Below are positions 1-64,000 of a stretch of 64,000 nucleotides of DNA, in pieces (the stretch's first letter is position 1; each line of letters begins with the position of its first letter). This stretch comes from Thermococcus barophilus MP (GTDB lineage: Archaea > Methanobacteriota_B > Thermococci > Thermococcales > Thermococcaceae). The position numbers and the translations under genes were made by a program. Location: NCBI RefSeq assembly GCF_000151105.2, contig NC_014804.1, positions 1,302,001 through 1,366,000 on the forward strand, in the 5' to 3' direction. The notes beneath the pieces were generated by a model that searched no databases, was not told the origin of the DNA, and saw only the letters and a program-made list of their open reading frames with translations.

Positions 1-24
1 TTTTACGTGATGCTGTTTCTGGAT

Positions 25-585
25 TCAATGCTTGGCTAATCCAAGCTTTTTTGCCAGTTCCTCAATTTCTTTTCTGTAATCATCAATGTGATTGTCGTTT
101 ACTATCATGTAATCTGCAAGGGCTATAACGTTCCCGATGCCGAATTTAAGCTCCTTCCAGTCCCTCGCTTCGAAGTCTGCCCAGGTTTTTGGGTCATCGC
201 TCCTGCCTCTCTTCTTTAATCGCTCAAATCTCTTTTTTGGAGATGAATGGACAGCTATTATCACAATCTCCTGATCTGGAAAAGCATCTTTGAACGTCTG
301 GATTTCATCCAAAGAACGGACACCATCAATAATCACTGCCTTGTGCTTCTTTAAGAGCTCTTTAACCCTTGGAACCGTCAGCTTTGCGACAGCATTATCT
401 CCCAGCTCTTGCCTCAGCTGAATGCTGATTTTATTCATTCCATCTGGAGTCCTTGGAATTCCTCTCTTGTCTGCCTCTTCCCTCACAATATCTCCCATTG
501 AAACGTGAGGAACGCCATATTTTGAGAAAATCCTCACAACTTCACCTTTACCAGAACCGGGCATGCCTACCACACAGATTATCAT
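25..585 (-). CDS. UPF0200 family P-loop nucleotide kinase-like protein
   Basis: A 186-residue cytosolic protein with an N-terminal Walker A loop (GMPGSGKGE, residues 7-15) and the overall plan of small nucleoside-monophosphate or dephospho-CoA kinases, with a lid-like Arg/Lys-rich stretch (KKRFERLKKRGRSDD) at about residues 118-132. It matches what I know of the archaeal UPF0200 family, whose substrate is not settled. The ATG is preceded by GAGGATGG at good spacing. It lies 45 bp downstream of the Hel308 gene on the same strand and could be co-transcribed with it. The kinase fold is well supported; the substrate is not known. Confidence 0.85.
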   Translation of the reverse strand: MIICVVGMPGSGKGEVVRIFSKYGVPHVSMGDIVREEADKRGIPRTPDGMNKISIQLRQELGDNAVAKLTVPRVKELLKKHKAVIIDGVRSLDEIQTFKDAFPDQEIVIIAVHSSPKKRFERLKKRGRSDDPKTWADFEARDWKELKFGIGNVIALADYMIVNDNHIDDYRKEIEELAKKLGLAKH

Positions 586-629
586 TGCCCATCCTCAGGT
601 AAATGTGGAGGGTTTAAAAGGTTAACTAA

Positions 630-2843
630 TCACTTCAAAAAGTAGTCTAAAGTTCCCTTCTTTGGCTTGGGTTTCTCCTTAGGCTTATCCTCTGGCTTGT
701 CAGGATCTTTGATATTTTTCAACAATGGAAGCTCAACTCCAAAATGCCTGTAGATTCTCTCCAGAACTTTAACACCAATACCTTCAACGGCTAAAAGCTC
801 ACTCGGCTTAGCCTTTACAATGTCATTAACGTTTTTAAAGCCCGCATTGTACAAAGCCCTTGCCCTCCTCCTTCCAATCATTGGAAGCTCCACCAATTCT
901 AACAGCTCCTCTCTAACGCCATGCTTAAGCCTCAGATGGAGCCTTCTGAGGTATTTAATCGTCTCACCTCCTGCATTGAGAACCTTCGCAAGCTCAATGA
1001 GAGAATACATTAACCAGTCTGCAAGCTCAATAATCCTATACAAGTCTCCAGTATCAATCCCATAAGCCTCAATCAGCTTTGCTTCACTCACTTCATTGAT
1101 CCAGTCCAAGAGCAACTTCGCTGTCTTAACTTCACTCAAAAACTTCTGAAACTCGTAGTCCTCCCAGTAAGGAATTGAACGGTACAAGTAATCTTCCATC
1201 TCATAAGCATAATCGAGATAGCTTTCCTGTTCCTTCCTCTTTATGCTGAGCGTTCCCATGTCCGGAGTTGATGCCAAAAGCTGGAAGATGCCGAGAGGAT
1301 TTGGATTTTCCTCTATCTGAGGCAGAGCATCTTTGAACTTTTTAGCTGTAAGAGGGTCAAGATAGAGCTGGGAAGTTCTTATACCAAAGGGCAACGCTAT
1401 AAAGCTGTCATTTAGGTCAATATCTATGAACTCGTTCTCAAGGAGGAAGTAGACTATGCTCTTCGCTTTGCCTTCAAGGATTTCCAAGTCTTTTCTCTGA
1501 TGATAATAGAAGGTCTTCTCCAAAAACCCTATCAACTCGCGGAAGCTTTCAACTCCAAAGTTTGTAATTAATGCTAAAACTTGACTCCTAAATGCAGCAT
1601 CGTTGGAGAGCATGGAGAACAGCTTTTCGGGCTTTCCAAAGATATACTTCTCCATGAGTTCTTCTGGCTTTTCTGTTTTTGCAACAATAATAGCTTCGCC
1701 TTCTTTGTCGTATTTAGGCCTTCCAGCTCTCCCTATCATCTGCTGGATTTCAAGAACAGGGATATCAGACCACCCAAAGGTTGAGTACCTCTTTGTATCG
1801 CGGATTATCACTCTAAAGGACGGTAAATTCACGCCCATAGCCAATGTCGGCGTCGCAGTTAAGACTTTTATCAATCCTTCCCTAAATGCATCCTCAATCA
1901 AAGTTCTTTCTGCTCTTCCTAATCCAGCATGATGGAAGGCAGCACCGTTAACTAAAACCTCTTTAAGCTTATCATTGGTTGGATTGCTTTCCAATGACTC
2001 AGCCAGTTCTTTTAATCTCCTTGCTTCGGGCTTTGTTAAAAGCCGCCTGACTTTCTTGCCAAGCATTCCCGCTTCTTTTTCAGCTGATCTTCTCGTGTTC
2101 ACAAAAACCAGAGCTTGTTTGCCCTTTTTGACAGCATCAATTACGAGAGAGTCCCACTGAGGTGGAAACTTATCAACTTTGCCATCTTCCCAAATCAGCT
2201 GACCATGAGCAAAGACACCTTTCCTAAGTTTCACAGGACGCCAATCACTAACCACAAGCTTTGCGTTCAGCCATTCAGCCAGCTCCTCGGCATTTCCAAC
2301 GGTTGCGCTCAATCCCAAAATCTGGGCTTTGCCAAGCATATGGGATAATATCATCTCCAAAGTTGCTCCCCTATCATAAGAGCCAAGAAGGTGAATTTCA
2401 TCTGCAACAATAAGCGTTACATCCCTAATCCATCTTGATTTATGCCTCAAAAGGGAGTCAAACTTCTCTGACGTTGCTATGATTATGTCATATTTGCCCA
2501 GCCATTCTTCACTGCTGTCATAATCTCCAGTCGTTACAGCAACCCTAACCCCCAAATCTTCCCATGTTTTAAATTCTCTGTATTTTTCTTCAGCCAGAGC
2601 CTTAAGAGGGACTAAATAAACTGCCTTTCCACCCCCAGTAAAGAGCTTGTGGAGCATCACAATTTCAGCAACGAGGGTTTTTCCGCTCGCTGTTGGAATT
2701 GCCAAAAGCAAATTCTCCCCATTGAGAACACCGCTCCTCAGAGCCTCAGCTTGAGGAGGATAAAACTCGCTAATGCCCCGCTCTTTAATCTTCCTGATTA
2801 TTCTCTCATCTACACCAAATTTTGAAAGCTCATCAACCTGCAT
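630..2843 (-). CDS. hel308: Hel308/Hjm Ski2-like DNA helicase
   Basis: An ATP-dependent 3'-5' superfamily 2 helicase that acts on forked DNA and Holliday-junction-like substrates in archaeal replication restart. Visible motifs are Walker A (AIPTASGKT, about residues 48-56 from the chosen start), the DEIH box (VADEIHLLG), motif VI (QMIGRAGRPKYD), and C-terminal helix-hairpin-helix-like sequence (VELPMIGRRRARALYNAG). The last residues (GTLDYFLK) resemble a PCNA-interacting peptide, which is inference. I chose ATG 2843 (MQVDELSKFG), the usual family N-terminus. The longer open frame to 2897 would read through the TATA element shared with the divergent gene. Confidence 0.95.
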   Translation of the reverse strand: MQVDELSKFGVDERIIRKIKERGISEFYPPQAEALRSGVLNGENLLLAIPTASGKTLVAEIVMLHKLFTGGGKAVYLVPLKALAEEKYREFKTWEDLGVRVAVTTGDYDSSEEWLGKYDIIIATSEKFDSLLRHKSRWIRDVTLIVADEIHLLGSYDRGATLEMILSHMLGKAQILGLSATVGNAEELAEWLNAKLVVSDWRPVKLRKGVFAHGQLIWEDGKVDKFPPQWDSLVIDAVKKGKQALVFVNTRRSAEKEAGMLGKKVRRLLTKPEARRLKELAESLESNPTNDKLKEVLVNGAAFHHAGLGRAERTLIEDAFREGLIKVLTATPTLAMGVNLPSFRVIIRDTKRYSTFGWSDIPVLEIQQMIGRAGRPKYDKEGEAIIVAKTEKPEELMEKYIFGKPEKLFSMLSNDAAFRSQVLALITNFGVESFRELIGFLEKTFYYHQRKDLEILEGKAKSIVYFLLENEFIDIDLNDSFIALPFGIRTSQLYLDPLTAKKFKDALPQIEENPNPLGIFQLLASTPDMGTLSIKRKEQESYLDYAYEMEDYLYRSIPYWEDYEFQKFLSEVKTAKLLLDWINEVSEAKLIEAYGIDTGDLYRIIELADWLMYSLIELAKVLNAGGETIKYLRRLHLRLKHGVREELLELVELPMIGRRRARALYNAGFKNVNDIVKAKPSELLAVEGIGVKVLERIYRHFGVELPLLKNIKDPDKPEDKPKEKPKPKKGTLDYFLK

Positions 2844-2861
2844 TGCATACCCAATAGGGGA

Positions 2862-2880
2862 AAAGCGTTTATAGGCTTTT
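2862..2880. promoter_or_regulatory. Divergent TATA region between hel308 and the next gene
   Basis: The 52-bp gap holds a CGTTTATAGGC element. On the minus strand it reads CCTATAAACG, about 25 bp upstream of the hel308 start. On the plus strand TTTATAGG lies just upstream of the ATG at 2896. The two start regions appear to share this short TATA region. Confidence 0.5.
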
Positions 2881-2895
2881 GGTTTAGTTGAAAGC

Positions 2896-3465
2896 ATGAA
2901 AGTTGAAGTACCCTATCTGGTATTTGAAGTGAATGGGGAGGAATATATGATTGATGCCCACTTTTCAAAGAAGCTTGAGCGGATTGAAAGGATCAGCGCT
3001 CTAATTCGACCAGTAGACAGAACCCTGTCAGAAACTGCAGAAGAACCTCTTCCAATACTCTTACAGAAAAATGAAATTGAGGGATTCTTAAAAAATCTGT
3101 TTGTTGAGGTTTATGAAAGCTCTGGAGAGAAGCTGAACAAACGACTAAGGCATATGAGAAAATGGAATATCCTCAGGCTCATTGGAATTCCAACTGGTTT
3201 TTCAAGGCATGTAGAGAAAGACGAACATCTTGCAAAAGAAAACAGAGAGGCTATGCTATCCTTGGCGATATTAAGAAAAATCCTTGGAGTTAAAACCCCC
3301 ACAGAACTTGATAAGATCAAGATAGTTCCAAAAGAATACCTCTACTACAGGATTGAACTCAAAAACAGAGAAATTTTCAATGAAAAAGGAGAAAAAGATG
3401 GCATATATACACAGCTCTTGGAAATTGATGGAGGTTTTAGGCATGCTCTGCTTTCTATGATTTAG
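2896..3465 (+). CDS. Hypothetical protein, unrecognised
   Basis: A 189-residue soluble protein with no signal peptide or membrane segment. It is rich in charged residues and has a basic central region (EKLNKRLRHMRKWNILRL, about residues 79-96). I do not recognise a family. Codon use and the intact frame resemble its neighbours, so it is probably a real gene. It is divergent from hel308 and its 3' end overlaps the convergent dppF gene by 11 bp. A role near Hel308 in DNA repair is only a guess from position. Confidence 0.75.
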   Translation: MKVEVPYLVFEVNGEEYMIDAHFSKKLERIERISALIRPVDRTLSETAEEPLPILLQKNEIEGFLKNLFVEVYESSGEKLNKRLRHMRKWNILRLIGIPTGFSRHVEKDEHLAKENREAMLSLAILRKILGVKTPTELDKIKIVPKEYLYYRIELKNREIFNEKGEKDGIYTQLLEIDGGFRHALLSMI

Positions 3466-4429
3466 CATAAAGCCAGCAGGCAACATGGTGGTCTTTCTCA
3501 ACCTCAACCATTGGTGGCTCTTCTTTTCTGCACACATCCTTTGCAAACGGGCATCTTGGGTGGAACCTGCACCCAGCCGGTGGGTTTATTGGGCTTGGAG
3601 GTTCGCCTCTAACAATCTTACGCTTTGCTTTAAGCTCTTTAGCCATCTCCGGATCTGGAACTGGAATAGCTGAGAGGAGCATTTGGGTGTAGGGATGGAG
3701 TGGATTCTCAAAGATTTTATCAGCTGGACCTACCTCGACAAGCTTTCCAAGGTACATAACCCCCATCCTGTGGCTCATGTACTTGACGACACCCAAATCG
3801 TGGGAGATAAAGAGATAAGTGAACCCATGCTTTTCCTGCAAGTCCTTGAGAGTGTTCAGGATGTTCGCCTGGACTGAAACATCCAAAGCAGATGTTGGCT
3901 CATCAAGCACTATGAACTCTGGCTTAAGAGCCATTATCCTCGCTAAGGCAATTCTCTGTCTCTGACCACCACTGAACTCGTGGGGGTATCTGTAGAGGTG
4001 CATCTCGTTGAGTCCAACGCTTTTCAGGAGGTTTATCACAAATTCCTCAGGATCATCGACTTCAATGCCATGAAATCTCACAGGCTCCATGATTATTTCA
4101 AACACCGTCTGCCTCGGATTTAGAGATGAGTACGGATCCTGAAACATTATCTGGGCTTTCCTCCTGAACCATTTGAGCTCATCACCTTTAAGCTCCATAA
4201 CGTTCTTGCCTTCAAAGAGGATTTCACCAGCAGTTGGCTCTATCAAACGAAGGATTGTTCTTCCTGTCGTTGTCTTACCACAGCCACTCTCGCCTACTAA
4301 GCCAAAGGTTTCACCCTTGTATATCTCAAAGCTTATGTCATCAACTGCCTTAACCCAGCCCTTTGTGAAAAATAAGCCTTTCACGGGAAAGTACTTTTTG
4401 AGATGTTTAACTTCTAACACTTTCTCCAT
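3455..4429 (-). CDS. dppF: Peptide-type ABC importer ATP-binding protein (DppF-like)
   Basis: Cytosolic ATPase subunit, 324 residues, of a family-5 (dipeptide/oligopeptide/oligosaccharide) ABC importer. It has Walker A (GESGCGKTT), the signature (SGGQRQRIALAR), Walker B (FIVLDEPTSALD) and the C-terminal oligopeptide/dipeptide ABC extension with conserved Cys (GCRFHPRCPFAKDVC). Start ATG with GAGGTGAG upstream. It is the last gene of the five-gene operon and follows dppD after 9 bp. The two ATPases normally form a heterodimer. Confidence 0.95.
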   Translation of the reverse strand: MEKVLEVKHLKKYFPVKGLFFTKGWVKAVDDISFEIYKGETFGLVGESGCGKTTTGRTILRLIEPTAGEILFEGKNVMELKGDELKWFRRKAQIMFQDPYSSLNPRQTVFEIIMEPVRFHGIEVDDPEEFVINLLKSVGLNEMHLYRYPHEFSGGQRQRIALARIMALKPEFIVLDEPTSALDVSVQANILNTLKDLQEKHGFTYLFISHDLGVVKYMSHRMGVMYLGKLVEVGPADKIFENPLHPYTQMLLSAIPVPDPEMAKELKAKRKIVRGEPPSPINPPAGCRFHPRCPFAKDVCRKEEPPMVEVEKDHHVACWLYAKS

Positions 4430-4438
4430 GCTCTCACC

Positions 4439-5419
4439 TCAGTAAAGGTGACATGCTACAAAATGTCCATCTTCCATTTCTTTCAGCTCAGGCACTTTAC
4501 GCTTGCACACCTCTGTTGCAAATGGACATCTCGGATGGAATCTGCAGCCGCTTGGCGGTGTTATCAGATTCGGCACTGTTCCGGGAATAGCCTCTAAGCG
4601 CTCAATCTTTGTCATTGGATTTGGCACAGCCTTGAGAAGACCCTTGGTGTATGGATGTAAAGGATTCTTGAAGATCTGCTCCACTGAGCCAATCTCAACT
4701 ATCTTTCCGGCGTACATCACAGCTACTCTGTCGGCAGTTTCAGCAACAACACCTAAATTGTGCGTGATCAAAATGACCGTTGCTTTGTACTTTTCCTTAA
4801 GCTGGTTAATCAAGTCAAGGATCTGGGCTTGGACTGTAACATCCAAAGCCGTTGTGGGCTCATCGGCAATTAGAATCTTTGGATTGTTTGCGATTCCAAT
4901 TCCAATAACCACTCTCTGCTTCATTCCACCGCTCAGCTCATGAGGATAATTTTTGACCCTATTTTCTGGATCGGGAATAAGGACGGATCTTAAAATGTCA
5001 ACAGCTTTTTTAATTCCCTCTTTTATGCTCTCAACCTTTCCATGAACTTCCATTGCCTCGGCTATTTGGTAGCCCACTGTGTAAAGGGGATCAAGTGAAG
5101 CATGGGGGTCTTGAAAGATGTAAGCTATTTCATTCCCTCTAATTTCCCTGATCTGTTCTTCATTAAGTTTGAGGAGATCAACGACTGTACCATCTTCCTT
5201 ATGATACAGTACCTCACCCTCAACGATCCTTCCTGGACTCTCAATCAGCTGAGTTAATGCCCTTGAGGTTACGCTCTTTCCACAGCCTGTTTCTCCAACC
5301 AATGCGAAAGTTTCACCCCTGTACACATCAAATGAAACTCTTTCTATTGCCTTAACTATTCCAGCGTAAGTGTAAAAGTGAACGGTTAGGTTTCTAACTT
5401 GCAAAATTGGCTCAGGCAT
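4439..5419 (-). CDS. dppD: Peptide-type ABC importer ATP-binding protein (DppD-like)
   Basis: Second ATPase subunit of the importer, with Walker A (GETGCGKS), the signature (LSGGMKQRVVIG), Walker B (ILIADEPTTALD) and the Cys-containing C-terminal extension (GCRFHPRCPFATEVC) typical of DppD/OppD. I chose ATG 5419 (MPEPILQVRN), preceded by GGTGAGGC at correct spacing. The frame upstream of it runs into the ribosome binding site. The start overlaps the end of dppC, indicating translational coupling. Confidence 0.95.
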   Translation of the reverse strand: MPEPILQVRNLTVHFYTYAGIVKAIERVSFDVYRGETFALVGETGCGKSVTSRALTQLIESPGRIVEGEVLYHKEDGTVVDLLKLNEEQIREIRGNEIAYIFQDPHASLDPLYTVGYQIAEAMEVHGKVESIKEGIKKAVDILRSVLIPDPENRVKNYPHELSGGMKQRVVIGIGIANNPKILIADEPTTALDVTVQAQILDLINQLKEKYKATVILITHNLGVVAETADRVAVMYAGKIVEIGSVEQIFKNPLHPYTKGLLKAVPNPMTKIERLEAIPGTVPNLITPPSGCRFHPRCPFATEVCKRKVPELKEMEDGHFVACHLY

Positions 5420-6569
5420 TTGCCTCACCCTCCTTCTTGCTCTTCTTTACTTTGAACTCAATGCTCCTTCTTGTCTTTGGATCAAGTATGTCTCTGAGAC
5501 CGTCACCCAGCAGGTTCCAGCCCAATGCCACAAGCATGACAACCAATCCTGGATAGAACACCAGCCACCATGCCTTCGGGAAGTACTGAGCTCCATCATA
5601 AACTATTCTACCCCAGTCGGCTATTGGGGGAGTTGCACCTAATCCAAGAAAGCTCAATCCTGCTTCCATAAGGATTACTCCACCAAAGTCAAGTGTTATG
5701 TACACCAGTATGGGCCCAATTATGTTTGGCAGTATGTGTTTGAACATTATCGTTCTCGCTGGCAGTCCTATAGCTCTTGCTGCTTCTATGTACAGCTTCT
5801 CCTTTTCTGTTAGAGTTGAACCTCTTGTTATTCTCGCATAAGCTGGCCACCAGACTATAATCATCGCCAATATGACTGCCAAAAGTCTTCCGAGGTTTCC
5901 AGCTTCTCTAACATCTAAGGCAAATAACCACAACACAAATTTCTGCACAGCCTCATGTGTGGAAATAAAATTCTGGATTCTTTCAGGGAGCACTGCAGAC
6001 AGTGCAATTGCCAAGATCAATGCTGGAAATGCAAGAAACATATCTGTTATACGCATTATTAGCTCGTCAACTTTTCCCCCGTAATAACCTGCTATGAGGC
6101 CAAGGATTATCCCAAGAGGTACCCCAAGGGATATGACTATTATTGAGATTACAAAGCTTGTCCTGGCACCGCTCAGGATTAAACTCAGCAGATCTCTACC
6201 GTAGTGGTCTGAGCCGAGGGGAAAAGTTATTACAGTATTATTGTAGTAGTCAAGGACAAATTTGCTTCCTGGTGGCGCTAAGACGATTTTATCATAGCTC
6301 TTTGTATAGAGCATCGGGAAGAAGTTGTACCTCCAGTGTGCTAACCTTGGTCCAAAGATTCCCACTAAGATGAACAGGATCACAAGGAACAGTCCAATCA
6401 GGGCAGGTGGGGATCTGTTAAGAGCATAAAGCATCAAGCGCCATTCTTCCATCTTTGATTTGTTCTTTTCTTTCCAGCCCTTTTTGAATAAGCTTATGAA
6501 CGAGCCCAGTCCATAAACAATTTTGTCTGCAAGCTTATCCAAAATGCTCTTTTTGTATTCCTCTTGCAT
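5412..6569 (-). CDS. dppC: Peptide-type ABC importer permease (DppC-like)
   Basis: Membrane permease with five or six hydrophobic helices and the binding-protein-dependent transport motif (EAARAIGLPARTIMFKHILPN) that docks the ATPase. A long N-terminal cytosolic stretch (about 45 residues) precedes the first helix, and a hydrophilic insertion (about residues 75-115) lies between the first helix and the permease core, as in many DppC proteins. ATG 6569 is chosen because GAGGTGGT sits just upstream. It lies 10 bp downstream of dppB and overlaps dppD. Confidence 0.94.
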   Translation of the reverse strand: MQEEYKKSILDKLADKIVYGLGSFISLFKKGWKEKNKSKMEEWRLMLYALNRSPPALIGLFLVILFILVGIFGPRLAHWRYNFFPMLYTKSYDKIVLAPPGSKFVLDYYNNTVITFPLGSDHYGRDLLSLILSGARTSFVISIIVISLGVPLGIILGLIAGYYGGKVDELIMRITDMFLAFPALILAIALSAVLPERIQNFISTHEAVQKFVLWLFALDVREAGNLGRLLAVILAMIIVWWPAYARITRGSTLTEKEKLYIEAARAIGLPARTIMFKHILPNIIGPILVYITLDFGGVILMEAGLSFLGLGATPPIADWGRIVYDGAQYFPKAWWLVFYPGLVVMLVALGWNLLGDGLRDILDPKTRRSIEFKVKKSKKEGEANA

Positions 6570-6579
6570 CTTGACCACC

Positions 6580-7581
6580 TCAGTATCTAACCCTTGGATC
6601 GATTACTGCATAGAGTATATCAACCACCAAATTTGCGGTAACGTAAATTATTGCGTAGATGAAAGTTATTGCTACAACCGCTGGAAAGTCAAGGTTCTGA
6701 ATTGAGAGTATAGCATATCTACCCATTCCTGGTAGGGCAAAGACAGTCTCTGTGATCGGTGTTCCAGCCAGCAGGCCTCCAAACTGAAGACCAAGAACTG
6801 TAACGATTGGAACTAAGGCGTTCTTGAGGGCATGTCTGTACATTCTAAGCTTTGGAACCCCCTTAGCTTTTAGGAATTGAATGTAATCACCGCTAAGGGC
6901 TTCAAGGAAGGAGTTCCTGACAAATCTTGCCAGCACACCCGTACCCATAAATCCAAGCACAAACCCTGGAAGCCAAAATCTTGCCAAATGCTGCTTGAAA
7001 AGTGTGAAGTTTCCAGTAAGGAGGGAATCAATTATGGGTATGTGAGTAATTTGAACTGGCGGCGCTGGGGGAACTCCAGCCAAATTCGTTATCCTAAACT
7101 TCACAAAGAACACAAACAGAAGTAGATAGCCCAACCAGAAAACTGGTGTCGAAACTCCAATGAGGGCAAAAATCCTAACAAGTGTATCTATCCATGTGTT
7201 ACGCTTCAATGCAGATATCAAACCAAGAGGAATTCCAATTAATATCGTGAATGTGAACGCAATTATAGCCAGCTGAAATGTCACGGGAAAACGGTCTTTA
7301 ATATCATCAAACACGGGATTTGAAGTTCTTGGATCAATCAGAGTGTTTGTTGCCAAACCTTTTATCAAAAACCAGTACTGATCATACCACGGCTCATTTA
7401 AGTGATATCTTTCCTTGATTCTTTCAACAGCCTCTGGAGATGCTTTTTCACCTCCAGCCCAAGCTTTAGCGGGATCTGCTGGAATTACATATGCTATTAA
7501 AAATACAATTATTGTGACCCCAACTATTGTCGGAATGAATGTTAGAACCCTTCTGATTAAGAACTTCTTGAGATCAGCCAT
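6580..7581 (-). CDS. dppB: Peptide-type ABC importer permease (DppB-like)
   Basis: A 333-residue permease subunit with the typical N-terminus (LIRRVLTFIPTIVGVTIIVFLI) and about six membrane segments. The EAA-type loop (LKAKGVPKLRMYRHALKNAL) and a conserved GMG near the C-terminus (FALPGMGRYAI) identify the DppB branch. Start ATG with GGAGGGA upstream. It follows the binding-protein gene after 72 bp and forms the translocation pore with DppC. Confidence 0.95.
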   Translation of the reverse strand: MADLKKFLIRRVLTFIPTIVGVTIIVFLIAYVIPADPAKAWAGGEKASPEAVERIKERYHLNEPWYDQYWFLIKGLATNTLIDPRTSNPVFDDIKDRFPVTFQLAIIAFTFTILIGIPLGLISALKRNTWIDTLVRIFALIGVSTPVFWLGYLLLFVFFVKFRITNLAGVPPAPPVQITHIPIIDSLLTGNFTLFKQHLARFWLPGFVLGFMGTGVLARFVRNSFLEALSGDYIQFLKAKGVPKLRMYRHALKNALVPIVTVLGLQFGGLLAGTPITETVFALPGMGRYAILSIQNLDFPAVVAITFIYAIIYVTANLVVDILYAVIDPRVRY

Positions 7582-7653
7582 TTCCGTCCCTCCACTTAAG
7601 CTTTTTGCAGTTTATTGGGATAGCTGAAATTTAAAATTAAAGAAAAGAAAGGC

Positions 7654-9831
7654 TCAGCCTGAAACTTCAACATTAAGCTCTTTGAACTTGGTCGCACCGT
7701 AGAGGAATGGTCCAACCCAGTTGTCTGAGTCAAGGTAGTCTGGAACCCAACCGACGACGTAGACATCAAAGTCACCCTTGCTGACCTTTCCTAAGTAGAC
7801 TGGCCACTCATAGCTTGCCACTGTAACTTGGAAGCCAAGCTGGCTCCAGACGTTCTGGAGGAGGGTCATTATCTTTTCACGTGCTGAGTTTCCAGCGTTG
7901 TAGATGAGTTCAATCTTGTATTTGGTTGGATCAATGCCAGATTCCTTCAGGAGCTGCTGCGCCTTTGCCAAGTTGTAATCATATTTGATTATTCCCTGCT
8001 CTGTATAGCCTGGCCACGGCTTTGGAATTGGACCCCAGTTCCTCTCAAGCAAGCCTGAGTAGACCGTCTGGGCAATCTGATCGTATGGGATCGCATAAGC
8101 CAAAGCTTGCCTGACCTTAACGTTGTTGAAGGGCTCCTTATAGGTGTTGAATACTATGAATGTGAGGATCGGCTGCAGTAAGTCAGTCTGCACTATTGAT
8201 TCAAAGCCATCAAGCTTCAAGCCCTTAACATCGTTTATTCTTTCTGGTGGTGTTGCAACCGTATCAACTGTTCCTGTCTGGAAGAGCTGGATTCTTGAAA
8301 CGGCATCGTTGTTTATGACATAGATAACCCTCTTGTGGAGGGGCTTTATGTTGTTCCATATGTCCTTATTCCAGTAATATGGATTGAGCTCAAGGACGAT
8401 GTATGAGTTCTCTTGGTACTCTTTAACATAATATGGCCCAGTTCCAACTGGCTTCTTGTGCATGAGCTGGTGTGTTGGGTCTTGTTCTCCCTCTTGCACG
8501 TACTTCGCCCATGCACTTGGGTTCTTACCGTTGTCTGATGCTTTTAATGCCTCTTCATACTTGTCACCAAGCAAGTACTCCATTGGAACCACTGAGAGGA
8601 ACGGATCTGCAAGGATGTTAAGGACTGGAGCATATGGATGCGGCAGAACAAGCTTGAATACTCCCGCAGTCTTTCCGCTGTAGCCGAATAGCTTAAGCAA
8701 ATCATCAAGTGACTTCACTTCAACGGTCTTACCTTTGTATTCTGCAATGAGCTTCTCACTCTTGAGAATATTCTCGAAGTCCTGCTCTGTCAATGCTTGT
8801 GACTTGTTGACGTCCATAAACTCTGAAACCATCCATGAAACGCTGTGTCCCAATCTCTGGACACGCCAGAATGTAAATGCAACATCTGTTGCGTCAATTG
8901 GATAGGTCTTGTCGTTCCATGGGTCGTAAGCCTTAACACCGCCCCTAATGACAAAGTACCACTCTGTACCATCTTCGTTGTGTGCCCATGCAACTGCCAA
9001 ATCTGGTGAAACCTCTTCTGTCTCATCCTTCCAGTATGTAACAAGAGTATCGCCGATTTCGTGCCAGATTTCCCATCCGAAGGTCTCATAGGTCCAAGCT
9101 GGATCAAAGCTCTCTGGCCATCCAATCGTTCCTATGACGTATGTCTCGGCATCGTTCTTATATTCTCCAATTCCTATGCTGACACTTGGGGCATTTGGAT
9201 CCTCCCAGAGGAGATCATACCTTTCTGGAAGGGTTGGGTGGTAGTATCTTCCCTTAACCCAGCTCCAGTAAACACGAAGCTGTCTGTTCTGCCCGATAAT
9301 TACCTCGGGCACGTAATAGTTCCCCAATATGTAGAGAGCCTTAAACAGCTCGGTTCTTATAGCAGGATCGGTCTGCCTTCTTGCGGCAATAACAAGAGCA
9401 TCAACGTTTGTATTTCTAAAGAATGCTGGGTCTATTGCCCCAAAACCCTGTCCCTCTTCCATAAGCTTCTTAATGTCAGGGGTGTTGGCTTCATCAACAA
9501 CATAGCTTACCCTAATTACCTTTTTACCACTTGGCAATGAGACAGTTGGATTCTCACCTTTTGGACCAACAACAATCACTGATTTATCAGTCTCAATCAC
9601 TGCTACCTTATCAAGCTCAAGAATCGCAGGTGTTATCCCCTTCGGCTTTGGAGCTTGAGTCTGGGTTGTAGTTTTAGTCGGAGAGGATGCTGTTGAGGTC
9701 TGTGTTGTGGTCTGGGTTGTAGCTTGAGTTGAAGTTGGAGTGGTTGTTTTCTCTCCCCCAATACAGCCGCTGGCAACTACTGCAAAGCCCAAAATTGCAA
9801 TTAAAAACAATGCTGATAGTGCCTTCTTCAT
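7654..9831 (-). CDS. dppA: Family-5 ABC solute-binding lipoprotein, apparently circularly permuted
   Basis: Extracellular substrate receptor of the importer, 725 residues. Its signal peptide ends in a lipobox-like VASGC (Cys23), followed by a Thr-rich linker (about 27-60). The main family-5 fold runs from about residue 228 (YVIGTIGWPESFDPAWTYE) to the C-terminus, which stops abruptly after DYLDSDNWVGPFLYG. The segment that normally follows this in the family (N..VD.L...AR...D...R.ELY....) appears instead at residues about 141-200 (NVDALVIAARRQTDPAIRT and on). That is a circular permutation read by eye. The substrate is unknown: peptide or oligosaccharide. It is first in the operon. Confidence 0.88.
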   Translation of the reverse strand: MKKALSALFLIAILGFAVVASGCIGGEKTTTPTSTQATTQTTTQTSTASSPTKTTTQTQAPKPKGITPAILELDKVAVIETDKSVIVVGPKGENPTVSLPSGKKVIRVSYVVDEANTPDIKKLMEEGQGFGAIDPAFFRNTNVDALVIAARRQTDPAIRTELFKALYILGNYYVPEVIIGQNRQLRVYWSWVKGRYYHPTLPERYDLLWEDPNAPSVSIGIGEYKNDAETYVIGTIGWPESFDPAWTYETFGWEIWHEIGDTLVTYWKDETEEVSPDLAVAWAHNEDGTEWYFVIRGGVKAYDPWNDKTYPIDATDVAFTFWRVQRLGHSVSWMVSEFMDVNKSQALTEQDFENILKSEKLIAEYKGKTVEVKSLDDLLKLFGYSGKTAGVFKLVLPHPYAPVLNILADPFLSVVPMEYLLGDKYEEALKASDNGKNPSAWAKYVQEGEQDPTHQLMHKKPVGTGPYYVKEYQENSYIVLELNPYYWNKDIWNNIKPLHKRVIYVINNDAVSRIQLFQTGTVDTVATPPERINDVKGLKLDGFESIVQTDLLQPILTFIVFNTYKEPFNNVKVRQALAYAIPYDQIAQTVYSGLLERNWGPIPKPWPGYTEQGIIKYDYNLAKAQQLLKESGIDPTKYKIELIYNAGNSAREKIMTLLQNVWSQLGFQVTVASYEWPVYLGKVSKGDFDVYVVGWVPDYLDSDNWVGPFLYGATKFKELNVEVSG

Positions 9832-10170
9832 GGGTATCCCCCCAAAGTTGGCAATAATCTATAGAGAATATTCCAGTAATAAAACTTTCGATTACTTAGA
9901 CAAATTTATGACTAAATAATTATCTCGCTCTCAAGATGTCTTACACAATGTTATATATTTTTCCAAAATTGTTATCAAAATGAAAACATTTAAAAAAAGT
10001 TGATATCCAATGTACCTCTTAAACGCTCAATAGTGCACATTTTGTGATATTGCCATGGAAAGACGTGCAATACTGTTCTGATTTTTGAATTCAAATAGAA
10101 AGTAACTACGAAAAGCTTAAATGAGATAAAATGCAAGTATCATCTGTAAAAAACTGCTCTGGTGGTGTAA
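9832..10170. promoter_or_regulatory. Intergenic region with divergent promoters of dppA and the Lrp-like gene
   Basis: This 339-bp AT-rich stretch holds no gene that I can support. On the minus strand, GAAAAATATATAACATT at about 9950-9965 is a good TATA element for the dpp operon and would leave a leader of about 100 nt. On the plus strand, AAAGCTTAAATGAG at about 10113-10126 is a plausible TATA element for the Lrp-like gene. I see no clear operator or structured RNA. Confidence 0.45.
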
Positions 10171-10413
10171 ATGGTTAGGGCATATGTTTTACTGACAGTT
10201 GAAATTGGAAAAGTTGAGAAGGTTATAGAAGAGCTTAAAAGGATTCCCGGAGTTACAAAGGCGGATGCTGTCACTGGACCATATGATGCAATAATACACA
10301 TTGAAGCAGCAGACCTTGGAGAACTCACAAGAAAAATCCTACATGATATACACAACATTGATGGTGTAATCGACACCACAACAGCGATAGTTGTTGAGTT
10401 AGAGGAAGAGTGA
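10171..10413 (+). CDS. Stand-alone Lrp/AsnC ligand-binding (RAM) domain protein
   Basis: An 80-residue protein consisting only of the alpha-beta ligand-binding domain of Lrp/AsnC regulators (VLLTVEIGKVEKVIEELKRI, GVTKADAVTGPYDAIIHIEA), with no helix-turn-helix. Such proteins are common in Thermococcales and are thought to bind amino acids and oligomerise with, or in place of, full-length Lrp proteins. Start ATG follows GGTGGTG. It is convergent with srp19, with a single base between stop positions. It is divergent from the dpp operon, so a regulatory link is possible but unproven. Confidence 0.9.
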   Translation: MVRAYVLLTVEIGKVEKVIEELKRIPGVTKADAVTGPYDAIIHIEAADLGELTRKILHDIHNIDGVIDTTTAIVVELEEE

Positions 10414-10725
10414 CTACTTTTTCCTCCTCTTGGACTTCCTAAATTCCCTAATCTTTTGAGCAATTAGCCTTAGGCTTTTTGACTTTCCATACTTGCTTTC
10501 AATAACGAGCATCCCCTTTGCTCGAAGGGTCTCGTCTAATCCTGATACGCGGGGGTTTAGCTTGTCCCATTCAACTTTAACGATCTTCATGCCAAGGATT
10601 TTAGCTGCTTCAATAATTTCATCAAGTTTGGGAGACTCAACTGCTAAGTTTTTGGGGATTTCCCTTCCATATTTCCTTGACAACCTTGCATCCAGTTCAC
10701 TTGCCCATACTACGAACTTTCTCAT
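10414..10725 (-). CDS. srp19: Signal recognition particle protein SRP19
   Basis: A small basic RNA-binding protein that binds the tips of helices 6 and 8 of SRP RNA and prepares it for SRP54. Visible family features are the N-terminal WASELDARLSRKYGREIPKNLAV block, the VEWDKLNPRVSG segment and a Lys/Arg-rich tail. The open frame begins at a GTG inside the ribosome binding site. I chose ATG 10725 (MRKFVVWASE), 6-7 bases after AGGTG. The SRP RNA partner is encoded 8.3 kb away in this window. Confidence 0.95.
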   Translation of the reverse strand: MRKFVVWASELDARLSRKYGREIPKNLAVESPKLDEIIEAAKILGMKIVKVEWDKLNPRVSGLDETLRAKGMLVIESKYGKSKSLRLIAQKIREFRKSKRRKK

Positions 10726-10781
10726 TCTTAACACCTAAAAGGTTTAAAAGATAAGATATTAAAAATTCTTTGGTGGGCAAA

Positions 10782-11417
10782 ATGGAAATTCACTCAATTG
10801 GAAAGTTTCTAAAGGGGCATGTGAGAGGAGGTGACGTTGTTTTAATAGAATACCCCAGCGCTTATCCCTTTGAAGACCTCGCATGGGGAGAGATTATCCC
10901 CGAGATTTCTCACGACAATCAAATAGTTGTTGATGATTTCTTTGGTATTGGAGATTTAAGCTTTAGAAACTATATCAGGAAAATTTCTCCAAAGGATTAC
11001 AGAAGAATCATCGAGATAACAAAGCACATAAAAGTGATCAAAATAGGCCCGGGAAGAGCGAGTTATGGATCAATCGTTGATGAAATCCCCCTAACATATG
11101 AAATATCCGAATTCATGAAAAATTATTACGATGCAATTAGAAAAGCCCTTGTGGATTCAATAAAACCACTTTATTTCCTGAGCTTTGGATTATCGGAGTA
11201 CTTCTACTTTGGAAAGGAAAGGGCAATTCAGGCTATTTTATTCAGTAGAAGCAACCTTCCAGTAGAGGACTGGACCTCGATTTATTTGATAAACAAAAAC
11301 TTGGTGGAAATGCCCCAGTTGGCAATTTTAGAAGACATCTCAGCATGGATCATCGACATAAACCAAGAAGAAGAGTACACAGTCAAGATCAAAAAGGGAA
11401 ATGGTGAGAAAAAGTGA
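10782..11417 (+). CDS. DUF257-like Thermococcales protein
   Basis: A 211-residue soluble protein resembling the Thermococcales-restricted DUF257 family, a degenerate RecA/KaiC-like fold without a Walker A loop (GDVVLIEYPSAYPFEDLAWG near the N-terminus, IVVDDFFGIG at the Walker-B-like position). Its function is unknown. ATG 10782 is chosen because GGTGG lies five bases before it; the frame extends upstream only to a TTG. It overlaps trmI by the GTGA junction, so the two are one transcription unit. The family assignment is from memory and moderate. Confidence 0.75.
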   Translation: MEIHSIGKFLKGHVRGGDVVLIEYPSAYPFEDLAWGEIIPEISHDNQIVVDDFFGIGDLSFRNYIRKISPKDYRRIIEITKHIKVIKIGPGRASYGSIVDEIPLTYEISEFMKNYYDAIRKALVDSIKPLYFLSFGLSEYFYFGKERAIQAILFSRSNLPVEDWTSIYLINKNLVEMPQLAILEDISAWIIDINQEEEYTVKIKKGNGEKK

Positions 11418-12175
11418 TAGCAGAGGATCAAAAAGTTCTGCTGGTTGATCCCAGGGGAAAAAGATATCTGATATCTGCAAAGAAGCAGGAGTTTCATACT
11501 GATCTGGGGAAGATAGACCTTAGTGAAATAATTGGGAAAAATTTTGGGGATATCATCGAATCACATAAAGGATATAAGTTCAAAATTTTGAAGCCCAGAA
11601 TAGTTGATTTCATTGATAAAATGAAGCGCGGTCCTCAGATAATTCATCCCAAGGATGCAGCTCAAATTGTTGCTTTTGCAGGAATCTCCCCAGGAGATTT
11701 TATAGTGGAAGCTGGAGTCGGAAGCGGTGCGCTAACTCTTTTCTTGGCAAACATAGTTGGACCTAACGGAAAAATAGTCAGTTATGAAGTTAGAGAGGAC
11801 TTTGCAAGGCTTGCCTGGAAAAACATTGAATGGGCAGGTTTTGATGACAGGGTTACTATAAAGCTCAAGAGCATTTACGATGGAATAGACGAGAAAGAGG
11901 TTGATCACATAATTCTTGACTTGCCTCAACCAGAGAGGGTTGTTGAACACGCTGTAGAAGCATTAAAGCCGGGAGGATATTTTGTGGCATATACCCCATG
12001 TATAAACCAAGTTGCTCGCCTTTATGAAAAGCTGAGAGAGTTCAGGGAGTATTTCATGAGACCCAAAACTATTGAATGCTTAGTTAGAGAGCAGGAAGTT
12101 AGGGAAGAATGCATAAGACCAAGAACAAGGATGATTGCACACACAGGATACATAACATTTGCGAGAAAGATTTAG
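11414..12175 (+). CDS. trmI: tRNA (adenine-N1)-methyltransferase TrmI
   Basis: S-adenosylmethionine-dependent enzyme that makes m1A at position 58, and also at 57 in Thermococcales tRNAs, stabilising the T-arm at high temperature. It has an N-terminal beta domain (LVDPRGKRYLISAKKQEFHT), the SAM loop (VEAGVGSGALTLFLA), an acidic ribose-binding region (VSYEVREDFARLAWKN) and the catalytic-site motif DLPQPE. Length 253 residues is standard. The start is a GTG overlapping the previous stop (GTGA), served by GGTGAG. Its stop codon lies within the opposite-strand C/D RNA gene. Confidence 0.95.
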   Translation: MIAEDQKVLLVDPRGKRYLISAKKQEFHTDLGKIDLSEIIGKNFGDIIESHKGYKFKILKPRIVDFIDKMKRGPQIIHPKDAAQIVAFAGISPGDFIVEAGVGSGALTLFLANIVGPNGKIVSYEVREDFARLAWKNIEWAGFDDRVTIKLKSIYDGIDEKEVDHIILDLPQPERVVEHAVEALKPGGYFVAYTPCINQVARLYEKLREFREYFMRPKTIECLVREQEVREECIRPRTRMIAHTGYITFARKI

Positions 12176-12231
12176 TCAGCAGAGAGGGAGGTTCATCACC
12201 ACCTCAGCGTACCGTGAGGCTCATCCCCTAA
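12172..12231 (-). ncRNA. C/D-box guide sRNA, candidate 23S rRNA 2'-O-methylation guide
   Basis: Read on the minus strand it has the full C/D layout: TTAG terminal stem, C box GGGATGA (one mismatch to RUGAUGA), guide GCCTCACGGTACG, D' box CTGA, spacer, C' box GTGATGA, guide ACCTCCCTCTCTG, D box CTGA, then CTAA pairing with the TTAG. Eleven bases of the first guide (CCTCACGGTAC) are complementary to the universally conserved 23S rRNA segment GUACCGUGAGG. By the N+5 rule the target would be the C of GUAC. A TATA-like CCTAAAAAGAG lies about 25 bp upstream. The 3' end overlaps the trmI stop. Confidence 0.85.
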
Positions 12232-12299
12232 TTTCGAAATTTAGGCTCCTCTTTTTAGGATTTTTGGTTAAGTATGGCTATTGCAAAATTTTCTTCAAT

Positions 12300-12337
12300 G
12301 TTGTTAACCTTTGGTTAACAATACTTTTATAAATACC
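12300..12337 (+). promoter_or_regulatory. nfn promoter with full SurR-type operator
   Basis: GTTGTTAACCTTTGGTT at 12300-12316 fits the extended SurR consensus GTTn3AACn5GTT exactly. Its core is also a perfect inverted repeat (GTTAACC-TTT-GGTTAAC, 12303-12319). The TATA element CTTTTATAAATACC follows at 12324-12337. SurR is the redox-sensing regulator that switches Thermococcales between hydrogen and sulfur metabolism. A site directly upstream of the TATA element suggests activation, by analogy. A second minimal GTTn3AAC lies at 12342-12350. Confidence 0.75.
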
Positions 12338-12395
12338 TCATGTTCACAACCTTTGTAAATGCTCAAGAATGAGCACATGTACGGGGGTGTTCATT

Positions 12396-14704
<2,309 letters not shown>

Positions 14705-14769
14705 TTTTTCTCCTATATTTTTCTGAATCTTAGGGGATAAATTTATCAGCTCTAACGAGAAATAACCAA

Positions 14770-14827
14770 AGGCTATGAGGAGCCTCACGATAGCTGAGAT
14801 GTGATGACGGGCATACTGGCCGAGCCT
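14770..14827 (+). ncRNA. C/D-box guide sRNA
   Basis: A 58-nt unit with a perfect 5-bp terminal stem (AGGCT/AGCCT), C box ATGAGGA (14775), guide GCCTCACGATAG, D' CTGA (14794), spacer, C' GTGATGA (14801), guide CGGGCATACTGG and D box CCGA (14820, one mismatch). The first guide shares GCCTCACG with the opposite-strand sRNA at 12172. A TATA-like palindrome GATAAATTTATC lies about 25 bp upstream of the 5' end. The RNA targets are not identified. Confidence 0.8.
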
Positions 14828-14901
14828 ATTTGTGGTGGCAGACCTTTTCTACTTACCTTTGAATTCCAATAGCTTTATTTTATCAGGAAGGCAATAATAA
14901 A

Positions 14902-14962
14902 ATGGGCGATGACGAGCTCTAGGGTATCTGAAATTATGATGAAAAAGGAAAGCCGAGCTTAT
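14902..14962 (+). ncRNA. Probable C/D-box guide sRNA
   Basis: C box GCGATGA (14906), guide CGAGCTCTAGGGTAT, D' CTGA (14928), spacer AATT, perfect C' ATGATGA (14936), guide AAAAGGAAAG and D-like CCGA (14953). The ends AUGGGC and GCUUAU can pair through six positions including two G-U. A TATA-like CTTTATTTTATC lies about 25 bp upstream. It sits 75 bp after the previous sRNA and ends inside the stop region of the convergent gene. The shorter second guide and two variant boxes lower confidence. Confidence 0.55.
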
Positions 14963-15303
14963 CCCTCCTTTTCTTCCTCTTCAATCTCCTCAAGGATGTG
15001 CTCGAACTTCTTGAACTCCTCGCTTTGTGCAAGAAGAGTTATGAATTCGTCGATTTCCTCTTTCTCAAGGAATGAACCAACTAAAAGCCTTCCAGTATAG
15101 CGGTTATTCTTAATCTCCCAGAACATGTAGAATTCAGGGAATTTGTTTTTGATTTTCCTATAGGCAACGCCATACTTAGAATCCTTAAGTGGGTTCTGCT
15201 CAAGGAAGAAATGGTTTTCAGAGAGCTCAATCTTATGGAGGATTGCTCCGCGCTTAGTTCTCACAAGCTTGACTTTAACATCCCATTCTTTTAGAGTTCT
15301 CAC
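14959..15303 (-). CDS. Hypothetical protein, unrecognised
   Basis: A 114-residue soluble protein, mixed beta then alpha, with a strongly acidic C-terminal helix (KKFEHILEEIEEEEKEG). I do not recognise the family. The frame opens at a TTG inside GGAGGTG, so I chose the GTG at 15303 (MRTLKEWDVKVK) which follows GGAGGTG by six bases. It is 47 bp downstream of gcvH on the same strand and may be co-transcribed, but its sequence gives no hint of a role in glycine cleavage. Confidence 0.75.
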   Translation of the reverse strand: MRTLKEWDVKVKLVRTKRGAILHKIELSENHFFLEQNPLKDSKYGVAYRKIKNKFPEFYMFWEIKNNRYTGRLLVGSFLEKEEIDEFITLLAQSEEFKKFEHILEEIEEEEKEG

Positions 15304-15350
15304 TAAAAACACCTCCAAATGGAATATGAAAAGACAAAGTCAGACAAAAA

Positions 15351-15755
15351 TCAGAGGCTCTTCAAGTATTCAGCATACTGCTCGGCAGTCATGAGATTCT
15401 TTAAGTCCTCTTCAAGGTTTGACGGCTTAATCTTTGCAATCCATGCCTCATATGGATCCTCGTTGATTTTCTCCGGGGAGTCCTCAAGCTCTCCATTAAC
15501 TTCGACAACTTCACCGCTGACTGGAGCGTAAACTTCGCTCACAGCCTTGACGCTTTCAATTTCACAGAGAACATCCCCCTGTGAAACTTCCTTTCCAACT
15601 TCTGGAAGCTCAACGTATGCAACGTCGCCAAGTTCTTTTTGAGCATAGTCGCTTATTCCGACAAGAACCGTCCCGTCGTCTAAAACCTGAGCCCATTCGT
15701 GCTCCTTTGTGTAGTATAGTCCTTCTTTAACCTTATATTCGCCTACCTCAATCAT
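15351..15755 (-). CDS. gcvH: Glycine cleavage system H protein
   Basis: Lipoyl carrier of the glycine cleavage complex, shuttling the methylamine group between the P, T and L components. It has the N-terminal block EGLYYTKEHEWAQVLDDG, the lipoylated Lys in CEIESVKAVSEVYAPVSG and the C-terminal helix (DLMTAEQYAEYLKSL). Start ATG 15755 (MIEVGEYKV) is supported by GGTGG; the frame opens slightly upstream without a ribosome site. No gcvT, gcvP or lipoate-attachment gene is adjacent here. Confidence 0.96.
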   Translation of the reverse strand: MIEVGEYKVKEGLYYTKEHEWAQVLDDGTVLVGISDYAQKELGDVAYVELPEVGKEVSQGDVLCEIESVKAVSEVYAPVSGEVVEVNGELEDSPEKINEDPYEAWIAKIKPSNLEEDLKNLMTAEQYAEYLKSL

Positions 15756-15800
15756 GAGAACCACCAGAGTGTTTTACGGCTGAAAAACATTTAAACCTTT

Positions 15801-16685
15801 CTACATTGCCCCGTTATTCCTTCCAGCACCGCCATAAATAATCCCAGCCACTATTAAAGCAAGGCCAACTATGGTTGAAATCAAAATCCTCTCACCGACT
15901 GCAAAGTGTATTATAATCAGGGAGATAAAGGGTGTTAGATAAACAAGATTTGCCATTTGGGCTGTTGTTTCCGAAAGCTCCAGAGCTTTGAGCCACAAGA
16001 AGAAAGTGATGCCCATTTCAAAAGTTCCGACATATAGCGCCCCTGCCAATCCTTTAGCAGTGGGTATTACAATATTATGAGTGAGAATCACAAAAAGGAA
16101 GATGTACATAATGCCAAAAGCGAAATTAAAGAACATTTTAACCACGGCATCTCTCCCATCTCTCAGATTCAAAATCCAGTAAACCGCCCAGATCAAGGCA
16201 CTCATTAACCCAAGAAAAGCCCCATAAGGATTAGCAAATTTGAGAGCGGTCATATCTCCCCGCGTTGAAATAATCAAAACTCCAGAGAAGCTAATAAAAA
16301 TCCCAAAAATGTTTCTAAGCCGAATCCTCTGCTGAAGCAGGGGGATTGAAAGCAAAGTCAGCATTATTGGCCAGGTGTAGTTCAATGCCTGTGCCTCTTG
16401 AGCTGGAAGAATCGAATATGCCTTAAAAAGAACCAGATAGTAAAGAAACGGGTTGACAAATCCGAGGATTGCAGAATACTTATTAGAGGACAGCTTTTTC
16501 ACAACATAGAGTTTGTTCTGAAGAACAAGCAGGATAAAGAAGATGAACAGCGATGTAAAGGAAGCATAAAGTAGAAGATTTAAGTAGCTCAAATACCGGA
16601 GGGAGAGCTTAAATGCTGAAGCAACAGTCGACCAGAGAAGTACAGTAATGCTTCCATAAACATAGGCGGATTTCTGCTGGTGCAT
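15801..16685 (-). CDS. EamA/DMT-superfamily transporter
   Basis: A 294-residue integral membrane protein with about ten hydrophobic helices in two EamA-type repeats. The first begins with YVYGSITVLLWSTVASAFKLSL, and the second includes FANPYGAFLGLMSALIWAVYW and the C-terminal VGERILISTIVGLALIVAGIIY. Members export or import metabolites such as amino acids; the substrate cannot be inferred. Start ATG follows GGAGGG. It is divergent from the ACT-domain regulator, so that regulator may control it. This is inference from position. Confidence 0.9.
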   Translation of the reverse strand: MHQQKSAYVYGSITVLLWSTVASAFKLSLRYLSYLNLLLYASFTSLFIFFILLVLQNKLYVVKKLSSNKYSAILGFVNPFLYYLVLFKAYSILPAQEAQALNYTWPIMLTLLSIPLLQQRIRLRNIFGIFISFSGVLIISTRGDMTALKFANPYGAFLGLMSALIWAVYWILNLRDGRDAVVKMFFNFAFGIMYIFLFVILTHNIVIPTAKGLAGALYVGTFEMGITFFLWLKALELSETTAQMANLVYLTPFISLIIIHFAVGERILISTIVGLALIVAGIIYGGAGRNNGAM

Positions 16686-16777
16686 GTACTACCCTCCATT
16701 AAGCATGATTAAAAATCTTCCGAAGAGAAAGATTTAAATATGCATTTCTACACATTTATGAGTAAGAGGTGGCAAAA

Positions 16778-17371
16778 ATGATGCTCATATTAGAGGCTTA
16801 CTTTAAAAATTATCCGGCAAGAAGAAAGGTTGCAGAGTTTTTATTTGAAAATGGACTGAGCGTCAAAAAGGGAAAGATATATTTGAGAGATGTTGAGGTT
16901 CCAATCAGTGAGTTATCAAGGGTTATTGGTGTAAACAGGAAGATCATCTACCATACGATTGAGTACATTGAAAAAACATATCCTCTAAAGCTGATCTTTG
17001 AAAGATTAACTCCTCTGCCCAGCCTGATTGATGTTGCTCCAATAATGGGATGGGAAGTTCTTGAAATTGAATTTGATAAAGAGCTGTACTCCAAGGCAAT
17101 TTCAAGTGTTCTCCAGATACTTTCAGAAAACGGCGTTTCGATAATGGAGATTTTTAGCAGAAACCTCAGACAAGAGGAAAGCAAGGCATATATTGTTATA
17201 GACGGAACCTTACCTGTAGAGGTATTTGTAAAAATAAAAGACATACCAGGCTTCAAAAAACTGATCCTCCACACACCCGAGAAAAGGAAGGAAAAATTTG
17301 TATGTGCATATTGTGAAGTTAGATACTGTCCAAAAAAAGTTGCTTTGGAAAATATAAGTGCAAAAGCTTAA
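16778..17371 (+). CDS. HTH- and ACT-domain regulator of amino acid metabolism (COG2061-like)
   Basis: An N-terminal helix-turn-helix ([24 protein letters not shown], about residues 45-68) is followed by an ACT-like domain (about 93-165, [20 protein letters not shown]) and a Cys-containing tail ([14 protein letters not shown]) that could bind a metal. The layout matches archaeal predicted amino-acid-responsive regulators. ATG 16778 follows AGAGGTGG; the GTG nine bases earlier is inside that site. A TATA element GATTTAAATATG lies upstream. Its 3' end overlaps acyP by 4 bp. Confidence 0.82.
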
Positions 17372-17643
17372 CCAACAACCCTAAACCCTTTCTCTCCCTT
17401 TGGTTCTTCCCACTTCACTTCAACTCTCGTAACCCTTGCAAATATTGGACCTTGATGTGCCCAGCCAATTAAAGCTTCAACTCTCTCTCTTTCTCCCTCT
17501 ATCACCGCTTCAACGCTGCCATCTGGCAGATTTCTGACCCATCCACTTACTCCAAGCTTTCTCGCTTCACGCTGCATGCTCCACCTAAAGCCAACCCCTT
17601 GGACTCTTCCATAGATTCTTAGATGTGCTCTTACGATCTCCAT
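17368..17643 (-). CDS. acyP: Acylphosphatase
   Basis: A 91-residue hydrolase of carboxyl-phosphate bonds such as acetyl or carbamoyl phosphate. The family signatures are clear: [20 protein letters not shown] with the catalytic Arg, and [17 protein letters not shown] with the catalytic Asn. Length is typical. It is convergent with the ACT-domain regulator, with a 4-bp overlap at the 3' ends. Confidence 0.97.
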
Positions 17644-17717
17644 CCCAACCCCCGATAAAAATAACCCAACGTAAGATTTAAGTTTATCCTTGGGAGGTTA
17701 TAAACGGAGGTGTGAAA

Positions 17718-18032
17718 ATGAGTGAGATGATACTCGTGTATACGACATTTCCGGATTGGGAGAGTGCAGAAAGGATAGTCAAAGAGCTGCTTGAAAAAAA
17801 GCTTGTAGCGTGTGTCAATTTAAGAGAGCATAAGGCGTTTTACTGGTGGGAAGGCAAAATAGAGGAGGATACCGAGGTAGGTGCAATCCTTAAGACAAAA
17901 GTCGAGCTTTGGGAGGAGCTTAAAAAGGAACTCAAAGAAAAACACCCCTACACAGTTCCAGCAATAATTAGAATTGATGTCGACACCGTAAATAAAGAAT
18001 ACCTCAAGTGGCTGTTAGAGGTCACAAAATGA
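17718..18032 (+). CDS. cutA: CutA divalent-cation tolerance protein
   Basis: A trimeric ferredoxin-like-fold protein of about 104 residues, related to PII proteins. The family pattern [29 protein letters not shown], then [20 protein letters not shown], is intact. Its physiological role in archaea is uncertain. ATG 17718 ([10 protein letters not shown]) is chosen five bases after GGAGGTG; the GTG at 17712 is within that site. The stop overlaps the DUF99 start as ATGA. Confidence 0.96.
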
Positions 18033-18616
18033 TCAGAAAGGTAAAGCCCCAGATCAGGGTCATTGGTTTTGATGACGGTACTTTTTCTTTTAAATCCAAG
18101 GTGGAAAGAAACAAGACCATCCTTATTGGAGTTGTTATGAAAGGCTCTCAGGACGTTGTTGGAATTCTATGCAGATGGATTGAAGTTGACGGGAGAGATG
18201 CAACAGAAAAGATGATTGACGCTATTGTGAATTCCCGCTTTAAAGATTTGAGAGTAATAATGCTGAAGGGCATAACATATGCCGGCTTTAATATCGTTGA
18301 CATCGAGAAGCTCAGCAAGGAGACAGGTTTACCTGTTATTGTTGTTATTAGAAAAAGACCAGAGTTAAAAGCCATGGAGAACGCCTTGAAAAAGCATTTT
18401 CCAGATGCTGAAGAAAGAATTAGGCTGCTAAGAAAAGGCGGAGAAATAAAAGAGCTAATCCCCGGGAAGTTGTTCTACCAAGCTTATGGAATTGAACCAA
18501 AAACGGCAGAGGAAATAATCAAAATAACTCAAAAAAGCTCTTTAATTCCAGAACCTCTCAGATTAGCCCACATGATAGCTTCAGCGGTCATGACTGGAGA
18601 GTCGAAGAAGGAGTAG
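18029..18616 (+). CDS. DUF99 / UPF0215 family protein (endonuclease V-like fold)
   Basis: A 195-residue protein with the hallmarks of archaeal DUF99: [15 protein letters not shown] near the N-terminus, [46 protein letters not shown] and [22 protein letters not shown]. The family is structurally related to endonuclease V and may act on nucleic acid; its function is not established. ATG 18029 overlaps the cutA stop and follows GAGGT. The 3' end overlaps the convergent membrane gene by 29 bp, unusual in this compact region. Confidence 0.9.
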
Positions 18617-18950
18617 ACTTTTCTTTCCGCATTGGTTGAATTTTTGTTCTGAAAAGTCCTTCGATGAAGTCGGTTCCGGAGTAACCAATTGCAATCAATC
18701 CCAGAGCCATTTCCTTGGTTATCTCCTGCTCACCCCAATAGAGGCTAACAATACCCAAAACTCCAGCGGTTGCGCCAATTAACATGCTGATAACAAGCCT
18801 CTTCATGTCAAAAGCTTCTTTGAATTCTCTTCCTTCTGAAACAGCTTTCTCTTGAACTTTCTTAACCCCAATAATCACCCTTATCATCTGTCCAGTCATT
18901 CCCAAGAACATACCCAGCAGTATATAATACAAAGCCTCAGATGGTGTCAT
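18588..18950 (-). CDS. Small membrane protein, unrecognised
   Basis: A 120-residue protein with about three hydrophobic segments ([45 protein letters not shown] and [20 protein letters not shown]). The [10 protein letters not shown] motif recalls small phage- or plasmid-type membrane proteins, but I cannot name the family. ATG 18950 follows GAGGGC; the longer open frame to 19016 lacks a ribosome site and runs into the TATA element. Convergent and overlapping with the DUF99 gene. Confidence 0.75.
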
Positions 18951-19016
18951 TTTTAAGCCCTCGTAAATATATGAGCTCCTTCCTAATAAGATTGTTGAAT
19001 TTTTGAGTTGTACCAA

Positions 19017-19030
19017 ACCTTTATATAACC
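19017..19030. promoter_or_regulatory. TATA element serving SRP RNA and possibly the divergent membrane gene
   Basis: ACCTTTATATAACC lies 25-30 bp upstream of the SRP RNA 5' end, the expected spacing for an archaeal promoter. Because TTATATAA is symmetrical it could also drive the small membrane gene on the minus strand with a leader of about 45 nt. Confidence 0.7.
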
Positions 19031-19049
19031 ATCCTCTCTACTTTTAAAT

Positions 19050-19366
19050 GGCGGCGGACTAGGCTGGGGGGTTCGGCGTCCCCTGTAACCCGAAACCGTC
19101 GATATGCGGGGGCCGAAGCCCGAGGGGCGGTTCCTGAATCCAGCGGCGGAAGCCGGGGTAAACGATGAGCCCTCGTCCCACGGGGCCGGCGGTGGGCGGG
19201 GCGGAGCTGAAGGGCTCCGCTAACGCCCTTTGCCCGCCGAACCCCGCAAGGCCCGGAAGGGAGCAGCGGTAGGCGGGACGTTCGGCGCTCGTGGGGTAGC
19301 GGGGGCGAGGGAGTCCCGGTGGAAGCCGCTGGAGGAGGGTTCCCACCCTCGGGCGCGTCCGCCGCC
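19050..19366 (+). ncRNA. ffs: Signal recognition particle 7S RNA
   Basis: About 317 nt, strongly GC-rich against its surroundings. The ends pair perfectly (GGCGGCGGAC with GTCCGCCGCC), forming helix 1 as in archaeal SRP RNAs. The conserved SRP54-binding domain IV loop is visible as GGCCCGGAAGGGAGCAG near 19250-19267. The Alu-like 5' domain (GGGGGGTTCGGCGTCCCC, TGTAACCC) is also recognisable. Together with SRP54 and SRP19 it targets nascent membrane proteins. The open frames predicted across this region are artefacts of its GC content. Confidence 0.96.
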
Positions 19367-19448
19367 GTAAGAATTTTCATGTTTTACAAATGAATGAGGC
19401 AAAACTTATTAAACAGTAGACTCTCTTTTATCACTTAGGTGTAAAAAA

Positions 19449-20348
19449 ATGCTGAGCATTGAAGTTGCCAAACTTAAACTTGAGAATCCCCTCATCTTAG
19501 CTTCTGGTGTCGCGGACATGACCCCAGACTTACTTAGGCGAGCACACAAGGAAGGAGCTGGAGCTGTTGTGACAAAATCAATTGGGATTGAACCGAGAAA
19601 AGGCTACAATAATCCCACGATAGTTGAGCTTCCTTACGGTCTGATTAACGCTATGGGGCTTCCAAATCCTGGATGGGAAGCGTTTTATAAAGAATTCAAA
19701 AACGAAAAATTTGATTTTCCCGTTATAGTGTCAATCTTTGGAAAAGATGAGCGGGAGTTTGCTTTTCTTGCTGAAAAGCTGAGCGAAGTCGCAGATGCCT
19801 TTGAGCTCAACCTAAGCTGTCCCCATGCCAAAGGTTACGGCATGGAAATTGGGCAGAACCCAGAGATGGTGTACAAGGTTGTTAAAGCCGTTAAAGACAC
19901 AACGGATAAGCCAGTAATAGCGAAGCTAACCCCAAACATTGATGATATAACAAAAATCGGGCTGGCAGCAGAAAGGGCAGAAGCTGATGCCGTTTCAGCC
20001 ATTAACACGGTCAAAGCTGTTGCAATTGATATCTACGCGAGAAGACCAATTTTGAGCAACAAAGTTGGTGGCTACTCTGGGCCAGGAATCAAGCCAATTG
20101 CCCTGAGAGCTGTGTATGATTTGGCAAAAGTTCTTGATATCGATATCATTGGAGTTGGAGGGATAACGACATGGCAGGATGCCGTTGAGTTCTTAATGGC
20201 GGGTGCAAAGGCTCTGCAGATTGGAACTGCAGTCTCATTGAGAGGATTTAAAGTTTTTAAAGAAATCAATGAAGGAATAGGGAGATTTTTAAATGAGGAA
20301 GGGTTTAATAGCATAGAGGAGATAGTGGGAATAGCCCTGGAGGGATAA
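19449..20348 (+). CDS. pyrD: Dihydroorotate dehydrogenase catalytic subunit
   Basis: FMN enzyme of pyrimidine synthesis oxidising dihydroorotate to orotate. The 299-residue length, the start ([19 protein letters not shown]), the [14 protein letters not shown] segment carrying the probable catalytic Cys, and the FMN phosphate sites ([47 protein letters not shown]) mark the class 1B type. Class 1B enzymes normally work with a PyrK electron-transfer subunit, which is not adjacent. Start ATG follows AGGTG. The queC gene begins 2 bp downstream. Confidence 0.96.
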
Positions 20349-20350
20349 AA

Positions 20351-21079
20351 ATGAGGAGAGCAGTTGTCTTGTTTAGTGGTGGTTTAGATTCAACAGCTTG
20401 CTTATACTGGGCAAAGAAAAATTATGATGAAGTTATCATGCTCACGATAAATTATGGCAGCAACGAGGAGAGAGCAACAAACAAGGTAGCAGAGTTTTTC
20501 TCAAAAGAGCTGAACATTCCACTCAAAATTATTAAGCTCGATTTCTTAGAAGAGTTCTCCAAGCTTAGGGGAACTACATTAGTCGGAGGAGAAACACCAA
20601 GAGTTACAGCAAGAGACTTAGAAAACATGGAGAGAGCTCAAGAAACTGCTAAAAGCGTTTGGGTTCCAGCGAGAAATGTAGTGTTGATCTCTGTGGCGGC
20701 ATCACTTTTGGATGCCCTTGGAGGGGGGGACATTATAGTAGGATTCAACGCAGAAGAAGGTGCAACTTTTCCAGATAACACACCAGAATTTGTTGAAAAG
20801 ATGAACGAGATGCTGAGATATGGAGCGTTGAGTGAAGTCAAAGTTGTTGCACCCCTGATAAATCTCGACAAAAAAGGTATTGCAAAGCTTTTGAAGGAGC
20901 TGAATGCAAAATACGAATATTCAAACTCATGCTATATGCCAAAAGGCTTCACAGAGGATGGAAAGCCAATCCACTGCGGAGAATGTGAAAGCTGTGTAAG
21001 AAGACACCGTGGTTTAATGGAGGGTGTAGGGGAAGACAAAACAGTATATGCAATCAGACCCAAAATTGAAATTGCTTAA
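20351..21079 (+). CDS. queC: 7-cyano-7-deazaguanine synthase
   Basis: ATP-dependent enzyme converting carboxydeazaguanine to preQ0, the precursor of archaeosine in archaeal tRNA. The N-terminal PP-loop ([16 protein letters not shown]) binds ATP, and a C-terminal Zn site is visible as CYMPKG followed by [10 protein letters not shown]. The 242-residue length is normal. It is tightly coupled to pyrD (2-bp gap), an unusual metabolic pairing. Its 3' end overlaps the THUMP gene by 4 bp. Confidence 0.96.
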
Positions 21080-21570
21080 AGCTCAACTTCTTTTTTAATT
21101 ATCTCATCTGGCTTGATGATACTAATCGCTGTTCTGTTCCCCAAAACCTCGATCCACACATACCAATCAGGATTGTCCAAGTTTACCACAGCATTCAAGT
21201 TTTCCTTGATCTTTGCACCAAGCTCAATCTCTATTTCCTTGCTTGAGCGTATCCAGTTTCCTCTCCTTTTACAACGAACGGCAAAGCTTTCACCTTCTTT
21301 AATCCTGGCCTTTGCAAGTTTGAAGCCTTCCTCAATTATATCCTCCTTCCTGCTCCTGACAAACTTCTCAAGTGGGATGATCTTGAAAATTGCAGTTGTT
21401 TCAAAGCCCTTTAAAATTTCCAAAGCTTCCTCTTTTTTTAGACCGGTTTTAACGATTAAAACACCTCTCCATCTTGTTCTTCTTATCTTGACATCACCCA
21501 ATGCCCATTCGAGTTCTAAACTTGCATCTCCCTCCCTGCCCGAAGGCACAGTGACGAGTAACGTTGTCAT
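21076..21570 (-). CDS. THUMP-domain RNA-binding protein (Tan1-like, COG1818)
   Basis: A 164-residue protein with an N-terminal alpha-beta region ([24 protein letters not shown]) and a THUMP domain ([45 protein letters not shown]). Its eukaryotic counterpart Tan1 assists tRNA cytidine acetylation by Kre33/NAT10. A similar partnership with archaeal Nat10 is plausible but inferred. ATG 21570 is preceded by GGAGGTG; the longer frame extends 28 codons into the intergenic region without support. Confidence 0.88.
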
Positions 21571-21635
21571 TTTTTCACCTCCCATGAACAAGCTTTTATA
21601 TCTATACATTCCAAAATTTAAACTTGGTGGGTAAA

Positions 21636-22844
21636 ATGGAAAAGCCAAGCACACTTAAAGTTTATCCCTCTCCTTCCTATGAGGTATACGGCCTGTCAAG
21701 AAATCCATTTGGAGAACTTGCAAGTGAGGGAATCGAGGACATAGAGAGCATTCATGTTTACCAAGAGGTTGATATGAAGCTGTCGATGATAATATCCGAG
21801 GTAATCGGCAATAAAAGCTCAATTGCATTTTCCATCGTTGGACCCTTGGGAATGGGAAAAACCCAGAGGCTGAAAAGTATTGCCAAGGCAATAAGCGAAC
21901 GGGGAGGGAAAGCAATCTACGTCAAGGTGGACACCAATGATATTTTAAAAATTACACGAGATCTTTTTAATTCAATGAAGCCACCAAAGAGCAGAACAAA
22001 CATATTCTTGGAAAATTTGAGCAGAAAGCTTGGCTTTATTGACCGCTTAGAAAAGATGTTATCCTCAACTCAGGAGTATAAATCAAGGGATATAGCGGAA
22101 ATGCTGACAAAGGAGCTCGGCAAATATCCATATTCTGCCCTCCTCCTCGATGAGCTTGAGAACATGCAGAGTGCAAGGGAGCAGGAAAAAATACAGTTTT
22201 TTGAAATGCTGAGGCACTTCATAAGCAACATGCCTCCCGGATGCATAGTGGCTTTCGCATGCATTCCGGAGGCTTACGAGGAGTACACAAAAATTTTCCC
22301 GGCATTTTTCATGAGATTACATTACGAATTCAAGCTCAGACCTATGAGTCTTGAGGAGACATTTGAGCTTGTCAAGAAGAGGTTAAATAAAGTCAGAATC
22401 AGGGACACAGACGATCCCATTTATCCATTTACCGAAGAGGCAATAAAACTCATTCACGAACTTGGAAAAGGCAATCCCAGACAGATTTTAAGGCTGTTGC
22501 ATTACGTGCTAAGCGAAGCCAGCAAACACAAATTTGACCCCATTGACGATTACGTTGTTACAACAATTCTTGAAGAGCCAAAGAACTTAGAGGAGTACCT
22601 AACAAGGATTCCAAAAGACTACAGAGATTTGGTTGAAGCGATAGTCTACAAGTTTAACGGAGGACCAGTAAGCTATATTCAGGTTGCAAAAGAGGTTAAA
22701 AAGCCAGGTATTCAGGTTTACGAACATCTTGAAGAACTTATAAGGTTGGGATTCCTCATTGGAGATCCGAAAGGCAACTACAAAGTCCCAGACTATGTTA
22801 GAAGATTCCTTGAGCAGGAAAAGAAAGAGGAGGAAAGTGAATGA
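21636..22844 (+). CDS. AAA+ ATPase with C-terminal winged helix (Orc1/Cdc6-like or MoxR-unrelated STAND-type)
   Basis: A 402-residue soluble ATPase. Walker A is GPLGMGKTQ (about residues 71-79), Walker B is SALLLDELEN, and sensor-2-like ELGKGNPRQILRLLH precedes a C-terminal winged helix (VSYIQVAKEVKKPGIQVYEHLEELIRLGFL). The layout resembles archaeal Cdc6-like or COG1672-type ATPases, but the N-terminal YGLSRNPFGELASEGI suggests an AAA family of its own. The function is unknown. ATG 21636 follows GGTGG. It overlaps the next gene as ATGA. Confidence 0.85.
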   Translation: MEKPSTLKVYPSPSYEVYGLSRNPFGELASEGIEDIESIHVYQEVDMKLSMIISEVIGNKSSIAFSIVGPLGMGKTQRLKSIAKAISERGGKAIYVKVDTNDILKITRDLFNSMKPPKSRTNIFLENLSRKLGFIDRLEKMLSSTQEYKSRDIAEMLTKELGKYPYSALLLDELENMQSAREQEKIQFFEMLRHFISNMPPGCIVAFACIPEAYEEYTKIFPAFFMRLHYEFKLRPMSLEETFELVKKRLNKVRIRDTDDPIYPFTEEAIKLIHELGKGNPRQILRLLHYVLSEASKHKFDPIDDYVVTTILEEPKNLEEYLTRIPKDYRDLVEAIVYKFNGGPVSYIQVAKEVKKPGIQVYEHLEELIRLGFLIGDPKGNYKVPDYVRRFLEQEKKEEESE

Positions 22845-23371
22845 ACTATGATGAGCATGTGCTTGGGGGAATTATTACATACCCCCTTGCTGTTTTGACT
22901 GCCTCTCTCCTCAGAGCATACTTAAATGTGCCTTTCCAGCTTAGTTTCATGGCAATGGCGCTCGGTTATGCATTCTACGTCTTAGGAAGCGACTTACCGG
23001 ACATGGATCATCCAGATGCCCTTATTCATAGAGGAACAAAGCCAATTGTAGCGGTTGCAATTGGAATTTCAGCTTTTCTGAAGTTCAGCGAAATTTCAAT
23101 AACTGAATATGAATGGGCAAATTTAACGATAGCCTGGGGAGTTGCTGTGCTTTTTGCATTCGCCTCCTGGTACATTTTCTCCACAATAATGCCCAAACAC
23201 AGGGGCATAGTCCATTCAGTGGGCTTTGCATGTGTATACGGTCTGCTTGGATTTGCTCTGCCAGTTTATGGTCTTGGGCTACATTGGGAAGAGGGGCTGT
23301 TTGTAGGATTTGCGGCATTTATGGGATATCTACTTCACTTGATTTTGGATAAGCAGGTTAAGTTGCTTTGA
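22841..23371 (+). CDS. YdjM/DUF457-type membrane metal-dependent hydrolase
   Basis: A 176-residue membrane protein with four or five hydrophobic helices and the metal-binding pattern of the family: DEHVLGGIITYPL at the N-terminus, GSDLPDMDHPDALIHRG and PKHRGIVHSVGFA, and a late LLHLILDK. The physiological substrate is unknown. The start overlaps the preceding ATPase stop, so the two are translated together. A functional link is likely but undefined. Confidence 0.88.
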   Translation: MNYDEHVLGGIITYPLAVLTASLLRAYLNVPFQLSFMAMALGYAFYVLGSDLPDMDHPDALIHRGTKPIVAVAIGISAFLKFSEISITEYEWANLTIAWGVAVLFAFASWYIFSTIMPKHRGIVHSVGFACVYGLLGFALPVYGLGLHWEEGLFVGFAAFMGYLLHLILDKQVKLL

Positions 23372-23443
23372 AATTATTACACAAGTTTGCCCAATAATGC
23401 TTTTAAATTGTTCAATCGGATGTAGGGTTGGAGGTGAGTCAAG

Positions 23444-24433
23444 ATGTTCAGTTTAACAGGCTTTTCAAAAGGAAAGGAAGAAAAAACAACCTGGGATGTT
23501 GTAATCATCGGTGCTGGACCGGCTGGATATACAGCAGCAATCTACACAGCGAGATTTGGACTTGAGACCATAATCATAAGCAAAGACCTCGGGGGGAACA
23601 TGGCATTAACAGACCTCATTGAAAACTATCCAGGATTCCCGGAGGGAATCAGTGGCTCAGAGCTCAACAGAAGGATGTACGATCAAGTGAGAAAGTACAA
23701 CGTTGATGTGATATTCGATGAAGTGGAGAGGATTGAAAAGGGAGAATGCCCGTACTATGAGGGGAAATGCTACTGGATGGTTTACACTAAGAATGGTAGA
23801 GTTTACAAGGCAAAAACCGTTATTATAGCCGTTGGAGCAGAGCCGAGAAAGCTCAACATCCCAGGAGAAAAGGAGCTTACGGGCAGGGGAGTGAGCTACT
23901 GTGCAACATGCGATGGACCTCTCTTTGTCGGGAAGGAAGTGATAGTTGTCGGCGGTGGAAACACTGCACTGCAGGAAGCATTATATCTCCACAGCATTGG
24001 CGTTAAAGTTACACTTGTTCACAGGAGGGACAAGTTCAGAGCTGACAAGATTCTCCAGGACAGATTCAAAGAAGCCGGTATTCCAGCAATTTTAAACACC
24101 GTTGTAATTGAGATAAAGGGAAAGGAAAAAGTTGAATCTGTTGTGCTTAAGAACGTAAAGACTGGGGAGGTTTTCGAGAAGAAAGTTGATGGTGTGTTTA
24201 TATTCATCGGCTATGAGCCAAAGACGGACTTCGTTAAACATCTTGGCATTACAGACGAGTGGGGTTACATACCCGTTGACATGTACATGAGGACAAAAGC
24301 TCCCGGTATATTCGCCGCGGGAGATATAACAAATGTTTTCAAGCAGATTGCTGTGGCAGTAGGTCAAGGTGCAATTGCAGCAAACTCTGCAAAGGAATTC
24401 ATTGAGAGCTGGATGGAAAAGAACGGTGCCTAA
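23444..24433 (+). CDS. trxB: Thioredoxin reductase
   Basis: FAD-dependent oxidoreductase, 329 residues. FAD motif VIIGAGPAGYTAAIYTARFG, redox-active disulfide CATCDGP, NAD(P) motif VVGGGNTALQEALYLHSIG and C-terminal FAD motif GIFAAGDITNVFKQIAVAVGQG are intact. In Thermococcales it reduces protein disulfide oxidoreductase and redoxins. An extra loop containing ECPYYEGKCYW (about residues 104-114) adds two Cys beyond the active site. Start ATG follows GGAGGTGAG, with a TATA-like TTTTAAATTG upstream. Confidence 0.96.
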   Translation: MFSLTGFSKGKEEKTTWDVVIIGAGPAGYTAAIYTARFGLETIIISKDLGGNMALTDLIENYPGFPEGISGSELNRRMYDQVRKYNVDVIFDEVERIEKGECPYYEGKCYWMVYTKNGRVYKAKTVIIAVGAEPRKLNIPGEKELTGRGVSYCATCDGPLFVGKEVIVVGGGNTALQEALYLHSIGVKVTLVHRRDKFRADKILQDRFKEAGIPAILNTVVIEIKGKEKVESVVLKNVKTGEVFEKKVDGVFIFIGYEPKTDFVKHLGITDEWGYIPVDMYMRTKAPGIFAAGDITNVFKQIAVAVGQGAIAANSAKEFIESWMEKNGA

Positions 24434-24537
24434 TTTCAACTTTTTCTGCTTTTTCTCGAAACTTTTTCGAACAAAGCTGTCCACTAATGAGCATAGGATT
24501 ATATAGCATAACTGCAACTCTTCTTTGGTGAGCTAAA

Positions 24538-25875
24538 ATGGTGAAGAGACCTGTTGTTAAAGAACTTCCCGGGCCGAAGGCAAAAGAGGTCATTGAGAGG
24601 AACTTTGAGCTCTTAGCAGTTACAACCCAAGACCCAGATGCCTTGCCAATTGTTATCGAGAGAGGAGAAGGAATTATGGTCTACGACGTTGATGGCAATG
24701 CTTTCTATGACTTTGGAAGCGGTGTTGGTGTTCTTAATGTTGGACATGTACACCCACGGGTCATTGAGGCTATAAAAAGACAAGCCGAGAAGTTCACACA
24801 CTTTGCCTTAAACGACTTCTTCTATGAAAACGCTGTAATCCTGGCTCAAAAGCTTGCTGAGCTTTCTCCAGGAGACTTTCCAAAGAAGGTAGTCTATCAG
24901 AACAGCGGTGCTGAAGCTAATGAAGTTATGATGAAGCTTGTCAAGTACGGAACAGGAAGAAAGAGATTCATAGCATTCTACCATGCATTCCACGGGAGAA
25001 CACAGGCTGTTCTCAGCTTAACGGCAAGCAAGTGGGTTCAACAGGAGAGATTCTTCCCAACAATGCCCGGCGTTGAGCACGTTCCATACCCAAACCCATA
25101 CAGAAACCCGTGGCACATTGACGGTTATGCCGATCCTAAGGAACTTGTAAACAGAGTCATTGAGTTCATTGAAGAGTACGTCTTCAGGCACGTTCCACCA
25201 GAGGAAGTTGGAGCAATTGTCTTTGAGCCGATACAGGGTGAAGGGGGTTATGTAGTTCCACCAAAGGAGTTCTTCAAGGAGCTTAAGAAGCTTGCAGATA
25301 AGTACGGCATTCTTTTGGCAGACGACGAGGTCCAGATGGGCGTTGGAAGGACTGGGAAGTTCTGGGCAATTGAGCACTTCGGCATCGCACCGGACACAAT
25401 CCAGTTCGGTAAAGCTATTGGTGGAGGAATTCCATTAGCTGGTGTCGTGCACAGGGCTGACATAGCTTTTGACAAACCCGGAAGGCATGCATCAACATTC
25501 GGTGGAAACCCAGTGGCTATTGCCGCTGCTCTTGAAGTCGTTGAAATTGTCAAAGAGCTGTTGCCTCACGTTCAGGAAGTTGGCGATTACCTCCACAAGA
25601 GGCTCAAGGAGTTTGAGGAGAAATACGAAGTTATCGGCGATGCAAGAGGTCTCGGATTAGCTCAAGCGGTGGAGTTTGTTAAGAACAAGGACACAAAGGA
25701 GAAGAACCCAGAGGTCAGGAACAAGGTTGTCAAAGAAGCCGCTAAGAGAGGTTTAATCCTCCTCGGCTGTGGTGACAACTCACTGAGATTCATTCCACCA
25801 TTGATCGTTACCAAGGAAGAGATTGATATCGCCATGGAGATTTTTGAAGAAGCCCTCAAAGCAGCTCTTAAGTGA
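24538..25875 (+). CDS. Class-III PLP aminotransferase or amino-acid racemase
   Basis: A 445-residue PLP enzyme. The Schiff-base Lys lies in [15 protein letters not shown], the phosphate and cofactor contacts in [15 protein letters not shown] and [13 protein letters not shown], and the Asp contact in [15 protein letters not shown]. In Thermococcales this branch includes ornithine aminotransferase and several amino-acid racemases (alanine/serine, leucine/methionine, broad-spectrum), which cannot be separated by eye. Start ATG follows TTTGGTGAG. Monocistronic by spacing. Confidence 0.9.
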
Positions 25876-25920
25876 TTTCCCCATTTCTTTCTTAATTTCT
25901 AAACCCGCTTGGATGCAAAA

Positions 25921-25959
25921 TCTTTATAAATATCAATTTCAAGTTTTAACTTGAAATTG
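25921..25959 (+). promoter_or_regulatory. TATA element followed by a 12-bp-arm palindrome
   Basis: TCTTTATAAATATC (25921-25934) is a strong TATA element. It is followed at once by a perfect inverted repeat with arms CAATTTCAAGTT and AACTTGAAATTG (25934-25959, 2-bp centre). It overlaps the predicted transcription start of the ECF S-component gene, a typical place for a repressor. Confidence 0.7.
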
Positions 25960-25982
25960 CTAATAAAGCGGAGGGGTGAGAT

Positions 25983-26585
25983 ATGGAGTTTGAGGTTATT
26001 GGAACATACGCTAAGCCAATTCTTGCACTCGCCGTTTTGGCATATTTTGCGTACATCTTTGTAATTAAAAAAGAAGAGTTTAAGAAGGCCCAAGTTGTTG
26101 CAATTTCAGCTGTGATGACAGCTTTAGTCACAGTTGCGACAATTGTAATTCAGGTCCCAACACCCCCGACAAGAGGATACATAAACCTTGGAGACACAAT
26201 GGTCATGCTGAGCGGTGTGCTGTTTGGTCCCCTTATAGGAGCATTTGCAGGCGGCTTTGGTTCAGCTCTGGCAGATGCGATTACAGGTTATGCCCACTGG
26301 GCACCTTTCACACTGATTATAAAAGGACTTGAAGGGCTGGTTGTAGGATACATAGCATACAAAAGAGAAGATTTCACTGGGATACTCATAGGGACTATAA
26401 TCGGCGGGTTCATAATGGTCTCCGGATACTTCCTTGTTGAAGTGTTCTTCTATGGTTATCCAAGTGCACTCGTTGAAGTTCCAGGAAACACACTTCAAGC
26501 AGTCAGTGGCATAATCGTGGGTGGAGGAATTGGATATATAATAAAGAGAGGATATCCAGACATAATGAACCTCATCCAAACTTAA
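25983..26585 (+). CDS. ECF transporter substrate-binding (S) component
   Basis: A 200-residue integral membrane protein with about six helices. The GYINLGDTMVMLSGVLFGPLIGAFAGGFGSALADAITGY segment is typical of vitamin-specific S components of the COG4720 type, and these partner with a shared EcfAA'T module encoded elsewhere. The vitamin cannot be decided; riboflavin or a thiamine precursor are candidates. Start ATG follows GGAGGGGTGAG. A palindromic operator at the transcription start suggests repression by vitamin status. Convergent with the DUF1884-like gene (4-bp overlap). Confidence 0.88.
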   Translation: MEFEVIGTYAKPILALAVLAYFAYIFVIKKEEFKKAQVVAISAVMTALVTVATIVIQVPTPPTRGYINLGDTMVMLSGVLFGPLIGAFAGGFGSALADAITGYAHWAPFTLIIKGLEGLVVGYIAYKREDFTGILIGTIIGGFIMVSGYFLVEVFFYGYPSALVEVPGNTLQAVSGIIVGGGIGYIIKRGYPDIMNLIQT

Positions 26586-26863
26586 ACCTTCTGTATCTCC
26601 TCCCACATATCTTTTTCTTTAAAAAGAAGCCCAATTGATATCCTTCTTGATGCCCTTTTCAGCTGCCCCAGATATTGGGAATCAGCTATCACAGCATCAG
26701 AGTTGAGCTCTTTTATCTCATAAACGGCAAGATGACACTCTTTGAGCACCTCAGATGCATGTTTTAGGAACTCTGGGCCTGCAAGCATTATATCCGGATT
26801 TAAGCCTTCTTCCCTAAGCTCATTGATAGTTGTTTTCACAAGCTCGTAGATTTCCTCCTTCAC
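26582..26863 (-). CDS. DUF1884-like small protein, possible A-domain (Family 4) encapsulin
   Basis: A 93-residue soluble protein ([32 protein letters not shown] at the start). It resembles the Pyrococcus DUF1884 family, whose crystal structure has been likened to the axial (A) domain of HK97-type capsid proteins and which has been grouped as Family 4 encapsulins. Members lie beside genes for deoxyribose-phosphate aldolase, GAPDH or hydrogenase. Here it overlaps deoC by 4 bp, matching that pattern. The family call is from memory; whether it assembles a shell is unknown. It could instead be an unrelated small partner of DeoC. Confidence 0.7.
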
Positions 26864-27522
26864 CTCTTAGCACCCTCCACTATCTTCACTCCGCTTGAGG
26901 TGCCGATTCTGTTTGCACCCGCCTTTATCATTTCTAAAGCCTGCTCGTATGTTCTGATGCCACCTGCTGCCTTAACTCCAAGTTTATCGCCTACAACTCT
27001 TCTCATAAGCTTAACATCCTCTACCGTAGCACCTCCAGTACCAAACCCCGTTGAGGTCTTTACAAAATCTGCTCCAGCTTCCATTGCCAGCTTACATGCT
27101 ATTTCTTTCTCTTCATCGGTTAGATAACAGGTCTCAATGATCACCTTGACTATAGCCCCTTTTTCGTGAGCAACTTTGACAACCTCCTCTATGTCTTTCC
27201 TAACATAATCATAATCCCCGTCCTTCAGTGCCCCAATGTTTATGACCATATCAAGCTCATCTGCTCCATCTTCAAGGGCTTTCTTTGCCTCAAATACTTT
27301 GACCTCCGTTGGTGTTGCCCCCAATGGGAATCCAATAACAGATGCCACTTTTATGTCCGTGCCTTTTAATGTCTCCTTTGCAAGCTTTACACGGTAGGGG
27401 TTAACGCAGACAGCATAAAAGCCGTACTTTTTGGCTTCCTCGCACAGTCTGATTATATCCTCCTTTGTTGCATAAGGCTTCAAATTGGTGTGATCAATGT
27501 ACTTGGCAATATCAATTTCCAT
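26860..27522 (-). CDS. deoC: Deoxyribose-phosphate aldolase
   Basis: Class I aldolase, 220 residues, cleaving 2-deoxyribose 5-phosphate to glyceraldehyde 3-phosphate and acetaldehyde. The TIM-barrel signatures are intact: [44 protein letters not shown], the Schiff-base Lys in [15 protein letters not shown] and the second Lys in [11 protein letters not shown]. Start ATG follows GGTGATGTG. A minus-strand TATA element AAATATATGA lies about 40 bp upstream. It leads a two-gene operon with the DUF1884-like gene. Confidence 0.97.
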
Positions 27523-27719
27523 TCACATCACCAAAAACTAAGTATTCTTATCATATATTTAGAACTTTTTCCTCAAAAATGGGTAGGTTAACCAGGAATT
27601 TGGAGAATGCTAAAAACAAAAAGAAGAACTCTTTACATTTTCCTTTTGAACGTCTCGCCTTTAAGGGTGGTGATGTAGTATTCTTGAGTCTGCCGTTCAA
27701 ATCACTGAAAGCCTTTTAA

Positions 27720-28026
27720 GTTTTGGAGTGGTAATGGACTCTGAAAGAGTCCTTTCACAGATAGCCCTCTTAGAGGGCTTTCACCGTGTCTCCTGCTTTT
27801 GCAGGGGAAGACGCCGATAGGCGTCCTTCGAAAACTGCCCTCTTGGGCAGTTAGAGTTTGAGATACGATAACCCCAAGCCTTTGTGGTAGGGGTAATGGG
27901 CCTGAGACCGGGCCTGCGGGCTGAACCGAAGCTGGCGACAGGAGTAGGTGATGGGCCCGCAAACCGAACCGCCAATGGCGAGGGGTTAAGTCGTTGGAAC
28001 CCTCGCCCTTCAGGGCGGGGAGGAGG
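27720..28026 (+). mobile_element. Hairpin-rich IS200/IS605-type remnant with omega-RNA-like right end
   Basis: A 300-bp GC-rich block without a coding gene. Its left part carries five perfect or near-perfect hairpins: GGACTC/GAGTCC (27736), GCCCTC/GAGGGC (27764), TCCTGC/GCAGGG (27791), GACGCC/GGCGTC (27810) and AACTGCCC/GGGCAGTT (27833). Its right end reads GTCGTTGGAACCCTCGCCC then a TTCA loop and GGGCGGGGAGGAGGTCAG. That form is typical of the 3' end of tnpB elements and their omega RNAs. No tnpA or tnpB frame is present. The last bases supply the stop codon of the adjoining gene. The left boundary is a guess. Confidence 0.55.
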
Positions 28027-28965
28027 TCAGTCCTTCCCAACACCTTCTGAAGCTCTGATTCCATACTTTTTGTACAGCCTTCTTCCAACCAGATAAAGCA
28101 CTGCAAATGGAGATATTATTATCAGCAGGGCAAGAATACCCCTAATTATCATAATCAGTATTGCCACAGCTTGGTATATGGTCTTTCTAAAGTCTAAATC
28201 AATCTCGAACACAGGCTTTTCTTTGCTCTCTATTGTAATGTGATATGTTATATAATCCGTGACTTTCTCATAGTAATCCTTCTGGAGGTAGAGGTAATTC
28301 AGACGGGAGTTTATTTCAGAGATCCTGTATTCAATTCTTAAAAGATCATCGACATCTTTTGAAAGGTTGTAAAATTCCAAAAGCTTCTTTTTCTCAGCCT
28401 CAAGGCTCTCAATTTCAGCAAGAATCTGGTTGTATTTGCTTGTCACATCTTGAGTGTCCAAGCGGAGGCTTTTGACGTTGTACCTCTGCAGGAGGGTTCC
28501 GACTTTATTTTCATTTTTTGCTGTGTTCGGAACCCTAAACTCCAAGTAGTAGACAGTCCTGTCCTGCCCCCTTGTAAGACGTTCAGAAATAATATACCCA
28601 CCAAGAGAATACACCTCGGCTTTTATTTCCTCGGTTACTTTTTCTGGATTTTCATCCTGAATAATGACGTAATAGTCTTTCTTTAGTCTCTGAATTACTT
28701 CCTTAGGCTTTTCATTATTTGTAACTCCTACTGAGGCTTGGGTAGCAGTCGGCTTTGTATACGTTGGAGCATATGCCATCGTTTGTGTGGACGTAACTCT
28801 TTTAGCTTCAATATCCCAGCCTTTTTCTTCATAAAGCGGAGGCTGATACTCCGGCTCATTTCCAACCTTAAGTGAAGCCCCGCTCTGAAAAACCTTTGAG
28901 ACAACAAACCCAGCGACGATTATCACAACAACCAAGAGAACTATCCCAATATTTCTTTTATGCAT
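28027..28965 (-). CDS. DUF4349-type membrane protein with coiled coil
   Basis: A 312-residue protein with an N-terminal membrane anchor (GIVLLVVVIIVAGFVVSKVF), an extracellular alpha-beta domain (about residues 95-165), a coiled coil (ILAEIESLEAEKKKLLEFY and on) and a C-terminal membrane helix (AVAILIMIIRGILALLIIISPF) with a basic tail. This is the DUF4349 layout; its function is unknown. ATG 28965 follows GGTGAG. The TGA stop is formed by bases at the right end of the IS-like element, so the native C-terminus may have been altered. It shares an upstream palindrome with the next gene. Confidence 0.88.
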   Translation of the reverse strand: MHKRNIGIVLLVVVIIVAGFVVSKVFQSGASLKVGNEPEYQPPLYEEKGWDIEAKRVTSTQTMAYAPTYTKPTATQASVGVTNNEKPKEVIQRLKKDYYVIIQDENPEKVTEEIKAEVYSLGGYIISERLTRGQDRTVYYLEFRVPNTAKNENKVGTLLQRYNVKSLRLDTQDVTSKYNQILAEIESLEAEKKKLLEFYNLSKDVDDLLRIEYRISEINSRLNYLYLQKDYYEKVTDYITYHITIESKEKPVFEIDLDFRKTIYQAVAILIMIIRGILALLIIISPFAVLYLVGRRLYKKYGIRASEGVGKD

Positions 28966-28995
28966 AGCTCTCACCAAAAATATTACTCATGATTA

Positions 28996-29032
28996 CATTT
29001 AAGGGTTGTTAAAGCTTCAAAATGATTTGAAG
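28996..29032 (-). promoter_or_regulatory. TATA element and palindrome upstream of the DUF4349 gene
   Basis: Minus-strand TATA CCTTAAATG at about 28997-29004, with a perfect inverted repeat CTTCAAA-ATGA-TTTGAAG at 29015-29032, twelve bases further upstream. The same arms and spacing occur before the next gene (30307-30324). Confidence 0.65.
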
Positions 29033-29044
29033 TGAAGGAAAAAG

Positions 29045-30253
29045 TTAATCCTTTCTCCTGAGAGACAGAGGTAGTAAAACTCCCAGCACTACAATACCGG
29101 TACCACAAATTGCACTGCTGGTAGGGCTTTTTGGAGTTGAAGGGGATTGAGACGGTGAAGGTTTCCCAAGTTCAACTGTGCCTTTTGGCAATTGGTATGT
29201 CATTGGCTTTCCAAGGCATTTTACAAGCTTAGCATCTTTGCTTTCATAATAGGGAATCCATGCATATTTGCCATCTTTGGTTTCATACCACCCTATATGG
29301 GAGTTGTAGCCAGCATAGCCCCTCTTTGCAACTTTTACGATTTCTTCAATGTCTTCATCGCTTATCTTTAAAATTCCACTCTCTTTGAGCCATTCAATTT
29401 CAACTCTCAGCGCTTCTTTAAAGTTGAATGTGTATGGATTAACAATCCCCTCCGGCATGCTGGTAACCCGCTTTTCAAACTTTATGTTCTCTAAAACACA
29501 GCTTATTCCCAAAACTGAAAACAGTTCCTTTATCTCAGCTCTTTTTTCCTCACTTAATTCCTTCTGCCCGTAAATTGCAATGTAAACGTCCGCTTGTGGC
29601 ATCTTTATAACTTTATTTGGATCAATTCCATGCTCCTTAAGGCATTGTTCAAAAGCACCATTCGGTTTCCACGTGCACACACCGTTCACACAGCCGCAAC
29701 TTGTAAGCTTCAAACACTCATACCAGTCCCTATAAACACAAATTGAGACTACTTTTGTTGCGTTTTCTCTGGTTGTACATATCTCTCCAGAGCAACCCCC
29801 AGTGGAACAGTCAGAATCTTTTGAGCACTCTCTTCCTTTTTGAGGAGTTATTTGAACCAGAATGTTCTCTCTTCTGAAAGCATGTTTTCCTTCAACCTCC
29901 CATCCAAGCTCCTTAGCTTTCTCGATGCTGTTTTCTGGGAATATTATCGGAGTTGTGAACTTCGCAGAGAGAACAGTTGAGTTCCAGTTTTTTACTGGGA
30001 TTTCAATCCTTAAGTGGAGCCCGTTATCTTCCCAAAGTATAACAGCAACTCTTTCGTCGTAATGGGAATGGTAAATTAGTCTTCCATCTTCAATTAAGAC
30101 ATTTTCCGCATTCGTAAGGGGCTCAAGATTATATTCAATGCCTGGCTTGTTGAAATAAACCTCTACAGCCAAGTTATCAGTCGGGCTAAAGCACGCCTGA
30201 GCAAAGGGGAGCAATGCTAAGATTAAAATAAAAGCCACGGCATATCTTTTCAC
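29045..30253 (-). CDS. Exported eight-Cys-cluster protein with CGP-CTERM-like anchor
   Basis: A 402-residue secreted protein. The signal peptide (YAVAFILILALLPFAQACF) is followed by a beta-rich domain, a Cys-rich cluster (ECSKDSDCSTGGCSGEIC then SICVYRDWYECLKLTSCGC), an alpha-beta domain and a Ser/Pro/Thr linker. It ends in ICGTG plus a hydrophobic helix and RRKD, close to the Thermococcales CGP-CTERM sorting signal though with CGT instead of CGP. Function unknown; probably anchored on the cell surface. I chose GTG 30253, which follows AGGTGAG, over the GTG at 30262 that overlaps that site. Confidence 0.85.
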   Translation of the reverse strand: MKRYAVAFILILALLPFAQACFSPTDNLAVEVYFNKPGIEYNLEPLTNAENVLIEDGRLIYHSHYDERVAVILWEDNGLHLRIEIPVKNWNSTVLSAKFTTPIIFPENSIEKAKELGWEVEGKHAFRRENILVQITPQKGRECSKDSDCSTGGCSGEICTTRENATKVVSICVYRDWYECLKLTSCGCVNGVCTWKPNGAFEQCLKEHGIDPNKVIKMPQADVYIAIYGQKELSEEKRAEIKELFSVLGISCVLENIKFEKRVTSMPEGIVNPYTFNFKEALRVEIEWLKESGILKISDEDIEEIVKVAKRGYAGYNSHIGWYETKDGKYAWIPYYESKDAKLVKCLGKPMTYQLPKGTVELGKPSPSQSPSTPKSPTSSAICGTGIVVLGVLLPLSLRRKD

Positions 30254-30287
30254 AGTGCTCACCTATTTCTAACCATAACCTTCAAAG

Positions 30288-30368
30288 TATTTATCTTTGC
30301 TCATAGCTTCAAACCAGTTTGAAGTGCAAAAGCTTTAAGTCCTAAAGATCAACATCACTCGAGGTGAT
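30288..30368. promoter_or_regulatory. Divergent control region of the eight-Cys gene and enolase
   Basis: From left to right: minus-strand TATA (TATTTAT, 30288-30294); the inverted repeat CTTCAAA-CCAG-TTTGAAG (30307-30324), twelve bases upstream of it; plus-strand TATA AAAGCTTTAAG (about 30329-30339); and ATCAC-TCGAG-GTGAT (30354-30368). The last resembles the Thermococcales glycolytic motif TATCACN5GTGATA bound by Tgr/TrmBL1. It lies downstream of the enolase TATA, the position associated with repression. Its right half is also the enolase Shine-Dalgarno sequence, which weakens the case. Confidence 0.55.
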
Positions 30369-30372
30369 TAAG

Positions 30373-31665
30373 ATGGAGAACCCGTTTGAGATTACCGCAA
30401 TTGTAGCAAGAGAAATCTTGGACTCAAGAGGAAACCCAACAGTAGAAGTAGATGTCTACACTCCAGTTGCCATGGGAAGGGCTGCTGTACCAAGTGGGGC
30501 ATCAACAGGAACTCATGAAGCTTTGGAGCTTAGAGATGGTGGAAGGAGATTCCACGGAAAAGGAGTTAGGAGGGCTGTTGAGAACATCAACAAGATCATT
30601 GCCCCAGAGCTCATAGGCATGGATGTAACACTGCAGAGAGACATAGACATGCTCATGATTGAGCTTGATGGAACCGAGAATAAGTCAAACCTTGGAGCAA
30701 ACGCTATTTTGGGAGTTTCGTTAGCAGTTGCCAAGGCAGCAGCAAACACCTTAGGTTTGCCGCTTTACCAGTACATCGGTGGAACTAACGCTTATGTATT
30801 GCCAGTTCCAATGAGCAACGTCATCAACGGTGGGGTTCATGCCGGAAATGATTTGGACTTCCAGGAGTTCATGATAATGCCCGTCGGTGCTAAGAGCTTC
30901 AAAGAGGGCATTCAGATGATCAGCGAGACATACCACACGCTCAAAAAGATTCTCGTGGAGAAATACGGAAAGCTGGCAGTTAACGTTGGTGACGAAGGCG
31001 GATTTGCGCCGCCAATGAAGGAAGTTACAGAGCCACTGGAAGCTCTCGTCAGGGCAATTGAAGAGACCGGATACAAAGTTGGAGATGAAATCGCATTTGC
31101 ATTGGATGCTGCATCAAGCGAGTTCTACAACGCTGAAAAGGACAAATACATCGTTGGAGGTAAAGAATACACAAGGGATGAGCTCATTGACCTTTACAAA
31201 GAATTAGTCAGCACTTATCCAATAGTCTCAATTGAGGACCCAATGCACGAGGAAGACTTTGAGGGCTTTGCAATGGTAACAAGAGAGCTTGGAAAGAAGA
31301 TACAGATCGTTGGCGACGACATCTTTGTTACAAACGTGAAGAGGCTAAAGAAGGGCATTGAAATGGGAGCAGCAAATGCTCTGCTCTTAAAAGTCAACCA
31401 GATCGGAACCTTAAGTGAAGCAATCGATGCAGCTTACTTGGCTTTCAGAGCTGGTTACGGAGTTGTTGTCTCACACCGCTCTGGAGAGACTGAAGATGCT
31501 ACAATCGCAGACTTAGCGGTAGCAATAAACGCCGGGCAGATTAAGACAGGTGCTCCAGCAAGGAGCGACAGAAACGCAAAGTACAACCAGCTCATCAGGA
31601 TTGAGGAAGAGCTTGAGGGCATAGCATATTATCCCGGAAAGAAGTTCAGGAACCCTCTCCTATGA
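30373..31665 (+). CDS. eno: Enolase
   Basis: 2-phosphoglycerate hydratase/dehydratase of glycolysis and gluconeogenesis, about 430 residues. Intact features are [17 protein letters not shown], the [15 protein letters not shown] loop, the acid/base and Mg ligands ([43 protein letters not shown]) and the catalytic Lys in [15 protein letters not shown], then [20 protein letters not shown] 30373 follows GAGGTGAT; the GTG at 30364 lies inside that site. Confidence 0.98.
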
Positions 31666-32168
31666 GCTTTCTTTCTTAATTTTGTCGAATGTTTTTTGAT
31701 TCTTGTTTGTTTTGCTCCTTCTGCAATTTCCAGCTGTAAGAAATCATTAATTGTAGAACAGCAGCTTGTGGGTTCTTTGGATGTTTTTAGTTATTACTTG
31801 TTATTAAATTACTTTGTGTTACAGATTTTCCTCAAAACTATGGCGTTTTGAATGTGCACGGTTGGAATTGAGGATTTTCAAGGCTTCTTTGGTATGCTTT
31901 CCCAGAGGAAATCTGACCATTTTGTAATTAGAAGACAAAGAAGCTGGGTTTTTGAAATTAAAGGGCTTTTTGGACGTTGGAAGTCTTGTGAACATTTTTA
32001 TACACTTTGTAAATTTGGGGAAGCAGGGAGTTTGCATCATGAAAGAGCTTACGAAATCACTTGAATCCAGGACTTGTTTTGGCTTTGTTATTGACCCTTC
32101 GGCAAAAAGCTTTTATAATTCAAGCGTTTTTATACTCTTATTGGGGAAATAAGGCAAAATCCCGCCCT
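31666..32168 (+). promoter_or_regulatory. Probable CRISPR leader and intergenic region
   Basis: A 503-bp AT-rich stretch between enolase and the first repeat with no gene I can support. The frames in it are short and lack ribosome sites. Its right-hand 150-200 bp, immediately before the array, is the likely leader, with TATA-like TTTTATACTC at about 32130. The leader side is assigned because the degenerate repeat lies at the other end and because repeats of this type end in ATTGAAAG, the usual crRNA 5' tag. Nothing distinct is seen in 31666-31850. Confidence 0.6.
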
Positions 32169-32873
32169 GTTCCAATAAGACTCTAAGAGAATTGAAAGAG
32201 CTGCAACCGGTTCAGCGTAAATGCTGATGAGGAGCGTTCCAATAAGACTCTAAGAGAATTGAAAGCCGAACCCAACAGAAGCATTTGTTTTTTCATTAGA
32301 ACGTTCCAATAAGACTCTAAGAGAATTGAAAGGCAAACGTCGTTGTTGCAGGACTAATCAGCCTCTACGTTCCAATAAGACTCTAAGAGAATTGAAAGGC
32401 TTTTTCAGCTGTTCATTCTCTTGCTTCAGCTTTGCGTTCCAATAAGACTCTAAGAGAATTGAAAGAACAACATGAAGCCTGGTGAGCCGCCGAGATTCCT
32501 TGATGCAAGTTCCAATAAGACTCTAAGAGAATTGAAAGTTCACAATGAAGTAGTATGCAACGTCCGTCTCCGCAAGGTTCCAATAAGACTCTAAGAGAAT
32601 TGAAAGGCGTTTGAAACAAAATTTGCAGAATTGTTGACTGCAGTTCCAATAAGACTCTAAGAGAATTGAAAGAGCTGTCTCTATTGCCTCCTCCTCAGTC
32701 CTTGCAATCGTTCCAATAAGACTCTAAGAGAATTGAAAGTCCAGGTCGAGAAGCTCGAAGACGGCAAGATAGTCGGTTCCAATAAGACTCTAAGAGAATT
32801 GAAAGCAGTATGATGGGGGGGTTTGGAAGTGCCCGTTTTGTAAGTTCCAATAAGACTCCAAGAGAATTGAAAG
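32169..32873 (+). CRISPR. CRISPR array, 11 repeats and 10 spacers
   Basis: A 30-nt repeat beginning GTTCCAATAAGACTC and ending GAGAATTGAAAG starts at 32169, 32236, 32303, 32369, 32436, 32509, 32577, 32643, 32710, 32776 and 32844. The first ten copies are identical. The last differs by one base (CTCCA for CTCTA), marking the trailer end. Spacers are 37, 37, 36, 37, 43, 38, 36, 37, 36 and 38 nt. The repeat type is that of Thermococcales, processed by Cas6 to leave an AUUGAAAG tag. No cas genes are in this window, so the array depends on Cas proteins encoded elsewhere. Confidence 0.99.
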
Positions 32874-33012
32874 ACAAACATAAAGTTCTTTAAGAGAAAT
32901 TTTGCACCCAGTAGAAAGACTAAACTGTTCTCTGATATTAACAGAAAATGGAGAAAACCTTAAAGCTTTTCAGTGTGCAACATATGAAATAAAACCCACC
33001 GGAGGGATGGCA

Positions 33013-33891
33013 ATGTTTGACGTGGTTGCAATAGGGAACCTCAACTACGACATAATAATGCTCGTTGACCGCTTTCCGGAATTCCATGAAAAGATTCCAG
33101 CAAAAAATGCCCACTTTGGACTTGGAGGAGCCGCTGGAAACACAGCAACATGGTTAGCCAATATGGGCCTTAGAGTGGGGTTCATAGGGGCTGTAGGAAA
33201 AGACGAAATTGGAGAAGCACACATAAACTTCTTCAAAAAGATTGGTATTGACACCAAAGGCATAAAAATTGTTGATGTTCCTTCAGGTGTTGCCGTGGCA
33301 ATAATAAAGGGCGAAGATAAGAGAATTGTAAAATACTTAGGAGCCAACAAATACAGAGAGCTTGACTATGAATATCTATCCAAAACAAAACACATCCATC
33401 TATCTTCCAATCCAGAAAAGCTCATCATCGACACAGTAAACTTTGCTTATGAACACGGAATTACAGTCTCACTTGACATTGGGGAGGCAAAAATCCCAGA
33501 AGAAATCGAGGAAAAAATAACATATCTTCTCATGAACGAGGACGAATTTAAGAGGAAATTCGGGAACCTGGATAAAATCAGCGAGGTCAAAGCCAAAAAT
33601 GTGATTGTAACACTGAACGGAGGGGGAGCATTGGTAAGGGACGAAAAAGGAAACATATTTGAGGTTAAAGGACTCAGCGCTGAAGTCGTTGATTCCACTG
33701 GAGCGGGAGACTCCTTTGATGCTGGGCTCATTTATGGGGTTCTCAAAGGGTGGAGTTTAAGAGATGCCGCAAAGCTTGGAATGCTCCTGGCTTATCTAAC
33801 TGTTCAGAAAGTTGGTGCAAGAAGTGCAGTAATTCCCCTTGAAGAGATAAAAAAGAGAGCGGAAGAGCTGAATCTCAACCTGCCTTTCTAA
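33013..33891 (+). CDS. PfkB-family carbohydrate or nucleoside kinase
   Basis: A 292-residue ribokinase-fold kinase with the N-terminal signature ([18 protein letters not shown]) and the C-terminal anion-hole motif with catalytic Asp ([17 protein letters not shown]). The substrate may be a sugar or a nucleoside; T. kodakarensis has several such enzymes. ATG 33013 ([11 protein letters not shown]) follows GGAGGG by six bases; the open frame upstream would run back to the CRISPR trailer. Its 3' end overlaps the ABC-2 permease gene by 4 bp. Confidence 0.92.
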
Positions 33892-34709
33892 TAGCTCTTT
33901 AACCCCACTATTCTCGCCTGCTTTTCACTCCATTTATACACAAAATAACCAAAAAGAGCATATATCGTTGAAATAAAAAGGAGATAACCAATCTCATTAA
34001 TTGAGTTTGAGTATCCAAAAGCAACAACTTTTCTCACAGCTTCACTTGTTGGGGCATAGGGCATTGCCTTGGCTAAGAGCTGGAGAGGCTTTGGAAGAAT
34101 CTTTATCGGATACATTGCTCCGCTCAGGGCAAAAACAAGCATTTCCAAGATGTTTATAAAAGGCCCAGGATCCCTTAAGTAGAGCACAATTCCAGCAGCC
34201 GTCATTCCGAGGCCAATCATCCCCACTGTCCCAAGGAGAAGAACTGGTATGCCCTTGAAAAAACCAGCAGAATTGATATGAACATCAAACACAATCACAA
34301 AGAGCGGAATGTAAACTGCCATATAAATGAACGATAAGAAAATTCTAACCAAAACATTGCCCAGAAAGAATGTTATTCTCCTCATTGGAGCCGCAAAGGA
34401 ATATTCAAGAGTTCCAGCATAGAGCTCATCAACAACGCTCCACACAAAGCCGCTCATGAAGGTTAGGCCAAAACCAAGAACCATGAAGCCCAAGACAGCA
34501 AAAGTCAAGTAGTCAGAATAACCCGTCATTCGCTGTAAAGCTGGTGAGTTTCTCTGTCCCGTCAGTCCAATCCCTATTAGCAACGCCTGTCCCACAAAGA
34601 AGAACCCAAGCATTATATCGCTGATCATCCACAGCTTGTAGCTCAAAAAGATTCGCCAGCTCTTCACTGCAACACCATAGAGTGCTCTAAGCTCCTCAGT
34701 AACCGCCAT
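33888..34709 (-). CDS. ABC-2 type exporter permease
   Basis: A 273-residue membrane protein with six helices, typical of ABC-2 permeases. An N-terminal cytosolic helix ([21 protein letters not shown]) is followed by hydrophobic segments, with the family's [14 protein letters not shown] loop between helices. It forms a heterodimer with the next permease and the ATPase at 35501. The 14-bp overlap with the upstream gene shows translational coupling. Substrate unknown; drug, lipid or peptide export are possible. Confidence 0.9.
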
Positions 34710-35499
34710 AACCCATCACCCTTATTACCCCTTCAGCCCACTTAAAAAGAGCATAACCAATTAACCAGTACACAATGACCAAAAGAAGAAGCCACTCTAC
34801 TGACGGTGTTATCTCCCCATAGGTTTTCCCAATGAAAATTGCCCTGATGGCATTTACCGAATGGGTTAGAGGGAAGATATTTGAAAACTCTGTTATTGCC
34901 TTGGGCATTACATTGAGCGGGAAAAAGACTCCTGAGAAGAAAAGCATCGCAAATTCAAAGATCTGGGCAAAAGGCCCTATGTGCTTGAGCATCATTACCA
35001 ATCCGGCGAAAACAAAGCCAAAGCCCAAGAAGGCTAAGAAAGAAAGTAGTAGAACGGGTAAAGACCTCAGCAAAATTGAAAATGTTAAAGAAATATTGAA
35101 TATCAAAACTCCAAATGCAAAGACTACCATCATCAAAACCGAATCCATGAGAAGCCAGCTCAAAGCCAAGCCAAGCAAAAGCTCGGTGATTCTTACTGGA
35201 GCAGCTATGCTGGTTTCAAAAGTCCCTCTCTGGAGCTCTCTTCTGATTCCCCAAACGTAAGCCTCCATTGGAGAAACAGAAAGCCACCACAGGACATATC
35301 CTATTAGTGCATAAGTTGGGTAGTCCCCAATTCCAGTTGAAGATGCTAAAAGCTGAGAATACCTACCACCAAGAACTGCCTGCCCAAAGAAAACAAACTG
35401 GAGAAGGAAAACAATGCCAACTAAGACTGCACTGAAAACCCTTAATGGATAGCGGAAGAACATTCTGAGCTCCTTCTCAATTATTGCAAGTAAAGGCAT
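34696..35499 (-). CDS. ABC-2 type exporter permease
   Basis: Second permease, 267 residues, with about six helices. It begins ALLAIIEKEL-like (LLAIIEKELRMFFRYPLRV) and carries the ABC-2 motif FFSGVFFPLNVMPKAITE. It is homologous to the neighbouring permease (LVMMLKHIGPFAQIFE in both contexts of the fold), suggesting an old duplication. It follows the ATPase stop after 1 bp. Confidence 0.9.
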   Translation of the reverse strand: MPLLAIIEKELRMFFRYPLRVFSAVLVGIVFLLQFVFFGQAVLGGRYSQLLASSTGIGDYPTYALIGYVLWWLSVSPMEAYVWGIRRELQRGTFETSIAAPVRITELLLGLALSWLLMDSVLMMVVFAFGVLIFNISLTFSILLRSLPVLLLSFLAFLGFGFVFAGLVMMLKHIGPFAQIFEFAMLFFSGVFFPLNVMPKAITEFSNIFPLTHSVNAIRAIFIGKTYGEITPSVEWLLLLVIVYWLIGYALFKWAEGVIRVMGYGGY

Positions 35500-35500
35500 T

Positions 35501-36475
35501 TTAATCCCTCAGTGCTCTGCCAGTGAGCTTTATGAATACATCCTCCAATGTGGGCTCCTTCTGTTCAACACTCAAAATTCTCACACCTCTTTTCACTAAA
35601 AGCTCGACAACCTTTGGCAGATCCTCTTCATCAATTTGACCTCTGAGTGTCGTTATCCCCCTTTCGGCATCTTCTTTTACAACGACAAGCTTCCAAGGAA
35701 ATCCTTCCATCTTCTGAACTGAAAATTCTCTGACCTTTATTTCTACAACATCCTCTCCCTTTACGAGCTTTTTCAAACCCTCCGGAGTATCGAGGGCAAT
35801 TATTCTCCCCTGATCGATTATTGCAATTCTATCGCAGAGCTCTTCAGCCTCAGCCATGTAGTGTGTTGTTAAGAGGACGGTCTTTTTCTGTTTATCAACG
35901 AGCTTTCTTATGAATTCCCGCACAAAAACCGCACTTTGGACATCGAGTCCTAAAGTAGGTTCGTCAAGGAAGAGAACTTCCGGGTCATTTATCAGGGCTT
36001 TTGCAATGGCCAATCTCTGCTTCATCCCTCTGGAATAATTCATTACAAGATCATCCTTCCTTTCCCACAGTCCGACGAGCTTTAAGAGCTTTCCAATTCT
36101 CTCCCTTTCTTCCTTCTTGGGAACATAGTAGATTCTTGCGAAATATTTCAGGTTTTCATAAGCCGATAATCGCCAATAGAGAGTTCTCTCCCCTTCAGCG
36201 ACCAAATTAATCCTTTTTCTAATTTCTCTCGCATCTTTTCTAATATCAAATCCAAGAATTTTTGCTGTTCCTCCGCTTGGTTCAAGAAGTGTTGTGAGCA
36301 TCTTAATCGTGGTGGTTTTTCCCGCTCCATTAGGTCCTAAAAGCCCAAAAAGTTCCCCCTTCTTCACCTTAAAACTGATGCCTCTAACAGCTTCAATCCA
36401 TTCAACTTTTCTAAAAGGAAGGGGGATTTTCTTGGGGTACTTTTTTCTGAGCTCACTGACTTCAATTGCATGCAT
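35501..36475 (-). CDS. ABC exporter ATP-binding protein
   Basis: A 324-residue ABC ATPase of the drug/Na export (CcmA/NatA) type. Walker A GPNGAGKTT, signature NYSRGMKQRLAIAKAL, Walker B VLFLDEPTLGLD and the C-terminal extension (VKEDAERGITTLRG and the final LEDVFIKLTGRALRD) are all present. ATG 36475 (MHAIEVSELRKKYPKK) is chosen as the family-typical start; the frame upstream is open for 18 codons but lacks a ribosome site. First gene of the three-gene exporter operon. Confidence 0.94.
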   Translation of the reverse strand: MHAIEVSELRKKYPKKIPLPFRKVEWIEAVRGISFKVKKGELFGLLGPNGAGKTTTIKMLTTLLEPSGGTAKILGFDIRKDAREIRKRINLVAEGERTLYWRLSAYENLKYFARIYYVPKKEERERIGKLLKLVGLWERKDDLVMNYSRGMKQRLAIAKALINDPEVLFLDEPTLGLDVQSAVFVREFIRKLVDKQKKTVLLTTHYMAEAEELCDRIAIIDQGRIIALDTPEGLKKLVKGEDVVEIKVREFSVQKMEGFPWKLVVVKEDAERGITTLRGQIDEEDLPKVVELLVKRGVRILSVEQKEPTLEDVFIKLTGRALRD

Positions 36476-36632
36476 TTTACTTCCCTTAATTTTATAGCAC
36501 TGGTCAGGAGATATAAATTTAGTGCTCACAAGTTTTAAAAGAGACCAAGAAGAAATGCTTAAAAATCAAGAAGCTAAAAGATTTAGAATGACCAAAAACT
36601 TTTAAACTCTCAGCATTTCGGAGGTGACCTCA

Positions 36633-36914
36633 TTGGAAATCATAGTTGAAAAGTTCAAACCAAAAATAACAAGACCATTCAAGAGAAAAAATGAATACTG
36701 GGTTAAGCTCATTGATGAAAGCGGCGAGTATATTATGAAGTTTAAAAGTCCATTGGAAGCAGAAGATGCTGTTTACGGCTTGTTAGATCTTCAGGTTTAT
36801 GGTGGCAAGGTGAGACTTAAGCTCAGAGAAGGGAACGTCATTGAAGATATCGAAATTCTGGAGCTTTACAAACCTTCGGCAAAGGAGCTTGTTGATGAGT
36901 ACTTCACCGACTGA
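36633..36914 (+). CDS. Hypothetical protein, unrecognised, TTG start
   Basis: A 93-residue soluble protein of mixed alpha/beta character (FKPKITRPFKRKNEYWVKLIDE, then DLQVYGGKVRLKLREG). I do not recognise it. The start is decided by the ribosome site: GGAGGTG at 36620-36626 is followed six bases later by TTG 36633, whereas the in-frame GTG at 36624 lies inside the site. It sits between the exporter operon and tfe with its own TATA-like sequence upstream. Confidence 0.75.
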   Translation: MEIIVEKFKPKITRPFKRKNEYWVKLIDESGEYIMKFKSPLEAEDAVYGLLDLQVYGGKVRLKLREGNVIEDIEILELYKPSAKELVDEYFTD

Positions 36915-36977
36915 TTTTCTTAATTTTCGATACTCACTAATGTACATCACTAAGCCATTTTTGACAAAAACATATAT

Positions 36978-37030
36978 ATATTATGTTGGACATAATATCG
37001 TATTGAGGCACCATAATCAGCGTTATAAAA
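36978..37030 (+). promoter_or_regulatory. Palindrome and TATA elements upstream of tfe
   Basis: A perfect inverted repeat ATATTATGT-TGG-ACATAATAT at 36978-36998 overlaps a TATATATA run (36971-36980). A second TATA-like TTATAAAAAG at about 37023-37032 is better placed for the tfe start at 37071. The palindrome would then lie about 25 bp upstream of the functional TATA, an activator-type position. Confidence 0.55.
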
Positions 37031-37070
37031 AGCAAATTTTGCTAAAATACGCTGTTGAGGAGGTCTTTTC

Positions 37071-37586
37071 ATGCCAAGACGAAAGAACAAAGAGCTCATA
37101 GAATTTGCAATGGACATTGGAGGGGAGGAGGCTGTTGAAATAATCAAGGCTCTTGAGAAAAAAGGTGAAGCCACAGATGAAGAGCTTGCCGAGATGACTG
37201 GAATAAGGGTAAATACAGTCCGCAAAATCCTCTACGCTCTCTATGATCATCAACTTGCAGAGTTCAGAAGGACAAGGGATAAAGAAACAGGATGGTACTA
37301 CTATTACTGGCATTTGGAAACAAGACGACTGCCTGAAATAATCAGAGCAAGGAAGATGCAGGAGCTCAAAAAACTCAAGCAGATGCTTGAAGAGGAAACA
37401 AGCGAGATTTATTATCACTGCGGAACCCCCGGACATCCAAAACTGACTTTCGATGAGGCATTGGAATATGAATTCCAGTGCCCAATTTGTGGTGCCATGC
37501 TGATGCAGTATGATAATACGAAGATCGTGGAAGAGCTCAAAAAGAGAATCGAACAGCTTGAAAAAGAATTGGGAATAAAGAAATGA
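37071..37586 (+). CDS. tfe: Transcription factor E (TFE, TFIIE-alpha homologue)
   Basis: Basal factor that stabilises the open complex of archaeal RNA polymerase. The N-terminal winged helix ([38 protein letters not shown]) is followed by a coiled linker and a zinc-ribbon region. In the ribbon the second knuckle is CPIC but the first reads HCGTPGHP, with one Cys and flanking His instead of CxxC. The C-terminus is a coiled helix ([17 protein letters not shown]). Start ATG follows GAGGAGG. Length 171 residues. Confidence 0.95.
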
Positions 37587-37625
37587 GCCTCTTTTGGGGA
37601 CTTATGAACTTCGGGGATGATATAT

Positions 37626-38357
37626 ATGAAGGAATTGGTAATTTTAGAGAAGATTTATGGAGATAGAAGCGGTTTTGAGAAGCTTGATCGGAAATTAAAG
37701 TCTCTAATTGGAGATTTAGAAGTTACGTGGAAAATAGGAATTACGCAAAAGCAGTGGGTCAAAATAAGGATTGAAGGAGAAGACGAAGAAATATCTGCAA
37801 ACCTGATAAGGGAGGAATTCGGAGAAGTTCCTTACAAGCTGAGCAATGTGAAAGAAGGACAAAGATATAAGGGAAGGTTTATTGATCTGGGGAAAGTAGG
37901 ATATGGCGTTTATGTTGATATTGGGGTTTTCTCTCCAACACCAAAAGACGCCTTGATGCCTTTGTACTATCTAAAAAGAGAATTCGAGGAAAAGCCTGTG
38001 AGACAGATGATCAGAGAATTCGGATGGATTGACTATTTGCCGGTTGAAATACAAATAGAAAAAGTAGAATTTGGAACAAGAGAAGTTGAAGCGTATTTCA
38101 CAGATAGACAGCTGAAAAAAATGAAATCTTGGATAAGCGATGGATACGACAAGCTTTTCATTGTCGGAACTGTAAGTGAAAAAGTTGAGGACGCTCTTAT
38201 AAAAACCGGCCACTCAAGAGATGTGAAAAAACTGGAAGAGCTTGGGCTCATGGAAACCCTCCTGATACTCAAAAGGGGAACACAGGCGCCGGGAATAATA
38301 AAGGAAATCGGACCATACATAAAGTCTGCAGTAATTGGGGCTATTAAGTTTGAGTAG
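37626..38357 (+). CDS. DUF2110-like archaeal protein
   Basis: A 243-residue protein with an S1/OB-like central segment (YKGRFIDLGKVGYGVYVDIGVFSPTPKDALMPL) and a C-terminal region that recalls ribosome-associated or nucleic-acid-binding proteins. It resembles archaeal DUF2110, often found next to tfe, as here (39-bp gap). Function unknown, plausibly in transcription or RNA binding. ATG 37626 is chosen: the ATG at 37617 lies within CGGGGATGA, which acts as the ribosome site. Confidence 0.82.
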   Translation: MKELVILEKIYGDRSGFEKLDRKLKSLIGDLEVTWKIGITQKQWVKIRIEGEDEEISANLIREEFGEVPYKLSNVKEGQRYKGRFIDLGKVGYGVYVDIGVFSPTPKDALMPLYYLKREFEEKPVRQMIREFGWIDYLPVEIQIEKVEFGTREVEAYFTDRQLKKMKSWISDGYDKLFIVGTVSEKVEDALIKTGHSRDVKKLEELGLMETLLILKRGTQAPGIIKEIGPYIKSAVIGAIKFE

Positions 38358-39291
38358 CAACATACAGCTTTTGGGTCAACCTGATGGAAAGGGCGGACAC
38401 AATAATAACAAGCGGGGCAAAGAGGGTCTGATCAAAAGTCAGCAACAGGAGGTAAAAAATACTTAAAATCAGTAGAAACAGAGTGTGCCCTTTCATTCTG
38501 ATTGCAATTCTGAAATTGGTGGCAAAAAGGTAACCTATCAAAATCAAGGGGACAAAAGCCTCTTTTCCAAATGTCCCAATTGTATAAAGATGGAACTTAT
38601 TGGGGGCTCTAAGGAATATGTGCTGTCCCGTAATGTAGAAAAGGAGTATGACTCCTATGGAGGATAAACCTATGTATGCATAATTCCTTTTGTGCCTTTT
38701 TGGAAAGGAGAGGATAAATGCGGGCAGGATAGCGGAGAAGTAAACATTAGACCCAATGCTCAGAACGGTAAACAGTGTGAGTAAAGAAGTCTCCAGAGCA
38801 GCTTTAAATGTTCGGGGTGTGAAAGAAAAGTTCATGACAAAAGACAGGGTAATGACAAAGAAAAAGACTGCAAAAAATTCTCTATCAAGAGACTTAACAA
38901 CTTCCCTAAAAGTAGGTGATGCAAAAACAAGACCATATATAAGAAAGCCGAGCTCCCTGGACTGTCTCGGAGCCAAGTAAAAGATAAAGCCTGAGAGGAG
39001 AACGAGAAGAAGAAAGTGTACCAAGGATGAAAAGAAAGGATCAAAAAACAAAAACTTCTCCTTGAACTGTGTCGAGTTGGAAAACCACAAGAGGGAGAGG
39101 ATGATAACCAAAAGATAAAGGACAAAAGCATGGCGACTTTCTTTAAAAAGTCCGTATGCTAATACGGCAAGAACAATAAGGAGCAGACTAACTACAGCAA
39201 GTGGAGCTGTATCCGGGTAGCGGGAAATTAAATTGGCTATGCTTTGAGAAATGTAAGTGAGTGCAACGGCCGCTTGAATAATCACCACCAC
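38344..39291 (-). CDS. Polytopic membrane protein, unrecognised
   Basis: About 315 residues with roughly ten hydrophobic helices and short loops. No motif identifies a family. The start is uncertain: GGTGGTGATT precedes no ATG, so the GTGs at 39291-39285 are the only reasonable starts. It is convergent with the DUF2110 gene (14-bp overlap). Confidence 0.7.
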   Translation of the reverse strand: MVVIIQAAVALTYISQSIANLISRYPDTAPLAVVSLLLIVLAVLAYGLFKESRHAFVLYLLVIILSLLWFSNSTQFKEKFLFFDPFFSSLVHFLLLVLLSGFIFYLAPRQSRELGFLIYGLVFASPTFREVVKSLDREFFAVFFFVITLSFVMNFSFTPRTFKAALETSLLTLFTVLSIGSNVYFSAILPAFILSFPKRHKRNYAYIGLSSIGVILLFYITGQHIFLRAPNKFHLYTIGTFGKEAFVPLILIGYLFATNFRIAIRMKGHTLFLLILSIFYLLLLTFDQTLFAPLVIIVSALSIRLTQKLYVATQT

Positions 39292-39322
39292 TTAAGATTA
39301 ACTTCCGAGGGGATTAAAAAAG

Positions 39323-39393
39323 TTATGTAGCCCGGTCCAGCGCGGCATCACAGTTTCGGGTTTCCCCGACCTCAGCCGCGCATGCCGGTAGTA
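39323..39393 (-). ncRNA. Candidate H/ACA guide RNA
   Basis: Read on the minus strand, a 7-bp stem GCGCGGC/GCCGCGC (plus-strand 39375-39381 and 39340-39346) encloses a kink-turn signature (CTGAGG opposite CTGTGATG) and a GAAA-type capped hairpin (TCGGG/CCCGA). Below the stem are possible bipartite guide strands (CATG and TGGA) and CCGG pairing. An ACA triplet (39326-39328) lies 11 bases 3' of the stem. A TATA-like GCTTAAATTTTC lies about 25 bp upstream. This fits the one-hairpin archaeal H/ACA plan for pseudouridylation. No protein gene overlaps it. Confidence 0.65.
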
Positions 39394-39417
39394 TGTAATA
39401 TGTTGAAAATTTAAGCT

Positions 39418-40296
39418 TTACTGCTCTTTTTTCATTTCTTCAAGCTTTTCAACCAACCTCTGGGTAATTTCCATAAAAGCCTTAGCTGCTGGAGTATCAT
39501 CATATAGCACTATTGGGATTCCCAAGTCACTTGCCTCTCTTGCCTTTGGGTCTATTGGAATCTTACCAAGAAAATCAACATTCTCTTTTTTAGCAAGCTT
39601 TTCTCCACCGCCCTCTCCAAACAGATCGATCTTATTTCCACAGTGGGGACAGATTAAGTAGCTCATGTTCTCAATAACCGCTATGTAGGGAACTTCCATC
39701 TGCTTCATCATGTTAACAGCTTTGCCCGTATCAAGCAAAGCTACTTCTTGAGGTGTTGTCACAACTATTGCGGCATCAAGTTTTAGAGTTTGGGTAACGG
39801 TTAGTATCTGATCGCCAGTTCCAGGGGGAAAGTCGATTATCATGAAGTCAAGCTCTCCCCATTTCACATCCCCTAAGAGCTGCTTGAGTGCTTTTGTAAC
39901 AAGGGCACCTCTCCAGATAATTGGCTGATCTTCGGGAACCATCATCCCCATGCTCATGACTTTGATTGGTGTCACTTGACCCATGAAGTCGACTACGGGT
40001 GGGATCATCTCAAAATGGTCATTGACCTTTTCAGCAAGGATTTCCGCTTTCTCAACACCAAACATCTTAGCGACATTTGGCCCATGAACGTCAGCATCCA
40101 AGACACCGACGAAGTAGCCAAGCTTGGCCAAGGCAGTTGCCAGGTTAACAGCTACCGTACTCTTTCCAACTCCTCCCTTTCCGCTGAGCACTGCAACCTT
40201 ATATTTCCACTTTTTTTCCTTTTCCTTAATTCTTTGAGTTAACGGGTCAACTCCAAATCCCGGGATATTTAATGAGGGTGGGGTTTTTATGGTCAT
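39418..40296 (-). CDS. Mrp/NBP35-type iron-sulfur carrier ATPase
   Basis: A 292-residue cytosolic P-loop protein of the Mrp/Nbp35 family that carries or inserts Fe-S clusters. The deviant Walker A (VLSGKGGVGKSTVAVNLA), switch residues (MIIDFPPGTGDQ) and the C-terminal cluster-binding CPHC (YLICPHCGNKIDLFG) are present. ATG 40296 (MTIKTPPSLN) follows GAGGTGAT; the longer frame adds 28 residues without support. A TATA element GCTTATAAGG lies upstream on the minus strand. The location beside POR/VOR, which need many clusters, is suggestive only. Confidence 0.94.
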   Translation of the reverse strand: MTIKTPPSLNIPGFGVDPLTQRIKEKEKKWKYKVAVLSGKGGVGKSTVAVNLATALAKLGYFVGVLDADVHGPNVAKMFGVEKAEILAEKVNDHFEMIPPVVDFMGQVTPIKVMSMGMMVPEDQPIIWRGALVTKALKQLLGDVKWGELDFMIIDFPPGTGDQILTVTQTLKLDAAIVVTTPQEVALLDTGKAVNMMKQMEVPYIAVIENMSYLICPHCGNKIDLFGEGGGEKLAKKENVDFLGKIPIDPKAREASDLGIPIVLYDDTPAAKAFMEITQRLVEKLEEMKKEQ

Positions 40297-40432
40297 CGTA
40301 ATCACCTCTTGAATAATGCTGAAGTTAGGTTTATCTAAAACCTTATAAGCTTTGTCATAAATAAATACATTTCGGGACAAAAATGTGTAATGAACTTCAA
40401 GAATAGGAAATAAAAATCAAGCAAAGAAAAGA

Positions 40433-41380
40433 TCATGGAAGCTCAACTTCCTTTCCGAGAACCCTCCACATTGCTTTGATCTGCTCTTTCAGTTCTTGTA
40501 TTGCCTCAGGTCTCTTGAATAGGTGCTTGAATCTTCCCTGGAGCTTAAGGTATTCCTCAATCGGCTTCTTGAACTTTCCATCCTTGGGGAATCTCTGGAA
40601 CTTGATGTTTCTTATGTCACCATTTTCAATTTCAAAGAGTGGCCAAACGCCAGTCTCAATTGCTAATTTTGCAACTTCAACTGTCTTCTCTGGCGGAATC
40701 CTCCAACCTGGGACACACGGACCGTGTATCTGCAGGAAGGCTGGACCGTCAATCTTTGCCGCCTTCTTGACTTTTCTATAGAGGTCATATGGGTCTGCAA
40801 TGCTCGCTGTTGCAACGTATGGGATCTGATGAGCTGCAGCTATTAAGGCAACCCACTTCTTCGGCTTGTCCTCACCTATCGAGTACTTCCCTGGTGGTGA
40901 TGTTGTTGTCCATGCTCCGTATGGTGTTGAGCTCGAACGCTGAATACCAGTATTCATATAAGCCTCATTATCATACATGATGTAAACGACGTTGTGCCTT
41001 CTCTCGAGCATTCCAGAGAGTGCCTGCAGACCAATATCAGCAGTACCACCATCTCCACCGAATGCAAGGATTTTTCCTTTGTAGCCAAGCTTCTTCCAAG
41101 CTGCCTCAACACCGCTTGCAACGGCTGCGGCATTTTCAAAAGCAACATGGATCCATGGAGCCTTCCAAGCAGTGTATGGAAATACTGCAGAAACAACCTC
41201 CATACATCCAGTTGCATGGGCTATTGCAAAAGCATCAGGATCGCCGTATTTCTCTTCCATGGCTTCGCTAAATGCTTTAGTGGCTAAACGCATAATTATT
41301 GCACACCCACATCCAGCACATGCAGCGTGACCAGGTGCCCAGTACTCGCGAGTTGTGATGGGGGGCTTTCTTACGGCCAT
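40433..41380 (-). CDS. porB: Pyruvate:ferredoxin oxidoreductase beta subunit
   Basis: Thiamine diphosphate-binding subunit, about 315 residues. CxxC near the N-terminus (CAGCGCAI), TPP/Mg motif [21 protein letters not shown] followed by [11 protein letters not shown], and a distal Cys (IHGPCVPGW) that completes the [4Fe-4S] ligands. Pairs with PorA, PorD and the shared gamma subunit to oxidise pyruvate to acetyl-CoA. ATG 41380 follows GAGGTGAT. It ends the porDAB unit, 10 bp after porA. Confidence 0.97.
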
Positions 41381-41390
41381 TTCAATCACC

Positions 41391-42575
41391 TCACAAAATC
41401 TCCTTCCTCAATCCTATCCAGTAAACCTCCTCCTCAACACCTTCTTTCATGGCTTTTTCTGCAATGCTCAATGCTTCCTCAAGCTGTCCAAATGTTACAT
41501 CCCTTCCACCAAGACCTATGATGAAGTCAAGGACTATTGGCTTCTCCTTCTCGTTGATGAGTGACCTTGCGACATCTGCAAAGACTGCTCCACCTGAGCC
41601 AAAGCTGATATCCTTCTCGAGGATTGCCAAGACCTTCGCTTTCTTAGCCAATGCCCTAATCTCTTCAATTGGGAACGGTCTGTATACTGTAATCTTTGCC
41701 GCTCCAACTTTTACTCCCTCTTCTCTCTTCTTGTCAACGAACTCCTTGAGTGTTCCGGCAAGTGAGCCCATTGTTATCATGATGATCTCAGCGTCATCCG
41801 TTTTGTATTCCTCAACCATCTGGTACTTTCTTCCAAACTTCTTCTCGAACTCCTCAAAGACCTCCTTAATTACCTGTCTTGCGTTCTCCATTGCTTCCCA
41901 TACTTTGTATCTTGCCTCCATGTAGTGAGCTGGGAATCCAAGTGTTCCCTGAGTGATAGGCCTCTTTGGATCAAGGTAGGCGTGCTTTGGCTTGTATTCG
42001 CCCAAGAACTCGTCAACAAGCTCTTGGTCTGGGATTTCGACAGGCTCGACTGTGTGTGTCAATATGAATGCATCGAATCCAGTCATTGCTGGCAACAAAA
42101 CACGCTCGTCCTCAGCAACCTTGAATGCAATTAAGATCAAGTCCAAAGCCTCTTGGTTGTTCTCAGCATAGAACTGAATCCATCCAGTGTCTCTCTCACT
42201 AATTGTGTCCTGCCAGTCATTCCAGATGTTGATTGGAGCAGAAAGTGCTCTGTTACCAATGGCCATGACGATCGGCAACCTCATACCAGCCGCAATGAAG
42301 AGGATCTCGTGCATTAAAGCCAAACCTTGTGAAGCTGTTGCTGTGAATGTTCTCACTCCAGCGGCTGAAGCACCAACACACGCTGAAATTGCAGAGTGCT
42401 CGCTCTCAACTTTAATGAACTCAGCATCCAGTTCGCCGTTGGCAACGAATTCACTAATCTTCTCTGGAACAAGTGTTGACGGTGTAATTGGGAACGCAGC
42501 TATAACTTTTGGCTTAGCCAACTTTGCAGCCCAAGCAGCTGCCTCATTTCCCTTCATAACCTTCCTCATGGGCAT
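41391..42575 (-). CDS. porA: Pyruvate:ferredoxin oxidoreductase alpha subunit
   Basis: A 394-residue subunit binding the pyrimidine end of TPP. The N-terminal block ([27 protein letters not shown]) and [25 protein letters not shown] match POR alpha. It is clearly homologous to VorA 2.5 kb downstream in map order, reflecting the known por/vor duplication. Start ATG follows GAGGTGAT. porD lies 10 bp upstream. Confidence 0.97.
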
Positions 42576-42585
42576 CTAAATCACC

Positions 42586-42903
42586 TCACTTAACCTCTCT
42601 AACCATCGTAATTGCCTTAGTTGGGCACTCATTAGCGCAGATACCACAGCCCTTACAATAGTCATAGTCAAAAACTGGATAGTTTTCTTCGTCCAAGTAG
42701 ATTGCCGGCTCTGGACAGTATGTGTAACACAAGAAACATCTTATACATTTGTCCTTGTTGAACTCGGGCTTAAATACTCTCCAAGAACCTGTTTTGTTTA
42801 TTACACTGCTTCCTGGAATGTACGCTATAGCTCCCGGGGTCATTTTCTCAGTCAATTCTTTTTCTACCCTCTCTATATCGGCTTTAAACGGGCTTTCCGC
42901 CAT
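42586..42903 (-). CDS. porD: Pyruvate:ferredoxin oxidoreductase delta (ferredoxin) subunit
   Basis: A 105-residue 2x[4Fe-4S] ferredoxin-type subunit. The two clusters are CIRCFLCYTYCPEP and CKGCGICANECPTK. It passes electrons from the TPP site to free ferredoxin. ATG 42903 (MAESPFKADIER) is preceded by GAGGTGAT; the frame opens nine bases earlier inside that site. First gene of the porDAB unit. Confidence 0.97.
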   Translation of the reverse strand: MAESPFKADIERVEKELTEKMTPGAIAYIPGSSVINKTGSWRVFKPEFNKDKCIRCFLCYTYCPEPAIYLDEENYPVFDYDYCKGCGICANECPTKAITMVREVK

Positions 42904-42979
42904 ATGTATCACCTCAGGTGAGTTCTACATTTGGAACTTAAACTTTTTCGACATCAATCCGTCAAATAAGGAAAGTAAA
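42904..42979 (-). promoter_or_regulatory. Probable internal promoter for porDAB
   Basis: The 76-bp gap between vorB and porD contains a minus-strand AAGTTTAAGTTCC, a TATA-like element about 45 bp before the porD start. A separate promoter for porDAB agrees with published transcript mapping of the Pyrococcus cluster, as I recall it. Confidence 0.5.
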
Positions 42980-43915
42980 TCAGCCGAAAACTTCGGCTTT
43001 CTTCTTGAGCTCCTCCCACTCCCTGAGCACCCATTCTTGGAGTATTTCAATGTCCTCTTTTGTCATGTACTTGAATCTTCCTTGGAGCTTGAGGAATTCT
43101 TCAATTGGCTTTGGCTCCTTCTTTGGATTTGGCATGTTTATCTTGTACTTCCCGTTTTCATACTCGAAGAGCGGGAAGTATGCTGTCTGAACAGCCAGCC
43201 TTGCAAGCTCTATGCTCTTATCGGTCGGACTTCTCCAGCCTGTCGGACATGGGGCAAAGAGCTGTATGAAGCTCGGTCCTGGGATTTCTTGAGCTTTCTT
43301 GAGCTTTCTCATGAAGTCCTCTGGAAATGCAATGCTTGCTGTTGCCGCATAGGGTATCTTATGGGCTATAACAATATCAATGACTTTCTTCTTGTGCCTC
43401 TTCTCAAGGAAGTGCTTCTTTCCTCCAGGTGTGTTCGTTGTCCATGCTCCGTATGGTGTTGAGCTCGAACGCTGAATACCAGTATTCATATAAGCCTCAT
43501 TATCATACATGATGTACAGCGCATCGTGTCCTCTCTCAAGGAATCCGCTTAAAGCCTGCAGACCAATATCAGCAGTACCACCGTCCCCAGCCCATCCAAC
43601 TACCATTATCCCATCTTTTCCTTTAACTTTGTATCCCTTAGCCTTAAGAGCAGCCTCAATTCCGCTTATGACCGCCCCTGTGGTTTCAAAAGCTGTGTGG
43701 AACAGCGGAGCACCAAAAGCTGAGTATGGCCACGGACCAGCTATAATCGTCGAACAGCATGCAGGGATTGTGAAGATCGCTTTCTTCCCGTATGCCTTGA
43801 GCACATATCTTAACCCTAAAGCAGCACCACACCCTTGGCACGCTGTGTGTCCCGCATAGAAGTTCTCCTCAAACGGAATTGACAATCTCTTCTTTATGTT
43901 TTCGGGAATCTCCAT
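42980..43915 (-). CDS. vorB: 2-oxoisovalerate:ferredoxin oxidoreductase beta subunit
   Basis: TPP subunit, 311 residues. N-terminal CQGCGAALGLRY, TPP motif [23 protein letters not shown] and [19 protein letters not shown], and distal Cys in FAPCPTGWRSP. Compared with PorB it has the longer VorB loop (TPGGKKHFLEKRHKKK). Acts on branched-chain 2-oxoacids from Val, Leu and Ile breakdown. ATG 43915 (MEIPENIKKRL) follows GAGGTGAG. It lies 5 bp after vorA. Confidence 0.95.
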   Translation of the reverse strand: MEIPENIKKRLSIPFEENFYAGHTACQGCGAALGLRYVLKAYGKKAIFTIPACCSTIIAGPWPYSAFGAPLFHTAFETTGAVISGIEAALKAKGYKVKGKDGIMVVGWAGDGGTADIGLQALSGFLERGHDALYIMYDNEAYMNTGIQRSSSTPYGAWTTNTPGGKKHFLEKRHKKKVIDIVIAHKIPYAATASIAFPEDFMRKLKKAQEIPGPSFIQLFAPCPTGWRSPTDKSIELARLAVQTAYFPLFEYENGKYKINMPNPKKEPKPIEEFLKLQGRFKYMTKEDIEILQEWVLREWEELKKKAEVFG

Positions 43916-43920
43916 TCCTC

Positions 43921-45099
43921 TCACCTCTTCAAGTGGTACCACTCTATCTCCCTATCAAGCCTGCCCTTCTCGATGATCTCCTTCATGTTCTTAGCTATTG
44001 CCCTGATGTCATTGACAGTGAAGTCCCTTCCCCCAAGTCCAACGATGTAGTTTTTCATTATTGGATGGGCATCCGTATTGTAAAGAACGCCCTTTGCCTC
44101 GTTGAAGAGTATCCCTTCCTGTCCAAAGGAGAAGTTTCTGTCAAGGACTGCTATGCCGTCCACGTTCTTGGCTAATTCATAGAGTTCCTCCTTCGGGAAC
44201 GGTCTGAACCATCTGACTTTAGCTGCACCAACTTTGTATCCCTCTTTTCTGAGCAGATCAACGGCTTCCTTAACTGTTCCCATCAATGAACCCATTCCCA
44301 TAAAGACGAATTCTGCATCTTCTGTCCTGTAAAGCTCAATCATCTGAGAGTAGTCCCTTCCGAATCTCTCGCCAAATTCTTTTCCTACCTCCTTGATGAC
44401 CTTTCTCGCCTCTTCCATTGCTTTTTCAATTTTGTATCTGAATTCATAGTAGTCAGCTGGAGTTGCCAGAGCACCAACGGCAATCGGATTGTCAAAGTCC
44501 GTCAGTGTGTACAACGGTTCCCTTGGCGGTAAAAATTCGTCAATTTCCTCCTGTGGGGGCATGTCAACTATATCGTATGTATGGCTCAGTATGAATGCGC
44601 TCTCAATGATCATGACGGGAAGATTTACCTTCTTGTGCTCTGCAACTTTAAATGCCATCAAAACGCCGTCATACACCTCCTGGTTATTTTCGGCGTAGAA
44701 CTGCATCCAGCCTGTATCTCTTTGAGCCAAGCTGTCAGTCTGATCGTCCCAAACGCTCCAGGGTGGAGCCATTGCTCTGTTGACATCAACCATGACTATT
44801 GGCAGTCTCGCACCGCTTGCCCAGTGGAGCATTTCGTGCATTAAAGCCAAACCTTGGGCTGATGTGGCAGTGAAAGCTCTCGCACCAGCTGCTGAAGCAC
44901 CTATACAGGCAGCCATGGCAGAATGTTCGCTCTCAACAGGGACATACTGGATGTTTGCTTCTCCATTGGCTATGAACTCAGCTATCTTTTCAATTATGCT
45001 TGTTTGCGGTGTGATTGGATAAGCAGCAACAACCTCGACCCTTGCATGCTTCGCAGCATAAGCAGCTGCATAATTACCGCTCACGACTTTCTTCGGCAT
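43921..45099 (-). CDS. vorA: 2-oxoisovalerate:ferredoxin oxidoreductase alpha subunit
   Basis: A 392-residue paralogue of PorA with GNYAAAYAAKHARVEVVAAYPITPQTSIIEKIAEF and [24 protein letters not shown]. Together with VorB, VorD and the shared gamma subunit it oxidises branched-chain 2-oxoacids to CoA thioesters and reduces ferredoxin. Start ATG follows GAGGTGAT. vorD ends 9 bp upstream. Confidence 0.96.
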   Translation of the reverse strand: MPKKVVSGNYAAAYAAKHARVEVVAAYPITPQTSIIEKIAEFIANGEANIQYVPVESEHSAMAACIGASAAGARAFTATSAQGLALMHEMLHWASGARLPIVMVDVNRAMAPPWSVWDDQTDSLAQRDTGWMQFYAENNQEVYDGVLMAFKVAEHKKVNLPVMIIESAFILSHTYDIVDMPPQEEIDEFLPPREPLYTLTDFDNPIAVGALATPADYYEFRYKIEKAMEEARKVIKEVGKEFGERFGRDYSQMIELYRTEDAEFVFMGMGSLMGTVKEAVDLLRKEGYKVGAAKVRWFRPFPKEELYELAKNVDGIAVLDRNFSFGQEGILFNEAKGVLYNTDAHPIMKNYIVGLGGRDFTVNDIRAIAKNMKEIIEKGRLDREIEWYHLKR

Positions 45100-45108
45100 G
45101 TTATCACC

Positions 45109-45426
45109 TCACTTTTCTTCTCTAACCATTGTAATTGCCTTAGTTGGGCACTCATTGGCACAGATACCACAGCCCTTACAATAGTCATAGTCCACCGCTA
45201 CATAGCCATCTTCCTTGATGTATATCGAGGGTTCTGGACAGAACTTCCAGCAGATGTAGCACTTGATGCACTTGCTCTCATCAATTACTGGGATGAAAGT
45301 TCTCCAGTCTCCAGTGAAGTTTACAAGAGTCGTGCCAAGGGTAAGCGGCACCTCTGGGTATTCATCAACAGATTTAAATACCAACCTCTCCGCTTTTGCC
45401 TTCTTCTCCCCAAATAAAGTGTTCAA
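45109..45426 (-). CDS. vorD: 2-oxoisovalerate:ferredoxin oxidoreductase delta (ferredoxin) subunit, TTG start
   Basis: About 105 residues with two [4Fe-4S] motifs (CIKCYICWKFCPEP, CKGCGICANECPTK), the second identical in sequence to that of PorD. I chose TTG 45426 (MNTLFGEKK), five bases after GGGGTGA; the GTG at 45435 overlaps that site. The gap to porG is 35 bp and may hold a minus-strand TATA (CTTTAAAATCC). Confidence 0.94.
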   Translation of the reverse strand: MNTLFGEKKAKAERLVFKSVDEYPEVPLTLGTTLVNFTGDWRTFIPVIDESKCIKCYICWKFCPEPSIYIKEDGYVAVDYDYCKGCGICANECPTKAITMVREEK

Positions 45427-45461
45427 ATTATTCACCCCTAAAGGATTTTAAAGGAAAGAAA

Positions 45462-46022
45462 TTAAAGCTCATAAACAGCAGTCTTTTCAAATGCTTCCCT
45501 TGCGGCCCTTGCGTTCTTCTCTCCGAGCTCCCCGGAGAATGTCTCCTTAATTGCCGTTTCAACGCTCTCGATTTTAACTATCCCAGTTGCCTTTGCAACT
45601 GCACCGAGAATTGAGGTGTTCGTAATTGGCAATCCAAGCACCTCAAGGGCTATTGTGGTTGCATCAACTAAAGCCAGCTTTGCTGGCTTCTTTTTGAGCT
45701 TTGCAAGAACTTCGTCTTTGCTCTTTTCCGTGTTGACAATAACAATTCCTCCATCCTTAAGACCCGCTGTAACATCAACGGTCTCCAGAAGTGATGGGTC
45801 TAAAACAACGACGATGTCTGGCTCGTATATCTGGGTCTTTATCCTGATTGGCTTCTCATCGATTCTTGTAAATGCTGTAACTGGTGCTCCTCTTCTCTCG
45901 ACACCAAAGAACGGAAATGCCTGCACATATTTGCCTTCTATAAAAGCTGCCTCAGCTAAAATGTTTGCAGCGGTAACTGCACCTTGTCCACCTCTACCAT
46001 GAAAACGAACTTCTATCATCAT
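45462..46022 (-). CDS. porG: Shared gamma subunit of POR and VOR
   Basis: A 186-residue subunit ([37 protein letters not shown]) common to both oxidoreductases in Thermococcales; only one gamma gene is present for the two complexes here. It leads the cluster. The start ATGATG follows AGGGGG. A minus-strand TATA-like CTAAATAAATGC is at about 46060-46071, flanked by two copies of TTTTCGGTAT. Confidence 0.97.
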
Positions 46023-46317
46023 CTTTGCCCCCTAAAGTTTTTCGGTATTAGTTTTGAGAGAATGCATTTATTTAGTTTTCGGTATAGAAAGAAGAAGCTT
46101 TCGGCAAGTGTCTTTGGGTAAGAATGAACATGCTTTGTGGCTGGTGCCTATAAAAGAACACCGAACATCATTAAAATGACAGTTTACATTTGTAAAAAGG
46201 CCAAGGAACAGAGTCTTGAGACAGTTTTTATGCCCACCGATGGAGAACAATATTTTTAAATGCTGCATTTCACTATATAGACTATATACTCTATAGATGC
46301 AGAGGGCGGGTGAAATC
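46023..46317. promoter_or_regulatory. Divergent control region of porG and the phosphate transporter
   Basis: This 295-bp region contains no gene I can support. The porG side has direct repeats TTTTCGGTAT at 46039-46048 and 46076-46085 on either side of the minus-strand TATA. The phosphate transporter side has a TATA-like ATTTTTAAATGC (about 46250-46261) followed by CTATATAGACTATATACTC and CTATAG (46273-46296), a repeated AT-rich element over the likely transcription start. The middle shows nothing distinct. Confidence 0.5.
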
Positions 46318-47280
46318 ATGGACGGAATAGTGATAGCAGCACTTGCCGTTGGCTTTTACATCGCCTGGAACATAGGAGCAAACGATTCAGCCAATGCTAT
46401 GGGAACCGCAGTGGGGGCAGGGGTTCTAAGCTTCAGACAAGCCACCTTTACGATTGCAGTATTCGTTCTCCTTGGAGCTTACCTAAAAGGTTACAAGGTC
46501 ATGAAGACCGTTGGAAAGGGAATTGTGCCCGAAGGATACCTAACAATTGAGATGGCAATCATAGCCCTTTTAGCTGCTGGGGTTTGGGTAACCATTGCAA
46601 CGATTAAGGGGCTTCCGGTTTCTACAACTCAGGCTATAGTGGGGGGAGTTGTAGGGGTTGGCCTGGCGATCCATGCCCCCATAAGATGGTTTACCCTCTC
46701 TAAAATTGCTGCAGCATGGGTAGTTTCACCCATCGTTGCTGGAATTCTTGCAATGATTTTGTACAAATTTTATGGATATCTAATCAATCAGATGAGAAGC
46801 CTCGGACGTATTGAGCTTTTGTACAAATGGCTGGCTGTCCTTGGTGGTTCATACATGGCTTTCAACTTTGGGGCAAATGAGGTGGCAAATGCCACTGGAC
46901 CACTGGTTGGGGCAGGATTTTTAGAGCCAAGGGTTGCTGGGATTTTTGGAGCTTTGAGTTTAGCCCTGGGCTCTTTAACCTTCAGCTATGCTGTGATGTA
47001 CACCGTTGGAAAGAAGATAACAGCTTTAGGTCCTGCTTCAGCTTTTGCCGCCCAGTTTGGCTCAGCCATTGCCGTGAGTTTAGCCAACATCTTAGGTTTG
47101 CCAGTAAGCTCAAGTCAGGCAATTGTGGGTGGAGTCGTGGGGGTTGGTATAATAACAGGAGAAGGGATTGACAAATCGACTATAAAAGATATTATCTTTG
47201 GATGGGTTGCAACGCCAACGACTGCTATAATAATTGCCCTGATAATATTCCACATCTTTAGATTTGCAGGGATGATTTAA
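46318..47280 (+). CDS. PiT-family inorganic phosphate transporter
   Basis: A 320-residue membrane protein with about ten helices and the two inverted PiT signatures: GANDSANAMGTAVGAGVLSFRQA near the N-terminus and FGANEVANATGPLVGAGFLEP in the second half, each followed by a GLPVS(S/T)(S/T)QAIVGGVVGVG loop. Imports phosphate with a cation. ATG 46318 follows GGCGGGTGA; the ATG at 46297 is upstream of that site. A DUF47 (PhoU-like) protein, the usual partner, is encoded 5.7 kb downstream rather than next to it. Confidence 0.95.
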   Translation: MDGIVIAALAVGFYIAWNIGANDSANAMGTAVGAGVLSFRQATFTIAVFVLLGAYLKGYKVMKTVGKGIVPEGYLTIEMAIIALLAAGVWVTIATIKGLPVSTTQAIVGGVVGVGLAIHAPIRWFTLSKIAAAWVVSPIVAGILAMILYKFYGYLINQMRSLGRIELLYKWLAVLGGSYMAFNFGANEVANATGPLVGAGFLEPRVAGIFGALSLALGSLTFSYAVMYTVGKKITALGPASAFAAQFGSAIAVSLANILGLPVSSSQAIVGGVVGVGIITGEGIDKSTIKDIIFGWVATPTTAIIIALIIFHIFRFAGMI

Positions 47281-47286
47281 CTTCTC

Positions 47287-48573
47287 TCATTTTAAATCTA
47301 TCGGCGAATACTTTATTTCAACGCCCAGCTTTGTCAGACTCTTAATCATTCCAACCTGGATGTAGGCTAAAATCTTTGTAGCTTCCCCATATTCGATATC
47401 AAGAATCTCTCCAATTGAATTTATTAAGGCAATGACCTGTGAGACCTTCCCTTTCTCTTTAACAACTATCTCAAAGGACTTGTACTTAGGCAAGGTTAAA
47501 ATTGCCCTTTCCAAGGCTCTATAAAGCTCTTCCAGCCGATTAAGCTTTGCTGATATGCTGACAACATCAAAAATAACGACTCCCCTTTTATCTGCAAGCT
47601 CTTTAATTGCTCCTTTTTTGTCTTCAACATCAACATTTGTCGTTAAGTCCTGCTTATTTAGAACAACAATTATCGGCTTGTCTAACGCTTTAAGCTCTCT
47701 CAGAATTTTAAGAGAAGCCAAAAACTTCCTTTTAATTTCACTCCACGGTTCGCTCACGTCCAAAACAAGAAGAATTATATCAGCTTTCGTTATCTCCTCA
47801 AGGGTTGAGTGAAATGCCTCAACAATAAAAGGCGGCAGATCATCTATAAATCCAACTGTGTCTGTTACCAAGACTCTCTTTTGATTAACTTTAAATCTCC
47901 TTGTTGTGGTGTCAAGGGTTGTAAACATTTGATCTTTAGCTGGAATTTCTTCTCTCGCCAAAGCATTCAAGAGCGTGGATTTTCCAGCATTGGTGTATCC
48001 GGCTAAAGCAACTATGATGAATCCGACTTCTTCTCTTCGTTTTCTTTTGACTTCTCTGTCCTCCCTGATTCTCTCAAGTTCCTTTCTTATTTTACCCATT
48101 CTGTAGCGAATGTGCTTCAGATACTGGTGAATCTGATACTCACCCATACCTTTAAAACCCGGCTGTTCACCCATCTTTGCCCTTCTAATTGCCTCTCTAA
48201 CGAGAGGCAGCTCATACCTCAAATTAGCAAGCTCAACTTGCAGCTTTGCTTCTTTAGAATGTGCTCTCTTTTCGAAAATTTCAAGGACAAGCTGCCACTT
48301 GTCTATAATATCCACCCTGAGCTCTTTTGCAATATTAAAAGCCTGAGATGGTGTGAGCTGATTTGCAAAGATCACCTTGTCCGGTTTAAGCTCTTCTGCC
48401 AACTTTTTGATCTCTTGAAGTTTTCCCGGACCAATATTGTACTTTGGATGTTCTTCTCTAACTTGCTCAACTATTGCAAGAACTTCATAACCCGCACTAC
48501 GCAGAAGCTCCTCAAATTCCGCTTTGTTTATCCTTTTTCTTGGTGAATGTCTAATAACACCAATTGCCTTCAT
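47287..48573 (-). CDS. hflX: GTPase HflX
   Basis: A 428-residue ribosome-associated GTPase. An N-terminal glycine-rich HflX domain (HPKYNIGPGKLQEIKKL) and helical linker precede the G domain with G1 GYTNAGKSTLLNAL, the G2/G3 region (TTLDTTTRRF, DTVGFIDDLPP) and G4 NKQD. HflX proteins rescue or split stalled ribosomes. Start ATG at 48573. Convergent with the phosphate transporter, 6 bp apart. Confidence 0.96.
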   Translation of the reverse strand: MKAIGVIRHSPRKRINKAEFEELLRSAGYEVLAIVEQVREEHPKYNIGPGKLQEIKKLAEELKPDKVIFANQLTPSQAFNIAKELRVDIIDKWQLVLEIFEKRAHSKEAKLQVELANLRYELPLVREAIRRAKMGEQPGFKGMGEYQIHQYLKHIRYRMGKIRKELERIREDREVKRKRREEVGFIIVALAGYTNAGKSTLLNALAREEIPAKDQMFTTLDTTTRRFKVNQKRVLVTDTVGFIDDLPPFIVEAFHSTLEEITKADIILLVLDVSEPWSEIKRKFLASLKILRELKALDKPIIVVLNKQDLTTNVDVEDKKGAIKELADKRGVVIFDVVSISAKLNRLEELYRALERAILTLPKYKSFEIVVKEKGKVSQVIALINSIGEILDIEYGEATKILAYIQVGMIKSLTKLGVEIKYSPIDLK

Positions 48574-48639
48574 CGAGTTGAGCTAACATATGGAGGTTTA
48601 TATTCTTTTGGAATAAAAACATGATATTAAAAAGAGCAT

Positions 48640-48981
48640 CTAAGTCTCTTGAAGCTTTAGAATAGCCTCTGCCAAATCTCCCTTTGTTTCCTCTAAAGCT
48701 TTTTTGGCGGTTTCGTAATCAACACCAGTTTGCTCCATGACAAGCTTAATGTCCTCTTCTGGGATATTAACAACTTCTCTAACCTCTTCCTTGCCCACTA
48801 TCTGGTAGCTTTTCTCTCCCATTGCAACAATTGCAGTAACAACTGGCTCCCTGATTATAATTTCCTTATTTTCAAACCGTATCACGACTTCTTTAACCCC
48901 TTCAAGCTCCTCCATCTTTATACCAAGCTGCTTCATCATCCTCTTCATCTGCTTTGGGTTCATGCCTTTCATTGGAAACAT
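48640..48981 (-). CDS. nac: Nascent polypeptide-associated complex protein
   Basis: A 113-residue archaeal NAC, homologue of eukaryotic alpha-NAC. The basic N-terminus ([22 protein letters not shown]) contacts the ribosome, the NAC beta domain follows ([20 protein letters not shown]), and a C-terminal UBA domain ends the protein ([24 protein letters not shown]). Start ATG follows AGGTGGTG. Homodimeric chaperone at the tunnel exit, complementing SRP. Confidence 0.97.
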
Positions 48982-49059
48982 TCACACCACCTACAAAGGC
49001 TCATGGATACAAGGTATTTATAGTTAGCGTGAAAAAGTTATTGAAAAGGTGCAACTTTT

Positions 49060-50076
49060 TCATTCCGGAAACTTCGATGTCTCTTCATTAGCTTTCATTA
49101 TCTTTTTTCTGTATTCCTCATATTTCTTCCTTGCCTCTTCTGCCTTATCTTTCTCACCAAGATACTCATAGGCTTCAGCCACATGCTTCCACCACATTGG
49201 ATCTTCTTCTGCCTCTTTCAAGCAGTATTCAAGGAACTTCTGATAAGCCTCTTTCGCAAGTTCTTCTTTTCCAAGCTTTCTTGCTATGTTCCCAACATCT
49301 TCCCAGAACACTCCCTCTTCTTGAGCTTCCTTCATATAGTAGTCCAAAGCCCTCTGCCATGCTTCCTTAGCCTTTTCCTCCTTTCCAAGTTCCTCATAGA
49401 GCTTTGCAACATCTTCCCAGAACCAGGGCTCCTCCTCAGCATATCTTTCCAAAGCCTTTGCAGCCCTCTCCATGTTTCCAGCTTTCTTCCAATACTCATG
49501 AGCCTCTTTTAGATAGTATGTGTCCCTCTCCTTCTCATAGAGCTGCTCATAAATTTCGGCAGCCTTTTCGTATTTCTCAGCTTTCTCGTATGCCCACGCT
49601 GCACTCTCCATCCATCCGAGCTTTTCATACATTTCAGCAGCCTTTAAGTAATTGCCCTTCTTCTCGTACTTTCTGGCAGCTGCTTTGTATTTGCCCATTT
49701 TTTCAAGCTTCTCTGCAGAGCGGAATCTGTCTGCCAAACTCAAGTCAGGCTCGCTTATGTACCATATCCCGAAAGCCAACCCCAAAATGAACAAAACTAT
49801 TATTCCCCCAACAACCTTAAGCTTCTGCCAGGTTATGCTCAAATAAGTTGCATAGGCACTGAGAGCTGTTGGCACTAATAGATAAGCTGCATACTTCCAG
49901 CTTTCTGCATATAGAGTAAGCACAAGGAAGAAACCAAGCATCAGAGTCAGTCCCAAAAATCCCAAGCTGAGAACAATCCTGACAAGCATCCAGAAACCCC
50001 ATTTGTAAACTATTCCCCCAGCTATTGCAATTATCAGTACCAAAAATCCTATTATGTAAAGCTTTAGCTTGTCCAT
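49060..50076 (-). CDS. Membrane-anchored TPR-repeat protein
   Basis: A 338-residue protein with about four N-terminal membrane helices (residues 5-110) and a cytosolic array of seven or so 33-37-residue TPR-like repeats (FRSAEKLEKMGKYKAAARKYEKKG, AAWAYEKAEKYEKAAEIYEQ and on). It is likely a scaffold; no enzymatic motif is seen. It overlaps ogt by 13 bp at its start. A short inverted repeat (GAAAAAGTT/AACTTTTTC, 49031-49061) spans its stop and may act as a terminator. Confidence 0.85.
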   Translation of the reverse strand: MDKLKLYIIGFLVLIIAIAGGIVYKWGFWMLVRIVLSLGFLGLTLMLGFFLVLTLYAESWKYAAYLLVPTALSAYATYLSITWQKLKVVGGIIVLFILGLAFGIWYISEPDLSLADRFRSAEKLEKMGKYKAAARKYEKKGNYLKAAEMYEKLGWMESAAWAYEKAEKYEKAAEIYEQLYEKERDTYYLKEAHEYWKKAGNMERAAKALERYAEEEPWFWEDVAKLYEELGKEEKAKEAWQRALDYYMKEAQEEGVFWEDVGNIARKLGKEELAKEAYQKFLEYCLKEAEEDPMWWKHVAEAYEYLGEKDKAEEARKKYEEYRKKIMKANEETSKFPE

Positions 50077-50591
50077 CCTTTCACCCCCTCTATCTCAAGT
50101 AAAAACTGCTTGTACTCCCTTTTCGGTGTATAATCACCTAATCCTGATTTTAAAACAACCCTGTGACATGGAACGATTATTGGATAGGGATTCCTTTTCA
50201 TAGCATTCCCTACAGCCCTTGGAGATGTTGACAGCATTTTAGCGAGTTCTCCATAGGTTATGACGCTTCCTCTTTTAACTTTTTTTGTCAAAACCTCATA
50301 AACTTTCTTTTCAAAGGGGGTAACCCCTCTGAAGCTCAGGAATCTCAGAGCATCTTGGTTTTCAATATCACCAACCAGCACGTTATAAACAATCTTTGGA
50401 TAATCACTTTTTTCTTCAGCTAAATTTACTGAAACATTTCTACGCTCGAGAAGAGCTTTTAATGAGTTTATTCGCTCCATAAGGTATTCACAACCATCCA
50501 AAGAAAAAGTTACTCCATCAATTTTCTCCTCAAAGAATACAGCGATCCAGATTTCTCGCCCAAAGATTTCAAACTTCTCAATGCTTATCAT
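50064..50591 (-). CDS. ogt: Methylated-DNA-protein-cysteine methyltransferase
   Basis: Suicide repair protein for O6-alkylguanine, 175 residues. The DNA-binding helix-turn-helix with Arg finger (YGELAKMLSTSPRAVGNAMKRNP) and the active-site Cys in IIVPCHRVVLKSG are intact, with the N-terminal domain typical of the Thermococcus MGMT (MISIEKFEIFGREIWI). I chose ATG 50591, six bases after GAGGT plus ATGAAA; the ATG at 50597 is too close to it. It overlaps the SPOUT methylase gene by 14 bp. Confidence 0.96.
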   Translation of the reverse strand: MISIEKFEIFGREIWIAVFFEEKIDGVTFSLDGCEYLMERINSLKALLERRNVSVNLAEEKSDYPKIVYNVLVGDIENQDALRFLSFRGVTPFEKKVYEVLTKKVKRGSVITYGELAKMLSTSPRAVGNAMKRNPYPIIVPCHRVVLKSGLGDYTPKREYKQFLLEIEGVKGWTS

Positions 50592-51315
50592 TTTCATACC
50601 TCTTGATTTTTTCGATTGCCAGCCTTAAAGGGCCATATAGGGAGTAGATCTCCCTTGCATATATGAACGACCTGCCAATGACACGGCGTAACATTATGGT
50701 AAAGTATTTCCGCCTTATTGGGTCTTTTGGATAATTTAGGGTTTCCAAAAGCTCGCTCCAGTATTTAACCAAAATGTCCTTCTCTTCTCTGGTAGCTTTT
50801 CTTAAATGCCTGTTCTCTTCTGTGGAGATTTCCGCTTTTACCCGCTGCTTGTAAATCTCATAGAGAACAACAGCAACAGCATGGCTTAGGTTCATCACAG
50901 GATACTCCTCACTTGTCGGGATTGTAACTGTAAAGTCCATTTTTTCCAGTTCTTCATTGCTCAGGCCTTTGCTTTCCCTGCCAAAGAAAATCCCAATTTT
51001 GCCACCGTATAAAAAGGCTCTCTTTGCAAACTCCTCAGGACTTATAGGCGTCCTCTCAGGAAGATAAACCTTACCGCTTATCCCTGTTGTTCCCACAGCC
51101 ACATCAACGATTTTCAATGCTTCATCTACGGTTTTGACTATTTTTGCATTTTCCAAGACATCTTTGGCGTGCATCGCAAATTTATACGCCTCACCCCTAA
51201 GTTCCGGCGGATTAACTAATATCAGCTCTTTAACGTCAAAATTTTTCATTGCCCTTGCAACAAAACCAATGTTCATCTGATACTCTGGCTCCACTAAAAT
51301 CACTGCAACTTTCAT
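50578..51315 (-). CDS. SPOUT-class RNA methyltransferase (TrmJ-like)
   Basis: A 245-residue SpoU/TrmJ-type ribose 2'-O-methyltransferase. The trefoil-knot motifs are clear: ILVEPEYQMNIGFVARAMKNF, then GKIGIFFGRESKGLSNEEL and TIPTSEEYPVMNLSHAVAVVLYEI. In archaea TrmJ methylates C32 of tRNA. The C-terminal helical extension (about residues 165-245) probably aids RNA binding. Heads an operon with ogt and the TPR gene, linked by overlapping starts. Confidence 0.93.
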   Translation of the reverse strand: MKVAVILVEPEYQMNIGFVARAMKNFDVKELILVNPPELRGEAYKFAMHAKDVLENAKIVKTVDEALKIVDVAVGTTGISGKVYLPERTPISPEEFAKRAFLYGGKIGIFFGRESKGLSNEELEKMDFTVTIPTSEEYPVMNLSHAVAVVLYEIYKQRVKAEISTEENRHLRKATREEKDILVKYWSELLETLNYPKDPIRRKYFTIMLRRVIGRSFIYAREIYSLYGPLRLAIEKIKRYENDKH

Positions 51316-51367
51316 TTTTATCAGAAAGGATTTAAGGGAAAGGATTAAAAATGCTTGCGGTGGGAGA

Positions 51368-52036
51368 ATGAAAAGAGAGAAGCTTGCATTATTGATATAC
51401 CTTTCAGCTTTTGTAATCTCGCTCTACATGCTGCTCAGTATTGGGATAGTAATCCTAACAAATGAAGCAATAGTTCTGGGAAAAAGTGTAGAAGGAAATA
51501 CCCTGCTCATGATGGAGATACCAACTATTGCATTAATTCTCTTATCCCTCTCATACCTCAAGAGAAAAGCAAGGTTTTTTGCTGGCATCTCTCTATTTTC
51601 AGCCTTTGTTCTGATGATTGTTCAAAGAGCAGATATCCCTATCCATGTAATTCCCCTTGCCGGGCTTGTGCTTTCTCTATTTGCACTCACGGTTGGTTTT
51701 CCAAAAGACAAGCAGCAGGTCAGCTTAAGTGAGAGAATGATAAATATTGTCATAGGGATAGCATCAATATTTGCACTTGTAAGGGCATGGAATTTTGTCT
51801 GGCCCAATGAGGTAAAACCATTGATATTCCTACTTGGAGCAATTGGTGCATTGTTGATGCTTTTCAAGAACAGGGTAATATCAAGCGGAGGAATACCTCT
51901 TTTGGTAACTTTTTATTGCTCAGTCACATATGCTCTATATGCACTCAACCACAATTTGTACGGACAGATTTTCTGGGCAGCCTCAGTTGTTCTGATTGCA
52001 TATTCCCTAATTCCCTTAAGAAAGCTTTTGAGGTGA
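51368..52036 (+). CDS. Polytopic membrane protein, unrecognised
   Basis: A 222-residue protein with about seven hydrophobic helices. I do not recognise a family; it lacks conserved charged motifs within the membrane spans. Start ATG follows GGTGGGAG. It ends 4 bp before the panE pseudogene and is probably co-transcribed with it. Confidence 0.75.
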   Translation: MKREKLALLIYLSAFVISLYMLLSIGIVILTNEAIVLGKSVEGNTLLMMEIPTIALILLSLSYLKRKARFFAGISLFSAFVLMIVQRADIPIHVIPLAGLVLSLFALTVGFPKDKQQVSLSERMINIVIGIASIFALVRAWNFVWPNEVKPLIFLLGAIGALLMLFKNRVISSGGIPLLVTFYCSVTYALYALNHNLYGQIFWAASVVLIAYSLIPLRKLLR

Positions 52037-52040
52037 GAAA

Positions 52041-52935
52041 ATGAAAATTTGCATACTTGGAGCTGGTTCAATAGGTTCTCTTTTCGGTGCTATATTAGCA
52101 AGAGCCGGAAATGATGTAACACTTATAGGCCGAGAGGAACACATGAGAGCAATAAATGATAAGGGGCTCAAAATCATTGGTGTTGAAGAGTTTACAGTCC
52201 ATCCAAAAGCCGTAACTTACGCTCCTGAATATGAACCGGATTTGATAATACTGGCAACAAAATCATACTCCACGGCCTATGCCTTGAGCTGTGCCAAGCA
52301 CTGCATCGGAAAGAAAACATGGATTTTGAGCATACAAAATGGACTTGGCAATGAAGACCTGGCATTAAAATACACAAAAAACGTTCTTGGGGGAATAACG
52401 ACAAACGGGGCAATGCTTGAAGAGTGGGAGTTATTAAGTGGACAGGTAAGGGATACAAAAATCGGGGTTTACCCTAAGGAAAGACAATTGCTGAAAAGTT
52501 GCAAAGTGTTTAACGATGCCGCATGACACTCAAGTAAGCGAAAACATAATAGGATGGAAGTGGATTAAAGCATTGGTGAATTCTGCAATTAATCCCGTTG
52601 GTGCTCTGCTTGAAGTTAAAAACGGATTTCTGCTTGAGAACGAACATCTGTTGGCAATTTTAATGGAAATTGTAAAAGAGGGATGCAGGGTTGCAATGCA
52701 GTGGGGAGTTGAGTTTGAGGAGCATCCCCTTGAAATCCTCATAGATACCCTTGAGAGAACTCGCGAGAACTACAATTCAATGCTCCAAGATTTAAAGAGA
52801 GGCAAAAAGACTGAGATTGACTACATAAACGGGAAAATAGTCGAATATGCAGAAAACATTGGCCTTTCAGCTCCAATGAACAATCTGCTTTGGGCACTGA
52901 TAAAGGCAAAGGAGTTGTTAACGCAAAGTAAATAA
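52041..52935 (+). pseudogene. panE: 2-dehydropantoate 2-reductase, split by two single-base deletions
   Basis: The N-terminal Rossmann half (KICILGAGSIGSLFGAILARAG, ILATKSYST, SIQNGLGNE) ends at a TGA at 52524. The C-terminal half ([24 protein letters not shown], with the catalytic Lys) continues in another frame from about 52535. Between them the third frame reads ATG ACA CTC AAG, which fits the expected AGMTLKVSENI. One missing G in GCCGCATG and one in CAAGTAAG would restore the gene. Both losses are from predicted GG doublets. Either a recent pseudogene or sequencing errors. An intact enzyme would reduce ketopantoate for CoA synthesis. Confidence 0.88.
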
Positions 52936-52969
52936 AGCAACCCATGAATATTAATGTGGGGGATGAAGA

Positions 52970-53617
52970 ATGCCAATATTTGGAGGAAAGGAAAGCAATG
53001 TATTTGAGGCAATAAACAGGCATTTAGAAATGGTAGGGCTCACATTGGAAAAACTCAATGAAATGATAAGGATTTATCTTGAGGGAGACTTTGAAAAAGC
53101 CGAGGATTTGATGAGAGAAGTAGAAAATTATGAAAGGGAAGCAGACACCCTCAGGAGAGAGATAGAAACCATGCTATATCAAGGAGCCTTTCTTCCTGCA
53201 AATAGAGGGGATTATGTTAGACTTTCTGAGCTGATAGACAATACAGCTGATGCTGCCGAGAGTGCAGCTCATGTCCTAATTCTTGCTAAACCAAAAGTTC
53301 CGAAGGAGCTCAAAGAGGAAATCATGCAGCTTGTAGATGCATCATTAAAAACATATGAATACGTCAGAAAGGCAGTTGAACTGCTGAATGAGGACGTTAA
53401 TGAAGCGCTTGAGTATGCAAAGAAAACAGAAGAGCAGGAAGAAAATGCTGACAAGCTTGAATATGACATCCTTAAAAAGATGTTTGAAAGCGAAAAGATA
53501 ACAACATACGCAAAGCTGATATGGAATCAGGTTATAACTAAAATCGGAGACATTGCAGATAGGGCTGAAGACGCTTCAGACCAGGTTATGCTGATGGCAA
53601 TAAAAAGGAGGGGTTGA
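52970..53617 (+). CDS. DUF47 (PhoU-like) protein
   Basis: A 215-residue all-helical protein of the DUF47/TIGR00153 family (NVFEAINRHLEMVGLTLEKL, YEREADTLRREIETMLYQGAFLPANRGDYVRLSELIDNTADAAESAAH), which is usually paired with PiT phosphate transporters and thought to regulate them. Here the transporter gene is 5.7 kb upstream. Start ATG follows GGGGGATG. It precedes serA by 1 bp, an unusual coupling of phosphate control and serine metabolism. Confidence 0.93.
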   Translation: MPIFGGKESNVFEAINRHLEMVGLTLEKLNEMIRIYLEGDFEKAEDLMREVENYEREADTLRREIETMLYQGAFLPANRGDYVRLSELIDNTADAAESAAHVLILAKPKVPKELKEEIMQLVDASLKTYEYVRKAVELLNEDVNEALEYAKKTEEQEENADKLEYDILKKMFESEKITTYAKLIWNQVITKIGDIADRAEDASDQVMLMAIKRRG

Positions 53618-53618
53618 G

Positions 53619-54542
53619 ATGAAGGTTTTGGTTGCTGCTCCATTACATCCAAAGGCTATTGAGCTTTTGAAGAATGAAGGATTTGAAGTTGTCTATGAAG
53701 AGTATCCAGATGAAGAGAGACTCATCGAGCTTGCGAAGGATGTTGATGCTATAATCGTCAGAAGCAAGCCAAAAGTTACAAGAAAGGTCATTGAAGCAGC
53801 AGAAAAGCTCAAAGTAATCGGAAGGGCTGGGGTTGGTCTTGACAACATTGACCTTGAAGCCGCCAAAGAAAAAGGAATTGAAGTTGTAAATTCACCAGCG
53901 GCATCAAGCAGAAGTGTTGCAGAACTAACTTGGGCTCTGATCTTAGCGGTTGCAAGAAAAGTTGCCTTTGCCGACAGAAAGATGAGGGAAGGAGTCTGGG
54001 CAAAGAAGCAGTGTATGGGGATTGAGCTTGAAGGTAAGACTATTGGAATCATAGGATTCGGAAGAATTGGCTACAACGTTGCAAAGATAGCAAAGGGCTT
54101 TGGGATGAGGATTCTCCTTTATGATGTAATCAAGAATTACGAAAGAGCTGAAGAAGTGGGAGGAAAGTTCGTTGAGCTTGAGGAGCTTTTGAAGGAAAGT
54201 GACGTTGTAACAATTCACGTTCCTCTCTTAGACAGCACATATCACTTAATTGATGAGGAAAAGCTCAAGCTCATGAAAAAGAACGCAATCCTGATTAACC
54301 CAGCGAGAGGGCCAATAGTCGATACAGAGGCATTGGTCAAAGCCCTTAAAGAAGGCTGGATTTATGGGGCTGGGTTGGATGTCTTCGAAGAAGAACCGCT
54401 TCCAAAAGATCACCCGCTCACAAAGCTTGACAATGTCGTCCTGACACCTCACATCGGAGCAGGCACTTGGGAAGCTCAAGAAAGAGCTGGCGTCCAAGTT
54501 GTAGAGAAGGTCGTGGAGATTCTTAAGCAGAAAGCATCCTGA
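53619..54542 (+). CDS. serA: D-3-phosphoglycerate dehydrogenase
   Basis: First enzyme of serine synthesis, 307 residues, of the short type lacking ACT domains. NAD motif IGIIGFGRIGYNVAKIAKGFG, catalytic Arg/Glu/His region (INPARGPIVDTEALVKALKEG, DVFEEEPLP, LTPHIGAGTWEAQERAG) and N-terminal RAGVGLDNIDLEAAKEKGIEV match the family. Start ATG follows GGAGGGGTTG. Length and intact residues support an active enzyme, although glyoxylate or hydroxypyruvate reductases share the fold. Confidence 0.94.
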   Translation: MKVLVAAPLHPKAIELLKNEGFEVVYEEYPDEERLIELAKDVDAIIVRSKPKVTRKVIEAAEKLKVIGRAGVGLDNIDLEAAKEKGIEVVNSPAASSRSVAELTWALILAVARKVAFADRKMREGVWAKKQCMGIELEGKTIGIIGFGRIGYNVAKIAKGFGMRILLYDVIKNYERAEEVGGKFVELEELLKESDVVTIHVPLLDSTYHLIDEEKLKLMKKNAILINPARGPIVDTEALVKALKEGWIYGAGLDVFEEEPLPKDHPLTKLDNVVLTPHIGAGTWEAQERAGVQVVEKVVEILKQKAS

Positions 54543-54611
54543 ATTTTTCCCTATCCCTTTTTTATATGCGAAATCTTTAAATAACCAGCCTTATTTCTCA
54601 TCAATGGGTGT

Positions 54612-54688
54612 GGGCCGGTAGCTCAGCCTGGGAGAGCGCTGCCCTCGCAAGGCAGAGGCCGCGGGTTCAAATCCCGCCCGGTCCACCA
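54612..54688 (+). tRNA. tRNA-Ala (anticodon CGC)
   Basis: A complete cloverleaf: acceptor GGGCCGG/CCGGTCC including the G3-U70 alanine identity pair, anticodon stem CTGCC/GGCAG with loop CTCGCAA (CGC), T-arm GCGGGTTCAAATCCCGC, discriminator A and encoded CCA. No intron. A TATA element TCTTTAAATAACC lies about 30 bp upstream. Decodes GCG. Confidence 0.98.
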
Positions 54689-54819
54689 ATACCTGCTTCT
54701 CAGTATACTTCTCGGTTATATCCTCACCTCCACAAAAGATATCAAGGATTAGTCTTCCTCATGGACATTGTACACAAACATTAATAAGCCTCGTAACACA
54801 ATAACACATGGTGATATTT

Positions 54820-55923
54820 GTGGAAGTTGAGTTGCTGAAAAAGCTTGTTTCTACACCATCACATTTTGGTGAAGAGAAAGAAATTTCTGAATTTATAACA
54901 TCGTTTCTTGAGCCATATGCTAAGGTTGAAACTCAAGAGGTTGAAGGATTTGGAAGCAATGTAATTGCATATTTGAAAGGTGTTAAGAATACGGTCGTGC
55001 TTAACGGTCATATGGATACTGTTGGGTTAAGCGCTGGGTGGACGAAAAACCCGTGGGGTCAAATCGAAGGGGATAAATTTTATGGTCTTGGAAGTGCTGA
55101 CATGAAAGGCGGATTGGCAGCATTAATGAGCGTTTTTGCTGAAATCGCTGAGCTTTCTCGGAGAGAAAGACCTAACGTAATATTCACTGCCGTTGTTGAT
55201 GAAGAAGGTTATTCTCGGGGTACTTGGGAGCTGATTAAAAGCAAAAAGCTTGAAAAGGCTGATGTCGTTCTTGTGGGTGAGCCCACTAATGAAAAGCTTA
55301 TGCTTGGTGCAAGGGGAAGGTTTGTAATTCAAGTTAAGGCTTTCGGCAAAAAAGCCCACGCTGCAAGACCCGAGAATGGTATCAATGCAATAGAGGAGCT
55401 CTCAAAACTTCTTGCAAATTTGAATAGGGCAAAATTAAAAAAACATCGAAAACTGGGAAAAGGAAGCTTTTGCACTCTTGAAATAGAGGGAAAAGCTGAT
55501 GGATTGAGTGTTCCCGAATATGCAAAAGCCATTGTTGATAGGCATACTGTAGTTGGAGAAGACTGGGAATTTGTTAGAGAAACACTTGAAAAGCTTGCCC
55601 AAAAGCTTGAAATAAAAGCCAAGCTGAAAATTGAAAAATTCAAAAGACCCACCCCAGAGATGCTTCCCTATTACGTCAAAGAAAACCTCAAAGTTGTGAA
55701 GATATTTAAGCGGATATTCAAACAGAAAACAGGCAAAGATGTTGAAGTAACTTATGGGAAGAGCGTTGGGGACTTTAACTACTTTGGCACTTACTTGGGA
55801 AAGCCGACACTGGTTTTTGGTCCAATCGGAGGCAACTGGCATTCTGCCGATGAATGGGTCAGTATAAGCTCAGTAAAGAGGGTCAAGGAGATATACAGAG
55901 ACTTTTTGAAAGCTCTGGTTTAG
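54820..55923 (+). CDS. M20-family metallopeptidase (ArgE/DapE/LysK-like)
   Basis: A di-zinc deacylase/peptidase of about 367 residues. Metal ligands are visible in LNGHMDTVG, GSADMKGG, VDEEGYSRGT, GEPTNEK and GGNWHSADEWV. It could be an acetylornithine or LysW-lysine hydrolase or a carboxypeptidase; the absence of lysine or arginine genes nearby leaves this open. I favour GTG 54820 (MEVELLKKLVSTPS) because GGTGAT lies just upstream; ATG 54808 is possible but has no ribosome site. Confidence 0.9.
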   Translation: MEVELLKKLVSTPSHFGEEKEISEFITSFLEPYAKVETQEVEGFGSNVIAYLKGVKNTVVLNGHMDTVGLSAGWTKNPWGQIEGDKFYGLGSADMKGGLAALMSVFAEIAELSRRERPNVIFTAVVDEEGYSRGTWELIKSKKLEKADVVLVGEPTNEKLMLGARGRFVIQVKAFGKKAHAARPENGINAIEELSKLLANLNRAKLKKHRKLGKGSFCTLEIEGKADGLSVPEYAKAIVDRHTVVGEDWEFVRETLEKLAQKLEIKAKLKIEKFKRPTPEMLPYYVKENLKVVKIFKRIFKQKTGKDVEVTYGKSVGDFNYFGTYLGKPTLVFGPIGGNWHSADEWVSISSVKRVKEIYRDFLKALV

Positions 55924-55985
55924 TGCCTTTCTTTCTCTTTTGAATGAAACTTATTAACCACACAGCTGAAGGTTGATATAAGGTG

Positions 55986-56855
55986 GTGTCATTGGAGGAA
56001 AAGCTTACTGAGGCAGTTATTGAGGCAATTCGATTAGCCGCTACAAACCTTCCTGAAGATGTCATCAACGCAATTAAGGGGGCATATGAAAGGGAAGAAA
56101 GCAGAATTGCAAAATTTAATCTTGAGAACATTCTTAAATCAATTGAAATCGGCAAAAATGAGAGAATTCCCATCTGCCAAGATACTGGAACAATAACTTT
56201 TTTCGTTGAAGCCGGGATCAAAAATCCGTATCTTAGTGAAATTGGAGAAATTCTATTGGAAGCGACAAGAAGAGCTACACAAGAAATTCCCTTAAGGCCT
56301 AATGCTGTCGATGTTCTCACGAACAAAAATTCCGGGGACAATACTGGCAGGTTCGTGCCAATAATACACTGGGAGCTTGTTGAAGGGAACAGGATAAGAA
56401 TAGCAGTCCTGCCCAAAGGTGGAGGGAGTGAGAACTGCTCAGCTTTGGCAATGCTCAACCCAATCGAAGGCTTTGAAGGCGTCAAGCGTTTTATTGTGAA
56501 AAGGGTGAGAGAATGCGGAGGTAAACCCTGTCCGCCAGTGATTCTCGGCGTGGGAATTGGGGGAAGTGCAGATTTAGCTTTAAAACTCGCCAAAAAATCA
56601 CTTTTAAGACCTCTTGGAATGAGGCATGAAAACGAAAGAATTGCTCAATTGGAGGAAGAAATTCTTGATAAAGTCAACTCACTTGGAATTGGACCAATGG
56701 GCATGGGAGGTAGAACAACGGCTTTGGATGTTAAGATAGAATACGCCCACAGACATCCTGCATCACTTCCGGTGGGATTAATAATTCAGTGCTGGGCTCA
56801 CAGAAAAGCGTTCATTGAGGTTGATGAAAAGGGAAAAGTTAAGATTTGGCAGTAA
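55986..56855 (+). CDS. Fumarate hydratase class I, alpha subunit
   Basis: A 289-residue [4Fe-4S] hydro-lyase subunit. Cluster Cys are in PICQDTGTITFF, GGGSENCSALAMLNP and ECGGKPCPPVILGVGIGG, and VDVLTNKNSGDNTGRFVP is typical. The beta subunit, normally the next gene, is absent; a regulator runs convergently instead and overlaps by 17 bp. It might be a tartrate dehydratase alpha subunit. The start is uncertain among GTG 55983, GTG 55986 and TTG 55992, all next to AGGTGGTG. Confidence 0.92.
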   Translation: MSLEEKLTEAVIEAIRLAATNLPEDVINAIKGAYEREESRIAKFNLENILKSIEIGKNERIPICQDTGTITFFVEAGIKNPYLSEIGEILLEATRRATQEIPLRPNAVDVLTNKNSGDNTGRFVPIIHWELVEGNRIRIAVLPKGGGSENCSALAMLNPIEGFEGVKRFIVKRVRECGGKPCPPVILGVGIGGSADLALKLAKKSLLRPLGMRHENERIAQLEEEILDKVNSLGIGPMGMGGRTTALDVKIEYAHRHPASLPVGLIIQCWAHRKAFIEVDEKGKVKIWQ

Positions 56856-59106
56856 TACTGGAAATATCAAAAATCCTGCTGAGTTCTTCAAGAACTACCT
56901 CATAAAGCCAGGGATAGCCTTTCAGCCTCTCCCTTCCGATGTTGATGTATTCTTTGAAGTTTCCGCCTCTGAGGTTCTCAACTGCAGCTAAAGCTATGTA
57001 CCCTGCCCATCCAAGTGGATAGCCAGTGCTCTGGGCGATTCTTATCATCTCCTCGGCATCTTTTTGAGCCATTTCAAGCTCTCCAAGGGCAATGTAGGAG
57101 AAGCACCTGTAGGCGAGAGCATCAACGGCCCTCCGATAGTTTCTGACCTTTAAAAAGTAATCCACTGCCTCTGTGGCATGTTCAACGGCCTTCTTATAGT
57201 TCTCCACAAGGTAATAAGCCTTGGAGAGCTCGGAGAGCGAGAGGTGCTCCATGAAGGACAGACTGTACGCCCTTGCGAGATCTAAAGCCTGGGAATAGTA
57301 CTTCAGGCTTTCCCTGTACCGTTCCAGCTCAATGTATATGTCCCCTATGTGGAGGAGAACGAGGCTTTCAAGCTCAGGATATGGGTTGAGCCTTTTTAAT
57401 GCCCCCAGCTCGTTGAAGGCACTTTCGAGGGCATCTTCAAGCTTTCCAAGGTAAGCGTTTAGCTTAGTGAGCTCCACAAAGTACCAGAAGTCAACCTCCG
57501 CGTCGTTCATGATTTCCCTCATCTTTTCAAGCTCTCTAAGGTATTTTTTGCTTTCATCCGATTTGTTGAGCTCTATGTACACATCTACTAAAGAGCTCAG
57601 CACATCAGCTTTATGAATCCCTTCCAGCTCATCCTTGATCTCAAGCCAGAGCTTTAATGCTTTTTCAAAGAAGCCCTTCTGGAAGTAAATGCTGGCGAGC
57701 TCCTCCTTGGCGTACGGGTTGTCTTTTATGGTGGATAAGACGTTTAAATAAGAATCGGAAAAATCCTGGACAACCCGTTTAAACCTTCTCAACCTCAGCT
57801 CAACGAGCCTTTTAATGGTCTTCTCATCCTTGAGCTTGACCGCATACCTGAAGGCCTTCAAAAAGTCCCTGGTGTTGTTCTTCTTCAGGAGAAACTTTAT
57901 GTACTTTGAGTAGAATTTAGCCTCATCAACCTCCCTAACCTCGCTTAAAAACCCCCTAATGAGGTCGTGAACGAAATAAAGGTTCCCCCTCCTCTCGATG
58001 AGTCCCTTGTTCAGGAGGGAGTACAGGACTGAAAAAACGTTCTTTCCATAGAGCTCCTTTATTTCGTCGTATTCAAGGGGTTCGTCAAAAAGTGACATAA
58101 ACTGGAGCAAAAACCGTTCATCCGTTTTCAGCTTTTCGTATATCTCATTGACGAGAAAATCGAACAGGTTTTCCCGCTCGAACTCTCTCCTTTCCACGTA
58201 TGTCTCTGAAAAAAGGTTTAAAGCGAGGGGGTGCCCGAGTGTCATCTGGTAAACCTTCACAAATTCTTCCGGGCTTATATTCACGCCTTTTGCTTCAACA
58301 AGCGAATATGCCTCTTCCAGGCTTAGACCGGATAGACGTAGGTAGAGGGCATTCAAACCGAGGTTTGGTTTCTCCCTTGAGGTCACAACCAGCTTCCCCT
58401 TATCGAGCTTCTCGGAGAGGAATGCAAGCAGGTGGAGTATCCTCTCATCCCTGCATTTGTGGAGGTCATCAATAACGATCTTTGCCGAGCTTTTCTCAAC
58501 GCCATCAAGGAGCAGCTCAAAGATGTCTCGCTCTTCCCTCCCTCCGGCTCTTAAATACTCAAGAAGGGCATCGTAGCCGAGAGAGTTAAGGAACAATCCA
58601 ACCTGCCAGGCAAAGTAGTCGAGACTGTCTCCTTCGCTCATCTGGTACCAGAATGCATCACCGAAAATCTTCGCGGCAAGAGCTGTTTTCCCAATCCCAG
58701 CTATTCCGTAGATTACTATAACGCTCTTCTCGGAGGAGGTGATTAGGTCAATTTCTTTTTCCCGCCCAACGAATATATCGACAAGAGGATGCCTGCTCTC
58801 CAATAGGGGAACCTCGTATCGGTCTCCCTTTGAAGTGCTGACGAGTATCTCCCCGGGCTCGAACCTTATCCTGATGTCTTCAACCTTGAGGGAATATACC
58901 TTGACGTTTTTCCCTCTAACCCTCATCCACCTGCCCTCGACGAGACCAGCTCTCTCCATCGCCCTTAAACGCCTTGAGACGTCTGTTTCATCCCTTCCCA
59001 GTATTCGGGCAAGCTCTCGCGGATTGAAGGAGCCAGATCTGAGGACGGAGAGTATCTCAAGGTTGGTCTCGTTGGACAGTAACTTAATTAGACTGGAGGC
59101 GTTCAC
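56839..59106 (-). CDS. STAND-type ATPase regulator with N-terminal winged helix and TPR repeats
   Basis: A 755-residue MalT-like protein. N-terminal winged helix (FNPRELARILGRDETDVSRRLRAMERAGLVEGR), a NACHT/NB-ARC-like NTPase with Walker A YGIAGIGKTALAAK and Walker B KIVIDDLHK, a winged-helix spacer and C-terminal TPR array from about residue 470 (ALKLWLEIKDEL, SLKYYSQALDLARA). The TPRs probably bind a ligand that triggers ATP-dependent oligomerisation. GTG 59106 follows AAGGTG. TATA AAATATAAAAAC lies about 40 bp upstream. GC content is higher than in most of the window. Confidence 0.92.
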   Translation of the reverse strand: MNASSLIKLLSNETNLEILSVLRSGSFNPRELARILGRDETDVSRRLRAMERAGLVEGRWMRVRGKNVKVYSLKVEDIRIRFEPGEILVSTSKGDRYEVPLLESRHPLVDIFVGREKEIDLITSSEKSVIVIYGIAGIGKTALAAKIFGDAFWYQMSEGDSLDYFAWQVGLFLNSLGYDALLEYLRAGGREERDIFELLLDGVEKSSAKIVIDDLHKCRDERILHLLAFLSEKLDKGKLVVTSREKPNLGLNALYLRLSGLSLEEAYSLVEAKGVNISPEEFVKVYQMTLGHPLALNLFSETYVERREFERENLFDFLVNEIYEKLKTDERFLLQFMSLFDEPLEYDEIKELYGKNVFSVLYSLLNKGLIERRGNLYFVHDLIRGFLSEVREVDEAKFYSKYIKFLLKKNNTRDFLKAFRYAVKLKDEKTIKRLVELRLRRFKRVVQDFSDSYLNVLSTIKDNPYAKEELASIYFQKGFFEKALKLWLEIKDELEGIHKADVLSSLVDVYIELNKSDESKKYLRELEKMREIMNDAEVDFWYFVELTKLNAYLGKLEDALESAFNELGALKRLNPYPELESLVLLHIGDIYIELERYRESLKYYSQALDLARAYSLSFMEHLSLSELSKAYYLVENYKKAVEHATEAVDYFLKVRNYRRAVDALAYRCFSYIALGELEMAQKDAEEMIRIAQSTGYPLGWAGYIALAAVENLRGGNFKEYINIGRERLKGYPWLYEVVLEELSRIFDISSITAKS

Positions 59107-59266
59107 ACCAAACACCTTACTTCTAAATTAAGTGTTCCATGTTTTTATATTTAATTCATCGCTGGCTCCAACGGTTTAACCTTTGCCGTCTACTGCGAGA
59201 AGGTATTAGTTCTCTACTAAAAACTCATCTTAGAGCGAAGCTTTCAAAAAGGTAAAAGAACGAGAC

Positions 59267-62200
59267 TCACGAAACTCCAAGGAGCTCGAGAGCTTTTTTA
59301 ATGTAGAGATATGCTTTTCTCATGTGTATTAGTGCCCTGACGTCCGCTTGTAGGAGGGATTGATAATGCCCTTCCACCCAGCAGTACTCTTTCTTCGCGA
59401 GGACAAGGAGGTCTTTTATCCTTGCGAGGGTCTCGTTGTCGAGGTTCTGGGAGGAACTGTTGTACAAGACATTGAATTCCTCAAACGCTTTCTGGTACCA
59501 CTGATAGTAGAGATACGTTAGGATTGCAAACGATACCTGGGCTGTCTCCTGATCTTCGATAGACGTTTTAATTTCCTTGATCTCAACAGTAAATTCCACC
59601 CTCGTAGAGTTAACGTTTCCAGCGGCATCATACGCGTAGACTTCTATGGCGTGGTGTCCCTCTTCAAGGGTTATTTTTGCTATGTAGTACTCGCCATCGA
59701 ACTCCATTGTAACCCAAATTGAGCCGTCAACCAATGCCATGACCTTTTCAACCACGTGATCGTCACTTGCCCTAACTTTGATTTCTGTGACGTTCTGGTA
59801 GTAAGTCGTGTTCTCCGGAAAGATTATCTCAACTTCCGGCGGCTTCGTATCAGACGACACCGTTAGGGGCAGATAGTCAACGTTGTTGTCATCTATGACG
59901 TAGGGAACGTCGCAGAAGCCGTCTAAGTTTTTGTCCTCGCAGTCCTTAAGCTCGCTCCAGTAGTTTCCGCCGAGTAAATTGCCGCCGAGGATGTTCGTGC
60001 CTCCTCTCTTCGTGACGTTCCAGTGATTGGTAACGTTGCCAAGAACCTTAACGTTCCTTGCGTTGTCGAAGTAGTTGTTGTAGATCAAGTTGAACTTGGA
60101 GTTGCTAACGTAGACTCCAAGGCTGTTGTTGATAACCAAGTTTGAAAAGATTACATTGCTTCTGCTTCCAGGTCTTAGGTAGAAGCCGACCCCTCCGGAA
60201 CTTATTGAGTTCCCCCACACGAGGTTTCCAGCCGAGCCAGTGTCGAGTTCTACTCCTGAGCCCTTGGCGTTCTCCACAGTGTTGTGCGAAATCGAGGAGT
60301 TTACGGTGTCCTTCAGGTAAACGCCGTCCCCGGTGAGGTCTTTAATGGTGTTGTATGAAACTTCAGCTCCCCGTGAGTTTCTGACGTCTACCCCCTCAGC
60401 GGTGTTCCCGGTTACGGTGTTTCCGGAAATCCTGGCATTGACTGTGTTTTCCGCGTAAATTCCCGCCAAAAGCCAGCCCTTCAGGTTGAGGTTCACCACC
60501 GTGACGTTTTCAGTGTTCTCCACCTTCACCCCGTAGAGCGCCAATTCTTTCCCGCTCAGCGTGTGGTTTTCTCCATCGAGGAGGACGTTGCTCGCGTTTA
60601 TGAGTACCGCGTATTCCATCGAGAGGTTCTCCCCGTCGGTTTCAAGCCTGTAATAGCCGGGCTCGTTAATGATTATCGGGAACTCTCCACCTATGGACTT
60701 CGGTTTGAACTTTATCAGGGGCAGGTAGTCGTAGGTGCCATAGGCTATTTGGTACGGCTCGTCCCCTACTCCGTCGAAGTTCTCATCGGTTCCATCGTAC
60801 CTCTCCCAGTAGTTGCCCCCTATCAAAGGTCCTCCGACGATGTTTCTTCCCGGCCTTACCGTTGTATTGAAGGAAACGCCACCCAGAGTGTGGGACATGT
60901 AGACGTCCCGGTAGTTGTCAAAGTAGTTGTTATAAACCGTCACTTCTTCAGATTTCTCAGCGTTTATTGTCAGGCCATAGGTGTTGTTAACCAGCCAGTT
61001 GGTGTGAACCTCTACGTTCTCCATAGTCCTTGCTCCCAGAATCAGCCCGTAGTAGTTCTCCGCAAAGAGGTTGTTCGAGATAACCCCGTTCCCCATGCCC
61101 TGGTAGGGAACCGTCACCAGGAGGCCGTACTTCGAATTTCTAACTTCGTTGCCCGTTACATTGAAGTTGCTGAGGTCATCTTTGCCCCCAATGTTTATCC
61201 CGGCCTCTTCAACGTTGTGGATAATGTTCTCCGCTATGATGACCTGCCCGTGTTTGCTCGGCGAGATGCACAGTCCCCAGGCGGCATTGCTTATCCCGTT
61301 GCCCTTTATTGTGGCTTTACCGTAGGCTTTGACGTTTATGGCTATGTAGGAATTCTCAATCTCCGAATACATTATTTCAACGTCCTGAGCAGTTACGTCA
61401 ATTCCCGTGAGCTCGTTCTCCACCTTTGCCCCCGAAATCTTCACCGAGACGGGCGAATAGAGCCTTGTGGGTTCTGCGTAGACGTCTATACCCGTCATGG
61501 AGGAGTTGCTCTCCACCTTTGAGACAACATCGACGTCGAGTAAAGTCGCGTTCGAGTACACCAGATGGAAGCCAAACGACAATAGCGGTGTGCTCTCGTT
61601 GACGATTTTTTCTGAGACGGGATCCTGGTAGGAATAATACACCCACTCCGCGCCGTGCTCCACGCGGGTGTTTTTGATTGATGCGTTCGACCTCAGGATT
61701 GCCACTCCCCAGCGTCCTTGAAAGCTTGAGTCCTCGATGGTGACCCTTGAATCTATGGCCAAAAGTGGCAGGTCTGTGAAGGCAACGTCAAGGCCTTTAA
61801 CGGTGAACGTGCTGTTAACGGCTATTACCTGACCCGCGTTGCTTATCTCCACTCCCTCTTCGTTTTCGAGGTAAACCAAGGGCCTGCCGTTAACGGTGTT
61901 GTCCTCGACCCTTATGTTCCTCACCAGCGGCACCTCTGGTATGAGAAGTCTGTCGATGAAGGTTGAACCGTAATCCCCAGTGATGGAAAGACCGTTGTTG
62001 ACGAAGGTGTTCCCCCTGACTATAACCTCCTCAACCCTGATGTTCTTTCCCGTCCTGACGGGGAGTCCAAGGATAACTCCCCCACGGGAGTTGTTTTCAA
62101 CCCTGTTGCTGGTAATTTTTACATTTTTACCGTTCCAGACGTGTATTCCCGCAAGCTCGTTTTCGAGAATCTCGTTGCTCGTTATCTCCAGTCCGGTGCC

Positions 62201-64000
62201 GTTGACCACTACCGTCGCTATCGGCGAGTATCCTACGTTTATCCCGGGGAGCCAGGGGTAAGGACGCTCAAAGACTGGCACTGCATAGAAGTAGTAACCG
62301 AAGACCGGGTCGTAATAGTATTCGCCGCTCCATCCGAGGAGCCTTTTTCTCATTACCGCGTCATGAACCCTATTGTCTGCTATTCTGCCGTTTTCGATGT
62401 TGAGGGCAACAATTCCTCCCCCAGAGGAAAACGCCTCATTTTCCCTGATATCAAGTCCCTCAACCCCACTGGCAAGCACCGGAATCCCAAAGTTCTCTGA
62501 GAACCTGTTGCCCTCAATTAGGACATCCTTCGAACCTCTAACCCCAATAGAGGCGTAATAGTTTCTCTCGAAGTTGCTCTCCACTATCCTGACTCCACTT
62601 GAATCCTGGACGTAGATGCCTGCTATGCCCTCAAGCTCTTTAGCATTTACCGCCCTTATCTCAACGTCCGACGAACCTGACACAATAACAGGCGTTGCCT
62701 TGTAACTTTGAAACTCCAGCCCCTCGATCCTAACGTTGCTTGAGTTAACCACAAACACCTGGCCTGCATTGTTTATGAGGACGTTTTTCGCATTCTTCAC
62801 CATCAGCACAGGCCTTCCGTTCACGGTCGTTTCCTTTACCTCAAAATCCGTAAAGTAGCCGTCAGTGCCAATCGTGGAGATGTAATCGTTAACGAGAACG
62901 TTTTTCTCCAGCTCATCCCTGGAGCGGAGGTAGATGCCTATTCCGGCGTTATCGTGGATGTAGTTTTCCCTGATGGTGTTGTTCTCACCTTCGATGTCTA
63001 TTAAAGCCCCGATATAGCCGAGGGGGGCGTGGTTTCTGGCCATGTCAGCTATATACCCGCAGGAGTCGCAGAAGGGGAGATACTCCAGAGTGAGTGGTCC
63101 GATACCGTTTCCAAAGAGCTCGTTGTTCTCTATCAATGAGTTGGAGACGTTGTGGAGGTAAAGCCCTATTCCATAGAGGGAGAAGCTGGGAATTGCATAG
63201 GCTCCTACTTCCTTTCCGTTTGGCAGGGTGTAGGACACTTCCTCATAGGTATCCCTGTTGTCCGCTATTAAGTTGCCCGAAATGGTCAGGTTTTCCGCCG
63301 TTGATATTGTTATCCCCCATGTGTTGTTGGTTATCTCGTTCCCTGAAATTGTTACGTTTGAGGTAATGCCGATCCAGTATTCAGAGAGGCAATTCACATC
63401 ACAGTGGAGTATTCCATTGTCTTCGTCTTCAATATTAATAACCTTGGATAGGTTCTTTTCGCCGCGGATTATTACTCCAAACCTGTTGTTCCTCACCGAG
63501 TTGTTTATGAACCCGACCCTCTTTGATGCTACTATAGTCACTCCCTGCGTGTTGTTCACTATTTCGTTGTTTACGAGCGTTGGTCCTGTGGCTATCGGAA
63601 GCTTATCGAAATATCCCACTTCCCTAACTGCCGGAACAGAAGTTAATATATAGATGCCCAGGTATGACCTTCTCACCGTGTTATTGGCTATGAGAAACGG
63701 GACCGTAACATTGCCCCCTGCCGCCGTACCTGAGATATGTACACTTATGATGTTGTCCTCGAAGGTGTTCTCTACGAGACCTGAGAACGTCGGCAGGACA
63801 TCCCCTAAATACCCGAAGACGTCCCCTTCCAATATCCCTGGGTCCGATACAACCGGCCCAGCTATTGCGATGCCAACTATCGTGTTTCTTATGGTGTTGT
63901 TATACAGGAGGAAGTTTGTCTTCTTCTCGGCGTCTATTTTAAACTGAACATAGTGGTTGGAATACACTATCTCCAAACTTGGATTCATTATGTCCTCAAC
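59267..64000 (-). CDS. Giant beta-helix (NosD-like) surface protein, 5' end outside window
   Basis: At least 1,577 residues. The reading frame stays open to the window edge, so the N-terminus and any signal peptide lie beyond. Dozens of parallel beta-helix repeats of the N.I..N.I type (ITSNRVENNSRGGVILG) fill most of it. Two NosD-like modules end with GGNYWERYDGTDENFDGVGDEPY and GGNYWSELKDCEDKNLDGFCDVPY. An Ig-like domain (PPEVEIIFPENTTYYQNV) and a helical C-terminal domain follow. Probably extracellular, binding or modifying polysaccharide. Lines counted by hand have about 53-60% GC. Confidence 0.93.
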   Translation of the reverse strand, partial: VEDIMNPSLEIVYSNHYVQFKIDAEKKTNFLLYNNTIRNTIVGIAIAGPVVSDPGILEGDVFGYLGDVLPTFSGLVENTFEDNIISVHISGTAAGGNVTVPFLIANNTVRRSYLGIYILTSVPAVREVGYFDKLPIATGPTLVNNEIVNNTQGVTIVASKRVGFINNSVRNNRFGVIIRGEKNLSKVINIEDEDNGILHCDVNCLSEYWIGITSNVTISGNEITNNTWGITISTAENLTISGNLIADNRDTYEEVSYTLPNGKEVGAYAIPSFSLYGIGLYLHNVSNSLIENNELFGNGIGPLTLEYLPFCDSCGYIADMARNHAPLGYIGALIDIEGENNTIRENYIHDNAGIGIYLRSRDELEKNVLVNDYISTIGTDGYFTDFEVKETTVNGRPVLMVKNAKNVLINNAGQVFVVNSSNVRIEGLEFQSYKATPVIVSGSSDVEIRAVNAKELEGIAGIYVQDSSGVRIVESNFERNYYASIGVRGSKDVLIEGNRFSENFGIPVLASGVEGLDIRENEAFSSGGGIVALNIENGRIADNRVHDAVMRKRLLGWSGEYYYDPVFGYYFYAVPVFERPYPWLPGINVGYSPIATVVVNGTGLEITSNEILENELAGIHVWNGKNVKITSNRVENNSRGGVILGLPVRTGKNIRVEEVIVRGNTFVNNGLSITGDYGSTFIDRLLIPEVPLVRNIRVEDNTVNGRPLVYLENEEGVEISNAGQVIAVNSTFTVKGLDVAFTDLPLLAIDSRVTIEDSSFQGRWGVAILRSNASIKNTRVEHGAEWVYYSYQDPVSEKIVNESTPLLSFGFHLVYSNATLLDVDVVSKVESNSSMTGIDVYAEPTRLYSPVSVKISGAKVENELTGIDVTAQDVEIMYSEIENSYIAINVKAYGKATIKGNGISNAAWGLCISPSKHGQVIIAENIIHNVEEAGINIGGKDDLSNFNVTGNEVRNSKYGLLVTVPYQGMGNGVISNNLFAENYYGLILGARTMENVEVHTNWLVNNTYGLTINAEKSEEVTVYNNYFDNYRDVYMSHTLGGVSFNTTVRPGRNIVGGPLIGGNYWERYDGTDENFDGVGDEPYQIAYGTYDYLPLIKFKPKSIGGEFPIIINEPGYYRLETDGENLSMEYAVLINASNVLLDGENHTLSGKELALYGVKVENTENVTVVNLNLKGWLLAGIYAENTVNARISGNTVTGNTAEGVDVRNSRGAEVSYNTIKDLTGDGVYLKDTVNSSISHNTVENAKGSGVELDTGSAGNLVWGNSISSGGVGFYLRPGSRSNVIFSNLVINNSLGVYVSNSKFNLIYNNYFDNARNVKVLGNVTNHWNVTKRGGTNILGGNLLGGNYWSELKDCEDKNLDGFCDVPYVIDDNNVDYLPLTVSSDTKPPEVEIIFPENTTYYQNVTEIKVRASDDHVVEKVMALVDGSIWVTMEFDGEYYIAKITLEEGHHAIEVYAYDAAGNVNSTRVEFTVEIKEIKTSIEDQETAQVSFAILTYLYYQWYQKAFEEFNVLYNSSSQNLDNETLARIKDLLVLAKKEYCWVEGHYQSLLQADVRALIHMRKAYLYIKKALELLGVS

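Follow-up and report, generated by a model that had tools for sequence, protein, structure and literature searches.

A conserved palindrome ahead of cell-envelope genes in Thermococcaceae, probably the operator of a membrane-embedded ArsR-type activator

Described regulators related to the locus

Several described archaeal regulators share features with a palindrome that we followed up in Thermococcus barophilus MP, within a window of 64,000 nucleotides (the whole stretch of DNA that was analysed, G000:C1:1302001-1366000). The part of PMC6396743 drawn on here presents ArnR and ArnR1 of Sulfolobus acidocaldarius as membrane-bound one-component proteins with an N-terminal HTH and two membrane segments, an architecture likewise predicted for our candidate; both activate surface structures from an inverted-repeat site, and here too there is an inverted repeat and the targets belong to the cell surface. 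The transmembrane transcription regulators covered by the relevant sections of PMC10269533 combine a DNA-binding domain and a membrane segment in one protein, as the candidate is predicted to do.

In promoter layout, the likeness is to two regulators of Pyrococcus furiosus. According to the passages of PMC5937170 used here, the palindrome of TFB-RF1 likewise keeps a constant distance to a weak BRE immediately downstream of it, and the protein, which is conserved across Thermococci, activates by TFB recruitment; its site is TCTGAANTTCAGA and its targets are two ABC-type operons, so that the palindrome here differs. EarA, in the portion of PMC10665913 consulted, also has a fixed-distance site upstream of a weak BRE and a surface target, the archaellum, but its site is A(C/G)(C/G)TACA(T/C) and serves one operon, again a different sequence. 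Meanwhile, TGM, bound by TrmBL1, is also a lineage-wide palindrome ahead of many promoters in the excerpt of PMC10667668 that concerns it; it reads TATCAC-N5-GTGATA and controls sugar metabolism genes, and here too the sequence is another one.

A first-pass annotation of this stretch had connected CTTCAAA-N4-TTTGAAG with no named Thermococcales regulator. This agrees with our comparison, since the TGM/TrmB, TFB-RF1 and EarA sites, as given in those parts of the sources, all differ from it. Neither the site nor the regulator proposed below was described in the open-access literature that we searched, subscription papers lying outside that scope. We consider it likely that the palindrome serves as operator for a cell-envelope regulon conserved in Thermococcaceae and that it is read by a membrane-embedded, self-regulated activator of the ArsR type that would recruit TFB.

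Two palindromes, their conservation and the genes behind them

The two copies of the palindrome have perfect seven-base arms around N4 and share the flanks AG...TG, and each is followed after exactly 12 bases by a minus-strand TATA-like box (Table 1), in agreement with the first-pass annotation. The names that it gave to the genes behind them were borne out by matches to PF14257 (DUF4349) and TIGR04292 (heavy_Cys_CGP). In the same part of the window, a GC-rich stretch (27866-28043) matches the Rfam families HgcC at 38.6 bits (gathering 50) and sot0042 at 34.7 bits (gathering 88), both below cut-off; it resembles a relic of an IS200/IS605-type element without its protein.

Table 1. Operators, promoter elements and genes of the proposed regulon in Thermococcus barophilus MP (positions in the window unless a contig is given; R1 is the site profile described in the text)
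Feature	Position	Strand	Evidence or remark
Operator 1, CTTCAAATCATTTTGAAG, DUF4349 gene	29015-29032	minus	exact palindrome; R1 E 1.9e-6
TATA-like box TTAAATG, 12 bases past operator 1	28996-29002	minus	sequence; aligned sites share the spacing
DUF4349 gene with N-terminal membrane segment; predicted target	28027-28965	minus	PF14257 E 1.8e-25; hydrophobic N-terminus
Operator 2, CTTCAAACTGGTTTGAAG, Cys-rich CGP-CTERM gene	30307-30324	minus	exact palindrome; R1 E 3.8e-7
TATA-like box ATAAATA, 12 bases past operator 2	30288-30294	minus	sequence; relatives share the spacing
CGP-CTERM-anchored Cys-rich gene (heavy_Cys_CGP); predicted target	29045-30262	minus	TIGR04292 E 1.7e-179
Enolase gene, divergent neighbour of operator 2	30373-31665	plus	TIGR01060
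Candidate regulator gene of the window genome	G000:C1:875841-876491, outside the window	minus	directly after alba
Own-genome predicted targets 1-4			Cys-rich gene; DUF4349; PEGA protein; 435-aa protein with weak DUF4139 match
Own-genome predicted targets 5-8			170-aa and 210-aa exported proteins; 617-aa lipoprotein; 116-aa exported protein

These two are the only exact copies of CTTCAAA-N4-TTTGAAG in the whole window, where between 0.0005 (base composition) and 0.003 (first-order Markov) would be expected. When two mismatches are tolerated, the window contains 2 copies against a chance mean of 1.07, which is not above chance, so that the signal is carried by the exact form and its context. In the 2.06-Mb genome (2,064,237 bases), TTCAAAN4TTTGAA occurs four times, with 0.3 to 1.4 copies expected, and its reversed control does not occur (0 copies). 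Three of the four are promoter sites and one (L004) sits within an ORF, for which reason we rejected a reading of all four as operators.

Conservation was assessed in a family sample of 94 Thermococcaceae genomes, which includes a genus here called g3. The Cys-rich gene was matched in 70 of them, and the 200 bases upstream were compared in 69, G084 being omitted because its gene start lies off the contig. Outside g3, 57 of 60 genomes carry a site with no more than 2 mismatches in 12 positions; in g3 none of the 9 does. Mononucleotide shuffles reach the same level in about 1% of cases. Nearly all promoters with a site have a TATA-like box at about equal distance, and one of the 57 sites (G082) lies at -191, off the usual place. 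The three misses are G085, where a site with three mismatches lies in the usual position, and G075 and G078, whose sites have a 5-base spacer. The DUF4349 gene was matched in 10 genomes at 11 loci, of which 10 carry a site with no more than 2 mismatches in 14 positions.

Counted without reference to genes, TTCAAAN4TTTGAA is present 121 times in the 94 genomes versus 37 times for the reversed control, with 23 versus 2 in the window's genus and 7 versus 5 in g3. Past these unselected matches, TATA words cluster 10-15 bases after the 16-mer, the exception being 6 counts at 6. We then described palindrome, spacer and TATA by a 41-position profile (R1) built from 36 training sites of several gene families, which match it by construction, and used the same sequences reversed as a mirrored control (R2). 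Across the 94 genomes, R1 gave 717 matches at E<=1, a number of matches and not of sites, since the profile scores both strands of a palindrome; its best E was below 1e-3 in 79 genomes. R2 gave 91 matches, with a best E of 0.0054 and none below 1e-3. R1 also reached classes beyond its training set, namely a DUF4139-like protein, more lipoproteins, small exported proteins and the gene of the candidate regulator. Among the matches listed down to E 2.4e-4, 60 regions were examined in addition to the loci already given; G085:C6:169218 and G031:C1:234388 are among those left unexamined.

The first-pass annotation had suggested a genome-wide scan and phylogenetic footprinting as checks, and had named as the refuting outcome a motif frequent in coding DNA and unconserved at these promoters. 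The scan recovered the fixed site-to-TATA spacing at many further envelope genes with no mirrored match below 1e-3, footprinting found the palindrome kept at both promoters in relatives, and the refuting outcome was not obtained. Its proposal of one regulator acting on both promoters is supported by the conserved sites, by the common TATA spacing at other envelope genes and by the empty mirrored control.

The gene content behind the sites points to the cell envelope. The window genome has eight distinct R1 sites at E<0.05, every one upstream of a gene for an exported protein, and its remaining R1 matches either repeat these palindromes on the other strand or have an E of at least 0.5. The predicted regulon of this genome comprises at least eight genes. 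An N-terminal hydrophobic segment is present in 8 of 8 of these targets versus 11 of the 63 genes of the window, two of the 11 being targets themselves. Further targets in relatives, among the matches examined, are a serpin (PF00079), an S_layer_C protein (PF05124) and Big_14 Ig-like proteins. Across genomes, after regulator genes and ORFs shorter than 60 aa were dropped, the segment was found in 68 of 74 target proteins, the 68 including many orthologues. The ORF chosen was not the true gene in two of the misses (L112, L172), the protein was truncated or its start missed in three (L118, L132, L174), and L170, an ABC ATPase, is a plainly non-exported target on inspection. In the genome behind L118 (G029, positions 1-3016 of the locus), which has a broken candidate regulator, the serpin frame past the site is short, at 153 aa versus about 420 in L124.

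Operator 2 also lies upstream of enolase, as the first-pass annotation had stated. Its position is as described, but a role of enolase as a target is not sustained. The enolase promoter is without a site in 10 of 12 examined genomes that lack the Cys-rich gene, and also in G002 and G076, both of the examined genomes in which the Cys-rich gene is located elsewhere; G043 and G047 have a one-mismatch site at the enolase promoter, yet no Cys-rich gene was found there. Since the enolase promoters of these genomes are mostly siteless, we rejected enolase as a target for most genomes, G043 and G047 excepted, and judging from sequence it is probably a bystander of operator 2. A protein bound to the palindrome could still touch the enolase promoter here. 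Just downstream of enolase there is a CRISPR array (32169-32873) in which a 30-base repeat (Rfam CRISPR-DR6) is present 11 times.

A candidate regulator adjoining alba

In many Thermococcus genomes, a site also precedes a gene, located directly after alba, whose product of about 220 aa has an HTH_20/HTH_5 domain followed by two hydrophobic stretches. The Pfam matches to HTH_20 (2.9e-11) and HTH_5 (2.8e-9) are above cut-off, and HAMP is not among the matches up to E 0.1 (24 families shown). The AlphaFold model has a confident winged helix, a helix at 99-133, a disordered region at 137-186 and a helix at 192-214 (mean pLDDT 75). Foldseek matched it to the ArsR-type folds PH1932, HlyU, SmtB and CzrA, and Foldseek and HMMER together returned ArsR-type and other winged-helix proteins. 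Hydropathy gave at least one membrane segment in 6 of 6 candidates examined and two or more in 4 of 6, the simple scan missing TM1 in 2 of the 6. By these predictions, the candidate combines the DNA-binding domain and the membrane segment by which transmembrane transcription regulators are recognised. Its recognition helix is nearly invariant across genomes, and its loop is variable and often Ser/Thr-rich. Of two conjectured locus tags, TK0559 gave no hit, and PF1882 proved to be an AAA ATPase and was discarded. The window itself encodes a 758-aa protein (56839-59115) whose matches to HTH_20, an NB-ARC-like ATPase and TPR give it the architecture of a STAND-type regulator, and a 1573-aa open frame at 59267-63988.

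The candidate's own promoter carries a site (at most 3 of 14 mismatches) 66-70 bases ahead of the start at all 29 loci from L195 to L223, and the same holds for 14 of 17 additional intact candidate genes (L225-L241); of the other three, L227 and L231 have degenerate promoters and L236 has no site. In the window genome, the corresponding sequence reads TTCCAG-N5-TTTGAAG, with one extra base, and is absent from the R1 matches. A site in its promoter is compatible also with the candidate being a mere target. A scan of genome contigs returned 20 loci, all of them MAGs titled Thermococcus, Thermococcaceae, Thermococcales or Thermococci, and for that reason says little about wider spread.

Candidate and sites are jointly absent from one genus. 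The candidate (E<1e-25) was found in every genus but g3, and at the eight alba loci found in the nine g3 genomes it is absent in 8 of 8, a convergent gene follows and no remnant was seen. Of the 74 genomes that have the candidate, 69 also have strong sites, versus 10 of the 20 that lack it, giving Fisher values of 3e-5 overall and 5e-4 for complete genomes, both of which overstate independence because the loss in g3 is one event. The correspondence has exceptions in both directions. Sites are present and no candidate was found in G066 and several incomplete genomes, and five genomes with the candidate (G024, G028, G044, G050, G061) have a best R1 E of just 0.0017-0.046. Two g3 genomes (G007, G011) keep one site, ahead of a decayed gene. 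A 117-aa FRMGG exported gene with an intact operator is decayed in L009 (G007) and L024 (G031), each at 1-3016, and intact in L033 (G052).

Strong sites also persist in three genomes whose candidate genes are broken (G020, G029, G041). Together with the degenerate candidate promoter of the window genome, this favours a reading in which the operator is real but recognised by some other, soluble transcription factor, with the membrane HTH protein as a regulated gene or a modulator. We regard this as unlikely, given that the candidate is the sole HTH gene noticed among the recurrent targets, that its recognition helix is so little changed, and that the one genus without sites is precisely the one that lacks it.

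Proposed mechanism and comparison with known systems

In the mechanism that we favour, the reader would be a one-component regulator, probably binding the palindrome as a dimer. The candidate would place its N-terminal winged helix in the cytoplasm, followed by two membrane helices that enclose an outside loop of roughly 40-70 residues, and would end in a basic C-terminus. From a position 12 bases ahead of the TATA, immediately before a poor BRE, it would bring in TFB and so activate the genes for the Cys-rich CGP-CTERM, DUF4349, PEGA, DUF4139-like and lipoprotein products, along with its own gene. In relatives, the serpin, S-layer and Ig-like genes would be activated likewise. The signal may be the condition of the envelope, with a possible connection to sugar supply.

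The direction of control is suggested by the promoter layout. Judged by the consensus quoted in the part of PMC5937170 used here, the BRE is poor, with A in 5, 6 and 0 of the 36 sites at columns 28-30. A site upstream of such a BRE at fixed spacing, as for TFB-RF1 and EarA, argues for an activator working by TFB recruitment, and by analogy the placement matches that of archaeal activators that recruit TFB or TBP. The candidate might instead be the regulator but repress the envelope genes. Many ArsR-type proteins are repressors, and sites beside a broken gene could be harmless once a repressor is lost. This reading appears to us more doubtful still than that of a soluble reader, because the sites precede BRE and TATA by a constant distance and the BRE is poor, the TFB-RF1/EarA activator layout, while archaeal repressors usually cover the TATA, BRE or start site according to the relevant passages of PMC5937170.

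A link to sugar comes from the excerpt of PMC10667668 on secreted proteins, in which three T. barophilus proteins were seen solely in the wild type without sugar, among them TERMP_01543 (45.2 kDa, eight-cysteine-cluster) and TERMP_01984 (lipoprotein, 68.1 kDa). Two predicted targets have computed masses of 45.22 and 68.14 kDa, in agreement with these. The first is the Cys-rich CGP-CTERM protein when started from its second GTG, and its gene is probably TERMP_01543; both assignments were made by mass, description and rough gene order. In the same excerpt, the effect of sugar is linked to TrmBL4, a protein distinct from the candidate, and TERMP_01543 and TERMP_01984 are lost from the supernatant both when sugar is present and when trmBL4 is deleted. 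One might hence suppose that the palindrome is recognised by TrmBL4 or TrmBL1, sugar regulators of the TrmB type. This is very improbable: TrmBL4 is present in 24 of the 94 genomes, four of them in g3, and cannot account for a site present in most of the family, so that its distribution led us to reject it as the reader. Moreover, no TrmBL4 motif is given for either gene in that portion of PMC10667668, and TGM/TrmB sites differ. That the palindromes arose by chance, or act through RNA or DNA structure with no regulator involved, is barely credible, since the two-mismatch window count at chance level and the one genomic copy in four within a gene are set against conservation at orthologous promoters, fixed spacing and an empty mirrored control, and a site upstream of the TATA lies outside the transcript of the envelope gene.

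The preferred reading, an activator recruiting TFB, can be taken one step further. A single membrane-embedded ArsR-type activator may run an envelope-homeostasis regulon in Thermococcaceae, sensing the outside by its variable loop and recognising a dedicated palindrome at the S-layer, serpin, Cys-rich, PEGA, DUF4349 and lipoprotein promoters and at that of its own gene, as a euryarchaeal counterpart of bacterial envelope-stress systems contained in one protein, a proposal on which we are evenly divided.

These findings bear on the surveillance of the archaeal cell envelope, a process about which little is known, and yield a defined operator with a limited set of targets and a single candidate regulator that can be tested. 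The genus g3 amounts to a natural loss experiment, and genetics in this group are workable, including gene deletion in T. barophilus, as reported in the section of PMC10667668 on this organism. If the proposal is true, DUF4349, eight-Cys CGP-CTERM, PEGA and Ig-like exported proteins fall under one control circuit, and a euryarchaeal example joins the few studied archaeal membrane-bound regulators.

Among these, ArnR combines HAMP and sensor domains with two C-terminal membrane segments in the part of PMC6396743 drawn on, whereas the candidate is predicted to have a loop between its segments and no such domain. The ArnR site given there, TCGAC-N5-GTCGA, is unlike CTTCAAA-N4-TTTGAAG, and the regulon also differs. 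The portion of PMC10269533 used here is a census by domain and does not link any Thermococcales member to a site or a regulon. Membrane-bound regulators are already known, and the candidate from Thermococcaceae differs from them in its proposed site, its layout and its regulon.
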